64,000 nt of DNA, taken from positions 248,001-312,000 of the forward strand of contig JABMLP010000026.1 of the NCBI GenBank assembly GCA_013176395.1. The letters run 5' to 3'. Source of the stretch: Venturia oleaginea (Eukaryota; Ascomycota; Dothideomycetes; Venturiales; Venturiaceae). The notes under the pieces were generated by a model. That model saw only the letters and a list, made by a program, of their open reading frames with translations, was not told the DNA's origin and ran no database searches. Within the stretch, counting starts at the first letter, position 1, and every line of letters starts with the position of its first letter. Shown here one piece after another: positions 1 through 64,000 of the stretch. The position numbers and the translations under genes were made by a program.

Positions 1-516
1 TCGACGCACAGCTAATGTTGATGGAACACACTCGGCGCGTGATTTTATGCAATGATTGCATGGAATTTGTCTGTTACATTTCACTTTGCGCTGTTGGCAG
101 AGCACACAGGCCAAGGCTCTCTGCCGTTTTGATGCTGCCGGCTTGGAGGGGACATCTGGAGTATCGGACTTCGAGGACATCGAGAGTAGCGAAAGAATGC
201 CAAAAGTCTTGCGTTTCTGTACATGCCTGAATGGCTGGGCTTACGCATCTTATCTTTATGTCTTGCTGTTGATGTTCATCCGAAGTCTCGCGTCAGGATC
301 AACGACGAAAAGCTGACTCGCGCGCTCGGTTTTATTCAAAACCCGAGCAAGCATATGGGCATGAGGCTCCAACTCAGCCTTGAGGTAGGCAAGTCATACG
401 TGTTGACTAGACATACCAATCACACGATTTAAGAGTTTGAGCATAGAATATCAGAGTGCTGGATGTATTCCCGCGAAAACAAAGTAGAGAACGATTTTGA
501 ATTATCCAGCACACGA
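1..516. other. Left-edge intergenic DNA
   Basis: No gene is supported here. The short open frames on both strands show no recognisable domain and no splice-linked continuation. The right part should hold the 3' untranslated region of the leftward Rrp14 gene that ends at 517. Confidence 0.5.
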
Positions 517-2320
517 TCATTTCGCCCGACCGCTAAAACTACCCTCGAAACCAGGTCTCTTCTTCTTCTTCGACGGCGCGGATTTCTTTCCGCCCTTGCT
601 ACCTTTGCCCTTCGTCTTCTTACCATCCTTTCGTGCTTGCAGGTTGGTCTCTCGCTTCTTTTGCTTCATTTCTTGGCTCTTCGAAATACCTTCTTTTCTC
701 TCGTTCCATTCCTTCGCACTCTTAGCCTTTTCTTGTTCCTTCCTCTTCAACGTCTTCTTCAACAGACTCGTGTCGTCCCGAACCTTTTCTCCGTGCACCT
801 TCTTCTTTGCATTGAGCCACAAATCTTTCTGCTCAATGTCGGCACGCTTGTTCTCGTCGAAAGAGTTGAGTCGGGCTTGCTTCTTTTCCGCTGCCTGGAG
901 AGCAGCTTTGGGATCTGAATTGGCCTTCTTCTTGCCATTGACGAGCAGTTTTGAGAGGTCAGAGCTGGCAGTGTCGCCATCAGTGAAAGCGACACGGCCA
1001 AATGAGAAGGTGTTTTGGGGAGGCGACATGGAGCCTGCTCGGGATCCAAACATGTCAGAGCCAATTGATGGCGAGCCACGTAATTCCGCTAGATGTGCTT
1101 CCATTTCAGCCTTTTTGGATTGCTCCCTTTCAGCCTGTCGAAGTTCTTTCTTCGTTGCCTTCCTCTTCTCTGCCTTTAACCGCCTTGCTTCGATGAGTTC
1201 ATGACGATTCTTTGCCGGCTGTCCGTTGAGACCATCTGCATTCCGCGCCTTCCTGTGAGCTTCGAGTTTGGCTTGGAGGCGTGCCATGAGAGCTGCCTTT
1301 TCGGCTGCAGAAGGTTTACCGGGTTTGGGGGATGATGTTGATAAATCTGCTGCGTTTTTTGAGAGAGTCCCATTAATGTCGGGCTTGCTGGTTCCATTTT
1401 TAGTCGGTAATACTATCGAAGAATTCGAGGAAGGGATCTTGTTGGAGGTTTGAGAGAATGTGGAATCAGCAGCGGACGAGTCACTTGCTGTAGCGGCCTC
1501 CTCATTTGGTACCAGGCCAGCGACGTCCACAGCGTCCATGTCGTTGTCCATATTCAGAGCATCTTCCTCTTCCTCCGGGTCTTCGGTGGTAGTGAGAACA
1601 TGGGTCGACTTGGTTTCCGTTTTCGATTCTGCTGAATTCGAATGCGCGATTTTTCGAGCTTGCTTTGCCTTCTCCTTCTCCTCCTTCTTTGCGCGTTTCT
1701 GTTTTCGTTTCTGGTCTTTCTCCCTCCTTTTTTCGTCTGCGGACTTCTTTGGGGTTTGATTCTGGGTGTTCGAATCTTCTTCCTTATCATCATCTTCTTC
1801 GTCCTTCGAATGTACGTCGTCCTCCGCCTTCGTCTTCTGTACCTTGGCCTTGGGCTGCTTTTGCTTCAGACCTTCCAAGGGCTTCTCCTTACCAGGCGCA
1901 TCCAAGTCAGAGCCCTCCTCGTCCTCGACATCTTCTCCTTCCTCGCGTCTGCGCTTTCGTTCGTTTTCGTCCATGACATCTTTGGCGGTTCGGTGGTTCG
2001 CAGGATTTAGTTTTGCCTTCTTAGCTAATCTTCGCTCTTCGGGCGTCTGTTTCTTTTTCTCCCATTGGTCCTGTTATTGGCACGTAAGTACCGATCTTGG
2101 TCGTTGGGGCAATGCGTAGAAGTGGCGGGGGATGGAGAAAGTGGAGAGTAGGGTAATTTACCGAGCGGTCTTTTTCATAATACAAGTCTGCGGGAATGAG
2201 AGACAATAGTCCTTCAAAAGCTCTCGAATGGCTCTGTAGCCGGGCCTATAGGGTGGATTAACAATTGAGCACTTAGGGAAGAGTTGTGCAGGCAATCACC
2301 TCGAGATCTTTGTCGGCCAT
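517..2320 (-). CDS. RRP14: Rrp14/SURF6-family nucleolar ribosome-biogenesis protein
   Basis: Three exons (2320-2300, 2245-2162, 2070-517) give 552 residues. The first exon encodes only seven residues (MADKDLE). The second carries the N-terminal Rrp14 signature FEGLLSLIPADLYYEKD. The third is a very long lysine/glutamate-rich region ending in the SURF6 core (many KKxKR blocks, NEARKEG-like WNERKEGISKSQ, C-terminal KKKKRPGFEGSF). Introns are 54 and 91 bp with GT-AG ends. In yeast the family acts in the nucleolus in pre-rRNA processing and in 40S and 60S assembly; the nucleolar role here is inferred from homology. The long highly charged middle (acidic, then basic) is normal for the family. The start was chosen because the tiny first exon restores the conserved MADKDLE-type start and puts the reading frame in phase. 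Confidence 0.88.
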
Positions 2321-3000
2321 GGTTGGAAAATTACAGACAAAGGAAAGGGTATCTCAGAAAGGTTGCGAGAACGCTTTTGACGCTTAGGAGAGGTAGAGAG
2401 CAATTGTGGGAGGACCTGGGAGTTTGGTGTTAGACGGCCATCTTCTTTCTCGGTTAGAGAAACTTTCGTATACTCGTTGCCAAGATTTCGGCCCAGCACG
2501 TGACCGTCATTGATACATAAATGATAAAATGGTGAATTATCTTGTATAGAAACAGGGAAAGTTTCGAGACAGCAAGAATGAATAGTGCCCCTTTCCGTGC
2601 CCTGAAGCGTTCGTGGATTTAATTAAGGTTGCCCGGGTGCTGAGCTACGACCTCTTGGTGCTTGTTCTGTTTTGTTTTCTGCAATAACTTCAACTCCATA
2701 TTGAAACCAAAATGATTCGTGACGTGCTAATCTTCGCCGATTCGATCCTATTTTCAGAGCCACAAGTGAGCGGCGTGGCTTTCCTTCGAAGCAAGGTAAG
2801 GCTTGCTCAGCCTCCGAAACTCGTCAACACGGCGGGACTGTGACAGGGAAGGAGCTCTTATGAATACTCTCCTGAACCAGCCTCATTGACTTTATATCTG
2901 TACACCTCACAACCCAACTCTTCTCGCGCTCTCGCTTGCATTTGTTGCTCAACACCTTTTACCACCCGTTTCGACTCACCCGGTTATCACCCCGATAAAC
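2321..3000. other. Divergent intergenic region between RRP14 and the 3001 gene
   Basis: About 680 bp that should carry both promoters. Nothing conserved is recognised. The stretch just before 3001 is C/T-rich (for example 2905-2960), as is common upstream of fungal starts. One short minus-strand ORF (2296-2499) overlaps the RRP14 leader and is not supported as a gene. Confidence 0.5.
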
Positions 3001-4983
3001 ATGGTGCTTGCTGTCGAGGGCACATCTCTGTCTTCGCTCACCTACTTGGCGTCCGAGCCTCCTCTTAACCCAAATGATCCCAGGTTGAGATATGCCTCGA
3101 TTGTTCTTTACATCGCTCGCGTTCCTGGCAGTAAAGGTGGGCGGATTCAATACTTTCTTAGCACTCATCATTCATTTTTCATTTGGAGCAAACACTTCTT
3201 TCCATCCCCACATGCACCAGACTGGATTGCTCAGCAGAGCTTTGTGTTTTATTTGCTGAACGACGGCTGCGTTCTCTGGGTAGCTACCGAGTTGCAGAAA
3301 TCAAACATCAGCATATACGAACGACAAGATGGCTAATCTTGTACAGATGTGTTCCTCACTCCATTGAAGCCACTTCAAAAAATCGTGACAGCTTCGGATG
3401 TGCAAAACTGCTTGTACTACTTGCACGCTCGCACGCCAGCGGATGAATCTCTGGTCAATCCTCCGGAAGTTGAGACAGCGCAACCGGTTCGACCAGTGCT
3501 AGAACCTGTTCAAGAATCAGCATGGCAGTCGCCAGTGCTACCAACTTCAAACCCAACCCGTACTTCTGGGGTGAAGCGGAAAGCCTTGCCTTCGGTGGCT
3601 TCGGACAATTCAAGACAGAATGTCACTTCTTCAAATCATCATCCACTCCCGCCCATTCCACCTTATCCTCAGGAGGATCAGAGCTGGCTGAATCCACGTG
3701 GGCCGTCTCAATGTCCAGAGGCACCATCTCAGCCACCACCACCAGTGCCATCTCATAATATCCTCTATTCAGATGCTCCCAATCCGTCTAGAGCCAATCC
3801 AGTACCCTACAAAACTAACGCGGACCTGTACAGAGAAAGGATTGAAGCTGCACGTAAGGCGCAACAAGTCCAACCTGTATCTCCAGCTCAATTGGAACAA
3901 AATCTCAACCCATTCGAAGAAGATGAAGGACCTCCATTGCCGCCCCGCCGCTCAACAACAGATCTAAGAAACGAGGAATTCCTTAAATCAAGCCAGGCCG
4001 TGACACAACTAACCTTAATTCGTCGTCACCCAGCCACAGGCGAACAATGGAACGTAGCAGACATCACCGACCCCACCGTCTACGAAACCGACACGAACAC
4101 TTCCCAACGAACCCGAAAACCAGGCCAACCCCTCTACATCGACATCAAAACAGCCGGCTACCTCAAATTCTGTCCAAAACAATCGACGTCTTTCACGAGA
4201 CGGTTGTGGATGGAAGGATCTCTCTTTGAAACCAGTCACAAATCCGATCATGGGCGATATCGATCGAGTGAAGATTTGGACAAGGATGCGAACGGGTATT
4301 TACAGCGATTATATCGGGAATCGAGACGGGACCTTAGGGATCCAGTTATGCATCGTCTCTCTATCGAAAACAATCAGAAGAGGTCGAGGAATCGGGGGTA
4401 CACGTTTACATCTCCATGGAATGGGAGGTGTGAATTCGCGCCCGCGAATGGCGGCACGAGTTTGAAATGTCGACATGTTCTCCCCTCATCTGGTCTTGCC
4501 GTGGAACCCATGGCTCCGACTACGGTGAGTGAGCTGAGGTTCAATTTACCAAGCAACAATGCGGCGACATCTACGAGACCTAAATCTTCGAGTTCATCGA
4601 CACATAGGTCGATCTTCCATCTCCATCGTAAATCCATCGGCTCCCATGACAGCGGTTCGACGTCTTCCCTCGCGTTGCCGGAATCACACCATCGACGCGG
4701 TCAATCTGATCAAGGACCTGAAAGGGATGGACTAGGTGGTTTTCTAGATCGCCAACGCTCTCCCGAACGACATCTTGGAAGGGACGGGGCCGGAAGATAT
4801 AGCGAAGGAAACGGCTCTAAACTCGATCTTTCCCTTGGTCAAGAACTAGCGGGCGGCGGTATGGCAGGTAAACAGGTCAAACTCGGTAAACTGATTGTGG
4901 AGTTCGAGGGATTGAAGATGTTGGATTTGGTCGTGGCTAGTAATATGGCGCTTTGGTGGAGGGCTTATGAGAAGACTTTGTGA
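3001..4983 (+). CDS. Conserved fungal protein of unknown function, proline-rich N-terminus
   Basis: Two exons (3001-3136, 3347-4983) joined by a 210 bp intron (GTGGGC...GCTAATCTTGTACAG) give 590 residues; the join restores VPGSKDVFLTPL in frame. Residues about 100-210 are proline-rich and probably disordered, with PPLPPRR-type SH3-ligand motifs. A globular segment follows (LTLIRRHPATGEQWNVADI, LYIDIKTAGYLKF, FTRRLWMEGS), whose beta-rich pattern resembles tubby-C/LURP-one-like folds; that is a guess only. After a serine-rich linker, the C-terminal 40 residues (KLGKLIVEFEGLKMLDLVV, ASNMALWWRAYEKTL) look strongly conserved in type. No enzyme motif, signal peptide or membrane segment is seen. I do not recognise a named family. 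Confidence 0.72.
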
Positions 4984-5406
4984 GTTTTGCAAGGTGTGTA
5001 CACTTTGAGCTTCGTTTCTTGGATATCTTTATCGGGTTCTGCCTTGGGTAGTGTTTAGCAGGTTTGAAGCGGGTGAGCGAGCAGATATACCATGTTTTCT
5101 ATTCCATTCGTTGTATTGCATAGCCTGCTTTGTTTGGCCGTGTATTGGATCGCTTGGCAGGTGTAAATATCTATTTGGAGATTACACAACACTGCTTAGG
5201 CTCAAACGCCGGTAATTGAGAAGTCTGGAGAGTGGAAGATCGCCAGCAATATTTCCATGTCTCGATGTCACTTTAGAAGCATATATTCTTGATTTGAGCA
5301 CGTCTGACATCTATTGCATTATTCTATGCACTCCCAGAAGCCTTTGACGCCGATGGATGCTACCTAATCTTCTCAAAGTCTCGACCACCAGTACAACCAA
5401 ATCCGC
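4984..5406. other. Convergent intergenic region
   Basis: Lies between the stop at 4983 and the stop of leftward RPN12 at 5407, so it should contain only the two 3' untranslated regions. No other feature seen. Confidence 0.5.
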
Positions 5407-6313
5407 TTAAACAATCATCTCCAATTCCCTTGCATAGCCCAGGGTGTTCTCGATGACCGTGCCGCTCGTACTTAGCACGTCGCGCTCGTTGGCAAGCAAG
5501 TCCTGCTCTTGTTGAGGGAAATAGATCCGTCCGTCCTTGACGATCCAGCCCCGGCCCGTTGCGAAATTGACGACTGCGCCTTCGGATTCCAGGAAGAAGA
5601 GGTTCTTTGCGTTGGATACAGGGACAGAAGCGTATGCCTTCTCCGAGCAGGAAGCGATCTCTTCGCGGATGGTTCTGACGAGGAACTGTGTGCCAAGTTA
5701 GCAAATGGATTTGCGCCCCGATATAAGAGCTGGTACGTACGCCTGAGAAGATGCTGAACTCCTCCCCAGAAACCTTGTTGTTCTTAGTCTCCTGCCACAC
5801 ACGATCATAGCTTCCCTCCATCAGCGCCTGCTCCAGCCTCACGGGATACTGAACGAAAGCGTCATCTTCCAAGCCTGAGCCACTGCCCCAGCTACCACCG
5901 CTGCTCGATCTAGCCATCTCCAGTGTCTCCAACATAGTATGGAATCCACCATAATCACTCGAACTCAACAGAAGTAGCAGATACAGGCCCGTGATCTTGC
6001 TCTGTTGGCTTCCCTCCCGCGGTAATTGCGATGTAGATAGGGCGTAGAAAGGCTGCAATTGCTGGAAGTAGCGCGTGAAGGCGTCGGCTGATTGGGGATT
6101 ATTTTGACGGATGGAGATGAGGGCGCCGAGTTCAAGGGTTTCGCGGGCGAGGAGCAGATGATGTTCGGGAGTGCGAGTTGTCGGTATCAAGGCGTTCAGT
6201 TTGAGGAGGCATACTTTGGCTTTCGAGAGGAGGGTGACGGAGGAAGAGTAGTTCTTCGATTTGAGGGTTTGGGAGAGCTGTCTGAGCGTATTCTGAAGCT
6301 CTTGTTCAGCCAT
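5407..6313 (-). CDS. RPN12: 26S proteasome regulatory subunit Rpn12 (PSMD8)
   Basis: Two exons (6313-5741, 5685-5407) with a 55 bp intron (GTACGT...CACACAG) give 283 residues, close to the usual fungal size. The first exon starts MAEQELQNTLRQLSQTLKS and contains the helical repeats typical of Rpn12 (EHHLLLARETLELGALISI, DAFTRYFQQLQPFY, GLYLLLLLSS). The second exon encodes the CSN8/PSMD8 winged-helix end (SVPVSNAKNLFFLESEGAV, GRGWIVKDGRIYF) and finishes YARELEMIV. Rpn12 is a lid subunit of the 19S particle that joins late in lid assembly. A longer in-frame ORF exists upstream of 6313, but its sequence is low in complexity and the family start fits MAEQ. Reading through the intron gives an arginine-rich nonsense tail, which supports the splice. 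Confidence 0.93.
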
Positions 6314-7506
6314 GGTGGATGATGTTGGAGGTGGTAGTTTCGGTGTGGTTGTTGTAGAATGCGGATGTTTGGTGGTGTCTGGGAGTGGTGTTAGTTGAGG
6401 ATATCTCTCTGTAGACACGTTTGACAGGTATGTATTTTCTAGTACGAACGGACTCACTTGGTTTCTGTGTGATGGACGTGTTGGTGTGTTGATTACGTTG
6501 ATTGCCGTTGTTGATGCTTTGAGCTTCAACGTCTGGCTCCATCTCTGTATGCTCACGATCGCGCTCGGGCCGCGTTGACATGAGGCTCCATGAACACCAT
6601 CTCTTTATCGCTCCAACATTCCACCACGAAAACAAGAAGAACTCGGCTGTGAAGGAAAAGACTCTCATATTGCTTGATAATAGCGACACAAGAGCTTGCA
6701 TCTGTCATATATCCACTCATCCTCTCTACTGTCTCACATCCTTCGCCTCCAACGACCACATGAGCTGGCATCCGGACTCATCACCAGGCACAATCTCACA
6801 TGTCACTTTCCAGGAACAGTACAGTCACTGCAACAAAGGGATGCATCCACCCAAGACCTTGAAAGAGAGGCATAGTCCCAATCTCAGCAGTCCATTTCCA
6901 GTCTTCTGTAACTCAAGCTATAGCTATGGAGGTGGTGCAGTCATAAACTTTCAGTCGAACTTATCTTTCGTATTCGTCTCCTGATTTCTAATCCCATTGT
7001 TACCATCACCCAATACCTAGACTTGCTCATCGAAAAGCTCAATATCGATGCTCAATCACTTGAAAGGCTCAATTCCGCCGGGCTTTCAAACACACGCTAT
7101 CAGATGGCCTCACGACTCGCCAATCTGTGACCTTATCCCTGATCATGCCGGATCGAACAGCCTCTTTCTTAGCTCTCAACGTCGACAAATCAGAAGACTC
7201 ATGTCAGGCTCCCATGTTTTGTTTTCCATTCGCGAGGCTAGCAGAATCGTGGTCGTGTGCTTGTTTACTACCAAAGCCCAACGGCGTGATATCATCCTTC
7301 ACTAACACCGCAGAGCTTAAAAGCTTTTTGGAGCTACGGGGGGTTTATGATGAGGGTGATTGACAAAGTCACGATAAGAGGGATTATATCTATCGTAGCT
7401 ACATCCAAACAATTATACTCTTTCCAAAGCCTACACATTTCGCCCAACCCCATCCTCAACCCCGACCAACTACCAATCCACCACCAAATTCATCACCGCC
7501 GCCGCA
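6314..7506. other. Intergenic region, divergent promoters
   Basis: About 1.2 kb between the starts of RPN12 (leftward) and the small wall protein (rightward). Several open frames (for example 6580-6984 and 7048-7305) show no domain, odd composition and no splice partners. The A/C-rich run just before 7507 resembles a 5' untranslated leader. No gene is supported. Confidence 0.5.
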
Positions 7507-7911
7507 ATGCTCCCCCCACTCCAAACCGTCTTCGCCATCCTCTCCCTCCTATCACTCGCCACCGCCCAACTCACAGGCGCAACAGTGACGACAACCGGAT
7601 CTGAAGTCGGCGGAACTTCATACTCAAACACCGCGAAAACAAGCGGATCCGGCGTCTCTTTATCATCAGTAACAACCACTGGCGTCGGCGGACTCGGAAC
7701 ATCCATCTCCACAACCGCTATGACGACCACTGGTGTTCGCTCGTCGTCTGCTTCTGCTGCTAGTACGACTCACTCGGCTGGTGCCAATAATCTCGAGGGT
7801 GGTAAGTTTCCGTGGTATTGGTTGCAGCGGTGAGGTGCTAATTCGATCCCAGTGAATGGATGGGTTGGCGCGGTGATTGCTGGTGGGATTAGAGCTCTTG
7901 TCCTTGCGTAA
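7507..7911 (+). CDS. Small serine/threonine-rich, probably GPI-anchored surface protein
   Basis: Two exons (7507-7801, 7853-7911) around a 51 bp intron (GTAAGT...GGTGCTAATTCGATCCCAG) give 117 residues. Residues 1-20 are a clear signal peptide (hydrophobic LSLLSLATAQ with cleavage after Ala-Gln). The mature part is Ser/Thr/Gly-rich with repeated TTTG(V/S) and SSAS runs, expected to be O-mannosylated. Only the spliced form yields the C-terminal hydrophobic tail (VGAVIAGGIRALVLA) after a small-residue region, the pattern of a GPI-attachment signal. Likely role: cell-wall or plasma-membrane surface protein. No catalytic domain. The unspliced frame would end at a stop soon after the donor without a hydrophobic tail. 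Confidence 0.78.
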
Positions 7912-8056
7912 ACACATGTTTAGATAGCAGATTTCGAAGTCGTGATCGAGATTACTGTTGCGAGCAAGGCATGATGGAACATGTTGTACGAATACCCTTA
8001 GTCGAAGTCGTTGATTGATTTGTTTGTAAAACTATAGTCCAATTATTCGCTTCTGA

Positions 8057-9665
8057 TCACCTCTTCTTTCCAAAACGTCCACGTCCTCCAACCTTCCCAT
8101 TCACAGGCCCCTTGCCACGCATCTTGAGTCGTTGGAAGTTGGCGTGTTTTTGTGAATTTGGATCGATTTTCTTCTCTGCTTTCGATGTTGACCCGTCCTC
8201 ATCCTCGTTCTTCTTGGCTTTCCCTTTCTTCTTCGTGTCCCTTTTCGGTGCGGCCTTGCCTGGCTTTGTCTTGGGTTCAACTGCTGCTGCCTTCGCTGGA
8301 GCAGCAGTGGGTTCCACGGGTGGCTCTTCGTAGGCCTTGTCATCTTGATCGGACATCAAGTCTTCTTCTCCACTCAGATATCCGGAGTCTGGTAGTTGCG
8401 CCGCGAACTGAGTCTCTTGCACAATTTCCTCTGGCTCTTCATGCTCTTGTGATTTATTCGGTTTCTCCAGCTGTGTCGGGACCACGTCCTCCTCATCGTC
8501 TGACTCCGAATTGGGTTCGGGTGTCTTTGCCTGTTGCGGTCTCGTCACAACAGGTCGCATGTTGACTCTTCTTGTCTGCCTCTTCAATCCCTTTTTCTTG
8601 TACGCCTTGCGAGGCTTAATCTCTGCCGTCCTCGCGTCCACATCAGACTCGAAATCTGATGGCACGAAACCATCCACATCGAGCTGCACCTGGCTGTCCT
8701 CTACCAGAGCCTTTGGCGGTGGAGCTGGCTTCTTGCCTTTGCCAACAACCTCTCGATAATCCGTCTCTTCCATCTCACGCAAGAGTTCCCACTCCTCATC
8801 TTCCTTCTCTTTCTCCTTTTCCCGCATGTCTTTGACCATATTGCTGAGGCTCCTACCGAACGTTCTTCGTTTCCAAGGACGGGCCATTTCCGGGCTTTGT
8901 GGCTCTTCGTTGACAGTGCTAAGCCCAAACAGATCCCTTCTCAGGAAAGAAGGGGTAGCGAATTCCTTCATAGACGATGAAGGAGTGGCGCAATCATTCT
9001 CCTTCCTCTTCCTAGGCGTGACGAAAGAATCAAGAAGGAATCTCTTTCCTGTAGACAATGGAGTGCGGCTGCCTCGTAGCCGCTCCTCCATCCGGTCATC
9101 CCCATAATTTCCCAATGTCTTGCTGGGTGTCCTGGCCACATTGACGTTCGCACTCCCCAATACTGTGCGCAATCTGCTAGGCGTTTCCCCTGGAAGAAGA
9201 TCGAATATCCCCATGACTTGTCCGTCTTTTTGTGGCGTTGGGCCGAATATGGTCCTCTTGACGACTGGCGTCGCAAAATCCATTCCCTCTGCATGATCTT
9301 CTATCTGTGAATGTTTCTGCTGCTTGCTAGGTGTCGCTTCTGGATTCCTGGAACGTTTTGGAGGAGATTGCTTGAATTCTGCTGGAGCGCGTCGTTTCGT
9401 GGTCGCTACGTCTGGCTGTTGGACTTTTGCATTACCAGAGAGCATATCCCGCAATTTGTTGTATTCCTGGTATTTTGCAGCTGTAAATCGTGTTAGCTTC
9501 ATTGTGCGGAAGAGCGTTTCTAGTACCAATGTCTGAGTTTGCCTTGATGTCCTCGCGACCAGCTCTGCGACCTCCATTAACGGTTGAGAAGGTTTTCTCC
9601 CAGACTTTCAATTCCTGGCGAAGCTGCACGCTCTTCTGTTCTAGCAATTGCTTGTCGTCTTCCAT
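8057..9665 (-). CDS. SLD2: Sld2-like DNA replication initiation regulator
   Basis: Two exons (9665-9527, 9480-8057) with a 46 bp intron (GTACTAG...GATTTACAG) give 520 residues. The N-terminus (LLEQKSVQLRQELKVWEKTF, then IAAKYQEYNKLRD across the splice) is the Sld2/DRC1 signature. Many Ser/Thr-Pro sites follow (ATPVVKRT, FGPTPQK, GETPSRL, RTPSKT, SRTPLST, VTPRKRK, ATPSFLRRD), matching the known role as a cyclin-dependent kinase target. In yeast, phosphorylated Sld2 binds Dpb11 and helps assemble the CMG helicase at origins. The C-terminus is lysine/glycine-rich (GKGPVNGKVGGRGRFGKKR). It stands head to head with IST1, 240 bp apart, so the two may share a promoter. Confidence 0.86.
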
Positions 9666-9905
9666 TATGAATAGGTAGGGAATATAATTGAGCTATGAGA
9701 TGTATAGTGGAGAATGCAAGTGAAATGCAGAAACCAGCTCGACGCGTTCGGCCAAATCACGTCCCATGACTCGCGCCGATCGTCACCCTCCCCTCCCCTG
9801 CCTCCCCCCACCATTCTTCAACACCAAGGCAGCTCTACTTTGAACCGAACAGCTATCAACACAACTACATACACCTAGACACGTCCCTTCGCACTCACCG
9901 CCAAG

Positions 9906-10882
9906 ATGCCTCCTCCAACCTCCCTTTTAGTACGTCCACACACCCGAGATCCCCCTCCCAAATCTAACAACCCCTCCAGACCAAGCTCAAAGTCCAACTC
10001 AAACTCTCCATAGCCCGCCTACGCATGACCCAACAAAAAGACACCGCTATCGCAAAACAAACCCGCCGCCAAATGGCCCAGTTAGTCGAAGAGGGCAAAA
10101 TAGAATCCGCCCGAATCCGCGTCGAAAATATCATCCGCAGTGATATCACCACTGAACTCAACGAGATCTTAGAATTATACTGCGAACTGCTTCTCGCACG
10201 ATCACAACTTTTGGACCCACCTACGGCATCGACGTTATTGGGGAAGGGGCAGAAGGAGGAGGTGAGGGTGGATCCGGGTTTGGAGGAGGCTGTGAGGAGT
10301 ATCATTTATGCTGCGCAGACGACAGGGGTGAAGGAGTTGATTCAGAGTCGAGCTTTACTGGTGGAGAAGTTTGGGAAGGAGTTTGCGGTTAGTGCTATGG
10401 AGGGGGAGGGAGTTGCGCCGAGGGTTTTGAAGAAAATGAAGGTGGAGACGCCGCCTGAGGAGCTCGTTAATGGGTATCTGAGAGAGATATGCCGGACGTA
10501 TGGTGTCAAGCTTAAGCTCCCTGGAGACCCTGATAGTGATGCTGAAGAAGAGGAGGAAGACGATGACGATGACGATGATCAACCTGGCACTGGTGGAAAG
10601 ATCGCTGAGTTGGAAGATCCGTTGGAAGCAGAGGAACTCAGTAAAGCAAAGCCACCGACTGATTTTGGCTTGGGCAGCCCTCTACGAATAGCGCCACCGA
10701 GCCCAAGTACCGAAAACTTAACGCCGAAACTCAAGCTCCCAGAGGCAGCGAACAGAGAAACTAAACCAAAGCCGAGGAAAGCAAGTGTAGATAAAAGCAA
10801 GAAAGCAGATGGCGACGGTCCTGGGGGCAAGATCCCCAACTTCGATGACCTCACGGCACGGTTCGCGGCTTTGAAGCGGTAG
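9906..10882 (+). CDS. IST1: IST1-like ESCRT-III regulator
   Basis: Two exons (9906-9929, 9980-10882) around a 50 bp intron (GTACGT...CCCCTCCAG) give 308 residues. The first exon codes for eight residues only. Residues about 9-170 are the IST1 helical domain (TKLKVQLKLSIARLRMTQQK, ARIRVENIIRSDITTELNE, LELYCELLLARSQLL). A run of acidic residues (EEEEDDDDDDD) leads into a disordered linker. The last residues, IPNFDDLTARFAALK, form a MIT-interacting motif of the type that recruits Vps4. The protein acts at endosomes, controlling Vps4 in multivesicular body formation. Length and order are normal for the family. The small exon is needed to supply a start before the conserved first helix. Confidence 0.92.
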
Positions 10883-11030
10883 CTTCATATCCTTGGCATA
10901 TCTTAGTTCAGCATTCTCATGACGAAGCAAATTCCATGAATAGATGACTACTTCCGTTATTTTGGTTGAGAGACGACCAGGAGTATCTCGTTATTACAAG
11001 TTCAAGGTGTCGCCAGTACTCCAGCCATGC

Positions 11031-13418
11031 CTATGATGGGTGAACAGGGGAGATGAACCCACCGACTCTCGGGTTTGGTGCTGCTGCTTGAGCTAGTTTT
11101 TGGAGTTGGGGGAAATTCTGTGCGAAGGTTAGTATGAGATTCTAGTTTCACAGTGGGGCTTTCAAAAGATGTCCCGTTCTCGGCCCTCGATCCTACATCT
11201 AGCTGTATAACAATATTCTCTCTCACTGCGTGATCGCTATTGATAAACTTCTGGCGAGTTCTTGAAACTAGATTGCCAGAAATTTATCGAAATCGATCTC
11301 GAGTTCAGCGTTATAAGCTATGTTAAGGGTGTTTGTAGAAGGGTTTTGAATTGCCAGGCCCCTGGGGCATGTTTAAGGAGTATGGAACGAGACGAGAGAA
11401 TGGAGGAAGGAGTTAGGAGAGGAATAGATACATACCGGTGTCCCAAACCCAGTAACAGCATCCCATCCCTCCTTCGCCGGGAACCCATTGCCACCACATC
11501 CAGTTGCAGAGCCTTGCGTGATATCCGTGAATCCCTTATTTCCAGTCTGGTACAGCCATGGATTCAGAAATCCCATTGGTGATTTTCCGGAAGTGAGGAG
11601 GTCGTCATTTAGAAGGGCGATCACAGCAGCCATCGTAGGAGCAGAAGCACTCGTCCCATCAACACTCCTAACACTCCCAGCCCAGTAAACAGCATAGCTC
11701 TGTCCGTTGGCGGCGAGATCAGGATAGGCGCGTCCACTTTTGTTGTACATCGACGGATCGACTTCTGTTGATATTTTGGCAATATAAGATTGCACGGCAC
11801 TTTCTTGCCATTGTGGACGAGCGAAGTAATTTGAGAAACCACCGCCGCTGGCGTATTTGGACATTCCCTTCGGATAACCAGCAGCGACCTCGACGTTAAA
11901 TAAGCCAGAAAGGGTGGATGCGCTGTCTCCTAACCCTCTTGTGGCGCCCACGGCTGTGACATAAGGACAGCCTGCTGGGAAAGCTGGTAGGAAGTTGGGA
12001 GAACCGCTGTTGGGGCTGTTGGGGTCGTTGCTGAGCATACATTGTCCAACCTTGTCTGGACTACCAACACCATTGTCTCCACTGGAGAAAAGTAATGTCA
12101 CGCCTCTCGATCCCAGTTGAGCAAAATCCTGACAGACGCGGGTAGCGTAGTCTTTTGGTACGGATTGTTCGTCCTCGCCGTAGGAGGTGCTGATCGTGGG
12201 TGGGATGTCTGAATCTGGTTTCGCGAGGATGTATTGCACCCAATCCAGGTATGGTTCGTTTGTGTTTGGCTGGCCACGGGGTGGCGCGTAGGCGCTTGTT
12301 ATTGGTGGTTCTCCGCCTGTATTGTATGCAGTGACCGGGATTGGATATACCATTCCTGTTATAGATTGCCCGTCCAGGTTGGCTTCTACATCGGTCCCTT
12401 TGACTTGGGTGGCTTGGTCGAGGACTTGGTTGTTCTGAGCTCCATTGACGAGTTCGAACTTGATCTGTGCCCCTTTGGCGTCACTGCGGAACTGTTTTGT
12501 CCAGAGGTCCAGATCGCTTTGAAGTGTGGTTTCTCCTAAGTAGTTGCAATAGCCGATCCTGCTCTTGGCGGGTACTTTTGGAACGTAGTCTTTGGTGCCA
12601 TACAGAGTACGAAGGCATTCCGGTGTGATTTTGCTGGCATTGCAGACCTGGGACACAGCGGGAATCACTGTGCTCGCAAGAGCTTGAGCAATGGCCATGG
12701 AGGTGGAGGCGAGATCCGCTTCTGCGACAGCAGCAGCTCCTGGCGAAGCCATCCATTGAGTACTTAAAGGTGCCATCCTGAAGAAGGAATTTGTCGGCTG
12801 AATTGCATCAACATGTCCGTGAAGGTGGATCGGTAGAGACCATTCGGGTGTTCGTATCAGCTCTGAGCCATCTTGATGCTTGAAGACAGAGTACTTTGCG
12901 TTCAGCAATCTCTCAGCATCCTTCACTGGCAATGCGATCTTCAACCAATCTCTTGCCGGGCTGTAGCCAAGACGATCTGAGCCGTATCCGTGGCTTGCGA
13001 GCCACTGATGCACGAGGTCCGAGGTCTCGTCGCTTGGTTTGACGAGTTTTTGCACCTCCGAACTTGATAGATGCTGTCCATATCGAGAGTGTGAAGGGTC
13101 GGAGACTTTGACAGCTGTTAGCAATGTTCGATACTTCTACCAAAATAGTTTGCAATGCCCAACTTGAGATCGCTGTGGATCGATTACTGGCTCCGAAAGC
13201 GTACCTTCATTTAGATGCCTTTCAAGCTCTTCAAATTGACTCTGCTTAAGTGCTATTCGCAATTCCAGAACTGTATCCGCAGGAGCTCGGCCAATACGAG
13301 TCCATTGCCGGGGAACAACATGGCGTTCCTTTACCGCATATGGTCGAGAGCTGAGACGGCTTCCAAAGGCTGTAGACAATGTCGCAAGGGTGATCAGAAC
13401 TGAACCGAAATTCACCAT
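11031..13418 (-). CDS. Secreted sedolisin, tripeptidyl-peptidase type (family S53)
   Basis: Three exons (13418-13205, 13114-11436, 11117-11031) give 659 residues in phase. Residues 1-19 are a signal peptide, followed by a long activation propeptide (LNEAVKVSDPSHSRYGQHLS spans the first splice). The catalytic domain shows the S53 set: Glu and Asp in TDVEANLDGQ, the oxyanion Asp in LLFSSGDNGVG, and the serine in GTSASAP. Calcium-site residues are in FTDITQGSATGC and GWDAVTGFG. Such enzymes release tripeptides or act as endopeptidases at acid pH outside the cell or in the vacuole. The last intron is 318 bp, much longer than its neighbours, but splicing at CTTCGCACAG turns the truncated GFGTP end into the family-like NFPQLQKLAQA. 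Convergent with IST1, 148 bp between stops. Confidence 0.9.
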
Positions 13419-14424
13419 CTTTGAAGAATATCACATAAGCAGTGACCTTGTCCAGCTCTTTAGCTCAAAGGATAGGTAAAGGAACGGTCAATAGAAAGGA
13501 CGATAGAACGGACGAAAACTAATTGAAAATCATACAATGTCAACATTGGAAGGAGGAAACATGCCAAAGTGCTCCCCACACTTGCCCCTAGGTCGAACCG
13601 CGTTTTCTCGAAGTATGGAACAGAAGCCCGGAACGGAGTGACTTCACACAGCTTTGCAACAAACGAAACTCGGTAGGTAAAGCTTGGCTCTACACGGGAG
13701 CTAACACCTGCATGCAGGAGACAGCGGATAGATTACGATCCTGAAGGGAGAGCCGCCTCGATCATGCTTAGCGAGGATGATGTCTTTGGGCGAGAGAGGG
13801 AAGTCTTCAGTGGCTGATAAATACCAGCAGATTAGCCAGGTATACCACCCAGCCCAGTATGAAATTGACTGGGCGAAGAGATGCGAAGTTATTCGGATGC
13901 ATCGGAACGAGTGCAAATGGGCATGTATTTCGCCGCCAATCAACTTGGCGGCTCTTCGAGGGCAATCCAAGACAGGAATTGTCGCTGAAGGTCATATTGT
14001 ATAAACCAAGCAGCTCCTGCGGCCGCGAAGTGCTGAGGGTTGAATTGAAACTTGACATGCAACGCGTTGGAGGCTGGTTTCCGAGTACAAACAGCACGCA
14101 GCGTGTCTGCCTCCGGAAGCCTGAGCCTGCATCTCCATCGAGCCCATCATGAGTGACTGTCGATGAACGATGGAGGAGGCTTGGTGGTGTAGGAGAAAGA
14201 CTGTGACGTTGGAAAATATAAATTCACATCTCATACATGTGACGTCCAAACAAGGCGGTAGCGTCTTGGGGCTGCAGAACCCAAGGGCAGATGCTGGGCC
14301 GGTTCGTCATAGTACACGTACTGCTAGGCATCGAAGTTGTATAGAACAAACACCAAGCGAAGATTGGCGACAAAACCACCACTCGAAACCATTTTCTCTT
14401 TCCCACGGCCGACACATTATAGCC
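13419..14424. other. Divergent intergenic region between sedolisin and fimbrin
   Basis: One kilobase that should contain both promoters. Short open frames on both strands show no domain. No repeat or RNA gene recognised. Confidence 0.5.
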
Positions 14425-16562
14425 ATGAATATAATCAAGCTGCAGAGGTAAGAGATCCTGCCCGCCATCCACCATACTACCCCACTAAGCCGGTCCAATT
14501 CTGAATTGAATCTCACGCGCTCCAGGAAGTATCCCCAATTCGACCAGGGCGCCATCTTTGGCTTCCAAGATGCCTTTCGCAAACTCGATGTAGACGACAA
14601 GGGTTACCTCGATGAAGCCAGCACCATCCGCGCTGTGCAACAGAGCGAGCACCAGCCCTACGATGTGGTTCGACAAGCTTTGAGGGAGGTGGAACTGGAC
14701 AGCTCGAAAAGAGTAGAACTGGACGACTATGTCGATGTAGGTTGACGGAACTGAACCTACAGAGGGTCAGACAGCTGATTGCCCTCCCAGCTTATATCCA
14801 AACTTCGAGCGTCCTCTCCGGCGCAACAGCGCATGTCGACCGGTCCTTCCAAAGCTCCGACATTCGGAGGCAATGGTTCTTCGGCGCCCTCTCCTGGACA
14901 CGCCCAAAAGAGCAGTCATGGTGGAGGCAGGATTCAGGTTCAGGGCTCGTCCGCGAACGTTACACATACGATCAACGAAGATGAACGCACGGAATTTACA
15001 AAGCACATCAACGCCATCATGGCCGGCGATCCGGATGTCGGTCACCTTATCCCATTCCCAACCGACACCTTCGAGATGTTCGACCACTGCAAGGACGGAT
15101 TGGTATTGGCCAAGTTGATCAACGACAGTGTCCCGGACACCATTGATGAGCGTGTCATGAACAGAGTTGGGAAGAAGATCAAGAGTTTGAACAACTTCCA
15201 CATGGGCGAAAACAACAACATTATCATTGAGTCTGCAAAGGGTATTGGCTGTTCAGTTGTGAACATTGGCAGTCAAGACATTATCGATGTCCGAGAGCAT
15301 CTTATTCTTGGCTTGATCTGGCAGATTATTAGACGAGGTCTCCTGGGCAAGATTGATATTAAGCTACATCCCGAGTTATACCGACTTTTGGATGACGATG
15401 AGACATTGGAGCAATTTTTGCGACTACCACCAGAGCAAATTCTGCTGAGATGGTTCAACTACCACTTGAAGAATGCGGGCTGGCAGCGACGGTAAGGTTG
15501 GACGACCCAGCAGCTGCGCTGAAGCTAACAGATTACAGTGTCAACAACTTTTCTTCCGATATCAAAGACGGCGAGAATTACACCGTCCTTCTCAACCAAC
15601 TCAAGCCCGAAATTTGTTCACGCGCTCCACTCCAGACTCGTGATCTACTACAACGCGCGGAACAGGTACTCGACAATGCTGACAGACTGGACCCTCCGTG
15701 CCGGAAATTCCTCACACCATCATCTCTTGTGTCTGGCAATCCAAGGCTCAATCTCGCTTTTGTCGCCAACTTGTTCAACAACCACCCTGGACTCGATCCA
15801 ATCACAGAAGAGGAGAAGGCAGACATTGACGACTTCGATGCTGAGGGAGAACGTGAAGCCCGGGTTTTTACTCTGTGGCTCAATTCTCTTGATGTTAAAC
15901 CAACGGTGGTTTCCTTCTTTGATGATCTCCGGGATGGCCAAATCCTACTGCAAGCGTACGACAAAGTCATTCCAGGTAGTGTCAACTGGCGCCACGTCAA
16001 CAAATTACCCCCGAATGGAAATGAAATGTCGCGCTTCAAGGCTGTGGAAAACACCAACTACGTCACCGAACTCGGCAAACAGGTCGGGTTCTCCTTGGTG
16101 GGTATTCAGGGAGCCGACATCACGGATGGTCAACGTACCCTGACTTTAGGCCTCGTGTGGCAACTCATGCGACGAGATATTGTCTCGACTCTTTCCAATC
16201 TCGCACAACGCCTAGGCAAGCGCGAGATCTCAGATATGGACATGGTGAAATGGTCAAACGACATGTCTAAGAAGGGTGGCAAATCATCGAGCGTCCGAAG
16301 CTTCAAGGATCAGTCACTGGGCAACGGCATTTTCCTGCTTGATGTGCTCAACGGCATGAAGAGTTCGTATGTTGATTACGATCTGGTGGCATCTGGACGT
16401 ACGGATGAAGATGCGTACATGAACTCGAAGCTGGCCATTAGTATTGCGCGAAAGATGGGGGCCACAATCTGGCTTGTGCCGGATGATATCGTGGCAGTCA
16501 GAAGTCGTTTGATTTTGTCCTTTATTGGCAGCCTGATGAACACTTATGAGAAGACGCAATGA
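14425..16562 (+). CDS. SAC6: Fimbrin/plastin, actin-bundling protein (Sac6)
   Basis: Four exons (14425-14447, 14526-14736, 14791-15491, 15539-16562) give 652 residues, the normal fimbrin length. An N-terminal EF-hand-like region (FGFQDAFRKLDVDDKGYLDE) is followed by four calponin-homology domains forming two actin-binding domains (for example HLIPFPTDTFEMFDHCKDGL, LKNAGWQRRVNNFSSDIKDG, FTLWLNSLDVKPTVVSFFDD, KDQSLGNGIFLLDVLNGMK). The protein cross-links actin filaments at endocytic patches and in cables. All three introns are 47-78 bp. The third splice restores WQRRVNNFSSD across the CH2 domain. The first exon (MNIIKLQR) is only 23 nt; its ATG is the only one that places the conserved KYPQFDQ in frame. 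Confidence 0.95.
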
Positions 16563-17191
16563 GCGATTTATGGATGATAGCGGGACGGTACGGCTGATGG
16601 AAGCGATGGAGGATTGGTCACCTACCTTTTGGGCGCGTCTTGTCTTTTGTCGAGCGTCACCTATGTTGTAAGGCTAATGAAAAGCATATTACCCATGTTT
16701 GTTATGATATTCTTCTGGGATGGAATGTTGCATTTCAACTGCATCTGCTTCTCTCTGTACCTGATACCAAAATGCTTGATGCTCGAGAAAGAATGCTTTG
16801 CTACGTGGCAGAATTGACTAGTAGTTCTCACCAATCCTTCTCGCAAAATCCACCAATGGCTGCAAAAGGAAACATGAGGATCTGGACCCCTAATCCAATC
16901 CAGATCCTCGGACCAAGCCTTACCGAATTTGGGGCATGTGCTGGTGGCAACGGTCGTAATGCCTGACGCACATCCATCGGTGTGGCAGTGCTAGAAGACT
17001 TCTTACCCTCTTACCACTGGACTTTCCATCTGAGACCAAACTACACATCCAACTAACTGACTCTCCAAATCCTCTGCGCAACTTCTCTATACACATAAAC
17101 TATCAATCCATCTCACGTTTCATTGCGCCCACTCCAACTGCTCACTCAGCCTTCTCCAACCGGCCACATCCCAACTCCAAGCTCGCCCCCA
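16563..17191. other. Intergenic region upstream of the CYSTM-type gene
   Basis: Contains the fimbrin 3' region and the promoter and C-rich leader of the next rightward gene. No coding or repeat feature is supported. Confidence 0.5.
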
Positions 17192-17616
17192 ATGGCAGCC
17201 AAATACGTTCGTCCCCCTCTCCATCACCTAAGAAAGAGGAGAAGAGGAAGAAGAAAGAACTGACAAAGTCCCAGGATAACCAAGGACCACCACCCCAATA
17301 CCCCCAACAACCCGCTCAAGCCCACTACGACGCCGGCCCAGCCCAAACCTATTATAACAACCAACAAGGCGCTTCAGCCGATTACTACGGCGGCCAACAA
17401 CAGCAATATCAACAAGGCGGGCATCCGCAACAGGGGTACTATCCGCCGCAGCAGGGATATCCACAGCAACAACAACAAGGGATGTATTATCAGCAACAGC
17501 CGCAGGGAGGGTATTACGGTGATTCGAGAAATGGGAGAGGCGGCGCAGTTGCGACGGGGTTATGTGCGGGACTTTGTGCTAGTTTATGCTGTTTGGATTT
17601 GTGTTTGTTCTGTTAG
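17192..17616 (+). CDS. Small Gln/Tyr/Pro-rich protein with a C-terminal CYSTM-like tail
   Basis: Two exons (17192-17206, 17275-17616) around a 68 bp intron give 118 residues starting MAAKYDNQGPPPQYPQQ. Most of the chain is low-complexity with Gln, Tyr, Pro and Gly (QQGYYPPQQGYPQQQQQGMY). The end, LCAGLCASLCCLDLCLFC, has six cysteines in a hydrophobic segment, the hallmark of cysteine-rich transmembrane modules, which are linked to membrane stress responses in fungi and plants. The donor (GTTCGT) is weak, but the branch site CTGAC and the acceptor TCCCAG are good, and without the splice the first frame stops early. The C-terminal part is well supported; the first exon less so. Confidence 0.7.
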
Positions 17617-18128
17617 GTGTGTGAGGTGAGGGTGAAAGAGGAGGCATACCTGAGGTTTTTGGGGTGCATACTTGTAACGATTGCATTGGGGGCAGGATTG
17701 TGGTGTTTTGCATCTTGGGATTTGGGATGCGGTTGTAGTGGGCGTAGGCAACGGTATACGTCTGCTTTTTCGTTCCATTAGTCATTCATCTTTGAGCTAG
17801 GTTTTTGCGACATATAGCAGGCTGACGCAAGGATTGGCAATAGGAGGTCTCTTTTCATTATGGCATCAAAGCTCCATGTGTTATGCTTCGGATCGATCAT
17901 ATCCATTTCACAATCTCCAAAATACTTTCTTGCACAGCATTTTCCAAAGTCCGACACGGCAGCGGAGAGAGGACGGCAAGTAACCGGAAGGGATTTTATC
18001 CGCCGCCGAACGATACTTATATTCCACTATCGGTCTTACAGCCTATTGTAGTAGCCAGGAGTTATTATAGAGTATTTTATATAATTATTCTAACTAGGAA
18101 GGAGAAAGAGGTAAGGCTAAAAGTTAAA
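17617..18128. other. Intergenic DNA grading into A+T-rich repeat-derived sequence
   Basis: The first part is the 3' flank of the CYSTM gene. From about 18040 the sequence is rich in TA steps (TATTATAGAGTATTTTATAT), which looks like old transposon DNA altered by repeat-induced point mutation. This is the left flank of the retrotransposon insertion. Confidence 0.45.
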
Positions 18129-18133
18129 ATTCC

Positions 18134-18309
18134 TGTTATGGGCATGGCCCATGGTTGGTATAGGCTAAGAGCCTAAGCCTGATTGAGCCTAGTATAGAGA
18201 AAGAACCTCATTGAGGTTCTCTGTTTGTAGATACCTTCACTCCTTAACTGAATCTAAACAATCTTTGGCTACGAGTATGCTGCGTCTTTCCAGCTACCGT
18301 CCCGTAATA
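18134..18309 (+). repeat. 5' LTR of the chromovirus
   Basis: 176 bp, beginning TGTTATGGGC and ending CCCGTAATA, matched base for base by eye to 23536-23711. Contains the 11-mer AACTGAATCTA at 18246-18256, the probable transcript 5' end used as self-primer, which would make R-U5 about 64 nt. Short palindromic runs (GGGCATGGCCCATGG, GAACCTCATTGAGGTTC) are also present. Confidence 0.96.
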
Positions 18310-18320
18310 TAGATTCAGTT
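18310..18320 (+). promoter_or_regulatory. Self-priming primer binding site (Tf1 type)
   Basis: TAGATTCAGTT follows the 5' LTR without a gap and is the exact reverse complement of AACTGAATCTA in the LTR (18246-18256 and 23648-23658). The match stops at 11 nt on both sides. In Tf1 of fission yeast the first 11 nt of the mRNA fold back on such a site and are cut to prime reverse transcription, so no tRNA primer is needed. Function here is inferred from the same length and placement. Confidence 0.85.
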
Positions 18321-18343
18321 CTTTACAAACCTAGGTGTACTTG

Positions 18344-19438
18344 ATGCGTAGCAACAGTACCCTATCGACTCCTACAACCTACACCCCTACTACCGACGAC
18401 GACCCAATCGCGAGCATTACGCAAGGAATCGACAAACTCTCAATGGCTCGAGCAAATTCGCCTGACACCGTACAACAATTGGTGGCAGCTCTGACCGCAG
18501 TCAGTGTTGATGGGAACACCGGTGCAAAAGCTATTGCATGGCCTAAATGGGACGGGAAAAGAGACAACTACACGCTGTTCAGATGGCAGATCAAGACAAA
18601 AATCACTGTTGAAAATGGGAAGCTTGGAAGCAATCAAGGAATATGCGCGAACATCTTCAACGGGCTTCCGACAGAGAAACAACAACGCGTCATCCAATGG
18701 CTAAGCAATGGAGAGCAACATGACAACTACGAACCCGAGTCCTTTATCAAGCATATGGACGACAAGTTCTTAGATCATGAAGCGGAAGCTAAAGCTCTCG
18801 ACGAGCTGAACAAGATTAGCCAAGGCAGCAGACAACCGTTCGAAGACTTCCGCCAGCAGTTCGAACAACTGACATCGCAAGCTGGATCCCTAGCGCCGCA
18901 AAGAGCCTCAAAGATCACTATCATGAACAACGCGCTCAACTACTCCCTCCAACAGACCTTGAAATCAGTGCGATTGTCCAGGGACGACTACGACACTTAC
19001 GTAAAAGATGTACAGTACTTCGCGACGAAGACAGAGGCTCTATCCCACCAACGCCGCTATCCAAGTACGGATAAGGAGACGCCAACGACTCGAGGGAGCC
19101 CACAATCACCCCAAACAGTCAGTCGTGACGCAGAAGGCGATGTCGAAATGACTGGCATCAACGCCCTTTCAGCGCAGATCGCAGCACTGATAGCTCGGGT
19201 CGATACACTCGGAAAGGATGCGAAGAAGGACCGACGACCTAGAGCGAAATGGCGATCCCAAACAGAGTTCTTGGCACTTATACAAGCGGGCAAATGCGGG
19301 CGCTGTAAGAAGCCCAAGCACCATCCGAACGTATGCGAATTCCGACCAGCAACACGTCCAAAGACTCAGGTCACTGCGGTAATCACACAGCATACCGATG
19401 ACTCCCTACAGGAAGCCTCATCAGAGTCGGAAAACTAG
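18344..19438 (+). CDS. gag: Retrotransposon Gag protein
   Basis: An ORF of 364 residues from the ATG at 18344. A retrotransposon Gag-type capsid region is seen (IAWPKWDGKRDNYTLFRWQI, GLPTEKQQRVIQWLSNG, LDELNKISQGSRQPFEDF), then a linker and one nucleocapsid zinc knuckle of exact form C-x2-C-x4-H-x4-C (CGRCKKPKHHPNVC) near residue 320. Gag should assemble the particle and bind element RNA. It ends in TAG at 19436-19438 and overlaps the open pol frame (open from 19402), which lies in the -1 frame. An in-frame GTG/TTG start upstream of 18344 is possible but not needed. Confidence 0.9.
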   Translation: MRSNSTLSTPTTYTPTTDDDPIASITQGIDKLSMARANSPDTVQQLVAALTAVSVDGNTGAKAIAWPKWDGKRDNYTLFRWQIKTKITVENGKLGSNQGICANIFNGLPTEKQQRVIQWLSNGEQHDNYEPESFIKHMDDKFLDHEAEAKALDELNKISQGSRQPFEDFRQQFEQLTSQAGSLAPQRASKITIMNNALNYSLQQTLKSVRLSRDDYDTYVKDVQYFATKTEALSHQRRYPSTDKETPTTRGSPQSPQTVSRDAEGDVEMTGINALSAQIAALIARVDTLGKDAKKDRRPRAKWRSQTEFLALIQAGKCGRCKKPKHHPNVCEFRPATRPKTQVTAVITQHTDDSLQEASSESEN

Positions 19439-19446
19439 CTACCCTT

Positions 19447-22400
19447 GTGCATCGTCGCGCACGAGGGTCTGAAGTAGATGTACATGGCGAAGACATTACA
19501 AAGCTACCAGGCATAAGAGAAATCAAAGCAGCAAAGGATAGGATGGAAAGTACACCCTTCTTGATAGATACCTTGATCAACGGAACTTCTTTCACCGAAT
19601 CCTTCTTTGATAACGGCTGCCTCCCTTATGCTGCTTTCAGCGAGAAGAGTGTCCAAACACATCGTCTACCGCGCATCCCAATTGACACCAAACAATTGGC
19701 ACTGGCTAAAGAGAGCCACGAGAACGGAGAAGACCTCCGTATTACGCACATGACCTACGCTACGATCGACATTGATGGTCGAGCAGAGCGAGTCTATGGG
19801 TATATAGTGAAAGGATTGAGCTTCCCTATTATCCTAGGCAAGGCATGGGCAGAGAGAAACTGGGTGCGATATATAGCAGCTAAGAGAAAGCTGCTTATTG
19901 GTCAAGGATCCCAGCGCATCACGGTAAGAGAAAAGGGGTGGCTAGAACAGAACACCAAAGTGCGAGACCGGCTCGCTCACGTGCGGGCGGCTTGTCTAGT
20001 GTCAGGATCTGTATTTGCAGCTATTGTTGGAAGGGCCCAGCGACGGTTGAGAAGAGATGGACCGGATGGTACACAAGTGCTGGCTATCTCGATGTCGGAT
20101 ATCAACAAGGCCCTAAGCAAGTTAGCAGAAAGAAAACAGAGAAAGACTGAGGAAGAAATCCGACAAGAGATACCAGAAGAAATAGCAGAGCATGCTGATG
20201 CCTTTCTCGACGACGAAGACGGAGAGATCGCGCCCCATCAAGAGGGTCGCGATCACGTTATCGAATTGATACGAGATGAACAAGGTCGCGAGGCAGAAGT
20301 TCCTTGGGGCCCATTATACGGCATGTCGAGGGAAGAGCTATTAGTCCTACGAAAAACACTTTCGGACTATATGGACAAGGGCTGGATACGCGCCAGCAAC
20401 TCACCAGCGGCAGCCCCAGTCTTATTTGTAAGGAAACCAGGTGGAGGCATTCGGATGTGTGTAGACTATCGGGCACTGAATCGAATCACTCGATCGGACC
20501 GCTACCCATTGCCACTAATCCGAGAAACCCTACGAAATCTAGCAACAGCGCGTTGGTACACCAAACTTGACGTCAGAGCGGCATTTCATCGGCTCCGCAT
20601 CAAGCACGGCGATGAGTGGAAAACGGCTTTTCGCACTCGATTTGGACTATTCGAATGGCTAGTTACCCCCTTCGGACTAGCTGGCGCACCCGCGAGCTTT
20701 CAACGATACATCAACGGAGTCCTACGGGAATCCCTAGATATCTGCTGTTCAGCCTACATGGACGATGTCTTGATATGGAGCGACGGCGACTATCTGGATC
20801 ACATGGTTAAGGTTAACCAAATTCTTGCCAAGCTCAAGACTGCTGGACTTCGGCTAGACTTAAGCAAGTGCGAGTTTGCTGTTCAGGAGGTCAAATATCT
20901 GGGGTTCATTATCACTGCAGGAGAAGGGATCAAAGTCGACCCAGAGAAAGTTGCCGCGATTAAAGAATGGGAGGCTCCAGTCAATGTCACAGGCGTACGC
21001 TCCTTCCTAGGCTTTGCAAATTTCTACCGAGACTTCATCGACAACTTCTCAGAGCTCTCCGACCCCTTAATCAAGTTAACACGGAAGGCCGTCGCTTTTG
21101 TCTGGAACAAAGAACATGAGAACGCCTTTCAAGTCTTGAAGGAGCTATTCATCTCCGCCCCAATACTGGCTCACTGGAATCCAGACCTGGATACGGTACT
21201 CGAGTGCGACTGCTCTGGCTACGCGCTGGGAGGCACGTTGTCGCAGAAGGATATGAAAGGAAAACTACGACCAGTAGCATACTTCTCCCGCAAGCTCACT
21301 GCGGCTGAATGTAACTACGAGATCCACGATAAAGAATTACTGGCAGTAATCAAGTCCATTGAACACTGGAGAGGAGAACTACGCAGTGTTGCAGCACCTT
21401 TCAAAGTCCTTACCGATCACAAGAATCTCCGCTACTTTATGACAGCGCAGCGTTTGTCAGAGAGACAAGCAAGATGGTCGCTAATTCTATCTGAGTACCA
21501 ATTCCAGCTGGAATTTCGCGCCGGAAAACTAGCGCAAAGACCAGACGCACTATCAAGAAGACATCAAGATATGCCACATGACAAGAACGACGAGAGACTA
21601 CAAGGGCGAGTGGCCCAGTTGATCAAGGACGAATGGCTTCCTCCTCTTTCCGAGAGGACGACCGAAACAATCGCAATACAAGCCCTTATCTGCCCAGTCA
21701 ATACACCGAATACATCCAATAGTACATGGGACGTTATACGGGAGCCCCAGCAAAATACTGGACTGGACGGTCGACACCAGCTGACTGCCGAAAACGGTCA
21801 ACACCGGTCCACTACTAGGTACGGTCAAAACCGGTCAGTTGCAAAAGGATGCGATCTTTTCGAGAAACCAGAGTTACAACTTCTCTGGGATCGCGCAATA
21901 GCAGAGGACCAATCCTACGAAGCTATTCATACGGCTATAGTTACTGGCGAACGTTCCTTTCCTCCAGAGCTCAAGTTGTCGGTACAGCTACCCGAATGCG
22001 AAGTAGACGACCACGGCGCGGTCACGAGAAGAGGGATCCTATGGGTACCAGATTGGGAACCGCTGCGAACAACGCTGGTCCAACAAACTCACGATTCCCA
22101 TGTTACTGGACACCCAGGGAGAGATAGCACGCTTGCGATTCTATCCAGAAGTTTCTTTTGGCCCCAACAATACAAGACAGTCCGGCAGTTTGTACGTAAT
22201 TGCGACGTATGTGGGAGAACAGGAATATGGCGTGATAAGAAGCGAGGTCTTCTGAAACCACTTCCAATCCCGGCCCGCTTCCACAGCGAGCTATCAATCG
22301 ATTTCATGACTGATTTGCCCGCGGAGGAAAACGGCCCAAAATACCTCATGGTTATCACAGATCGCCTCCTCAAAAGTGTTACGTTGGAGGCTATGACTAC

Positions 22401-23523
22401 AATGAGCGCCAAAGAGTGCGCGAAAAGGTTCTTACAATGCCACTATCGCTACCACGGATTTCCCATGGCATTGACGTCGGACAGAGGCAGCAATTGGACA
22501 GGTCGTTTTTGGAGGAAGCTTTGCGAACTTACAAAGATTGAGCAGAGACTCTCTACAGCCTTTCATCCACAGACCGATGGCGCGACCGAGCGTATGAACC
22601 AGGAAGTTCTACGCTATCTCCGCGCCTTCATCGCATACTCCCAACTAGACTGGCCAACGCTACTACCTACGGCTATGTTAGCACTGAACAATCGTGACTC
22701 TTCAGTCACAGGGATGAGTCCATTCTATCTAACTCACGGCTACCATGCGGAACCAATCCAGAAAGTACAACGAATCTCACCCAGTAACTCACCAACAGCC
22801 GATGCCGAGACCTTTGTGCAACGAATAGAAGAGGCACAAGAATATGCACAGGCAGCGATGGCCTGGTCCCAGCAGAAGATGGAGAACGACGCCAACAGGT
22901 CACGTCAAGCTGCCGAAACGTTAAAAAAGGGCGACAAAGTCTGGTTGAACCTTAGGAATATCAATACTCCGCAGCTATCAAAGAAACTGTCGTGGACGCA
23001 AGCCAAATACACTGTCGAGAACCAGATCTCCCCGATGGTATACGAGCTGGCTGACCTGCCAAGTGGTATCCATAACCGTTTCCACGTTGACCTACTCCGC
23101 CGAGCCGCAACCGACACACTGCCCTCACAAGAATCCGATGATACCCAGCCGCCACCATTAGTGCCTCAAACCGAAGAAACAGAGGCTGAGTTTGAAGTAG
23201 AACGTATACTTCGCGCAGAGAAGAAACGGGTTGGGCGAGGCTGGGTTCGTCAGTTATTAATCAAATGGAAAGGCTATGCAGATCCCGATTGGCAGCCACG
23301 TTCATTATTTACAGAAGTCGAGGACTTAGACCGCTTCGAGGCAGAGTATGGCAAGGGCGACGGTGTCGGCGAAGATATAGGAGCTCAAACAGGGGCCCGA
23401 AGAAACCGAGTAGCGGTGGCCAGCGCCTTCGAATCTGCTACAAGCTGGCAGAAGCGATGTATGGCGTTTGTCTGTTTGATTATCCCACCTACCACACCCT
23501 CTTTAGTCCTGCACACCCGGTAA
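19447..23523 (+). CDS. pol: Retrotransposon Pol polyprotein with C-terminal chromodomain
   Basis: The pol frame is open from 19402 to the TAA at 23521-23523. It has no ATG near its beginning, so it is probably made by -1 frameshifting or reinitiation from gag. Numbered from 19447: aspartic protease around residue 50 (catalytic FFDNGC, so D-N-G rather than D-S/T-G); reverse transcriptase with YMDD at 437-440; RNase H (LTDHKNLRYFMT); integrase zinc finger HHCC from about 882 to 925; integrase core D952, D1012, E1048 (a D-x35-E spacing); and a chromodomain from about 1249 (FEVERILRAEKK, LLIKWKGYADPDW). Chromodomains bind methylated histone tails and guide insertion. Full length, no stop or frameshift seen. 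Confidence 0.95.
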   Translation: MHRRARGSEVDVHGEDITKLPGIREIKAAKDRMESTPFLIDTLINGTSFTESFFDNGCLPYAAFSEKSVQTHRLPRIPIDTKQLALAKESHENGEDLRITHMTYATIDIDGRAERVYGYIVKGLSFPIILGKAWAERNWVRYIAAKRKLLIGQGSQRITVREKGWLEQNTKVRDRLAHVRAACLVSGSVFAAIVGRAQRRLRRDGPDGTQVLAISMSDINKALSKLAERKQRKTEEEIRQEIPEEIAEHADAFLDDEDGEIAPHQEGRDHVIELIRDEQGREAEVPWGPLYGMSREELLVLRKTLSDYMDKGWIRASNSPAAAPVLFVRKPGGGIRMCVDYRALNRITRSDRYPLPLIRETLRNLATARWYTKLDVRAAFHRLRIKHGDEWKTAFRTRFGLFEWLVTPFGLAGAPASFQRYINGVLRESLDICCSAYMDDVLIWSDGDYLDHMVKVNQILAKLKTAGLRLDLSKCEFAVQEVKYLGFIITAGEGIKVDPEKVAAIKEWEAPVNVTGVRSFLGFANFYRDFIDNFSELSDPLIKLTRKAVAFVWNKEHENAFQVLKELFISAPILAHWNPDLDTVLECDCSGYALGGTLSQKDMKGKLRPVAYFSRKLTAAECNYEIHDKELLAVIKSIEHWRGELRSVAAPFKVLTDHKNLRYFMTAQRLSERQARWSLILSEYQFQLEFRAGKLAQRPDALSRRHQDMPHDKNDERLQGRVAQLIKDEWLPPLSERTTETIAIQALICPVNTPNTSNSTWDVIREPQQNTGLDGRHQLTAENGQHRSTTRYGQNRSVAKGCDLFEKPELQLLWDRAIAEDQSYEAIHTAIVTGERSFPPELKLSVQLPECEVDDHGAVTRRGILWVPDWEPLRTTLVQQTHDSHVTGHPGRDSTLAILSRSFFWPQQYKTVRQFVRNCDVCGRTGIWRDKKRGLLKPLPIPARFHSELSIDFMTDLPAEENGPKYLMVITDRLLKSVTLEAMTTMSAKECAKRFLQCHYRYHGFPMALTSDRGSNWTGRFWRKLCELTKIEQRLSTAFHPQTDGATERMNQEVLRYLRAFIAYSQLDWPTLLPTAMLALNNRDSSVTGMSPFYLTHGYHAEPIQKVQRISPSNSPTADAETFVQRIEEAQEYAQAAMAWSQQKMENDANRSRQAAETLKKGDKVWLNLRNINTPQLSKKLSWTQAKYTVENQISPMVYELADLPSGIHNRFHVDLLRRAATDTLPSQESDDTQPPPLVPQTEETEAEFEVERILRAEKKRVGRGWVRQLLIKWKGYADPDWQPRSLFTEVEDLDRFEAEYGKGDGVGEDIGAQTGARRNRVAVASAFESATSWQKRCMAFVCLIIPPTTPSLVLHTR

Positions 23524-23535
23524 GGAGGGGGGTAA
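23522..23535 (+). promoter_or_regulatory. Polypurine tract for plus-strand priming
   Basis: AAGGAGGGGGGTAA lies directly before the 3' LTR and overlaps the pol stop codon. The purine run (23522-23532) is the expected RNase H-resistant primer for plus-strand synthesis in LTR elements. Confidence 0.8.
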
Positions 23536-23711
23536 TGTTATGGGCATGGCCCATGGTTGGTATAGGCTAAGAGCCTAAGCCTGATTGAGCCTAGTATAGA
23601 GAAAGAACCTCATTGAGGTTCTCTGTTTGTAGATACCTTCACTCCTTAACTGAATCTAAACAATCTTTGGCTACGAGTATGCTGCGTCTTTCCAGCTACC
23701 GTCCCGTAATA
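23536..23711 (+). repeat. 3' LTR of the chromovirus
   Basis: 176 bp copy of 18134-18309 with no difference seen by eye. Followed directly by the target duplication ATTCC. Confidence 0.96.
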
Positions 23712-23716
23712 ATTCC

Positions 23717-24480
23717 CTCGGTATTCTCCCCATGGTACGGAGTGATATGGTACCCTAGTAGATATCTTATAGCCTTATATATACCCTACTGTCGACGACT
23801 CGCTTATCGGAAGGAGAATATAATAAGATTAGCAGGCCTCGACGCCTTGCTAATAAAAGCTAAGTTGACAAGCCGGTTTCTACCCGACACCCGTAGCCGA
23901 TTAGAAACGAACAAACGATCAGAAGACCTGATTCTCTTCCACTACTTTTCATCTGGATCTCTTCCAGCTCCGGATCAACATAAAGGAATATACGAAAACG
24001 AAAAACTGCTCAAGTGGAGAGAGAAGGCAACCTCAAGAATCAAGTCTTTCAGGATCCTGATCACGACGTCATTGATTTGCAGCAGGATCGTGTAGATTCT
24101 AAAAAGCCCGCTGCCCCTGTCTCGATTCATGACATTCGTTCGTCCGCAAAAGCAATTCGTGCATGTTGATCCCCTGCGTTCGTTTTGCCAAGTCAACACC
24201 AACTCATTTTAACCTTTCTTTCCTCTCCACTCATTATGGTTATGGCGATTATCCCGTTCTCATTATAGACGGGAATACCCCGTTCACTATCTCCCTCTCC
24301 ATCTATCCTAACTTTCCTTGTTTACCAACCCCCAAAATCCATTAGGAGATGTGATGACTGATGAGTATAGACTAGCTCGATCCCTGAACAGAGCGATATG
24401 TGCCTAGCTAAAAGAAATGATACATTCCAAAAAGCGAAGTTTTACATCCCCCCAAAAAAGAAGAGATGTCTAGGATAGTA
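23717..24480. other. A+T-rich repeat-derived flank of the insertion
   Basis: The first part (GTAGATATCTTATAGCCTTATATATACCC and on) is rich in TA steps and continues the left flank interrupted by the retrotransposon. The open frame reaching 24095 begins inside the LTR and shows no domain. No gene is supported. Confidence 0.45.
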
Positions 24481-24510
24481 AGACAGTACGCGTCGACAGA
24501 GTCTCACAGG

Positions 24511-24591
24511 GGAATCGTCTGAAATCCGTAGAGACCCACCATCTTTACGATGCGTGATACACAGGAATCGTCTGAAGCCGCAGAGACCCAC
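24511..24591 (-). repeat. Two tandem partial copies of the MITE-like internal unit
   Basis: The motif GGAATCGTCTGAA...CCG(T/C)AGAGACCCAC occurs at 24511-24540 and again at 24564-24591. It is the reverse complement of the internal segment of the inverted-repeat element at 24944-24971 and of 25259-25287, with a few transitions. These are therefore degenerate copies of one short repeat family. Confidence 0.6.
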
Positions 24592-24638
24592 TTTCTTTAC
24601 AGTACGCAATACATCTATCTCAGTCAGCAGCCGGAGAT

Positions 24639-24729
24639 TATACCCCATGGACATTATACCCCATGGACACTATACCCCATGGACACTATACCCCATGGAC
24701 ACTATACCCCATGGACATTATACCCCATC
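24639..24729 (+). repeat. 16-bp tandem repeat (minisatellite)
   Basis: About 5.7 head-to-tail copies of TATACCCCATGGACA(C/T). The copies differ mainly at the last base (C or T), and the last copy is partial (CCCCATCG). Each unit contains an NcoI-like palindrome CCATGG. The unit is not a multiple of three, so all three frames read as a 16-residue repeat; there is no sign that it is translated. Confidence 0.9.
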
Positions 24730-24890
24730 GTACTTCAAATTTATCAATAGTTCTCCGAGATCTAACCTTCTACGCGTGTATTCTTGCGCGAAAAGAGAAT
24801 TAGGATAGCTAAGAGTATTCGCTACTAATAATTCTCCTTCGCGATAAGTTAAGTATTAAGATACTGCGTAAATCAAAGCTGCAAACAATC

Positions 24891-25025
24891 GAAATTATTT
24901 CGGCGAGGTGGTTGGTATGCCGTGGTATGGTACGTTGAACATGGTAGGTCTCTGTGACTTCCAGACGATTTCAATGTACATCAGTCAGCCGTACGACGCA
25001 CTAACCACCTCGCCGAAATGATTTC
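24891..25025. mobile_element. MITE-like element with terminal inverted repeats
   Basis: 135 bp bounded by inverted repeats of about 26 bp. The left end reads GAAATTATTTCGGCGAGGTG and the right end, in reverse complement, GAAATCATTTCGGCGAGGTG; both continue GTT(G/A)GT, with two mismatches in all. The interior has no coding capacity. No clear target duplication is seen at the borders. Size, inverted ends and related fragments nearby are what is expected of a non-autonomous DNA transposon. Confidence 0.7.
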
Positions 25026-25203
25026 TCTGCCTCCAAGTCCTACGAAGGTAGGCTTTCACCCACATATTTGTATTAAAAGTCTATTTCTAAAGAGAAGATA
25101 TATATTCTGTCTCTCTCTCTTAGTATAGAGCCTCTTTTTTAAAAAGCGCGCCTCTTTAATTCCAGGACTTCAGATATTTTATATAACTTCCTAACGAAGC
25201 TGG

Positions 25204-25287
25204 GAAATTATTTCGGCGAGGTGCTTGGTGCGTTGTGTTAGATACGTTAAATACGGCGGTGGGTCTCTGCGGCTTTCAGACAATTTA
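25204..25287 (+). repeat. Truncated second copy of the MITE-like element
   Basis: Starts GAAATTATTTCGGCGAGGTG like the left end of the element at 24891 and keeps the same order (TACGTTRAA, then GGTCTCTGCGGCTTTCAGAC). The right inverted repeat is missing, so this is a half copy. Confidence 0.65.
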
Positions 25288-25873
25288 TCCTCCCAGGAGG
25301 AGGAGGTTCGACTTTTTTTCTCTCGACGCATCAGTGATGCCCAATAATGGGGCGCCCTTGGGGTTTTTGCCGTGGCGAGCTGAAATGTGCATGGGAAATA
25401 TCTGCGACGTAAAAAGCAATGCAGTGGAAAAGGGGGCGGGGGTGGAGCGAAATATCTTCTTTTTGATTGTTCTTAGGTCAAGAAGGGGGTGGTTGATGGT
25501 GTGGTCTGATGGAGAGGGGAAATGATGTCGTATGGTTTATGGTCTGACTCATTAGTCACGGGTAGTTTCTTGCATTGAATTTGGAAACATGGTTCTTCAA
25601 GCTGGGAGCGGTGATTGTCAATTCTTGTGTTTGGGAATTGTAATTGCCAGGAGTTGAGATTTTGATCTAGAGCTGATCTGTTGTGCATACTTGACAGAAA
25701 AGCTTTTAAATGAACAGCGCTGGGAATGAACGCTCTCCCGCGACCCAAGTGCCAAAGGAATATGTTAATTTCATTATTATAAGTTTGAACTAATAAAAAT
25801 GCACTCATTGTTCGCGACAGCCGGGTATCATATACTTTTCCATCGGATCAGCCATTTTTTGCCAGATTCTCCA

Positions 25874-27206
25874 TCATCTCGGATCATATTGATCAACCCT
25901 CTTCCCATTAATATGAACTTCCCTCGTGACGCAATCCCCTCTCATGTCCCCCACGAAATCGAAATCGAATCCAAGCCCAACACTCTGCCTGATCCCCTTC
26001 AACTCTAACAATATCTCCTCCTGGCTCTCGCTACATCTTTCCATTTTCTTCAGTCTCGATGTTTCCCTCAGACTCGCATGGTAACCAACGGGATCGTCTT
26101 CCGTGCCTGTGGGGAAGTTTTTGTAGGCTTTTTTAAGAGGTGTAAGTGTGGAGAGATCGTGGCTTTGTGCAGGAAAGGAATCGAGATCGCGGGTGGAGCA
26201 TTTGGACGCAGATTTTGTTATATTTGTAATATGGCCGCCCAGTTGGCGGAAGGCAGCTTCGAGGAGGGACTTCAGGCAGGGGATATTGGCTGCTATGATG
26301 CCGAGGTATTCTTCTGAGTATCTAATTAATTGGATCAGCAAGAAGTGGCCGCGGTTGTCTATTGAGATAACTTACGTCCAGATCGCAATGCTGGCACCCT
26401 CCCACACTGGATCGGTTGAATGAAGAATTCCTTTTACGAGAGCAGTTTTGACTAGTCCACATGCACAAGCGAGAAGGCCCATAGACATAACGAGGAAAAG
26501 GCTGATTTTCTCGCGCATAGGTCGATTGATCTTGACGATGAAGAACAAAGGTAGCAGAGCACATACGACATCCGTGGCAGCAAACAATGCTGCAAGATGG
26601 TCAGTTCGCATAATGGTCTGGAATTGATAGAACAAAGCTCCTACCTGAGACCGAATAAGTAACGATTTCCTGTTTCTCCTCTGTCCAACAGTCGCGTCCA
26701 GACATTCTCAACATAATATCCCAGTTTGCTCGGACAGGCACACATTGCAAGATCTGTGCACAAGTAGTACCAACTCCGACGAGGTTTAAGACGATGATCA
26801 GAGACCATATACCATACTTCCAACGAGGAGATTGTTTAATACGAAGTAGCATTAGTGCTACTGATACTTTCAGCGCTGTGATTGCCCAAATCCAAATCAC
26901 CATAGCAATGAACCCCAATTCACCTGCTGCTTCCATTTGTCGCCTCGTAAGGTATTGGATGTGTCGTCCTCCTGTGGCGGATTGAATTCCCAAGTTGACT
27001 GCCCAGTTCACCGTGGTGAGAACCATGGCCCAGCTAATGGCGAAATCGTCCCAGCCAAGATTGGGATACGGCCGACATCGGGTGTAAATTCGCAACACGT
27101 ACGTGACGAGTGCAATGAACCAAAGAGTTGTGGTCGTTCCCGTGACCAAGGGCAGAATCGTGTCGCTCGGAGGGGGAAGAGGTATTGTGGAACCAACTGT
27201 GGACAT
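25874..27206 (-). CDS. Fungal rhodopsin-domain (PTH11/SAT4-like) membrane protein
   Basis: Three exons (27206-26645, 26589-26376, 26321-25874) joined by 55 and 54 bp introns give 407 residues. Seven hydrophobic segments are expected: LWFIALVTYVLRIYTR, WAMVLTTVNWAVNLGI, LGFIAMVIWIWAITALKV, WSLIIVLNLVGVGTTCA, TDVVCALLPLFFIVKI and ISLFLVMSMGLLACACGLV are clear. Family marks are YTRCRPYPNLGWDDFAI (the GxDD-type motif), the C-x-x-W cysteine pair (GRDCW) and PLFFIVKINRPMREKISLF. The cytosolic tail from about residue 290 is charged and unstructured. The family includes surface receptors such as Pth11 and many proteins of unknown job. Splices fall within transmembrane regions and restore them in frame. 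Confidence 0.85.
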
Positions 27207-28435
27207 CGTATTCGTTATTCGTGCTCAGCCTCGTCGTCGAAGCCTCACGACAACGACCTAGCAGCTGGGAGCTTCTGCTTGGGGTGAGAGCTATTTATTG
27301 AAAAGGGATCGTAGGAATAGTCGCAGGGCAAACCTAAAGAGGATTCACGATCTGCTCTGGATTCGGCATGGAAACATCCTTGGAGTACCTGGTGGTCATC
27401 AACACCCTGAACAACGTACGACTGTAAAGAGGATGAAGGATCGGATCAGACGCACAACAGGGTTCGAATATTAAGAACGACGGTATGTAGATTGGTCAGA
27501 TTGTTGAGAGTGGGCCTTGGAGGAATGAAATAGAAGGACCCGAACATGGAAGGTTAGCAAATGATTCAAGCAAAAAGGAAACGGCGTGGTGAAATCCGCA
27601 TGTGGCGAGCTGCTGCGAGAATCTTCGGCTATGGTTGGTGATCATACGAAGCGAGGTTCGTGTTTGATCCCCGCAACACCCCTGGGATCATCAATCCTGT
27701 ACCAGGTTGGTAAGAAGCCTAGCGGAGGTGGTTTGCTTGCAGGACAAGAAGACCAAGGCAAAGGGACAAGGGCCAGGGACATTGCAGGCCATGACTCGGG
27801 CCGTATTGTCCAAACAAAGAATGGAGCAATTTCGTGAGTCTTTACTGGATCTCTACCAAGAGTGGATTCGAGACATTGTCTCGTCTAGTTGTTCGTTTTT
27901 ATGGGCGAATGTTGAAAGAATGACAGCGAGTGTACAGCTTGAAGGTGCCACGCCAGATACGGCAGGATCTGAGAGAGATATAGTGCAAAGAGGATGCCTT
28001 ACACCGGGTAGAGCCTGGGGGCCTGGAATCCGTGAGAGAAGAGTCATGAGAAACCGACGGGTCACGGCTCGTGGGTGAGAAGCTGAAGCTCGTTGGACGT
28101 TGGTGTTCGTGAATTGTGACCTTCTGGGAAAGCGCCGAGTAGCGTGGGTAGTAGTCACTTGGATGAAACGCGTAGATAGTATCTTACAGGCGAATGCAAG
28201 GTCAAGGCACAGATTATACTGTGTACTAGTAGATAGCGAGGGTCGGTATGGATGTTGAGTTGTGTGCAGCCTGCAGCGATAGCGATACCACAGTACAAAT
28301 ACCCCACCGTAACCTTGAGTGCTGATTATGTCACGCTCTGCTATTCCCGTCGGGGCCGTGTTCCACCCGCGCCTAGGACCACTGGCATCGCCTTGTTCCT
28401 TTTCCATCTCCATCACCACGCCTGCTTTGAATCCA
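27207..28435. other. Intergenic region
   Basis: About 1.2 kb between the start of the rhodopsin-domain gene and the stop of the 2EXR gene. The longest frame (27707-28078, plus strand) has no domain and biased composition. A purine-rich stretch lies at 27470-27850. No gene is supported. Confidence 0.45.
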
Positions 28436-29194
28436 TCACCACGCCTGCTCTCGCATCCATCCTGGACGCTCGCCCTTCACCATGGAACTCTCCAAGAGGA
28501 GCAAGTAATCCTTGAACATCTTTTTCTCCTGCATATAGCGTGGTGCTTGGGGAATTCCTCTGCTCGTCGAAGTATCTCTCCAATCAATTGTCGCCTGCTT
28601 CTCAACCCAGATCTTTGACCACTTACTCAGTTTCGCGCCGACTTGCGGATGCGTGTGCGGTAGCGGATATGGCTCCACAGTATGAAATAGGATAAGATAC
28701 AGCGTCATGAGATATCGAAAACGAGGGAATTCGAAATCAAATACACGCGCATCTTTGTATCGATTTATATGCTGACTTGGCTGGAACAGAACGATAAGGT
28801 GGCCAGCATCCCGTATCGTGTTGCGCTGTCCTTCGGTTGTCTTGAGCCTGCAGACATTGATGTCGTTCAGTCGGATAATATTGTGATGCAGGAACTCGGT
28901 TTTCGTTTCTTCGTAAACGGACTTGCTGGTGGCAAAGAGAGACACATCCACGACTGGTCCGTGAGGTTCTTTTGGTCCAAAGCCGAAGCCTGAATTGCTG
29001 CAGAGGCTGATGATCGGGTTTGGTTTGGCGAGAGCGCATTGATAAACCATGCGTCTCAATTCAAGAGGTAGGTCCAGGAATCGGTGGAACGTCGTTGGCG
29101 GTCCTGATCTGGGCGCTGAGTTTGTCGGAGTCAACACAATAGATGCCGGCTTCAAGATCAGGGACAAGGGAGGGATATCTTCATCATCTGCCAT
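28436..29194 (-). CDS. 2EXR/F-box-like domain protein
   Basis: An uninterrupted ORF of 252 residues. From about residue 37 it shows the fungal 2EXR pattern, FHRFLDLPLELRRMVYQCAL, followed by the typical middle (VSLFATSKSVYEETKTEFLH) and a region ending in LIVLFQPSQHINRY. Proteins of this kind are very numerous in plant-associated ascomycetes; some are thought to act like F-box adaptors in ubiquitin ligases, but most have no known job. No signal peptide or membrane segment. Divergent from the doubtful gene at 29716. Confidence 0.75.
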   Translation of the reverse strand: MADDEDIPPLSLILKPASIVLTPTNSAPRSGPPTTFHRFLDLPLELRRMVYQCALAKPNPIISLCSNSGFGFGPKEPHGPVVDVSLFATSKSVYEETKTEFLHHNIIRLNDINVCRLKTTEGQRNTIRDAGHLIVLFQPSQHINRYKDARVFDFEFPRFRYLMTLYLILFHTVEPYPLPHTHPQVGAKLSKWSKIWVEKQATIDWRDTSTSRGIPQAPRYMQEKKMFKDYLLLLESSMVKGERPGWMREQAW

Positions 29195-29715
29195 AGCGGA
29201 CTGAATTTCTCTCTATAGTGACAGTGTTCGATAAACTTGACAAGCAACGTCGGTTGAAAAGTTAAGCGATATTATCACGCTGTGTTGATTGTTTATTTTG
29301 GAGATGAAGACTCGATTCCCGCTTTTGACAACTTCGTGGATGGTGCCTTCCCATCTTTGTTCGTTCAGAGCTTGATGAAGGAAGCGACTGACCTGTTTTG
29401 GTCCTCGGTGAACACGAGATGGATCCTGAAAATTTTGTTTAGCCAGCCAAGAATTTCCCACGGTTCTAGCAACAATAATATACCGTAGTATGTTTGTTGT
29501 GTCAGGGACCGCACAGAATGAGCAGACGAGGCTGCCCGTTCGCAAGGCTGAATCTCACACATCCACCTCCGCAAACCCCAAGTAAAGAATGTCCAACCAA
29601 ATGAGGAAACCCCATCGACGTCATTCCAAATCTTGAGACCAAATTCAACAACGAATTACCTGTTACCTCCACTCAAACCCACCAACTAGAAACCACCACG
29701 AAGTCCAAACTCATA

Positions 29716-30515
29716 ATGGATCTGCTCATCCCGCTCATAAAAGCCATCACGCAAGACGTAAGCAACTTCACCCAAATCTGTCTGACTTGTCCCAACCTCC
29801 ACACCCAAACCTACTAACATCCTCCTTGAACTTAGAAACCTCCATGGCATCTGCTGTACTTCGACAATCCCAAGAATCAAATTCTCCTCAACGATTCCAT
29901 GAACCAGCTCCTCCACCAAGAATGGCAAAAATGGAAAACCCCACATGGACAAAGGAACAAGATCCGCAAACCGACCCCAACAAAGATCAGAAAACGCCAA
30001 TACATACAATCATATATCCAACAACAGCAGCGCATTCATTATCAACAACTCCAACATGCCAAATCACTCCAACCGCAGAAAGCTCATTCTCAGGGCAAAC
30101 CCACCGTTTCCGAAGGGCCAATTTCTGGTTCTTCATTTTCATCTATCTCACTGCCATCGTTTTTATCAGTCAGAAGGTATTAGCGATTGTGCCTCTCGTA
30201 ACGTCATCGTCCTCGGGGACATCATCACTTCAACCATTGATGATGAATTCGACCTCGGCTGAAGTCGTTCCGAATTCCAGGAAGGCAACACATACCTGCG
30301 ATATTCTACTCGGTCATGTCACGTCATCCACCACTACCTCCACAATCCCTCTCTTCATCTGGAGTCTTCTCGGTTGGATACTGTTAGGTTCATTGATAAG
30401 TTTCATCTTCGTGATGATGCGATGCGAACCATCGGAGGAAGATGAAGATTTGGAAAGCCAGATGGACGAGGTTGACTGGGTTGAAAGTAAGAAGAAGGAA
30501 ATTGAACTGCTTTGA
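29716..30515 (+). CDS. Doubtful gene; two-TM ORF overlapping a second plausible frame
   Basis: Two frames compete here. Frame A begins ATG at 29716 (MDLLIPLIKAITQD), can be spliced by a 78 bp intron (29758-29835), continues KPPWHLLYFDNPKNQILLND and ends at 30180. Frame B is an open run 29787-30515 of 242 codons that contains two likely membrane segments (FWFFIFIYLTAIVFISQKVL and IPLFIWSLLGWILLGSLISF) and an acidic tail. A further intron could join A to B or to a third frame, but I find no convincing pair of splice sites. I cannot tell which product is real, and no family is recognised. The span is given for the locus, not for a settled structure. Confidence 0.35.
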
Positions 30516-30545
30516 ATGAATGAAAATAGGATGACACAAAAGAAG

Positions 30546-31196
30546 TCAAACAGAGGGGAGCAGGATGTATGCAGTTATAGCACATTCATTAGCGACGGTT
30601 TTTATTTGGGATGCAGGTTGTTCGCCGGCGTCGGTATGTTTACTATTGGCTCTATGTCGTTGATGGTTTTTGTGCCAGAACAGATGGGAATGTAGAACGT
30701 GGAGGAGCAAGTATATGAACAGAGCACGGAGGATTAAGAGATAGGTGGAGATGAGATAGAACGAAAAAGGAAACGAAGTCAGTGGGAGAAACAATTGGGC
30801 GAGAGGATGGGCATGCATAAGATTCTCGTGCCGGAAATGGAAAGATTCGAATCCCAATGATATTGTCAGAAAGCATTCCATAGTCCTCATACCTATCAGT
30901 AGGATCCATCGATTATTATGGTGCCAGTGGTAGTCGCAATAAAGACCAGGGTGGATAATTTGTGACCACTCGAGTAAGACGGGAAACAGAAACGAAGGAG
31001 ATATATTTACACCAAATTCACGCAGGATAGGAACGGGGAGTGACGAGAAAAAAATCCAGCCCATTGACTCCATACACACAAAAACGGAGCCAAAGATGAG
31101 CCGTGGAAGACGAGCATTTGTGTCTGACCGAAGACCCGCATAGATGCAACACGCGACAGACCACGATAGCCTATTGTATGGCAACAAAGAGATCAT
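30546..31196 (-). CDS. Possible multi-pass membrane protein, unknown
   Basis: An uninterrupted ORF of 216 residues from the ATG at 31196 (MISLLPYNRLSWSVACCIYA). It has several hydrophobic stretches (LIFGSVFVCMESMGWIFFSS, LAQLFLPLTSFPFSFYLIS, YLLILRALFIYLLLHVL) and a polar histidine-rich tail. No family is recognised. It begins only 78 bp downstream of the eL19 stop on the same strand, which leaves little room for a promoter and a 3' end, so it may be a chance ORF or depend on overlapping transcripts. It converges with the doubtful locus ending at 30515. Confidence 0.35.
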   Translation of the reverse strand: MISLLPYNRLSWSVACCIYAGLRSDTNARLPRLIFGSVFVCMESMGWIFFSSLPVPILREFGVNISPSFLFPVLLEWSQIIHPGLYCDYHWHHNNRWILLIGMRTMECFLTISLGFESFHFRHENLMHAHPLAQLFLPLTSFPFSFYLISTYLLILRALFIYLLLHVLHSHLFWHKNHQRHRANSKHTDAGEQPASQIKTVANECAITAYILLPSV

Positions 31197-31273
31197 GCCC
31201 GATGTACTCGATTCATAATCGCCTTTTCCTTCTTTAAGCCCATGCACCGTTCGTTGAAAGACATAAGACCCAT

Positions 31274-32172
31274 TTAAGCCTTTGCAGCGGCTTCCTCCTC
31301 CTCGGTGATCTCCTCGCCTGCCGCTCTCTTCTCTGCGATACGTGCCTGCCTCCTCTCGCGGGCAGCCTTGGTCTTCGCACGCTTGGCGTCCATCTCCTCC
31401 TTGAGAATTCGTTCACGGGCCTTCTCGGCCTTGGCCTTGTGGATCTGTGGCAAGTGTTAATTCCCGCGGTGTGTACGAAGACCACGGTGGGACCTACGTG
31501 TTCAACGAGAGCACGCTTGTGCTTGAAGGTGTTACCCTTGCTCAAGTGGTAGAGTTCGTGGTAGAGGTGCTTGTCGATCTTTCCGCTGGCACGATACTTC
31601 ACTAGTAGACGGCGGAGGACACGGAGACGACGCATCCAGAGAACTTGGCTATGTAATGTCAAAAAATTGTCCAATAAATCCATCCAGATTAAAACGATGA
31701 AGGCCTTCGTTGTCCCGATGACTCCTCTTGTCCCCGCTGATAAGGATGTGTCTCACCTTGGCATACGTGCGTCCGCTGTACCCTTCCTCTTACCGAATCC
31801 ACGATGTCTACCAATTCGTCGCGCAGCAGTGAGGGCTCGGGCACGGGCACGGGAGTGCATGGTGACGGGCTTGCGGATAATGAGGCCATCCTTAACGAGC
31901 TTGCGGATGGTCTGGCGGGAGTTGGCGTTCGAGATTTCGTTGACTTCGTTGGGGTCGAGCCAAATCTTGCGCTTTCCGCATCCGACAACGTCGGCAGCGA
32001 GGCGCTTCTGGGTGCGAAGGTTAACCCTACAGTCGTGTCAGCGATTGAGGCGGTTGAAGCCGTGACGACACCAAGGGAAATATCTCAGGCTGTCTGGAGT
32101 CTGCGTTGTGGACAGAAGTCCTGGAATATCTCCACTAGCTGCTCGAGGGGTGTGTTCGTGGGAGTCCTACAT
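31274..32172 (-). CDS. RPL19: 60S ribosomal protein eL19
   Basis: Four exons (32172-32171, 32026-31757, 31648-31498, 31444-31274) give 197 residues, the usual eL19 size. The sequence is unmistakable: [59 protein letters not shown], then [19 protein letters not shown] and [20 protein letters not shown]. The protein lies on the large ribosomal subunit and contributes to the eB12 intersubunit bridge. The first intron (144 bp, GTAGGA...GCTGACACGACTGTAG) splits the start codon: exon 1 contributes only A and T, and exon 2 the G. The other introns are 108 and 53 bp. High intron number is common in fungal ribosomal protein genes. Confidence 0.96.
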
Positions 32173-32985
32173 GATTGCTGCTGTTGGCCCTGTGGTTAGT
32201 GAGAAGTTGTCGTCGTCGAGATGGGAGTCGAATTTGGATGTTCGAGACGCCGAGTGGGCTATTTTGACGCTAAAATTGCACGTGACAAGCAGCATCTAAT
32301 TTTGCCATCACCATCGCGCTGACTTCTTCTGTTTCAATTGTGTGAGGTTCTATTTCTCGAATTCTTCTTTCATTCTCAGAACGAGACGAGATTGTGCAAG
32401 ACCTTCGCTTCAGTTGCATTAATGGTACTTCAATTGAAGAAGCCTTCCACCCGGCAAGGCCCCCGAATAGGAAACTTACCAAGAACAATCCTGGGACACG
32501 TTACCTCAACACAATATTAATTGATTGCCTTTTGTCGTGCCCTTTCCAAAATCTTCGAGGCTCCCCATAGGCATGATGTTGAATCATCATACACGGGCAG
32601 TCCGGCAATATTTATCTTTCTTACTGACATTTATAGATGTTCATTCCTTGGAGTATGATAGTACTTCACAAGAAATGCTTTCCCTTCCCAATTACTGCAT
32701 ACTTAGTTTTGACTAAATTTTATTAAATATCTCGTGCAATCGTTCATCCCGCATCTACAAACCCATGATTAGGAACGTAGGGCGTATCAGGGGTTTTCGC
32801 GGCTGCAAGGAGGCTCAAAAGTTACCTCCCCAAGTCAGATCTGGCTGTCACATACCCTAACAAAGCCTTATCTTCGAATTACCGTGTCCAAATCCGCCGC
32901 GTCTGTACATAGTTCTCTCTAAATGCCAGGCTCGACGTGATCAGTCCCTGTTACCAGCGAATCGGCCAGCAATGCGAATGCGACA
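32173..32985. other. Divergent region between eL19 and the PMR1-type ATPase
   Basis: About 800 bp holding the eL19 promoter and the first leader nucleotides (exon 1 upstream of 32172), then A+T-rich DNA around 32690-32740 and the ATPase leader. No gene or repeat is supported. Confidence 0.5.
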
Positions 32986-35900
32986 ATGCCCTCCAGGTCG
33001 TCTACACCTTCGCTTCCTACCCACAATGTCCCTTCCTCGAGTACAAGATCAAGAACCCCAGAACTGGCGGTAGCACATGGCTCGCGGCCCTCTTCAAGGA
33101 ATGCCACCAGGCCTGACGGCAGCAAAGCTGCGTCGGTATGTCTACATCTACCTACGAATACGATTCAACGATACCGTAACCATGTCCTTTGCTAACCTGA
33201 CACGCCCAAAGTCGACTACTTCCGAGTTCTCCCTCCTTACTCCTCTCGAAACCGCTCAGCGTCTGGCGACTACCCTTACCAGCGGCATCTCCTCCACTGA
33301 GGCAACGTCGCGATTACTCTCACATGGACCGAATGAGCTTACCCATGATGAACCGGAACCATTGTGGCTACGGTTCCTCAAGCAGTTCAAAGAAACGCTG
33401 ATTCTGGTACTCCTTGGCTCGGCTGCCATTTCCTTCTTAATGGGCAATCTTGAAGATGCCGTCAGCATTGCTGTCGCAGTTACAATCGTGGTCACTGTTG
33501 GATTCGTGCAGGAATATAGGTCAGAGAAGTCACTGGAGGCTTTGAATCAGTTGGTACCACACTTCGCGCATATCATTCGCGACGATGTGGCAGCAGCAAG
33601 ACCACGGAGCGAGCCAAACGGGACGAAGGAGAACGGAGCCGAGGGAACGGACCATTTGCTAGACGGGGAAGAGGCAGACAATTTGTCGAGGACAATTACC
33701 GCTTCACAATTGGTACCGGGCGACTTGGTCTTGTTTCGTACCGGTGACCGCATACCAGCGGATATTCGCATTACACATTCGGCAGAGCTTTCGATAGACG
33801 AATCCAATCTGACCGGAGAAAATGAACCTTTGCACAAATTTCCTGAACGATTAAGCCATCCAAATGAACATCTCGACGTTCCGGGTGCCTCCACGCCATT
33901 CTATGCCTCTCCTGCTACAGGCGCTGTTGGAGCCGATATTCGGCTCAATGACCAGCACAATATCGCGTTTATGGGCACGTTGGTACGCTCAGGCTTCGGA
34001 CAAGGCCTGGTCATAGGCACTGGCTCAAATACAGAGTTTGGTGCCATTTCGGCGTCTTTGCAGGAGATCGAAAGTCCGCGGACGCCATTACAACTGGCAA
34101 TGGACCGCTTAGGCAAAGATTTGAGCTACATGTCGTTCGTTGTGATTGGCTTTATTTGCTTGCTTGGTTTGTGGAGAGGCTGGCCATGGTTGGAGATATT
34201 CCAGACCGGCGTGTCACTTGCAGTTGCAGCCATTCCCGAAGGTCTTCCCATCATCGTCACAGTCACGCTGGCTCTGGGAGTTCTTCGTATGTCGAAAAGA
34301 AGAGCAATCTTGCGGAGATTGCCCAGCGTGGAGACTTTAGGGTCTGTCAATGTCGTGTGCAGTGACAAGACTGGAACCTTAACGACAAACCACATGACCG
34401 TCACAAAGATGTGGCACTTTGACGAGGCAGTTCCAACAGACGTGAAGCGCAAAGTGGGAACTACAAATCTCGATTCTGCCACTCGCACAATACTAAGAAT
34501 TGGTAATATTGTCAATCATGGACGCCTTTTGCACGGGCAAGGAGATACATCAGCATCAGCAGCCGTTCTCTCCTCAACACTGGGTGATGATTTAGGTAAC
34601 GCAAAGAGCCGCTGGGCTGGTCAACCTACCGACGTCGCACTCCTCGATCTCATAGATGAATTTGGTGAGGACGATGTTCGAGCACGCATTGGAGCTCGGA
34701 AAGCAGAGACACCCTTTAGTTCGGAGCGCAAATGGATGGGCGTGGTTATCCAGGGCTCAGATGATGCGTCGAAAGCATACATAAAAGGCGCCATCGAGCA
34801 AGTCCTGAAGCGATGTGACACATACATCACGGGTGATGGACGAGAGATCGTTCTCGATGAGAATCGAAGGCAGGAAGCCATGCACGCTGCGGAAGCTATG
34901 GCACAAGACGGTCTTCGAGTACTTGGATTTGCTAGTGCATCCATACGGGAGAGTAAACTCAATTCGGGCTTAAAGTCGAGTGGCCGCTCAACGCCAGTCC
35001 CCGGTGCTTTACTGAGCCCAACAAAGACTATGTCGGAAAAAGATGAAGACGTCTACCAAGGTCTGGCTTTTGCAGGTCTTGTTGGAATGAGCGATCCTCC
35101 GCGGAAGGGCGTCGATCGCTCGATCCGACGGCTCATGGCCGGCGGTGTCAAAGTCATCATGATCACTGGTGATGCTGAAACCACCGCCGTTGCTATCGGC
35201 AGAAAGCTCGGCATGCCAGTAACAACCACTTCCCCTGGATCATCAGTATTACGAGGAGATCAACTGGACCAAATGACGGATGCTGAGCTGTCTCGGGCAA
35301 TTGCAACAACCACCATCTTTGCACGAACATCGCCAGATCACAAATTGAAAATCGTTCGCGCTCTCCAAGCCCGCGGCCATGTGGTGGCCATGACGGGAGA
35401 TGGTGTGAACGACGCCCCAGCTTTGAAAAAAGCTGATATCGGAATCAGCATGGGCAAATTAGGCACGGATGTGGCCAAAGAAGCAGCGGACATGATCCTC
35501 ACAGACGATGACTTCAGCACCATCCTCAATGCCATTGAAGAAGGCAAAGGCATCTTTTACAACATACAAAACTTCATCACGTTTCAACTAAGCACCAGCG
35601 CCGCTGCTTTAAGTCTGGTATTGGTGAGTACCACTTTCGGGTGGAAGAATCCGCTTAATGCCATGCAGATTCTTTGGATCAGTAGGTTCACTCCTTTTCT
35701 TTATATGACGGCCACGCTAATCATACAACAGATATTCTTATGGATGGTCCACCCGCCCAATCTCTTGGTGTCGAACCTGTAGATCCAGCTGTGATGTCTC
35801 GACCTCCTCGCTCCAAAACCGCTCGCGCCATCACATCCACCCTTCTCAAACGCGTAATAATCCAAGCTTTAGTCATCATGCTTGGAACCCTTCTCATATA

Positions 35901-36270
35901 TGTCAAGGAAATGGCTGCCGATGGTATCGTCACTTCTCGGGATACCACCATGACATTCACTTGCTTTGTCCTCTTCGACATGTTCAATGCTCTGACTTGT
36001 AGGTCAGAGGCAAAGAGTGTGTTGAGGGGCGAAGTTCGATTTGGCGATAACAAAATGTTCAACTATGCTGTGGCGATGAGTTTGTGCGGCCAACTTCTGG
36101 TTGTTTATTTCCCACCACTGCAGAGAGTATTCCAGACTGAAGCTCTAGGTTTCTTTGATCTTATTGGATTGGTCATGCTTGCCTCGAGTGTCTTTTGGGT
36201 TGATGAGGGGCGCAAATATCTCAAGAGGAAGAGCAGTAGAGGGATGGGTGGTTATTCAAGGATGGTCTAG
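32986..36270 (+). CDS. PMR1: PMR1-type Golgi Ca2+/Mn2+-transporting P-type ATPase
   Basis: Three exons (32986-33135, 33212-35681, 35732-36270) give 1,052 residues. It shows the P2A set: TM4 motif [18 protein letters not shown] near residue 390, phosphorylation site CSDKTGTLT with Asp435, nucleotide domain [11 protein letters not shown], hinge [18 protein letters not shown] near 778, and the TM6 motif [17 protein letters not shown], which is typical of the secretory-pathway (SPCA/PMR1) group rather than SERCA. It pumps Ca2+ and Mn2+ into the Golgi for glycosylation and secretion. The first splice joins a Ser/Pro-rich start to [15 protein letters not shown]; the second (50 bp) restores the TM6 motif. 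The N-terminal exon is the least certain part. Confidence 0.94.
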
Positions 36271-38170
36271 GATATTTGGGTATGACTGTACTGCAGCGTT
36301 TTCTGTATAGATGCACGGAGAATTTGCTCTTGGTGTTGCAGCTGTATGATATTTGACATTTGGCGGGAATACCATTGTGTCTGAATCGCTCTCTCATCTA
36401 TCTAGCGATTAATCCTCAAGCTGCTCTTGTTGCCTTTGCCTCCTTTTCGTGTTTCCGCTCTTCCTCCTCGTTCTTCTTGAGGTTGTTCAGACATAGCGCG
36501 AAGAACAGCTTGCCATTACATGAGCCCTTGTTGTCCCGGCAGCAACTACAATCCATGGGAGAACCACAGCGGTGCTGAATATCGTTCCTAAAACTCTGAA
36601 GAAGGCACTTGGTAACTCCGGCCCAATCTCGAATGTAGCTTAACAGAGTTTGAGATGTAAACAATGTTATCAGTTCAGAAAATACTCTTTCCCATATGAC
36701 TCCATGATTTCGGACTGACGGGTCATTTTTCGGATGACTGATCCTACTTGGATACTACATGTACTCATTTTCACATGTCGACTCGATCTTTGAAGCTGAA
36801 TGGCGGGAACTAGATCGTCGAGAGATGGTGCTGGTAAAAACATGTTGGATTTGTGTGGCCGAAGATGCCATATCAATCTTCTCCCGGGCCGACATCCCGT
36901 GATCGCTTTTTCTTGAACTAATTTTGAATTCTTCACATCGACCTCCTCTGTCCACCCCTCCGACAAACATCACTGCCATCACATTCATTTCTATACACTT
37001 GTCATTTGCTTGAACCTCTACAGCAATGCGGTCCTCTCTGGCCCAATTGCACCCCCGATTCACGAATAGTCTGGATATTCCGGCGAGCTTTCTCGTCCAA
37101 GTGCAATTTCGCTTGCTTCTATTTGGATCATACATTTGAATTAGGCATCATTACTAATTGTAGCTGGAGTACTTTATCCAGACCATTCACACTAGCTCGT
37201 ACTCTTCCGAGCATAGCAGAACACTGTCAGTCGAAGCAATTCGGTTTTCGCTTCCCAAACTCTGCGACTATCGGGTCCCACAAATAGCTGTTGATGGCAA
37301 ACATGTGAAGCATTCCTCGTCGCGGCAAACTCAGCAAATTTCCCAGGAGGAGCAAGTGTACGGTTTGTCATCGTGATGATTGAGAGGTAAAATGCATGCA
37401 TGTTGATGTTATGGCCTAAGAATGAGGTTGCAAGTGGATTTTCAGCAAATACATACCATGTATACGCACAAGTGCGGATAGAGAGTCTCGAGAAGCTTCT
37501 TCATCTTCGTAAAGGGAGGTAGGGTATACTTCCCTATATCATGCCGTGCTCATGGCCTAACTGGCTGGTAGTCTTGCTTGAGACCTATAGCCCGTCCCTT
37601 GGCAGACGTCGAGCCTCTCATGGCTGGGTAAAACAGGTGCTTGAAGCTTTCAGTTGAAAAGCCTTTCTGGATGGCCATACCCCATCAGCGTCTGTGCGTG
37701 ATTCGCATTCTAGGAAGTCCCCTGAGCCCTAAGTCCGTGTTGACCAGAACATCGGCAAGCTCGTCAACAACTGCTGCCGGAAATCGTCCATGTATTCAAT
37801 GCAGGGCAACTAACCAGTCAGCTTCTGATCTGCTCTTATTTTCTACACGTCAAGAATTGTCATGGTTGAGTTGTGGGGTGCTCGTGCCTCTGAAGTTGCT
37901 ATATTGGATACGTTTTAATCTACCTATCACACCCAAGTCAAAGACAATCATCCCCCAGGTTTTAGGCCCCCTGTGGTTAATGGCATCTATGACATGCCAC
38001 TCTGCATCTTTGCTCAGAAGAATACAATTATTCAAAGCCGCAAACAACGAAAAATCCAGATTCCATTCTTTCTTCATACGTGCGGCACACAGCACCCTCA
38101 AAGTTTCACAAATCCTTCCTTCTCTGCGTCACATCGTCTTAGGAGCTGCGGGGTATGGTAGTTGACAAAC
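36271..38170. other. Large intergenic region
   Basis: 1.9 kb between the ATPase and the Zn2Cys6 gene. Scattered frames are present, the longest at 37641-38165 on the plus strand and 37850-38101 on the minus strand. The minus frame reads somewhat like protein (DAEWHVIDAINHRGPKTWG) but has no start, splice partner or known family, and may be a gene relic. Confidence 0.4.
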
Positions 38171-39924
38171 ATGGTTGGTGTTCCTAGAAGTACCGGTTGC
38201 AAAGTGTGCATCAAAAGGCGAATCAAGGTATGTTCAACCACTCTACCTTCGCTCCATCTGTTTCTTTCGGGACTACTTCTCTGACGTCCTCAGTGCGACG
38301 AGGCAAGACCGGAGTGTGCCAACTGTATAAAGTATGGAACCACGTGTCCAGGTTATGACAGGGGATTGAAGTTCGTGATTGGAAAACCTCACAGAACTCG
38401 TCGACAACGGACCCATAAGGCTGAAAAGATCATGACTCTTGGTTCCTCATCTGAAGAACCAAGTCCATCCCCAATTGAGATTGCCAGTCAGGATTTTGTC
38501 ACCTCAGGATTCGTTACGTGTTGCAGACCAAGCTTTGCTGTCGGCCCTGTAGTCCCCATGTCGCAGCAGCAACGCAGAATTAAAGAAGCGCCTTTTCTTC
38601 CATCGGTCATCGAATTTCCCGAAGCATATCAGCTTCAGCTAATATCAACGCTTGTTGATAACTTACCGAAATCGGACAACAATTCTGATATCCTTGTGAT
38701 GGCACGATGGTTATCATTTTTACCCGGACGATTCGGAAAGAGTAAAGCGTTAGATACGGCAATGATATGCTTCACCACTCAGCAAATTGGAACGGCCTGT
38801 GACGATCAACAGATGCTGAGGTATGGGCGGTCTAGCTACGTCCAGGCATTAGCACAACTTCAAAGGTCGTTAAACAACCCGGTCGAGGCTGCCAAATCCG
38901 AGACTCAGTGCGCAGCTATGCTTCTGTGTGTTTACGAGGTAGGAAACCACTTTTGACGTATGGGCAAGCCATCTGCTAATCGAACAAGCTATTCGCCGGA
39001 ACGACAGCCTTCAATTCATGGATGAAGCACGCTGCAGGAATCTCTCGACTGATGCAGTATCGAGGGCCTGGTGAATTTTACAATGAATTTGACCATTCCA
39101 TGTTGCTAGCATTTAGAGGCATAATAGTAAGTTGATCTCTCCAAGTTGACGGCAGCAATTTTGACGTTCAATCACAGACCATGGAGTGTATGTTCAATGG
39201 GAGAAAGTGTTTCCTCGCCTCTGAAGACTGGAAAGAGGTGGCAAGAGCACGCAACGACTGCAGCATTCCAGAGCGATTTCACGGATTCATTGAGGATTTC
39301 ATTTCCTACATGGCCACGATGCCGGAACTACTAAGAGACGGTTTCGAACTCCGTGAAGCCAGCAAGACCAGACAAGGAAGGTTCAGCATAACACCGGAAA
39401 GCGAGGCTCTAGTAGCGAAGACATTAGATCTGTACAAGAAGTACAGGAAGTGGGGAGTCACCCTCGCCATGCTCCTACCATTTCCGGAAGACGTCCCCTC
39501 CAAAACACGCGATCCCGTCTTCCCGGTCGTGTTCAAGTTTATTAGTCACTCTGCTGCAACCCTTTATTGCGCGTATTGGGCATGCATGATCATCGTACAG
39601 GAGATATTGACGGCCTGTGGATGTACGCCAGAGGACGCTCACAACGGCGACGATTTAGTCAATAACATTTGCAAGTCTGTGGAATACAACGCCGTTGGCA
39701 CTTGGGGTCCATACAGGATGGCATTTTCACTAAGACTTGCTTTTGAGCTGGCGGATCCAGTGGTCAGGGAATGGATTGGCGTATGGCATGAACGATGGTC
39801 CAAAACCTACGCTGCCACGAGTCCGGCAGCCTTGCCTCAAGATCCTTTCGATCAGAGGAGTTTTCGAAGCCCTGCGTTTCAGACTGCAACAATTCCGAGT
39901 CCGAGGATGGCGCATGTATACTAA
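38171..39924 (+). CDS. Zn2Cys6 transcription factor
   Basis: Four exons (38171-38227, 38294-38938, 38989-39126, 39178-39924) with introns of 50-66 bp give 528 residues. Residues 10-35 hold the binuclear zinc cluster with exact spacing C-x2-C-x6-C-x6-C-x2-C-x6-C (GCKVCIKRRIKCDEARPECA, NCIKYGTTC); the first intron splits it just before the third cysteine. The rest looks like the Fungal_trans_2 type regulatory half (ETQCAAMLLCVYELFAGTTA, WMKHAAGISRLMQYRGPGEF, LLAFRGIITMECMFNGRKCF). Expected to be a nuclear DNA-binding regulator. Target genes are unknown, and no pathway cluster surrounds it. Confidence 0.88.
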
Positions 39925-40106
39925 ACCAAAGCATCGTTCTCAATCACAGTTCAGCACTTGCATACAATTCCTATCTTCTTATTTACGATCTGTTGCTTCT
40001 GCATCTCGTCGCTTTTCGCCAAGCACAATCAGTGAGACATGAAGCAGAATATCCATCCCCACGTTACACAGTACGTTCCGAAATTGTTCCGAGTCATTGG
40101 TCTCGT

Positions 40107-40214
40107 ACTTGCGCGCCCCAGGTTAGTTTCAACAACGAATGCAAATCTCGTCGATCAGCTTACCAACCAATCGATACCAATCAGAAAGTTGAAATGAAAC
40201 TGGGGCGCGCAAGT
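40107..40214. repeat. 27-bp inverted repeat, possible small MITE or hairpin
   Basis: The arms 40107-40133 (ACTTGCGCGCCCCAGGTT...) and 40188-40214 (...AACTGGGGCGCGCAAGT) are reverse complements apart from a few bases next to the centre, 54 bp apart. The outer flanks do not match. It could be a very small inverted-repeat transposon or an RNA hairpin. Confidence 0.55.
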
Positions 40215-40369
40215 AGCTCAGTAAGCAGTCAAGATCAACAGCTAACCCCTGCCATCGCCACCTCCCCAGTTCCCAAGTCCCGGATTATCGCGATACTCAG
40301 GAACGAACCCCTTCCACCCCCAAGAGGGCGAAATAGCCGCAATATTGCATAACTACCCCGCTCTTTCAT

Positions 40370-40560
40370 TAAATCCAGGCACTAAGTGGCGTAATAACTA
40401 GTAATACGCTAAGCCGTAATAATTCGGTCTTAGGGCCTACTTACTACTAGATTCGGTAAAAGATCCTTATACTTATACGCCTTTAACCGCCTATAGATAC
40501 CCGCTCCTACGATATTTAATTTAACCCCTACTATCTAATTAATCAACTCTGTCCTAACCC
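40370..40560. repeat. A+T-rich tract resembling repeat DNA changed by point mutation
   Basis: A run with many TA steps and few CA steps (for example AATAACTAGTAATACGCTAA and TTTAATTTAACCCC), unlike its neighbours and like the retrotransposon flanks. This is how old transposon copies look after repeat-induced point mutation. Borders are approximate and the parent element is not recognisable. Confidence 0.4.
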
Positions 40561-40698
40561 CGTCTTTAGTATTGCAACTGAATCACCTCAGACAAGACTA
40601 ATATAGTGAATATTTTCTTCAGTCGGATTCTTATTGAGCCGCTGTGACGTTTCCGACTCTCGTCCTGGTAGTTCGAAAAATTATTGCGGAACCTTATC

Positions 40699-41379
40699 CT
40701 AGGATCCGGCTCTGCCGACAACCAAACTTAGAATCCCACAGAGAGGGTTGTGACCATCCAGTAGGCCTCTCGCTCGCCATGGGCCGTTTTCTCTTCGCCA
40801 TATCGCTGGTGTCAAGATATCCCCAAGTTTGTTAAAGAGTCCGTCAACATTTCTTTTGGTTAAGGTATCTTCACTGTCATTCCGCAATCGTATGGTTTGC
40901 TTGCGAGGCTCATGCTTCCACGTGATGGTCCCACCTGGCTTGTTCAGAATTTGTGCGTAAAGCTCGCTCATAGTCCACCAGCCGTGCAGCGACGATTTGA
41001 AGCCAAGATCAAATGCGCCCTGGTTGCCCTCGGAGGAGTTGACAGGCCAGTTTAATTCGAGGGTGGTTAATTCTTTGAATTGATCGTACTGAAAGGGTGT
41101 ATCGAGGCGGAAATGAAGTCGATTATAGCCTTTCGTGACTTTTAGTCGCCGAATGAAGCTATCCTCAGAACGTTGGTGATCGTAGCTAGCGAGGTGGAAT
41201 GTATTGTGTTTCTGGAAAAGCTCAAGCGCTTCATTGCGAATCTGCTTATTCGTGGCGAGGAGGCCTGCGATAGAAACTTCATTTGGTCCGGGAGGATGGA
41301 AAGGGCGATCAGAGATCAGGGCGAATTCATAGATGAATATGCGCAATTCTGCTGGAAGACCTAGTAATGGTGAGTCCAT
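40699..41379 (-). CDS. 2EXR/F-box-like domain protein
   Basis: An ORF of 226 residues. The N-terminus, SPLLGLPAELRIFIYEFALI, then GLLATNKQIRNEALELFQKH and NTFHLASYDHQ, follow the 2EXR/F-box-like pattern also seen in the protein at 28436-29194. The C-terminal half has no known domain and ends without obvious truncation. The job is unknown; adaptor function in ubiquitin ligases is suggested for some members only. Confidence 0.72.
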   Translation of the reverse strand: MDSPLLGLPAELRIFIYEFALISDRPFHPPGPNEVSIAGLLATNKQIRNEALELFQKHNTFHLASYDHQRSEDSFIRRLKVTKGYNRLHFRLDTPFQYDQFKELTTLELNWPVNSSEGNQGAFDLGFKSSLHGWWTMSELYAQILNKPGGTITWKHEPRKQTIRLRNDSEDTLTKRNVDGLFNKLGDILTPAIWRRENGPWRARGLLDGHNPLCGILSLVVGRAGS

Positions 41380-42868
41380 CTTGTAGGTAAGTTCGTTGTA
41401 TCGTAGGAGAGAAAGTTAATTGCCTTTTGAACTGCGGTCGACTCTTGCGTTAGTTGAGATTTTGCTGCTGAACATTTGGTGCTCTGGAGGTTTTATACTT
41501 GATGGCAGGCCGTTCAGGCAGGAAATTCGTTGGCCCAAGGACGCACTACCAGACTTCTGTGAATTGAATCGCCAAATTCGGGACCGATTGTGGATGTCGA
41601 GTCTGTAATTTGACACAGAACTTCGAAAGTGTACTCCTAACACAAGAGAAAAGGATATGAATTAATGGCCCCAGCATGCAAACCCTCTGCCTATATATTG
41701 ATCCGCCATTTGATGCGTACATAGACCGCTTATCCTATTACCCATCATCAGTTAGGGCTTTACTACTCCTATTCTGTCGTGCCCAAGTTCTTGCTGGGTC
41801 GAGGTGACATATTTGTCGACTGCGCAAAATTGAAGCTCGCAGTCTATACCGGCGGTAACTTTTGCCTGACATTGCTACCTTCTGCTAGAAATTTGGTTGG
41901 TATTTTCGCTATTAACCTACTCTTTTGTACCTGCTCTTCTGTACCTGCTCTTCTGTACCTACTCTTCTATACCTACTCTTCTACACCTGCTCTTCTACAC
42001 CTGCTCTTCAGCCTACTTATCGTGTACAACCTCACGGTGTAATCTACATCCGAGTTCCAATATGCCATGACTATATTGCCCTTGGCAGTCCTTCTCTTAG
42101 TACGAGTCTCCCGTGCTCTTGGTACCAGAGTTTCCAAGTTTGCTATCAAGCATTCGTGACCTCTTTGTATCAGAGCGAACTTCGAACCTCTCACCAATCC
42201 CATCACCCAATGCTTCTTCGATGGCCTATATATCCCCTGATTACAGCCTGCTCTTGTCAAATCTCTTCAGTCGCGTAAACTTTGCTGGTCCACAACTGGA
42301 CACCATTTCGCGCGGGCTATCGTGGTCTCAACTTCAGAAGCATACGTCGATGTCGTGGACTGAGGATAAAGACATATTGAGAGCGTGTCGGGATGCTTGC
42401 CTCCGTGGCCCGGCTTCTTCGTTTGGAACGTATCGTGATGATTTTAAGGTGCCTGTCGTGGTACGGATCTAACCAGCCGCCAATTTGAGATCCTGGAGCC
42501 AGCGCATCCACAGACAGCAAATTTCCTCTTCTCATTCCAAATGTGACGTTGGACGTACACTGGGTGACTGGACTCTCGTTCCTACCCACGCTCCAGACTA
42601 CCTTTGAACAACGAAAAGAGCTACATTCAGATACGGTAGAGATCTAAGACGGACAGAAAGAGATGGAGACTTGGCACAAAGAGTATAAGAATTAGGTACA
42701 AGGCAACTGGCAACACCATTGGACCACATATTTTTCAATGGGTATCTGGCAGAAGAAATTGACAACTCACCAGCAGCTTTACCATGACCATTGCAAGCCA
42801 TTGAAGCTTAACAAGCTACAATGCTTTCGATATGCTACCAATCACATATAAGAGCCAACCACCACGAG
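41380..42868. other. Intergenic region with a minisatellite
   Basis: About 1.5 kb. It holds the 15-bp repeat listed separately. Small frames (for example 42113-42472, plus) have no recognisable domain. No gene is supported. Confidence 0.4.
41916..42010 (+). repeat. 15-bp tandem repeat (minisatellite)
   Basis: About six imperfect copies of CTCTTCTGTACCTGC, with variation at two or three positions (GTACC/ATACC/ACACC, TGC/TAC). As the unit is a multiple of three, a frame across it repeats five residues, but no gene is supported around it. Confidence 0.85.
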
Positions 42869-44729
42869 TTATTCCATACAAGAACCAGTACTCATCTCAA
42901 TAGACACGATGATAAGAGCAACTCCACAAGCCCGAGTACCACAGTCGCTACATTCCATCAGGAAATGAAAACCTTTGTGCCTCAGATTGCCACAGTTGAG
43001 TTCACATTCAACAGGATCACCGACTTTCAACAGCATACACTCGAATCCCACATGCCTACAATGAGTGTTGTAGTGCAAGCGGGCGATCCAAATGTTTCTT
43101 TGCGCTTCGGAAGCCCGTCCAACTTCTGCTCGTCTAGCGGCCATCATTCCAGCTCTTGAAAGAAGGCCAGCTTCATCTTGACGAACGCAAGTACATGTCT
43201 TCCAGGGCACACCACATAAGTAGCAGAATTCGGCCTTGCAGAGACACCTGCTCCAATCAGCTTGCGGACAAGAGAAAATTGACAGAATGACTTACGTGAT
43301 GTGATGACAGCCCACATTCAGCTCCACCAGATTATCGCATTTGAGACAAACCTGCCACTTTTCTGCTTTTCCATATTTGCGCAACTCATCCAGATCCTTG
43401 TCAGGAAGACAGACTTCATTTCCATGAGCTCTGGCGCGACATTTGATGCAGACATCCTCCTTACATCTGTCGCATGTAGCAGTATTGTCCTCTTGGTGAG
43501 TTCTTGGAGGCAGGAACTTTCCGCAGTCGACTGTCGGGCAATACACTGGGTTTTTCGTGTCTAGCTCCTCGATGCGCTCTTCGAAACGTTGTTTGAAGTC
43601 GCCAGAGAACAGTGTAAGCAGATATGCAATGGGAATTTTTTCTCGGCAACAACGTGGTGGAAATAATCACGCATCTCTCATGGACAGCGTAACTAGCTCT
43701 TTGATACACTCTTGGCAGTGATCATGGCCGCATCCTACAGTGATAGTCTCATCCTTTGGCTTCTTGTCCATATATGAACTGCAGCTCACCAGCTCTACAG
43801 CAGCACCACTCTCCAGTTTGCGTTTGGCCTGTGCAGGATTGCTGGCGGCGGAAATGTTACCAACGCCATCGAAAAGCCGCTTGTTCGAGCTTTGTGGTCT
43901 GGTAACTTTGGCACCCAAACTGTGCCCATGGTTGTAGCTCCTCAGTTCAGAAGCTGCTTCTGTTGCTTGTCTTTTGATGGATGGACACTGGAGACTGCCT
44001 TCGGACTCATCATGCTTTCGCTTAAGGCCCTTTGCTGCTTGTGCTCCTGCAACAGAAGAATTCTGGGGCTTTGTTCATGTTGGCAAAATCTCCGAGTGTG
44101 TTCGATCTGAATGTACACACCTGAGTATTGTTGACGCTCGCAGTGGTATTTCCTGGACCATTGACCGGGACATCCGGTTTGGAGGAAGCAGGCTTCGGCG
44201 CTTCAATCGTCAAACCGAACCCTGCTTTAGTACTGGACAGGGCAGTGTCATTCGACTGAGCTGGGTCCAAAGTTGGGTTTAGCGTAACGGCTCGAATGGC
44301 TGCTTGGAGGGCAGAAGGAACAGGTTCGGTATCTGAGCTCAGTTGCGTGAGGTGAGGAAGCTAAGTAATAGCGGTCATCTCTTGATCGATTAGACGACGT
44401 GCGTTTCCAATCTCTGCAGTGACGGCGTCTTCTCCAGCCAGACGACGCGCGAATTCCTGGTCTTTGACTGCCTGTCGCTCTTCTCGCATGGTGGCCATCA
44501 TCGCAGCCCGGTCGCTCTGGATCTGTGCTTGTTGTTCGTGCGTCATATCATTGGCGAGGCTCTGTGTTAATTCTCGGTCAACAAGTTCTTAATAAAACGT
44601 CCCATAGTCTCCTAACTGGTGTTCGAGCGCGAGCTGGTAGTCGGACTCGTGAGAGGTATCGGATACGAGTTCTTCTTGGGTGCAGGTCCATTGGAGGCCG
44701 GCGGCCACAATCCTATCTTGTCCGCTCAT
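42869..44729 (-). pseudogene. Decayed RBR (RING-IBR-RING) ubiquitin ligase gene
   Basis: Reading leftward from the ATG at 44729 (MSGQDRIVAAGLQWTCTQEE), one frame carries a clear RBR protein: an N-terminal helical region (QIQSDRAAMMATMREERQA), a damaged RING1 (CGHDHCQECIKEL), LFPPRCCREKIPIAYLL, an IBR (YCPTVDCGKFLPP, CDRCKEDVCIKCRARAHG) and the RING2 start CLCKAEFCYLCGVPWKTC after a good 48 bp intron. The frame is broken by TAA (44589-44591), TAG (44361-44363) and TGA (43667-43669). Each is one C-to-T change from CAA, CAG or CGA. A zinc-ligand position in RING1 is tyrosine (CSSYMDKK, expected C-x2-C). The intron near 44100 also leaves the frame out of phase unless a weaker site is used. The final RING2 cysteines look incomplete. 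The gene should not make a full ligase. Confidence 0.82.
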
Positions 44730-45868
44730 GACACTGGTTGTCGAGATGCATGTGTTGTTGTTGGCTGAAACTGTTACGACAATGAAGGCGAGGTGGGGTG
44801 TGAAAAGGCGATCAGATAAGTGGTGACTGGGATTGAGGTGAAGCGCGTGTTGAGACAAACCACTTGACATTGTGATCAATTGACGTCCGAGATTCAGAGG
44901 AAGCGCGATATCAGGTAAACAACGCGTGACCATCGCGAAGCCAGTGGCAAGTGAGGTGAAGAGTTTGGCAATCTTTCCATCTTCGCGCGCGTCAATTCAG
45001 AGCTCACTTCTCTTGATACATGCCATGATTGGATCTGTTTTGCTCCAAATACTGTAACCAGAACTGCCTTTCAAGTCTATGAGGGCTCTTTGAGGGCTCG
45101 AGTAGACGATGATTTCCCGAGTCTTCAGCTGTGGTTTCCACTGTTTGTACGCCCACCACAGGCAGCTTCTATCGGCGATGAATTGACGGGTACCGGCTCA
45201 TCAAATTTTCTAGAGAGTTTGATGGGCCTCCTCTAGTACTTGGGTATTCTCTTCAAGTATTTTTGTAAGCTGGGTCTTGGTGCCTAGAGCAACCCATGTT
45301 GAGTAGAGAAACGTAATCTTACTGGGAGCCACAAGTTCTTCGGAATTCAGCCTCGTACGGACCACGGGCTTTCGCTGAGTTTGGAGAGGTCACTCACCCC
45401 CGGGCCCTCGAGGAATGTATAGATGAAATCATGTAGGCTGGAATTCGCTGATTGTTCAAGAACTCGTAGACCTTCGTTGAAGAGGCATGGATAAGTCGTA
45501 TCTTTGGGATTGGAGATGGACAGCAGAGTGAACGGTTAAGAAGGAGAAGGCATCAGACGAAGAGAAAATGCCAATCTCAAATCACTCGAAAAGAAGATGC
45601 GCAAATGGAAGACGCTGAATTCGATATTGATGTTGGTGTTTTGTGAGCGCTGAAAGCAGCTCGCGTCCAGGCACAAAGGGCGTCCGCATGTGACATGGCC
45701 ACGGTATCTTCCGTCCCTCTTCAAGTTGGAAAAGATCGACCCCTACGTCAATCACCTCGAAACCTGGAATCTTGGTATCGAAGGTGGAATGAGACATTGT
45801 ACCATGGTGATCATGAAGACCACCTATGAGATGAGCAGTGATATCCAGTACCATACCCATCGTCCACC
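44730..45868. other. Intergenic region
   Basis: About 1.1 kb between the RBR pseudogene and the coiled-coil gene. The open frames on both strands lack domains and splice partners. No gene is supported. Confidence 0.45.
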
Positions 45869-47010
45869 ATGAGCTCCAAAAGCCTAAGTTCCTCCGAAAT
45901 ACCAGTAGAGCCCTCAGGGCCCGGCATTCGCAGGCAATCCTCTTCAGGCACATCTAGACAACGGCGAAAGACCAGCGAAGACAGTACCCCAACGACAAGA
46001 GTCCTCGACAGACGCACAAACACTTTAGAGAAGCGATCGCCGAGGAAGATTAGTCGCGGGAATGTGAACAGAGGCAGAGATTTAAGTGCCGACACTGATG
46101 CTGAGGATGGATACGCCATTGGCAATGAAGTGCAAGCATTGAAGAAGAAGGTCAGGAGAATTGAGTTGCAGCTCGGCGAGATTCTGGAGGGCAGCTTTAG
46201 GGAAGGCCGCGGCAAGCAGAGACAAAAGGTGGAGAAAGAAGATCAAGCGTCGGCAAAGTCAAGGGACAAGGAGTTCGCCAATCTTCAACAAGAGCTGGAA
46301 GCTGCTCGTGAGGAGCTCTCGTCATTGCACGAACGCGAAGACAATCAGACCGCAATCTCGAGGGGGAAAACGCCTACCAACCCCTTTGACGATGTAGAAG
46401 AAATTCCCCGTCTGCCTCCCGGAATGGAAGCACGACGAAGAACATTAGGCAGGGCGGTCACATTGAGTGGGAGATACGGCATTCCGTTGCCGGCGACGGT
46501 GAAGGCAGCAGATTTAGAGACTATCAAGCGAGGCATAAATTCGGCTCAGAATTTGGCCAGGAGCTTCATGGATGAAAAGAGGACGACTGCCACGTTCAGG
46601 AAGGAGATCAGTAAGCTAATCTCTGACAGCTGTCGTTTACATTATATCTCGATTGTTCCTAACACAGTCTAGACACCGTAGCCTCTTCCCCCTCAGAATC
46701 ACCGACCTCTTGGACCTCCTGGATTGGTGGATATACCCTCTCCATCGCTCGAGCGGTGGATAAATTACAGCTGAGCACTACGGTGGAGACGTCCTCAACT
46801 TTACAACCAAGACTACTCCTCACAGGGGGTGCTGGCGGCAGGTCAGATATCGGCTCTACAGCTGGTCGGCGGAAACCACGCAAGCTGGAAATGCGAAGCG
46901 GGAGTGCAGCCAGGCCTCCTACTCAGGCAAAGAGCAATCGGAGCGCTTCACAGGTTGCGCAAACCACCAATGGAGATTTCTTCGCCGGTCATGTACAGGA
47001 ATCATTATAG
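45869..47010 (+). CDS. Unknown fungal protein with a central coiled coil
   Basis: Two exons (45869-46610, 46673-47010) give 359 residues. The nearer AG of the acceptor pair would put a stop at once, so the downstream CTAG acceptor is used, restoring NTVASSPSESPTSWTSWIGG. Residues 1-85 are Ser/Arg-rich and disordered. Residues about 90-160 are a likely coiled coil (NEVQALKKKVRRIELQLGEI, FANLQQELEAAREELSSLHE). Then comes an ordered-looking part (NPFDDVEEIPRLPPGMEARR, LARSFMDEKRTTATFRKEI) with a short hydrophobic segment after the splice (SWIGGYTLSIARAVDKL). The tail is basic and polar. I do not recognise a family and assign no function. Confidence 0.68.
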
Positions 47011-47518
47011 CCCAATATTGATTAAAGATAAAATAGCAATGCACTTAGTCTTATTTTGGCGGTCAATAATGATTTTTCTCAACTCCATCGTTGTCGCCAA
47101 CAATACTGATGCTGCTGATGTCGACATTCAATTAGTAGACAAGGCCTGTTTTGCAATGAACAGCTGCAGTTTCCGTCTTCTAGTGCAAAGGCATAATTAC
47201 AGACTAGTTTGTGCGAAGTCAGCAACATTAAATCAGGCACCAAGGATGAAATCGAGCATTTATTTCCCTTCTGGTAAGTGTCGCACTGGATTCTCCAAAA
47301 GTTCTAGTTTGCTACGCTACTGCCCCACGATGATGATCGGCAATATGCCCGTACTTAAACTCCACACCTTGAAGGGATACGAGGAACCTCACCTTTTCGA
47401 GCAAGGCGACTGCTTTCGCAAGATACGAGGAACCTTGCTTCCAGAAAGCGGTTTCTGACTTTTGTATAATAAAGGCTTGCCTCCATTCTTGACCATCATA
47501 TTCTCCCCACGCCCGATC
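47011..47518. other. Intergenic region
   Basis: About 500 bp, A+T-richer in its first half, between two rightward genes. No feature is supported. Confidence 0.45.
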
Positions 47519-48970
47519 ATGGATCCACAAGAAAACTGGAAGGCCGTCGAAGCTGGGAGAGAGAATACAATCGACAATGCAGACGATGAAACACTACCAG
47601 CATACGAAGCGAAAGACTCTGTAAAACCATCGTCTGTATCTCAAGTCTCCCTGCCAGCTACGCCACCAGCATATCCCGAAAGTCATTATCCGGCAGCGCC
47701 ATCCAACTTACCGGAAAGATATTCTCCAGCTCTTGGACCAAGCGTATCCTCTCCATTCAACTTCCCCACGACAGATCTACCAGCGTATTCCGATCCAATC
47801 CCAACGCAAAGACCGATTGCTGTCCCTCAACGATGGCCTGAACCTTCAGCACCATTTCTGCCCTCTTATGCCCCGGTCCTCCTCCACTACGGTATCCCTG
47901 CCAAAACATTTCGCTCATTTCTCGACACGCTTTCCGCCTTTTTAACCGCCAAAGTATCGAAACGCGCAATTAGTCATGCCAGCGATATCGCAGCTTCGGT
48001 AGGCCGTGTGCCCAAGCAGTTGGGAAAGGATCTTGTAGCTCAAGCCAAAGACACTAGCCGAGGCATTGCCTCGAGTGCTAAAAACGGTAATCCAATGGGT
48101 GTCGTGGGAGGTCTTGTTGGTGGTACTTTCGGTATGACCGTTGGTGTAGCTCTTCGAACCGTCAATTCAATCTTTCAGCTTCCTGCAGCCGCTGCAATGG
48201 CTGCATCAAGTCCAAAAACACCGCGAGGGAGGGCAGAATTGTATATCGCAACGGCGAATCGAGACTGGTTTGGACCAAGGGGGTTGAACGCACGCCTTTT
48301 GGGTACAACCGAGTTGACGAATCTGCTCGGTATTGCGGCGGCTGATTTCCTGGTCGCGGCTGGACCAGCTGTCTCCACGGGAAATACTGATGAAAAATTA
48401 AGGACATTGAGGGGTTGGATTGCTGATCTTGAAGTTCTGGATAGTTGGCGTGATTGGGGAACTTTGAGCAGGAGAGATACACCATCGACAATGCCGGATC
48501 CTCAAGCTGTCAATACTTCCGATGCTTTCTCCGTCGAGACTGGCAGTACTGCAAGTGGTCCCGTTGTTGGAGCAAATACGCCATTGACATCGCGAGATAT
48601 GAAGAAAGATATCGAAATTACCAGTCCGAGCCCCATATCACCTGTTGACACGACTAGTACCTTCTCTGCTTCCCCCGTCGACACAACAAGTGCCTTCTCA
48701 ATCACACCGAATCGAGAAGACGTCAACAGAAAAAATGCCCTCTCTGTCGAGCCAAAGGATAATGTGGACACTACTAGTGCCTTCTCAGACGGAGGAGAAG
48801 GCTCTATTGCTGCGGGCAAGCGACCTGTCCAATCTCTTGGCCAGGAAAAAGGAGCATCAATACCTCCTGGATCGTTACGACTGGGTGTTTCAACGCTATG
48901 GCTTGTACTCCTGCCCGCTGAACGTACATCGGGTGGGAAGGAAAAGGGTGGGAAATTGCAGAAGAACTGA
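47519..48970 (+). CDS. Unknown fungal protein, proline-rich with glycine-rich core; possible 3' frameshift
   Basis: An ORF of 483 residues from the ATG at 47519 (MDPQENWKAVEAGRENTI). Residues 20-120 are Pro/Ser-rich with PPAY-type motifs. The core, about 125-330, looks folded: LHYGIPAKTFRSFLDTLSAF, a glycine-rich hydrophobic stretch GVVGGLVGGTFGMTVGVALR, YIATANRDWFGPRGLNARLL, and TLRGWIADLEVLDSWRDWG. The Ser/Thr tail has near repeats of VDTTSAFS. The last 50 residues look unnatural, while the +2 frame over the same bases (to 49010) reads KEHQYLLDRYDWVFQRYGLY, far more protein-like. An indel or unrecognised intron near 48770-48830 is therefore likely. No named family is recognised. Confidence 0.7.
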   Translation: MDPQENWKAVEAGRENTIDNADDETLPAYEAKDSVKPSSVSQVSLPATPPAYPESHYPAAPSNLPERYSPALGPSVSSPFNFPTTDLPAYSDPIPTQRPIAVPQRWPEPSAPFLPSYAPVLLHYGIPAKTFRSFLDTLSAFLTAKVSKRAISHASDIAASVGRVPKQLGKDLVAQAKDTSRGIASSAKNGNPMGVVGGLVGGTFGMTVGVALRTVNSIFQLPAAAAMAASSPKTPRGRAELYIATANRDWFGPRGLNARLLGTTELTNLLGIAAADFLVAAGPAVSTGNTDEKLRTLRGWIADLEVLDSWRDWGTLSRRDTPSTMPDPQAVNTSDAFSVETGSTASGPVVGANTPLTSRDMKKDIEITSPSPISPVDTTSTFSASPVDTTSAFSITPNREDVNRKNALSVEPKDNVDTTSAFSDGGEGSIAAGKRPVQSLGQEKGASIPPGSLRLGVSTLWLVLLPAERTSGGKEKGGKLQKN

Positions 48971-49257
48971 TGAATACGTCCCGTCGATTTCCATGACTGC
49001 TAAAGAATGAGCCAAAAGTGGGTCTGCCATTGACTCCTTGATCCTGATATCCCCCAACTATCTTTCCGTCTATTTTTCTCCATTCTCCAATTCTGAGAAT
49101 CGAAAATGCCCGAGGCGAAAGTCGGAAATCGAAGGCCAAGCTGAGATCAAGAATATCAGCGAGAGAAGCAGAATCTACGGACATTGCTTTTCGCTTTCTA
49201 CGGAAATAGCAATGCTTTATACCCCAGTCATTTTCCTATACCAGCACAAATGAAGGA

Positions 49258-49398
49258 GACACGATGGTGTAATGGCTAGCACGTCAGACCTGTGATTGAC
49301 TGTGCATCACGGTCCGTCAGTCCTGCTCGGTTGAGAGGGCACCGGCGTGTACCCCCGGTGGGCTTCTGGATATCTCAGTTCGATCCTGAGTCGTGTTG
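49258..49398 (+). tRNA. tRNA-like locus, possibly tRNA-His(GTG), with a long structured insert
   Basis: Acceptor arms GACACGA (49258-49264) and TCGTGTT (49391-49397) pair. A normal D arm follows (TGGTGTAATGGCTAGCAC, also an A box), and the T arm is perfect (CTCAG-TTCGATC-CTGAG, also a B box). TTTTT at 49403-49407 is a Pol III terminator. TCAGA could pair with TCTGG as anticodon stem, leaving about 68 nt as an intron. The intron contains ATCAC, which can pair with the candidate anticodon GTGAT as tRNA introns do, plus a CACCGG/CCGGTG hairpin. One extra C in the anticodon arm spoils a perfect fold, so the identity is unsure. It could instead be a damaged tRNA gene or a tRNA-derived short interspersed element. 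Confidence 0.45.
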
Positions 49399-49649
49399 TT
49401 CCTTTTTGCTCATAACGGTTTGCTCCCAATGATTATAGTAGACTGGAATCAGGTTTCAAGTCTGCGTTTGCAAATCCTATTTATGCCACTAGGAAGGTTT
49501 AGTTGAGTTGAGCTGGAAGAGAGGAGAGATTAGGAATAGTCCGAATGAAGAAGACAGAGAACATGAATACAAGAAGCTAGGAAGAAGATGAATCGTATAC
49601 TTGATCTACATCGTCTCCCCCCCTCTTCACCAATCTTCCATCCAACCAT

Positions 49650-51569
<1,920 letters not shown>

Positions 51570-53121
51570 TTTGCAGTTTCCTAGCTACACACAGGATAAC
51601 GAGTGTGGTTTGAAGGATTCCTCGGTAGCATAAGAGAAAGAGTGACTGAAGAGCGAAACGTGTAGCATGAAAATGAACTTAAAGGAAAATCCAGCGATGA
51701 AGGGAATAGACAGAGCCTCTAGAACCGACGTTGCGAGAGATAAAAGTGTTTGCACATGTTGAGCTCGCTACTTAGACGTAACAATCTCGATGAGTAGTCA
51801 ACGGGCGTACTATTCCAACCCAATAATGAGTCCTGGAAACTAGTCTTTGAGTAGATTATAAGACAATACCAGGTTGGGGGGCAAATTGAACTGGATTATG
51901 GATGAACGTCATTACACTAAGCTGCATATTGTTAAAGTTGTAGAAGAAAGAGCGTCTCCAGACGTCGAATGAAAGAAACAAAGTATTCTAGTCATGAATA
52001 CGCTCGTATTGGCTGACCAGTATCGGACGAAGGCTGAGACGAAGGCTGTGATATGTGACTGGCGCGTTTCGAAGAGATGGGTACCGAGAGATGTGTTGCG
52101 AAGTTGAGTAATGGGTCTGCGTTGGCCGTGATCGAGGGGAACATGATGACTGACTGACTCTTTTCACGTTGAGCATAGGACATTCGTTCGTTTCTGTTCG
52201 AACGATCATATGTCTTTATATCAAAATTTGCTCATCCCCGAGCAGAATGATCGCAATCACTTGTAGTAATAAATACCATCCCACAACGCATGCCATGAAC
52301 ACCCAACCGAAATCAATTCGGAGTGCGCACGCTAACAGAACCACTGTACCTCGCCAAAAGTGAAAAAACAGGTGTTTTCTCGATACATAAGATTTTTCGG
52401 TTGGTATCGTGAGTTGCCGATCAACGGCTGTAAATATTTGACAGCGTAACAGGGCTAGACCACCTCCTATCAGCTTGTGAAATTGCGAGAAATATCAGGG
52501 GCTGCATCTTGTCTACGGTAGGTATTTATTAGTTACGCTGATGGATAGATCAAAATATTCATGTAAGAATCTTGTAGTATAGGCTGTAGGCAATTGCTGA
52601 TCTTTGTTATTAGAATCGACTGTGACGCTCAGCTTGGATGTTGGCTGTGCACACTATGCCCAGTTTGAATTCCAAAGAAAGAATAGAAGGAAGAGATCCA
52701 TCCCCAACAAGTTCCCCAATCATCGAACATACTTTTCCCAAATGACGCTAAGTACACATACATGTCTAGATTGATCCTGCCAGATCCAGCGTTCACAACC
52801 ACTTTCGGCCAATCGGCTCACCAATTGGGATGTCAGATCCAATCTATGTTCAATCTGTGGAAGAGCAAGGACCTACGGTTCCCCTGTCCGTTTACTGCTT
52901 TCCCTTCCCATTTCTTCTACCGTACCATGGCAACGTTGAAACGCCCGTACATCATACAAAGACTGAAAGGTCACCTGCCTGTTTTTACAGAGGCTATCAC
53001 GAGAGGCAGCCGCAGATCAAATCGATTGGATAAAACCCAATTTCCCAGACGACAAAAGCCCAAGTAGTTCGCGGAAGAGAGTGTTTAGAAAATAACTTCC
53101 TTTGACACATAAAAAACCCGA
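51570..53121. other. Divergent intergenic region
   Basis: 1.55 kb between the esterase start and the small secreted protein start. Candidate frames (for example 52762-53067) show no domain. Both promoters should lie here. Confidence 0.45.
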
Positions 53122-53746
53122 ATGTCGTCCTTACTCCTCGCCTCCCTGCTCGCTGCCTTCACCCTAGCCTGCACCATCCCACCCAACCAACTCCCAAACA
53201 CCATTACCCAAGGCTTCTCCATCCAAATGCAAAATGCTTCGTACCCCGCCATCCATAAACGCTACATGAATCTCTTCCAATGGGGCGGCGGAATTGACCA
53301 GCATCTTTTCGTCTCACCCTCCGGCAACGCCACGTCCGAATTCACCCTCATAAACGGTGTTCTCACACTGCCGTGGAGTCCCGTCCGACGTGCCCTGATT
53401 GATTTGGAGTATAACAGTCAAGACAACACAACCAAGATATTCATGACGGATCGGGATGGACCGAGGGGCGTTTTCGATGTCGTGTACTGGTGTAACAAAG
53501 AGACGGATGCCTTGCAGATGGAATTGAAGGTTAAGAGTCATGGAGACATTGAGATGGGTGGCGACATGGGGGTCAAGCCTTTTGGTGATAAATTCGATTT
53601 TCGGTACAGGGCTTTTGGTGCTTCGAGTAAGTTGGACGTGAGTCGTGGAGCTGAGGATTTTGCTAACGTGTTTAGTTTTTGATTCGTATAACTACTGGAT
53701 AAAGGTTACTATGGTTATTATTCCATCTGCTAAAAAGGATGCATAA
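53122..53746 (+). CDS. Small secreted protein, fungal conserved family
   Basis: Two exons (53122-53626, 53676-53746) with a 49 bp intron (GTAAGT...TTGCTAACGTGTTTAG) give 191 residues. A signal peptide covers residues 1-17 (SSLLLASLLAAFTLAC). The mature part has a beta-rich look: IPPNQLPNTITQGFSIQMQN, YMNLFQWGGGIDQHLFVSP, TKIFMTDRDGPRGVFDVVYW and FDFRYRAFGA. This fits a widespread family of fungal secreted proteins (a DUF-type family, DUF7909-like from memory). The splice replaces a polar run-on by YWIKVTMVIIPS, which better fits a beta-sheet protein. Several N-glycosylation sites are present. Function unknown; a role in secretion at host or substrate surfaces is possible only. Confidence 0.78.
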
Positions 53747-54293
53747 TCTGCACGTGCTGGCATCTGAGTTGGAAGGGATGGAGGATGAGTGATGTTGACG
53801 ATTGTCGAACCAGTTCCATGAGATGAGGTAATGTAATTAAGTACTCGTACTGTAATTATAGGCAATGTATTATTGGAGCAAGCAACAAAAGACTAGTCGC
53901 TCCGCGTTCGAGGTTCCGACAGCACAAGTACCGATCAACTCTCACACCAGTCAGCTTTCCCCCTCGTAGTGCCCAGCAAAAAGATAATCACCAAGCCCGG
54001 AGGATGGTTGTTTACGAAAACGTCATGTCGTGACCCCCCACCCCAGGATAGGGCTAGAAGTTTTTCTTCGTATGCGATGGTTTCAATCGGTCGATCGTGA
54101 GTGCCAATTCGCTCGATTCGTAATGAAGACGGGGGAGTTCGAAAAATATATTGTAATAAGGTGTCTAGAGCATTCGCTATCTTTGATTCTGTCTTTCCTT
54201 CTCTGTCTGTTTCGTTGCATCTCTACTTCTTCACGACTCAAGTTCCTGAGGAGGTCATGAAACGGATACTTGATTTCCGAAGTGTTAGACTAT
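53747..54293. other. Convergent intergenic region
   Basis: Holds the 3' ends of the small secreted protein (rightward) and the FAD monooxygenase (leftward). No other feature seen. Confidence 0.5.
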
Positions 54294-55552
54294 CTAAACT
54301 GTCGGCGAATTCTCATCGATTTTGATGCCCATCTCTCTCGTGACCGTTCCATAACTCGTAGCAACTGCTTCACTGCTATATACTCTCATCTCTTTCTCAT
54401 AAGCTGCCGTGAGCCCATCCTTGAAACCACCAGCCTCTGCAATTAATTTGCCGAGTAGTGCAGAATCTCTCACTGCAGTATTTGCGCCGATGCCTCCAGC
54501 GGGTGTCATCGAATGAACGGCGTCTCCGATCACAGTGACCCGAGGCGAGTTTGGCCATTCTGGAACACCAGAAGGAGTGGAGCAGGTGATTTTCCTGTGT
54601 TGACTCTTGTCAGCAGAGCTCTCTCCAGAGCTCGGAATTGTTAGTCTTACCAGAAAGCTGCCTGCTCATCGTTCATGTTATCGAACAGAGACCGGACTCG
54701 AGGATGCCACTTCGCAGTCAACGAGCGCGCGATTTGGGCTGCCGCTTTCCCAGTAATGGAATAATCGTCATTTGGTGCTTTGATAACGCCCGCAGGGCCA
54801 GCCATTGTCCAACCTAACTGCTCGTCGTCCAGAGTTCCGGGCCTTACATTGGTGATTACAGACACTTTGCCATTGTCATTCGACTCATCTGTGAGATGGA
54901 ACACACCTTCTCCCAGATTTTTGAATGCCCAAGCAGGAGCTTGTCCGTGTATACCTCTTGCGCCCGTGTCAAATGTCTTTATCTTTCCATTAGACAGCTG
55001 TTTTGCAACCTTTGAATATATTCCCTCGCCCCCAATTAACATATCACCTTCCTCGGATTTGGAACCATCTGCAAAGGTCGCAATGACGCCAGAGGATGTC
55101 AACTCATAGCCTGTGACGTGGTGAGACCATTGGACAAAAGGTTCGCATCCAGACATGAATATCTTCCTCATGTCACCTCTTGAGATGCCAATGACCTTCC
55201 CATCACGAGATGTAAACGTCTCTTTCGGTGGTTTCAGTCTTTCGTCCTTCTTTGGCTCTTCCTTCTTCTCAACGACTTGTCCTGTCAACGCATCTACTTG
55301 AGCAAAGCCACTACCACCCGTCTTCCCGCACGTGTCCCAGAAGGTCTTCCATAGCTCGGGTTCTAAAGCAGACTCTATAGCATCCAGCCCTTCTGTTGAC
55401 AGACGCAGCCTGTATCCTTGGCCGCGGAAGGAGATGGAAGCATCGCGCTCATACACGATGAAAGGGATAGAGGCTCGTCGGAGGGATTGTGCGAGTAGGA
55501 GGGAGGCAAGACCTGCGCCCGCGATGAGGATAGGTTTTCGTGTCGGAGACAT
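54294..55552 (-). CDS. FAD-dependent monooxygenase (aromatic hydroxylase type)
   Basis: Two exons (55552-54651, 54594-54294) with a 56 bp intron give 400 residues. The N-terminus has the dinucleotide-binding fold KPILIAGAGLASLLLAQSLR followed by an acidic strand end (FIVYERD) and the GYRLRLSTEGLDAI segment. ISRGDMRKIFM occupies the place of the second FAD/NADPH motif, and GDAVHSMTPAGGIGANTAVR is the third FAD motif (GD near the C-terminus). Family members add one oxygen atom to aromatic or polyketide-type substrates using NAD(P)H; the substrate here is unknown. No biosynthetic backbone gene is nearby. An in-frame upstream extension exists, but the ATG at 55552 places the fold at the usual distance from the start. 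Confidence 0.88.
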
Positions 55553-58185
55553 GATGGTGGTTGTTGTATCGTGGTGGTGGTAATGTTTAAGTAACAACAC
55601 AACACCCCCCTTTGGAGTGATTGGGCTTTGGAGGTGGACGCACATGACACCACAACGTCAAGTGCTTATTAAGATACAATATCATACAAGTTCAAATGTT
55701 TCGGCGCCGAGCAGCTTTCTGGATCAAATGTGCTTTGAAAGCCTGCGTTGACGGAGTGTGTACGGGTAGGCGCGCAAGGTAACTCGTAGAAGAACACTCA
55801 GTTTACTCGGAGAATGCCACAATGACAAAGATCCGATGTCAATCACGTACTGGCCTTGCAACTGAGTTTGCAACCCACTCAAGGTTTGGCAAACGATGGT
55901 CTTGAAGAGATTCGATCTTGATAGCCTTGAACGGTTAGATATGATGTAAGATTGGAGCGCGTGAACGATCTGTGGACTCGCATACAGTAGGACTAAACGT
56001 CTTGAAGGAAATCACAGCTAATCATGAGCCCAACTATTGGATATCTCATGTTCTATTGTAACCATTCATAATACCCAAATTGTCAGATGTTTCATGCTTT
56101 TTCAATCTTTGATGGAGTCTTGACTATGGCCACCGCACTGATGAAGAGCCACGTGTAGTTGAAGCCATGAACATAAGCCAGATTGCAAGGAAAGGCCCTC
56201 AGGCTCCTTGATTGGAAGAGATTGATTGGTTGCAGTGGACTGCCCTTTGATCGTCCTCACCTATATCGTCCTCTGTGAACACCCATAGGCCAACGCAGTG
56301 TATCGTTGCTCAGCCGCGCGAGGAGCCGTCCTTGCCGTAAACATCATGTTATTAGATTCTCTTGGGCGATCTACAGCCATCACAGAACTTGAGTAGAACC
56401 ACAATCATGTTGTGCGCAGATTGACAGTGGAAGATCCAATTGTTCTCTCTGCAGATCTGAGGGTACGATGATATTCCATCCCAGAGCGTGAATCCCGAAC
56501 TTGAATTTCGCTATACTTAACCAACACAAGAAAATATGGCCCAGTATTTAGTCTGGTACAGATCTTGTCTAGACCAGGGTTAATGTCTAATGATTTTCGT
56601 CAAGCCATTGCTCGATGCGTCTATATTTATTTGCCAGTCCACTTCTCGGCATCGCTAGACAACATGGATAGATATCCGTAGGTGTAGCTCCACTGAGGTA
56701 GGAGGCGCAGGATCCTCAAAAGCTCGTTATCCCGGTCAAAGCATCTGGGATTTTAGCGAGCACACGGCTAGAGGGTGGTAACGCTCTGGTTAGCTGTTTG
56801 TTAGCCTACTCGAGCCCTCCCGAATGCCTCGTGGGCTACGAGTATTTATCGGCCTGTGTACCTTGAAAGCACGGTAGGATGCAAGACGACGGACAAAAGG
56901 CCGGTCCGCACACGAAGTGTCGGGTATCACGAGAATTTGAAGAATTTGAGAAAGGAGAGGTAGCACAAGGTTTGCAGAGCTTGCCAACCAGGGCGCAGTG
57001 TAAGGGAGGGATGCAAGAGTACCGAATCCGTCAGTACTTCCACCTCAACTGATGATGCGGCTCTGTAGATATCCACTGTTTGATTTGCCGTCTGTATCTG
57101 GTCCACGGCTGGTTCCATGCCGCGTGGAATAATGGACCTAGAACGGGACACAGCCTGAAAAAGCGATTCACTGGGTTGCTGTGCAGAGCCGAGTCGGGGC
57201 CATATGGTTATGATTTCGGTAGCTCTGTGAAGCAATGACCAGTGCAGGTAACGGAGCTGTCGAAGTGGTGCAATCATCAGCAGTCAAGATGGGTTGAGCC
57301 GTCGTGTTATGGTTCTGCCGAGCGATGCAGCGATCAAGAACGTCTTTTTATTGGGGTGTGATAATATGCCCCTGAAGATCCAGGACGCAGCATCAGTGGA
57401 GTTTGTTGGAGAGGAGAGGAAGATCCTTAGTGTGGTCCCATGTCTGGCCATCCAAAGCTTGGCTCAAGGATTGGACGATGAAACAGCCGGGCAGCGAGAG
57501 CCATACACCAATCACAACACATCTCTCCCGACCTCATCCTCTATCTTCATCTTACTCCTGTGGCTTTGACCTCTCAAGTCCCCTCAGGACCTGGGATCGC
57601 CGGTCCTTCAAGACCCCTTTGGTACGACGTGGCTCAGCTGCCCGCAGACGCCACTAACTGTATGATGCTTCTCCCCATTTCAATATCCATCAAAGCTCCA
57701 GCAGGGACTCTTCTGCCCCGTTGAAACGGCGAGCTTACATGCTCCTGCCCGTCTATCGTGCAGACGTCCCGGAGACTAGGAAAATGAGAGTCAATGAAAA
57801 TATCGTGGTCTGCTTCGTACTCTTTGCCATTCCTTCCTACCCATCTTTCACCCTCAGCCATACTTCTTTTTTGACATCAGTTCACTCTTGTGACGTCTTC
57901 CACACTCACTGTCTTTCCTCCACACATTCACTCTTTCATTTGCATTTTTCTCTAAAGCATCTTCTTGCTCGGGCTTAGGAGTGTAATCGTAACCTACACG
58001 TCCTTATCTTGCCAGATTGAGATGACTTGAACAAGGTAGCACATTTTCCAGAATTGGCCCGAAACCCTCTCATTCGGCTCGTCATTCCTCCCGCTGAAAA
58101 GTCCGGCGCTGTCAATCTCGACATCTCCAGCGCCATATCCTCTTCCTGTTCTTTCTTCGGTACAATCTGACGACACTTAATCATA
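55553..58185. other. Long intergenic region upstream of the tyrosinase
   Basis: 2.6 kb with no supported gene. Frames at 56927-57277 (minus) and 57294-57569 (plus) have no domain and no splice partners. The length suggests a large regulatory region for the tyrosinase gene or a missed non-coding RNA. Confidence 0.4.
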
Positions 58186-60457
58186 ATGCTGTTCTCATCG
58201 AGCCTTTGGGTCACAGCCCTTCTCGCCACGACAGGCGTAGCATCGCCATCACCACAGCGGAGACAAGCTGCCCCAATTGCTGTCACTGGACTTGCGGGAC
58301 AATCCATACAGCCAAGATTGGAAGTTCGCGAACTTCAACAACAGCACCCTGATCAGTGGAATGTCTACATACTGGGATTACTTCGTATGCAACAAGTGGA
58401 CCAGAGCGACTTTCTGTCACATTTCCAGCTCGCAGGTGCGTAGTCTGCTGTACCACGCCGTGTCGTCAATTCAGTGCTCCTCGAGCTACACAGTCATCCA
58501 AAATACCGTTGGCTTCGAACTCTCTCAATTCGAGATCGATTGCGCTAAATTTCTGGCAACGAAAACTTCCCAAGATTGCCAGGAGTTTACGAACATTGAT
58601 CTCAAGTTGCGGATGGTGGTTCCAATTGAGCTGTACCTCGAGGGCCATGAATGAATGGAGCCAGTGTGGTGCCAGTTTTACCGTATGTTTGCTGATAAAT
58701 TTCTCTAGGTATTCATGGAGTTCCTGCGTCCAATTGGGCCGGTGTTACTGGCGTGCCGAACCCAAGAGGAGCAGGATGGTGCACACATGCTTCCAACCTT
58801 TTCCTTTCATGGCACCGACCCTATCTTGCAATCTATGAACAAGTGGTTTCAAAGCATGCTATGGATGCGGCCCGTGAATTTACTGGAGCTGACCATGATC
58901 GATATGTTACTGCTGCTCAAAACCTTCGCATTCCTTATTGGGACTGGGCGAGGCCTGTATCTTCCGGACAACATGCTGTTGCAGACAGCTTAAGCTCTTC
59001 AGGAGTTGTTGTGAACACCCCTCAGCAGTCGCAAGTTACCGTTCAAAATCCTTTGTATTCCTATCGGTTCCATCCAGTTGATTCAAGACTGGGATCTCCT
59101 GTGAGTCGATCTCATTTTCTTGGCAATGCCGTCAACAGCATGCCACTCTCGCTAGTTCGAGGCAAATATGGCTAGCCACTAACTCTCCTAAAACAGTATG
59201 TTAACTACGCTACCACTCTCCGCTACCCAACAACAAGAGATTCATCTGCTCGATCACAGGACTCGCAAATGATCTCAGGGGTTGATGCCCAGCAAGATGG
59301 TCTAAGACAGCGTGTCTACAACATTCTCAGCAACCAAAACAACTACTCCACTACAGGCTGCGAAGGCCCTTCATGCCATGGAGGTGCTTCAGGATTTGAC
59401 AGCATTGAGTCGATCCACGACGTGATCCACACTGTGACAGGTGGAAATGGTGGTGACATGACAAACATTGGGGTGTCCGCTTTCGACCCAATCTTCTGGT
59501 TACACCACACCACGATAGACAGGCTCTCTGCCCTGTTCCAAGGCCTAAACCCAGACAGCTATGTCCGCTCCGCGCCTCAAGCACGAAGCAACTACTGGTA
59601 CAACGCAAATGATGTATTGGGTGCTGATGCTCCATTGAAGCCATTCTACGCAGACACCAATGGAAATTTCCACACTTCAGACTCCGTTCGCGACCACACC
59701 AAGTTCGGCTACACATACTCCGAGCTCACCTCCGGGGACCGTGATGATATCGTCGCATCTATTAACCAGCTCTACGGTGGCAGCACCGCGCCCATGACTA
59801 AGCGCTCCTTGATCGGCGTCGCCCAGAACATCACCCAGACCGCCGCCAACATCACATCATCCTACGGTTCCGAGGTTGCCTCATACTTCCCATCCCGCGA
59901 ATACGTTACCAACATCCAAGCCGAAAAGTATGGTAAATTCGGATCCTACTTCATCCACGTTTTCCTCGGGGAACCAAGCTCGGATCCTTCTTGCTGGAGC
60001 ACGGATCCAAATTTGGTTGGAACACATGCGATCTTCTCCACTGCCGCTGATGGGGACAGTGACCAATCTCCTGTTATTGTCACGGGTGCTATGCCTTTGA
60101 CAGATGCGTTGAAGAAGCACCATCTTGGCGGCAAACTCACGTCGTTGGCCGAGGCGGTCATTGTGCCTTATCTTAAAGCTAACTTGGTCTGGAAAGCACA
60201 AAAGGTACGTTTTTCCTCTCTCCCAGTCTTGAAGTGAGGATATCATTTTACTAACTGAAGAACAGACCGAGGGCTGCGAAATCCCACACACAGAGTTACC
60301 TGATCTCCAAGTCTCAGTGGCAAGTACCCAGATCCAACCCGCGAACTCCATCTTCGAATTCCCAAAGTGGGTTGGTGACTGGAAGATACATACGGACGTT
60401 ACGGACGGCAAGCCAAACGGTATCTGCGACGTGCGAGAACTCCTATCGTTGTATTAA
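58186..60457 (+). CDS. Tyrosinase (polyphenol oxidase), probably secreted
   Basis: Four exons (58186-58435, 58709-59100, 59197-60204, 60266-60457) give 613 residues. A signal-like start (LFSSSLWVTALLATTGVASP) precedes the type-3 copper domain. CuA ligands are His86 (GIHG), His110 (CTHAS) and His119 (WHRPY), with Cys108 placed for the Cys-x-His thioether bond. CuB ligands are His288 and His292 (IHDVIH) and His317 (FWLHHTTIDR). FGYTYSEL is the tyrosine motif that ends the catalytic domain, followed by a C-terminal domain usual in fungal pro-tyrosinases. The enzyme hydroxylates monophenols and oxidises diphenols to quinones in melanin or phenol metabolism. Intron 1 is long (273 bp) and separates CuA His86 from the preceding helix, but the joined sequence fits the family. 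Confidence 0.93.
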
Positions 60458-61623
60458 GCGAATGTTACGACTGCATCTACAGCGAGACTACTCTCTTGTT
60501 ACGGAGTACGGACGAAGTATTTAATCATTAGACCAGCGACGAGAAATAAATTTTAGAAGTTGAACCGACAACTGGAGGGAATAGCATATTCAAGCGTTAT
60601 GTGTTTCGTGTGTTTGTTGATTGCGATCGCGATCTCGATGGTCTTTCACCTCTGTTTCCCCGGAGACTTGATGTCTACCTAATTTCGAACGAGCTTTGAG
60701 AGCATGTATTTTTATTTCTTTTTTCTGAGAAGAAACCTTGGATGGTCGGTGACTGTACCAGGAGATTTGTGCCGACATACCTATTTTCTTGTATGTTTTG
60801 TTTTATGATAGTTATTAGTGTAATGATATGAGCACTTGTTCGCCCGTTTGATTGATTCTCTATTACTGCTTCTCCCCTGTTGATAGATGTAATCGAAAAT
60901 TGGGCCTTTTAGTATTACCGTAGATGAAACACGGTTGATCTGTCAAGTCTGCTTATCACGCACGCAAGGTCCTGAGCTGTACTGGATTTGGAAAGACGTC
61001 ATAATTTGGGACCGTTGAGGGTGATTCTTAAGTGGAATTAAGCTTGATGTAGATCATGTTTGATGCATATCTAAATATCTACTATTTATGGGCATTAGTT
61101 GTCCTTTATCATCAGACCGTATACATGATCCTTGGACGCGAAGATTTGGAGCAAGTCCTGCGCTTCATGGATTTAAGCTGTTTCACGCACTTGGCAGACC
61201 GATATCGTAATCTCACAGTATAGAATGGAAAGGAGAGTACCGTACTATGATTACGACTCGAGGAAGAATGTTTTTTTATCAGCACTCAGCTTCACCAAAT
61301 CGATATTACGCCCGTGAAATTTCCGACCCTGGAGTTTCCGAAAATCGAAGGTGGGAATCATCTTTCCGAAGGCTTCTTTTAGCCGGAGAAAATGTGAAGC
61401 TCATGATCATATTACGTTGTTCCGCTTTAGCAAAGAAGCCTCGACTTTTTGGATCCCATCCCCTAGAATGTGCCAGTAAATGTGTACATCCATGTGAACT
61501 TGTTCCTGATTCTCGTTTTGATATGCCGAAACTCGATTGTCCTATCCTGTGCTGCTTGTGATATGATACACCAAAGTACAGTCGTCTAGCGCTTCCGTCC
61601 TTAACATGTCGTAACTGTCGCAA
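60458..61623. other. Convergent intergenic region
   Basis: About 1.2 kb between the tyrosinase stop and the QCR9 stop. Frames such as 61247-61561 are not supported as genes. Moderately A+T-rich. Confidence 0.45.
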
Positions 61624-62006
61624 TCATTCCTCTTCCTCAGCAGCCTGGACGTATTTAGCCTTGATGTCCTTCCATTGTCGGCCTCTGTTGATGCTGTCCC
61701 AGATTTTATCCGAGCTCTGGTCAAATGCCCTGTGACATGTCATGTCAGTCCAGTTGTCCATTTCCTGCCGATCCCACATCCTTGATACTTACATTTGGAT
61801 TGCGAAGGCGCTGACGAAGACGGTGGACAACATGATGCCGTTGCTTCGGAAGAAGGTGCTGTGTGGTGGGTTAGCGGAGGTGTACGGGTGGTCCGACGTG
61901 GTGGTGGTGGAGAGGTTTACTTGTAGATTGTGGAGGAGAGCTGTGTGCATCGCGATTAGCATATCATTGGAGCGGCAGGGAGCAGAATGATACTCACGCC
62001 GGCCAT
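61624..62006 (-). CDS. QCR9: Cytochrome bc1 complex subunit 9 (Qcr9)
   Basis: Four exons (62006-61998, 61940-61921, 61858-61793, 61729-61624) join into 66 residues: MAGLSSTIYNTFFRSNGIML, then a membrane segment STVFVSAFAIQMAF and DKIWDSINRGRQWKDIKAKY with an acidic end. This is the Qcr9/UCR9 family, a single-pass subunit of respiratory complex III in the inner mitochondrial membrane. The exons are unusually small (9, 20, 66 and 106 nt), so the gene is invisible as a long ORF. Introns are 57, 62 and 63 bp with GTGAGT, GTAAAC and GTAAGT donors. Every junction restores the family sequence in frame. It is divergent from PYM with 375 bp between starts. Confidence 0.93.
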
Positions 62007-62381
62007 TGTGTCTGATGGGTCCCTATGATGGTGTTTAAGTGTAGTTTAGGAGTCGTCGTGATGGTCAAAAGTCGGGAGAAGTTCAAGGTCTCGAGGACTA
62101 AGCCGAATCGGACCCATCTGATTGGCTCCATGGACATCGCGACTTTCGCCATCATCTCGACCATACAACTATCCGACAGATAATCTACATTCTTTTGGGA
62201 CGAGTAGAGCTGAGAGAGGCGTACTTGACTTGGCTGATCCTTGGATTATACTCTTCATCTGAACTCGGCAACCTCCTCTCTCACGAATATCCTCAAAACC
62301 CACCCCTCCATTTCTCTTCTCACACCTTATCATTAGACCTGAATTCCCGAAACCAAATCCGAGCCACCAGGGATCACCAAG
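62007..62381. promoter_or_regulatory. Shared divergent promoter region of QCR9 and PYM
   Basis: 375 bp between two opposite start codons. No specific site can be named with confidence. The PYM start is preceded by CACCAAG, a good fungal translation context. Confidence 0.5.
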
Positions 62382-62999
62382 ATGCCATCAGAGCCCCCGC
62401 CGGAATCAAGTAAAGCCGGAATAAAGACAGACAAAGACGGCAACCGCATTATCCCAACGTCAGTCAGACCGGACGGCACACTACGAAAGGCCATCAAGAT
62501 CAGGCCAGGATTCACGCCACCGGAAGACGTCGAAGTATACAAGAACCGAACGGCAGAGGCATGGAAGAGCAGAGGCAGAGGCAGCGTACCAGGCGCAGAG
62601 TCTGTTGACAGCGACAAGACCAAGGATGGTGCTGCGGGCAAGAATGCTAAGCGAAGGGAGGCACGGAAGAAAGCTGCCGCCGAGAATAAAGATGAACCGG
62701 TGAAGAAAGAGGAAAAGAAAGCGGAAGAAGTCGTGGATCCCGAGGTCGAGAAGCAGAAAGAAGTCAAGAAGCTGGTAAAGAAGCTGAAGCAGGCCAAAGA
62801 CTTGAAGGACAAGAAAGAGCAGGGTGCTGCACTGCTGCCTGAGCAGTTCGAGAAGGTTATCAGGATCAACGAGTTGATACGGCAACTGGACAATATGGGC
62901 TTTAATCTAGAGGGCGAGAAAAAGCAGACACCTACGGTGGATGGCGTGGAAAAGGATGCAGTCAATGGTGAGAAAGAGAAGGGAGATGCGAATACCTGA
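62382..62999 (+). CDS. PYM1: PYM/WIBG, partner of Mago (exon junction complex recycling factor)
   Basis: An uninterrupted ORF of 205 residues. The N-terminal Mago-binding domain is clear (DGNRIIPTSVRPDGTLRKAI, then KIRPGFTPPEDVEVYKNR). The middle is a charged lysine/glutamate-rich region. The end carries the conserved helix LLPEQFEKVIRINELIRQLD. In animals PYM binds Mago-Y14 and the ribosome and removes exon junction complexes from mRNA in the cytoplasm; the fungal role is inferred. A 241-codon frame on the opposite strand is a shadow of this gene's A/G-rich composition. No intron is needed. Confidence 0.93.
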   Translation: MPSEPPPESSKAGIKTDKDGNRIIPTSVRPDGTLRKAIKIRPGFTPPEDVEVYKNRTAEAWKSRGRGSVPGAESVDSDKTKDGAAGKNAKRREARKKAAAENKDEPVKKEEKKAEEVVDPEVEKQKEVKKLVKKLKQAKDLKDKKEQGAALLPEQFEKVIRINELIRQLDNMGFNLEGEKKQTPTVDGVEKDAVNGEKEKGDANT

Positions 63000-63542
63000 A
63001 AGCCATACAACAAGGATCTTGATCTTGAGATTATTTCACGCAACATCCACAACGACACTTGCCTTCGTGGAGTGGAGCCACGTTCAGCTAGTATTCCTAC
63101 ATACTTCCGTACCAGAGATGGTTTGAGGAATCACAGCTAGCTGTAAGATATATCCGGCACAAGAAGGAAAAGAGAAAGCATCACGGAGAAGATTGAAAGC
63201 CAGATGTACCAGGCATAATCTATCAAGAGCAGGGTAGACGTATATGGAAGAGCAGCCATTTTCGGGAGGCTGAAGTGGACGACTGCAAGATGGAATTCCT
63301 GGTCAACCGGACACTATCTGGTTCATAGAATAGGGCGACAGGATGATAATGTTTAACTCATTTCCACCGAATCACACTCCAGACAGCTTCTTATAGGCTG
63401 AGCTTCCCCTGCACGACCGTCCACGGTCATCGCCCCACAAAAACGAAAAAATGCACACCGCATCCACAGAAACTCACTATCATCAAAATCACAATTCAAA
63501 ACAGAAAAGAGCAAAAAGGAGTCCCTGGAGAACTATATAATC
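63000..63542. other. Intergenic region with Pol III terminator
   Basis: Contains the 3' flank of PYM and, near its right end, AAAAA at 63513-63517, which on the minus strand is a TTTTT terminator 25 nt beyond the tRNA-Glu gene. No other feature is supported. Confidence 0.5.
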
Positions 63543-63737
63543 TTCCGATGCCGGGAATTGAACCCGGGCTGAATATTTTTTAGCACTATGTAGGGGCATG
63601 TCGACAGCTGATGATAACGTACCCTACCCGGAACATGCTCGTTGATGAGAGCGGGTAATCCTAGCCACTGAGAAGCTTGTTAGTCGTTGTGCAGGTTGTT
63701 TGATGGGGTTGTGTTTACTAACCTAGACCACATCGGA
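63543..63737 (-). tRNA. tRNA-Glu(CTC) interrupted by three insertions
   Basis: Removing three segments gives a perfect 72-nt tRNA. Exons are 63737-63723, 63667-63646, 63631-63623 and 63568-63543. Acceptor TCCGATG pairs with CATCGGA; the D arm is GTCT...GGAT; the anticodon stem ACCCG/CGGGT is perfect with loop CTCTCAC (anticodon CTC at 63649-63647); the T arm is CCGGG-TTCAATT-CCCGG. The 14-nt insert 63645-63632 sits at the canonical 37/38 site and contains GAG, able to pair with the anticodon. The insert 63722-63668 (55 nt, GTTAGT...CGACTAAC...TTCTCAG) lies in the D loop after position 15. The insert 63622-63569 (54 nt, GTACGT...GTGCTAAA...ATTCAG) lies in the variable loop. The last two look like spliceosomal introns. 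A TTTTT terminator follows. It is either a working gene with extraordinary processing or a dead copy. Confidence 0.8.
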
Positions 63738-64000
63738 TGTTCATAGATGCGCCATCCTGGGTTTGGTCTTGATAGACCTTTGCGTTTGGCGCAAACAGCC
63801 TTGAGCTCGACTGCGATCAAGTGTCTTCTCGTTCCCAACAAGCACGATCATCTTGGACAACGATGACGTTTATCAAAACCTTTTCATCAAATCTTCACCG
63901 TCCAATCTTTTCAATTTTCAGCGATACAGGAAGCACCGTTTCATGCACATTGTAATGGGACGGAGTCCAATACTTTTCGTCCCGACAAGTTTCAACCACC
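63738..64000. other. Right-edge DNA
   Basis: Upstream of the tRNA gene. No coding or repeat feature is seen before the window ends. Confidence 0.4.

Follow-up and report, generated by a model that had tools for sequence, protein, structure and literature searches.

Probable spliceosomal introns at non-canonical positions of nuclear tRNA genes in Venturia oleaginea

The window, meaning the whole 64,000-nt stretch of DNA that was analyzed, corresponds to C19:248001-312000 of the 46-Mb, 61-contig genome of Venturia oleaginea. On its minus strand, positions 63543-63737 hold a tRNA-Glu(CTC) gene in four pieces separated by 55, 14, and 54 nt, as established by direct reading and a script parse. Its parts, in order of transcription, are:

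63723..63737, minus strand: tRNA-Glu(CTC) exon 1, positions 1-15 (direct reading, script parse)
63668..63722, minus strand: insert 1, in the D loop, 55 nt, GTTAGT..GACTAAC..CTCAG (script parse; placement checked against the uninterrupted paralogue on C56)
63646..63667, minus strand: exon 2a, with the remaining D arm, anticodon CTC, and position 37 (script parse)
63632..63645, minus strand: canonical 37/38 intron, 14 nt (script parse; ARAGORN i(38,14) on the joined sequence)
63623..63631, minus strand: exon 2b, with the 3' anticodon stem and the first part of the variable loop (script parse)
63569..63622, minus strand: insert 2, in the variable loop, 54 nt, GTACGT..GCTAAA..TTCAG, without CTRAY (script parse)
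63543..63568, minus strand: exon 3, with the T arm, the 3' strand of the acceptor, and the discriminator (script parse)
63513..63517, minus strand: TTTTT run downstream, probable Pol III terminator (direct reading)

When the pieces were joined, the script parse gave a tRNA of 72 nt with 7/7 pairs in the acceptor stem, 5/5 in the anticodon stem, and 5/5 in the T stem. The first-pass annotation had read the gene in this way from the letters, and both the parse and ARAGORN agree with it; given the joined sequence, ARAGORN called Glu(CTC) and reported i(38,14), which also bears out the placement of the 14-nt piece at the canonical 37/38 site, whereas for the unjoined sequence it called the wrong tRNA (Cys). 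Neither ARAGORN nor Rfam found any tRNA in the raw 64-kb window. We compared the parse with surrogate windows that had the trinucleotide statistics of the window, allowing up to two GT..AG removals, and the gene scored 23.7 versus a best value of 20.1 among 61 T-arm-like sites in 60 surrogates. Elsewhere in the window, a tRNA-like candidate on the plus strand (49258-49398) has good acceptor, D, and T arms and some 69 extra nt in the anticodon loop; it was missed by ARAGORN and Rfam, and no CTRAY was seen in it by eye. A 1373-aa open frame at 19402-23523, also on the plus strand, resembles by eye the polyprotein of a Ty3/gypsy-type LTR retrotransposon.

Insert 1 interrupts the D loop after position 15, while insert 2 lies at AGG^, the same site as the inserts in both Trp genes described below. 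Genome searches with the 5' end and the 3' end of Glu(CTC) each returned four exact places. Three of the four exact genes (C19, C1, and C9) have a D-loop insert at the same site but with different letters. Inserts were also present in a divergent Glu(CTC) copy on C2 and in three Glu(TTC) genes, two of which (C12 and C45) carry three inserts each, two in the D region and one in the T loop, with a micro-exon of 3 or 4 nt between the two D-region inserts. The possibility that the window holds the only Glu(CTC) gene of the genome, in which case it would have to work, fell away, as C56:74271-74355 is another Glu(CTC) gene with a 37/38 intron only, and the window copy alone is therefore no proof of function.

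We then determined how widely such genes occur. In the delimited set from the whole genome, 28 tRNA genes with 17 anticodons carry 36 GT..AG inserts, 20 of them in the D-arm region, 3 in the variable loop, and 13 in the T arm. The inserts are 48-89 nt long (48-56 nt in 32 of the 36), and 21 of the 28 genes have a 37/38 intron as well. In the Rfam tRNA search, 63 of 1697 candidates were scored and at least 62 matched, 15 on C38, a contig that looks mitochondrial, and 47 elsewhere. Among the matches listed, 37 of the 47 outside C38 parsed as uninterrupted and eight as interrupted; the latter, which had a long span or a low score, comprise one gene each for Arg(TCT), Arg(CCG), Arg(TCG), and Gly(CCC) and two each for Ser(AGA) and Ser(GCT). 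The remaining two (L093 and L094, at C19:646319-646392 and C60:820814-820887) are a weak, near-identical, tRNA-like pair that was not parsed as tRNA.

A generic B-box pattern matched at 148 places, and of the first 100 of them, which lie on contigs C1-C34, 31 were read. Nine were interrupted, 11 were uninterrupted by the parser, L132 was uninterrupted, and 10 gave no clear parse; the interrupted genes found by this route were Pro(CGG), Leu(AAG), Leu(CAA), Leu(CAG), Ala(CGC), Lys(CTT), Ile(TAT), and Gly(TCC). Places L105, L106, L110, L116, L118, L126, L130, L131, L133, and L134, some of which are tRNAs by eye, were excluded from both counts. Searches aimed at single tRNAs brought in four more interrupted genes, namely the second Arg(TCT), the third Leu(AAG), and two for Trp. 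The uninterrupted tRNA genes seen numbered 53, including three Glu genes and L143 by eye and two on C58 that are perhaps organellar. Both kinds of copy exist for Glu, Lys(CTT), Gly(TCC), Ser, Arg(TCG), Leu(CAA), and Ala(CGC). These Rfam, B-box, and targeted searches did not recover Tyr, Cys, Val(AAC/CAC), Pro(AGG/TGG), and Arg(ACG), among others, so the genome has at least 28 interrupted genes, and the search route biases the share that they make up. The spread of the 28 genes across many contigs rules out an assembly error or a lone freak locus. One 25-mer with a B-box-like core was seen on contigs C1, C6, C8, C14, C15, C22, and C28; it is a repeated element, near a contig end in some places and perhaps subtelomeric.

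All 36 inserts begin with GT and end with AG, ends which helped to delimit some of them. As a control, we drew 20,000 random GT..AG segments from the window with lengths matched to the inserts. A GTRNG donor was found in 31/36 inserts versus 10.3% of the random segments, a CTRAY branch site, which had played no part in delimiting the inserts, in 31/36 versus 7.4%, and the two together in 26/36 versus 1.1%. In these 31, the distance between the branch A and the insert's 3' end is 8-18 nt, with 25 at 10-12 nt. Five inserts have no GTRNG, and five have no CTRAY, among them the C8 Trp insert and insert 2 of the window gene. Of the two branch sites initially proposed for that gene, CTAAC in insert 1 thus stood, but GCTAAA in insert 2 does not match CTRAY. 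In paralogue-guided placement, which used insert lengths from the prior delimitation, a GT..AG position was one of the equally good placements for 15 of the 16 genes, with 0.16 expected; the lone miss was the C13 Ser gene, which had been compared with the other Ser(AGA) family.

Five mRNA introns of this genome (fimbrin and tyrosinase) served as a small sample for comparison, three of eight predictions, at the tyrosinase 5' end, having been left out as doubtful. They are 47-96 nt long, with GTRNG in 5/5 and CTRAY in 4/5, and their donors are GTAAGA, GTAGGT, GTAAGG, GTGAGT, and GTACGT. The last of these, in the tyrosinase intron 60205-60265, is the donor of insert 2, a match that had been noticed at the outset. 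The fimbrin has 98% identity to that of Venturia inaequalis over 88% of the query, and the best named matches of the tyrosinase are in V. effusa, V. inaequalis, and V. nashicola (76-79%).

To assess the quality of the joined tRNAs, we ran ARAGORN with introns allowed. The expected isotype and anticodon were obtained for 25/28 joined versus 4/28 unjoined sequences, and the three misses among the joined sequences were Ile(TAT) and the anticodons of two Leu genes. Once joined, Lys, Gly(TCC), Arg(TCG), and one of the Ser(AGA) genes were identical at every position to an uninterrupted paralogue. The Trp genes parsed at 22.2 and 23.7, under most others, and the C8 copy has a poor acceptor stem. Some interrupted copies may be dying, given the T loop of 6 nt in Ala(CGC) on C9, the T stem short by one base in Leu(CAA) on C4, and the weak T stem of the C5 Ser gene.

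Signals around the genes fit transcription by Pol III. A T5 or longer run occurs within 80 nt downstream of 26/28 interrupted genes versus 5.5% of random 80-mers, and TATA[AT]A occurs between -60 and -16 in 6/28 versus 0.9% of random sequence. The B box is partly restored by the terminal AG of inserts at 51/52, 52/53, and 53/54. It is broken by inserts at 54/55, 57/58, and 59/60, which raises the question of how TFIIIC would bind and counts against the explanation that we favor below. A depletion of poly-T within the inserts was considered as a further Pol III sign and dropped, since the count of T5 runs in the 36 inserts (0 versus 2.3 expected) was not significantly low.

Other Pol III genes were also inspected. 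Two of the seven U6 loci over the cut-off contain GTAAGT..CTAAC..CAG inserts, both near the catalytic core:

C12:1178040-1178300: U6 with an insert at AGAGAA^GATTAGC (L146)
C36:59800-60060: U6 with an insert at AGCATG^GCCCC (L147)

Four other U6 loci were uninterrupted by span, one of which was read. The locus at C2:1122100-1122330 (L148) is U6-like and has no 5' half. For 5S rRNA, there was no insert of ~50 nt in the 33 matches over the cut-off, a search in which interrupted copies could be missed; 32 of these matches were 120-121 bases long and one was 106.

In the textbook case, a tRNA intron interrupts position 37/38 and a protein endonuclease cuts it out. The canonical introns described here accompany the inserts in 21/28 genes and differ from them in place and, on the reading we favor, in the machinery that would remove them. 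That reading, to which we assign a probability of roughly 0.87 from sequence evidence, is that these are mostly working nuclear tRNA genes with U2-type spliceosomal introns at many non-canonical positions of their Pol III transcripts.

It remained to consider where such inserts might come from. In 14 same-site comparisons, insert identity was 0.47-0.65 versus shuffled means of 0.48-0.59, with the largest excess at two standard deviations, while the mature sequences were 0.90-1.00 identical for same-anticodon pairs and 0.88 for Leu(CAA)/Leu(CAG). For Glu(CTC) on C19, C1, and C9, the mature sequences are identical and the inserts have 0.47-0.65 identity versus 0.48-0.55 for shuffled ones. The introns therefore look old, as same-site inserts of paralogues no longer align and the exon letters have been kept. 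Introner-like elements occur in Dothideomycetes, and the inserts are numerous and of similar size, as would be expected of members of a recently active introner-like transposon. We regard this origin, which would be compatible with spliceosomal removal, as unlikely, since an all-against-all comparison of the 36 inserts gave a single 13-nt match and same-site inserts are at or barely above shuffled identity. An ancient introner-like burst, as opposed to a recent one, may be compatible with that comparison. Tandem or SINE-like repeat copies were ruled out for the 12 loci compared by BLAST, in which similarity ends no more than ~40 bases from the gene ends.

Removal of the ectopic inserts by the Sen complex and ligase, with the GT..AG ends being incidental, was the other option raised in the first-pass annotation. 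Ectopic tRNA introns processed through a BHB motif are known in Cyanidioschyzon merolae, and ectopic introns occur also in algal nucleomorphs, according to excerpts of PMC3978253 and PMC4090602. Sen should moreover act on the interrupted genes, 21/28 of which have a 37/38 intron. We tested the strict form of the BHB motif, a 4-bp central helix between the end of exon 1 and the 3' end of the intron with 3-nt bulges. None of the 36 inserts had 4/4 pairs, and the mean was 1.39 of 4 versus 1.58 with the ends exchanged. Sen removal would also leave the donor and branch-site consensus at a fixed spacing unexplained. That consensus across the 36 inserts, the lack of a strict BHB helix, and the two U6 inserts favor spliceosomal removal, and make removal by Sen improbable, a little more so than a recent introner origin.

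A third explanation is that the interrupted copies are pseudogenes with intron-like insertions and that uninterrupted genes supply the cell. Uninterrupted copies do exist for seven of the isotypes or anticodons listed above, a few interrupted copies look degenerate, and, according to excerpts of the review PMC4090602, tRNA genes of other eukaryotes with D- or T-arm insertions are mostly or likely pseudogenes. However, a dead gene would drift in exons and inserts alike, and here the exons are intact while the inserts have diverged past alignment; T5 runs have also been kept downstream of the interrupted genes. For three anticodons, every copy detected is interrupted. Searches of the genome by 5' exon and 3' exon found two of two Trp(CCA) copies interrupted in the variable loop and two of two Arg(TCT) copies interrupted in the T arm, and a search by 3' exon found three of three Leu(AAG) copies interrupted in the D loop, one of them also in the T arm. 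These searches tolerate 2 or 3 mismatches, so that a more divergent copy could escape. No contiguous Trp(CCA), Arg(TCT), or Leu(AAG) was present among the 47 Rfam tRNA matches listed outside C38. C38 does have genes for Trp(CCA) and Arg(TCT), but these lie in dense tRNA clusters and appear to be mitochondrial. We consider it very unlikely, the least likely of these three alternatives, that the interrupted genes are pseudogenes. The catalytic core of a group I or II self-splicing intron takes up at least about 200 nt, and inserts of 48-89 nt are too short to hold one.

The second Arg(TCT) gene (L136, C20:147048) has A in place of T33, in which case the copy on C6 would be the only normal one. 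By standard wobble rules, we take Trp(CCA), Arg(TCT), and Leu(AAG) to be the sole decoders of UGG, AGA, and CUU/CUC. As every detected copy of these genes is interrupted, decoding of the corresponding codons should depend on removal of the inserts, and the fungus probably needs its mRNA-splicing machinery to make working tRNAs.

Under the spliceosomal reading, Pol III would transcribe each gene through to the T5+ terminator, and the spliceosome would take each ~50-nt GT..AG intron out of the nuclear pre-tRNA, restoring the D, V, and T regions. In 21/28 genes, the separate 37/38 intron would next be excised by the tRNA endonuclease and the ends joined by the ligase. The introns could plausibly have originated when excised introns were reverse-spliced into Pol III RNAs, as has been proposed for the intron of fission-yeast U6.

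Several known systems resemble this one in part. Spliceosomal introns in rDNA of lichen ascomycetes were reportedly described by Bhattacharya et al. in 2000, a study cited in excerpts of PMC8527467. Like them, the Venturia inserts are probably of spliceosomal type, ectopic to mRNA, and located in a structured ascomycete RNA, but they lie in Pol III tRNA rather than Pol I rRNA. The U6 gene of Schizosaccharomyces pombe has an mRNA-type intron within a Pol III RNA that is thought, in the excerpts of PMC10484740, to derive from reverse splicing. The inserts at the two U6 loci here are of the same kind, and the difference is that the host RNA is mainly tRNA, with 28 genes, 17 anticodons, and up to three inserts per gene. 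As in the tRNA genes of C. merolae and of the Guillardia theta nucleomorph, several introns lie outside 37/38, including the D and T regions. In the excerpts of the sources named above, however, the C. merolae introns are BHB-mediated, whereas the Venturia inserts have no strict BHB helix, and the G. theta introns are 3-24 nt long with a removal that is not understood, whereas those in Venturia are 48-89 nt long with GT, branch site, and AG. In the open-licence PMC literature, a scope that excludes subscription papers and preprints, we found no description of a tRNA gene with spliceosomal introns, and the string "spliceosom" is absent from the tRNA-intron review PMC4090602.

A practical consequence would be that a sizeable fraction of the tRNA genes escapes the usual tRNA finders, with ARAGORN recovering 4/28 of these genes even when introns are allowed. 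The genes would also offer a clean system for the study of intron gain, since the host RNA is highly structured, its exons are known exactly, uninterrupted paralogues exist, and there are micro-exons of 3-4 nt; reverse splicing into tRNA and U6 would be a testable route in it. If splicing of this kind is routine in the tRNA genes of this fungus, the spliceosome would act on Pol III transcripts far beyond U6, and tRNA maturation and mRNA splicing would be coupled. On present sequence data, it is likely, though less firmly than the identity of the introns, that part of the fungal tRNA supply is now spliceosome-dependent, with U2-type introns in a large share of the tRNA genes and in some U6 genes. 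Decoding of UGG, AGA, and CUU/CUC, and hence all translation, would then require splicing of Pol III transcripts, followed on many of the same molecules by the tRNA-endonuclease step.
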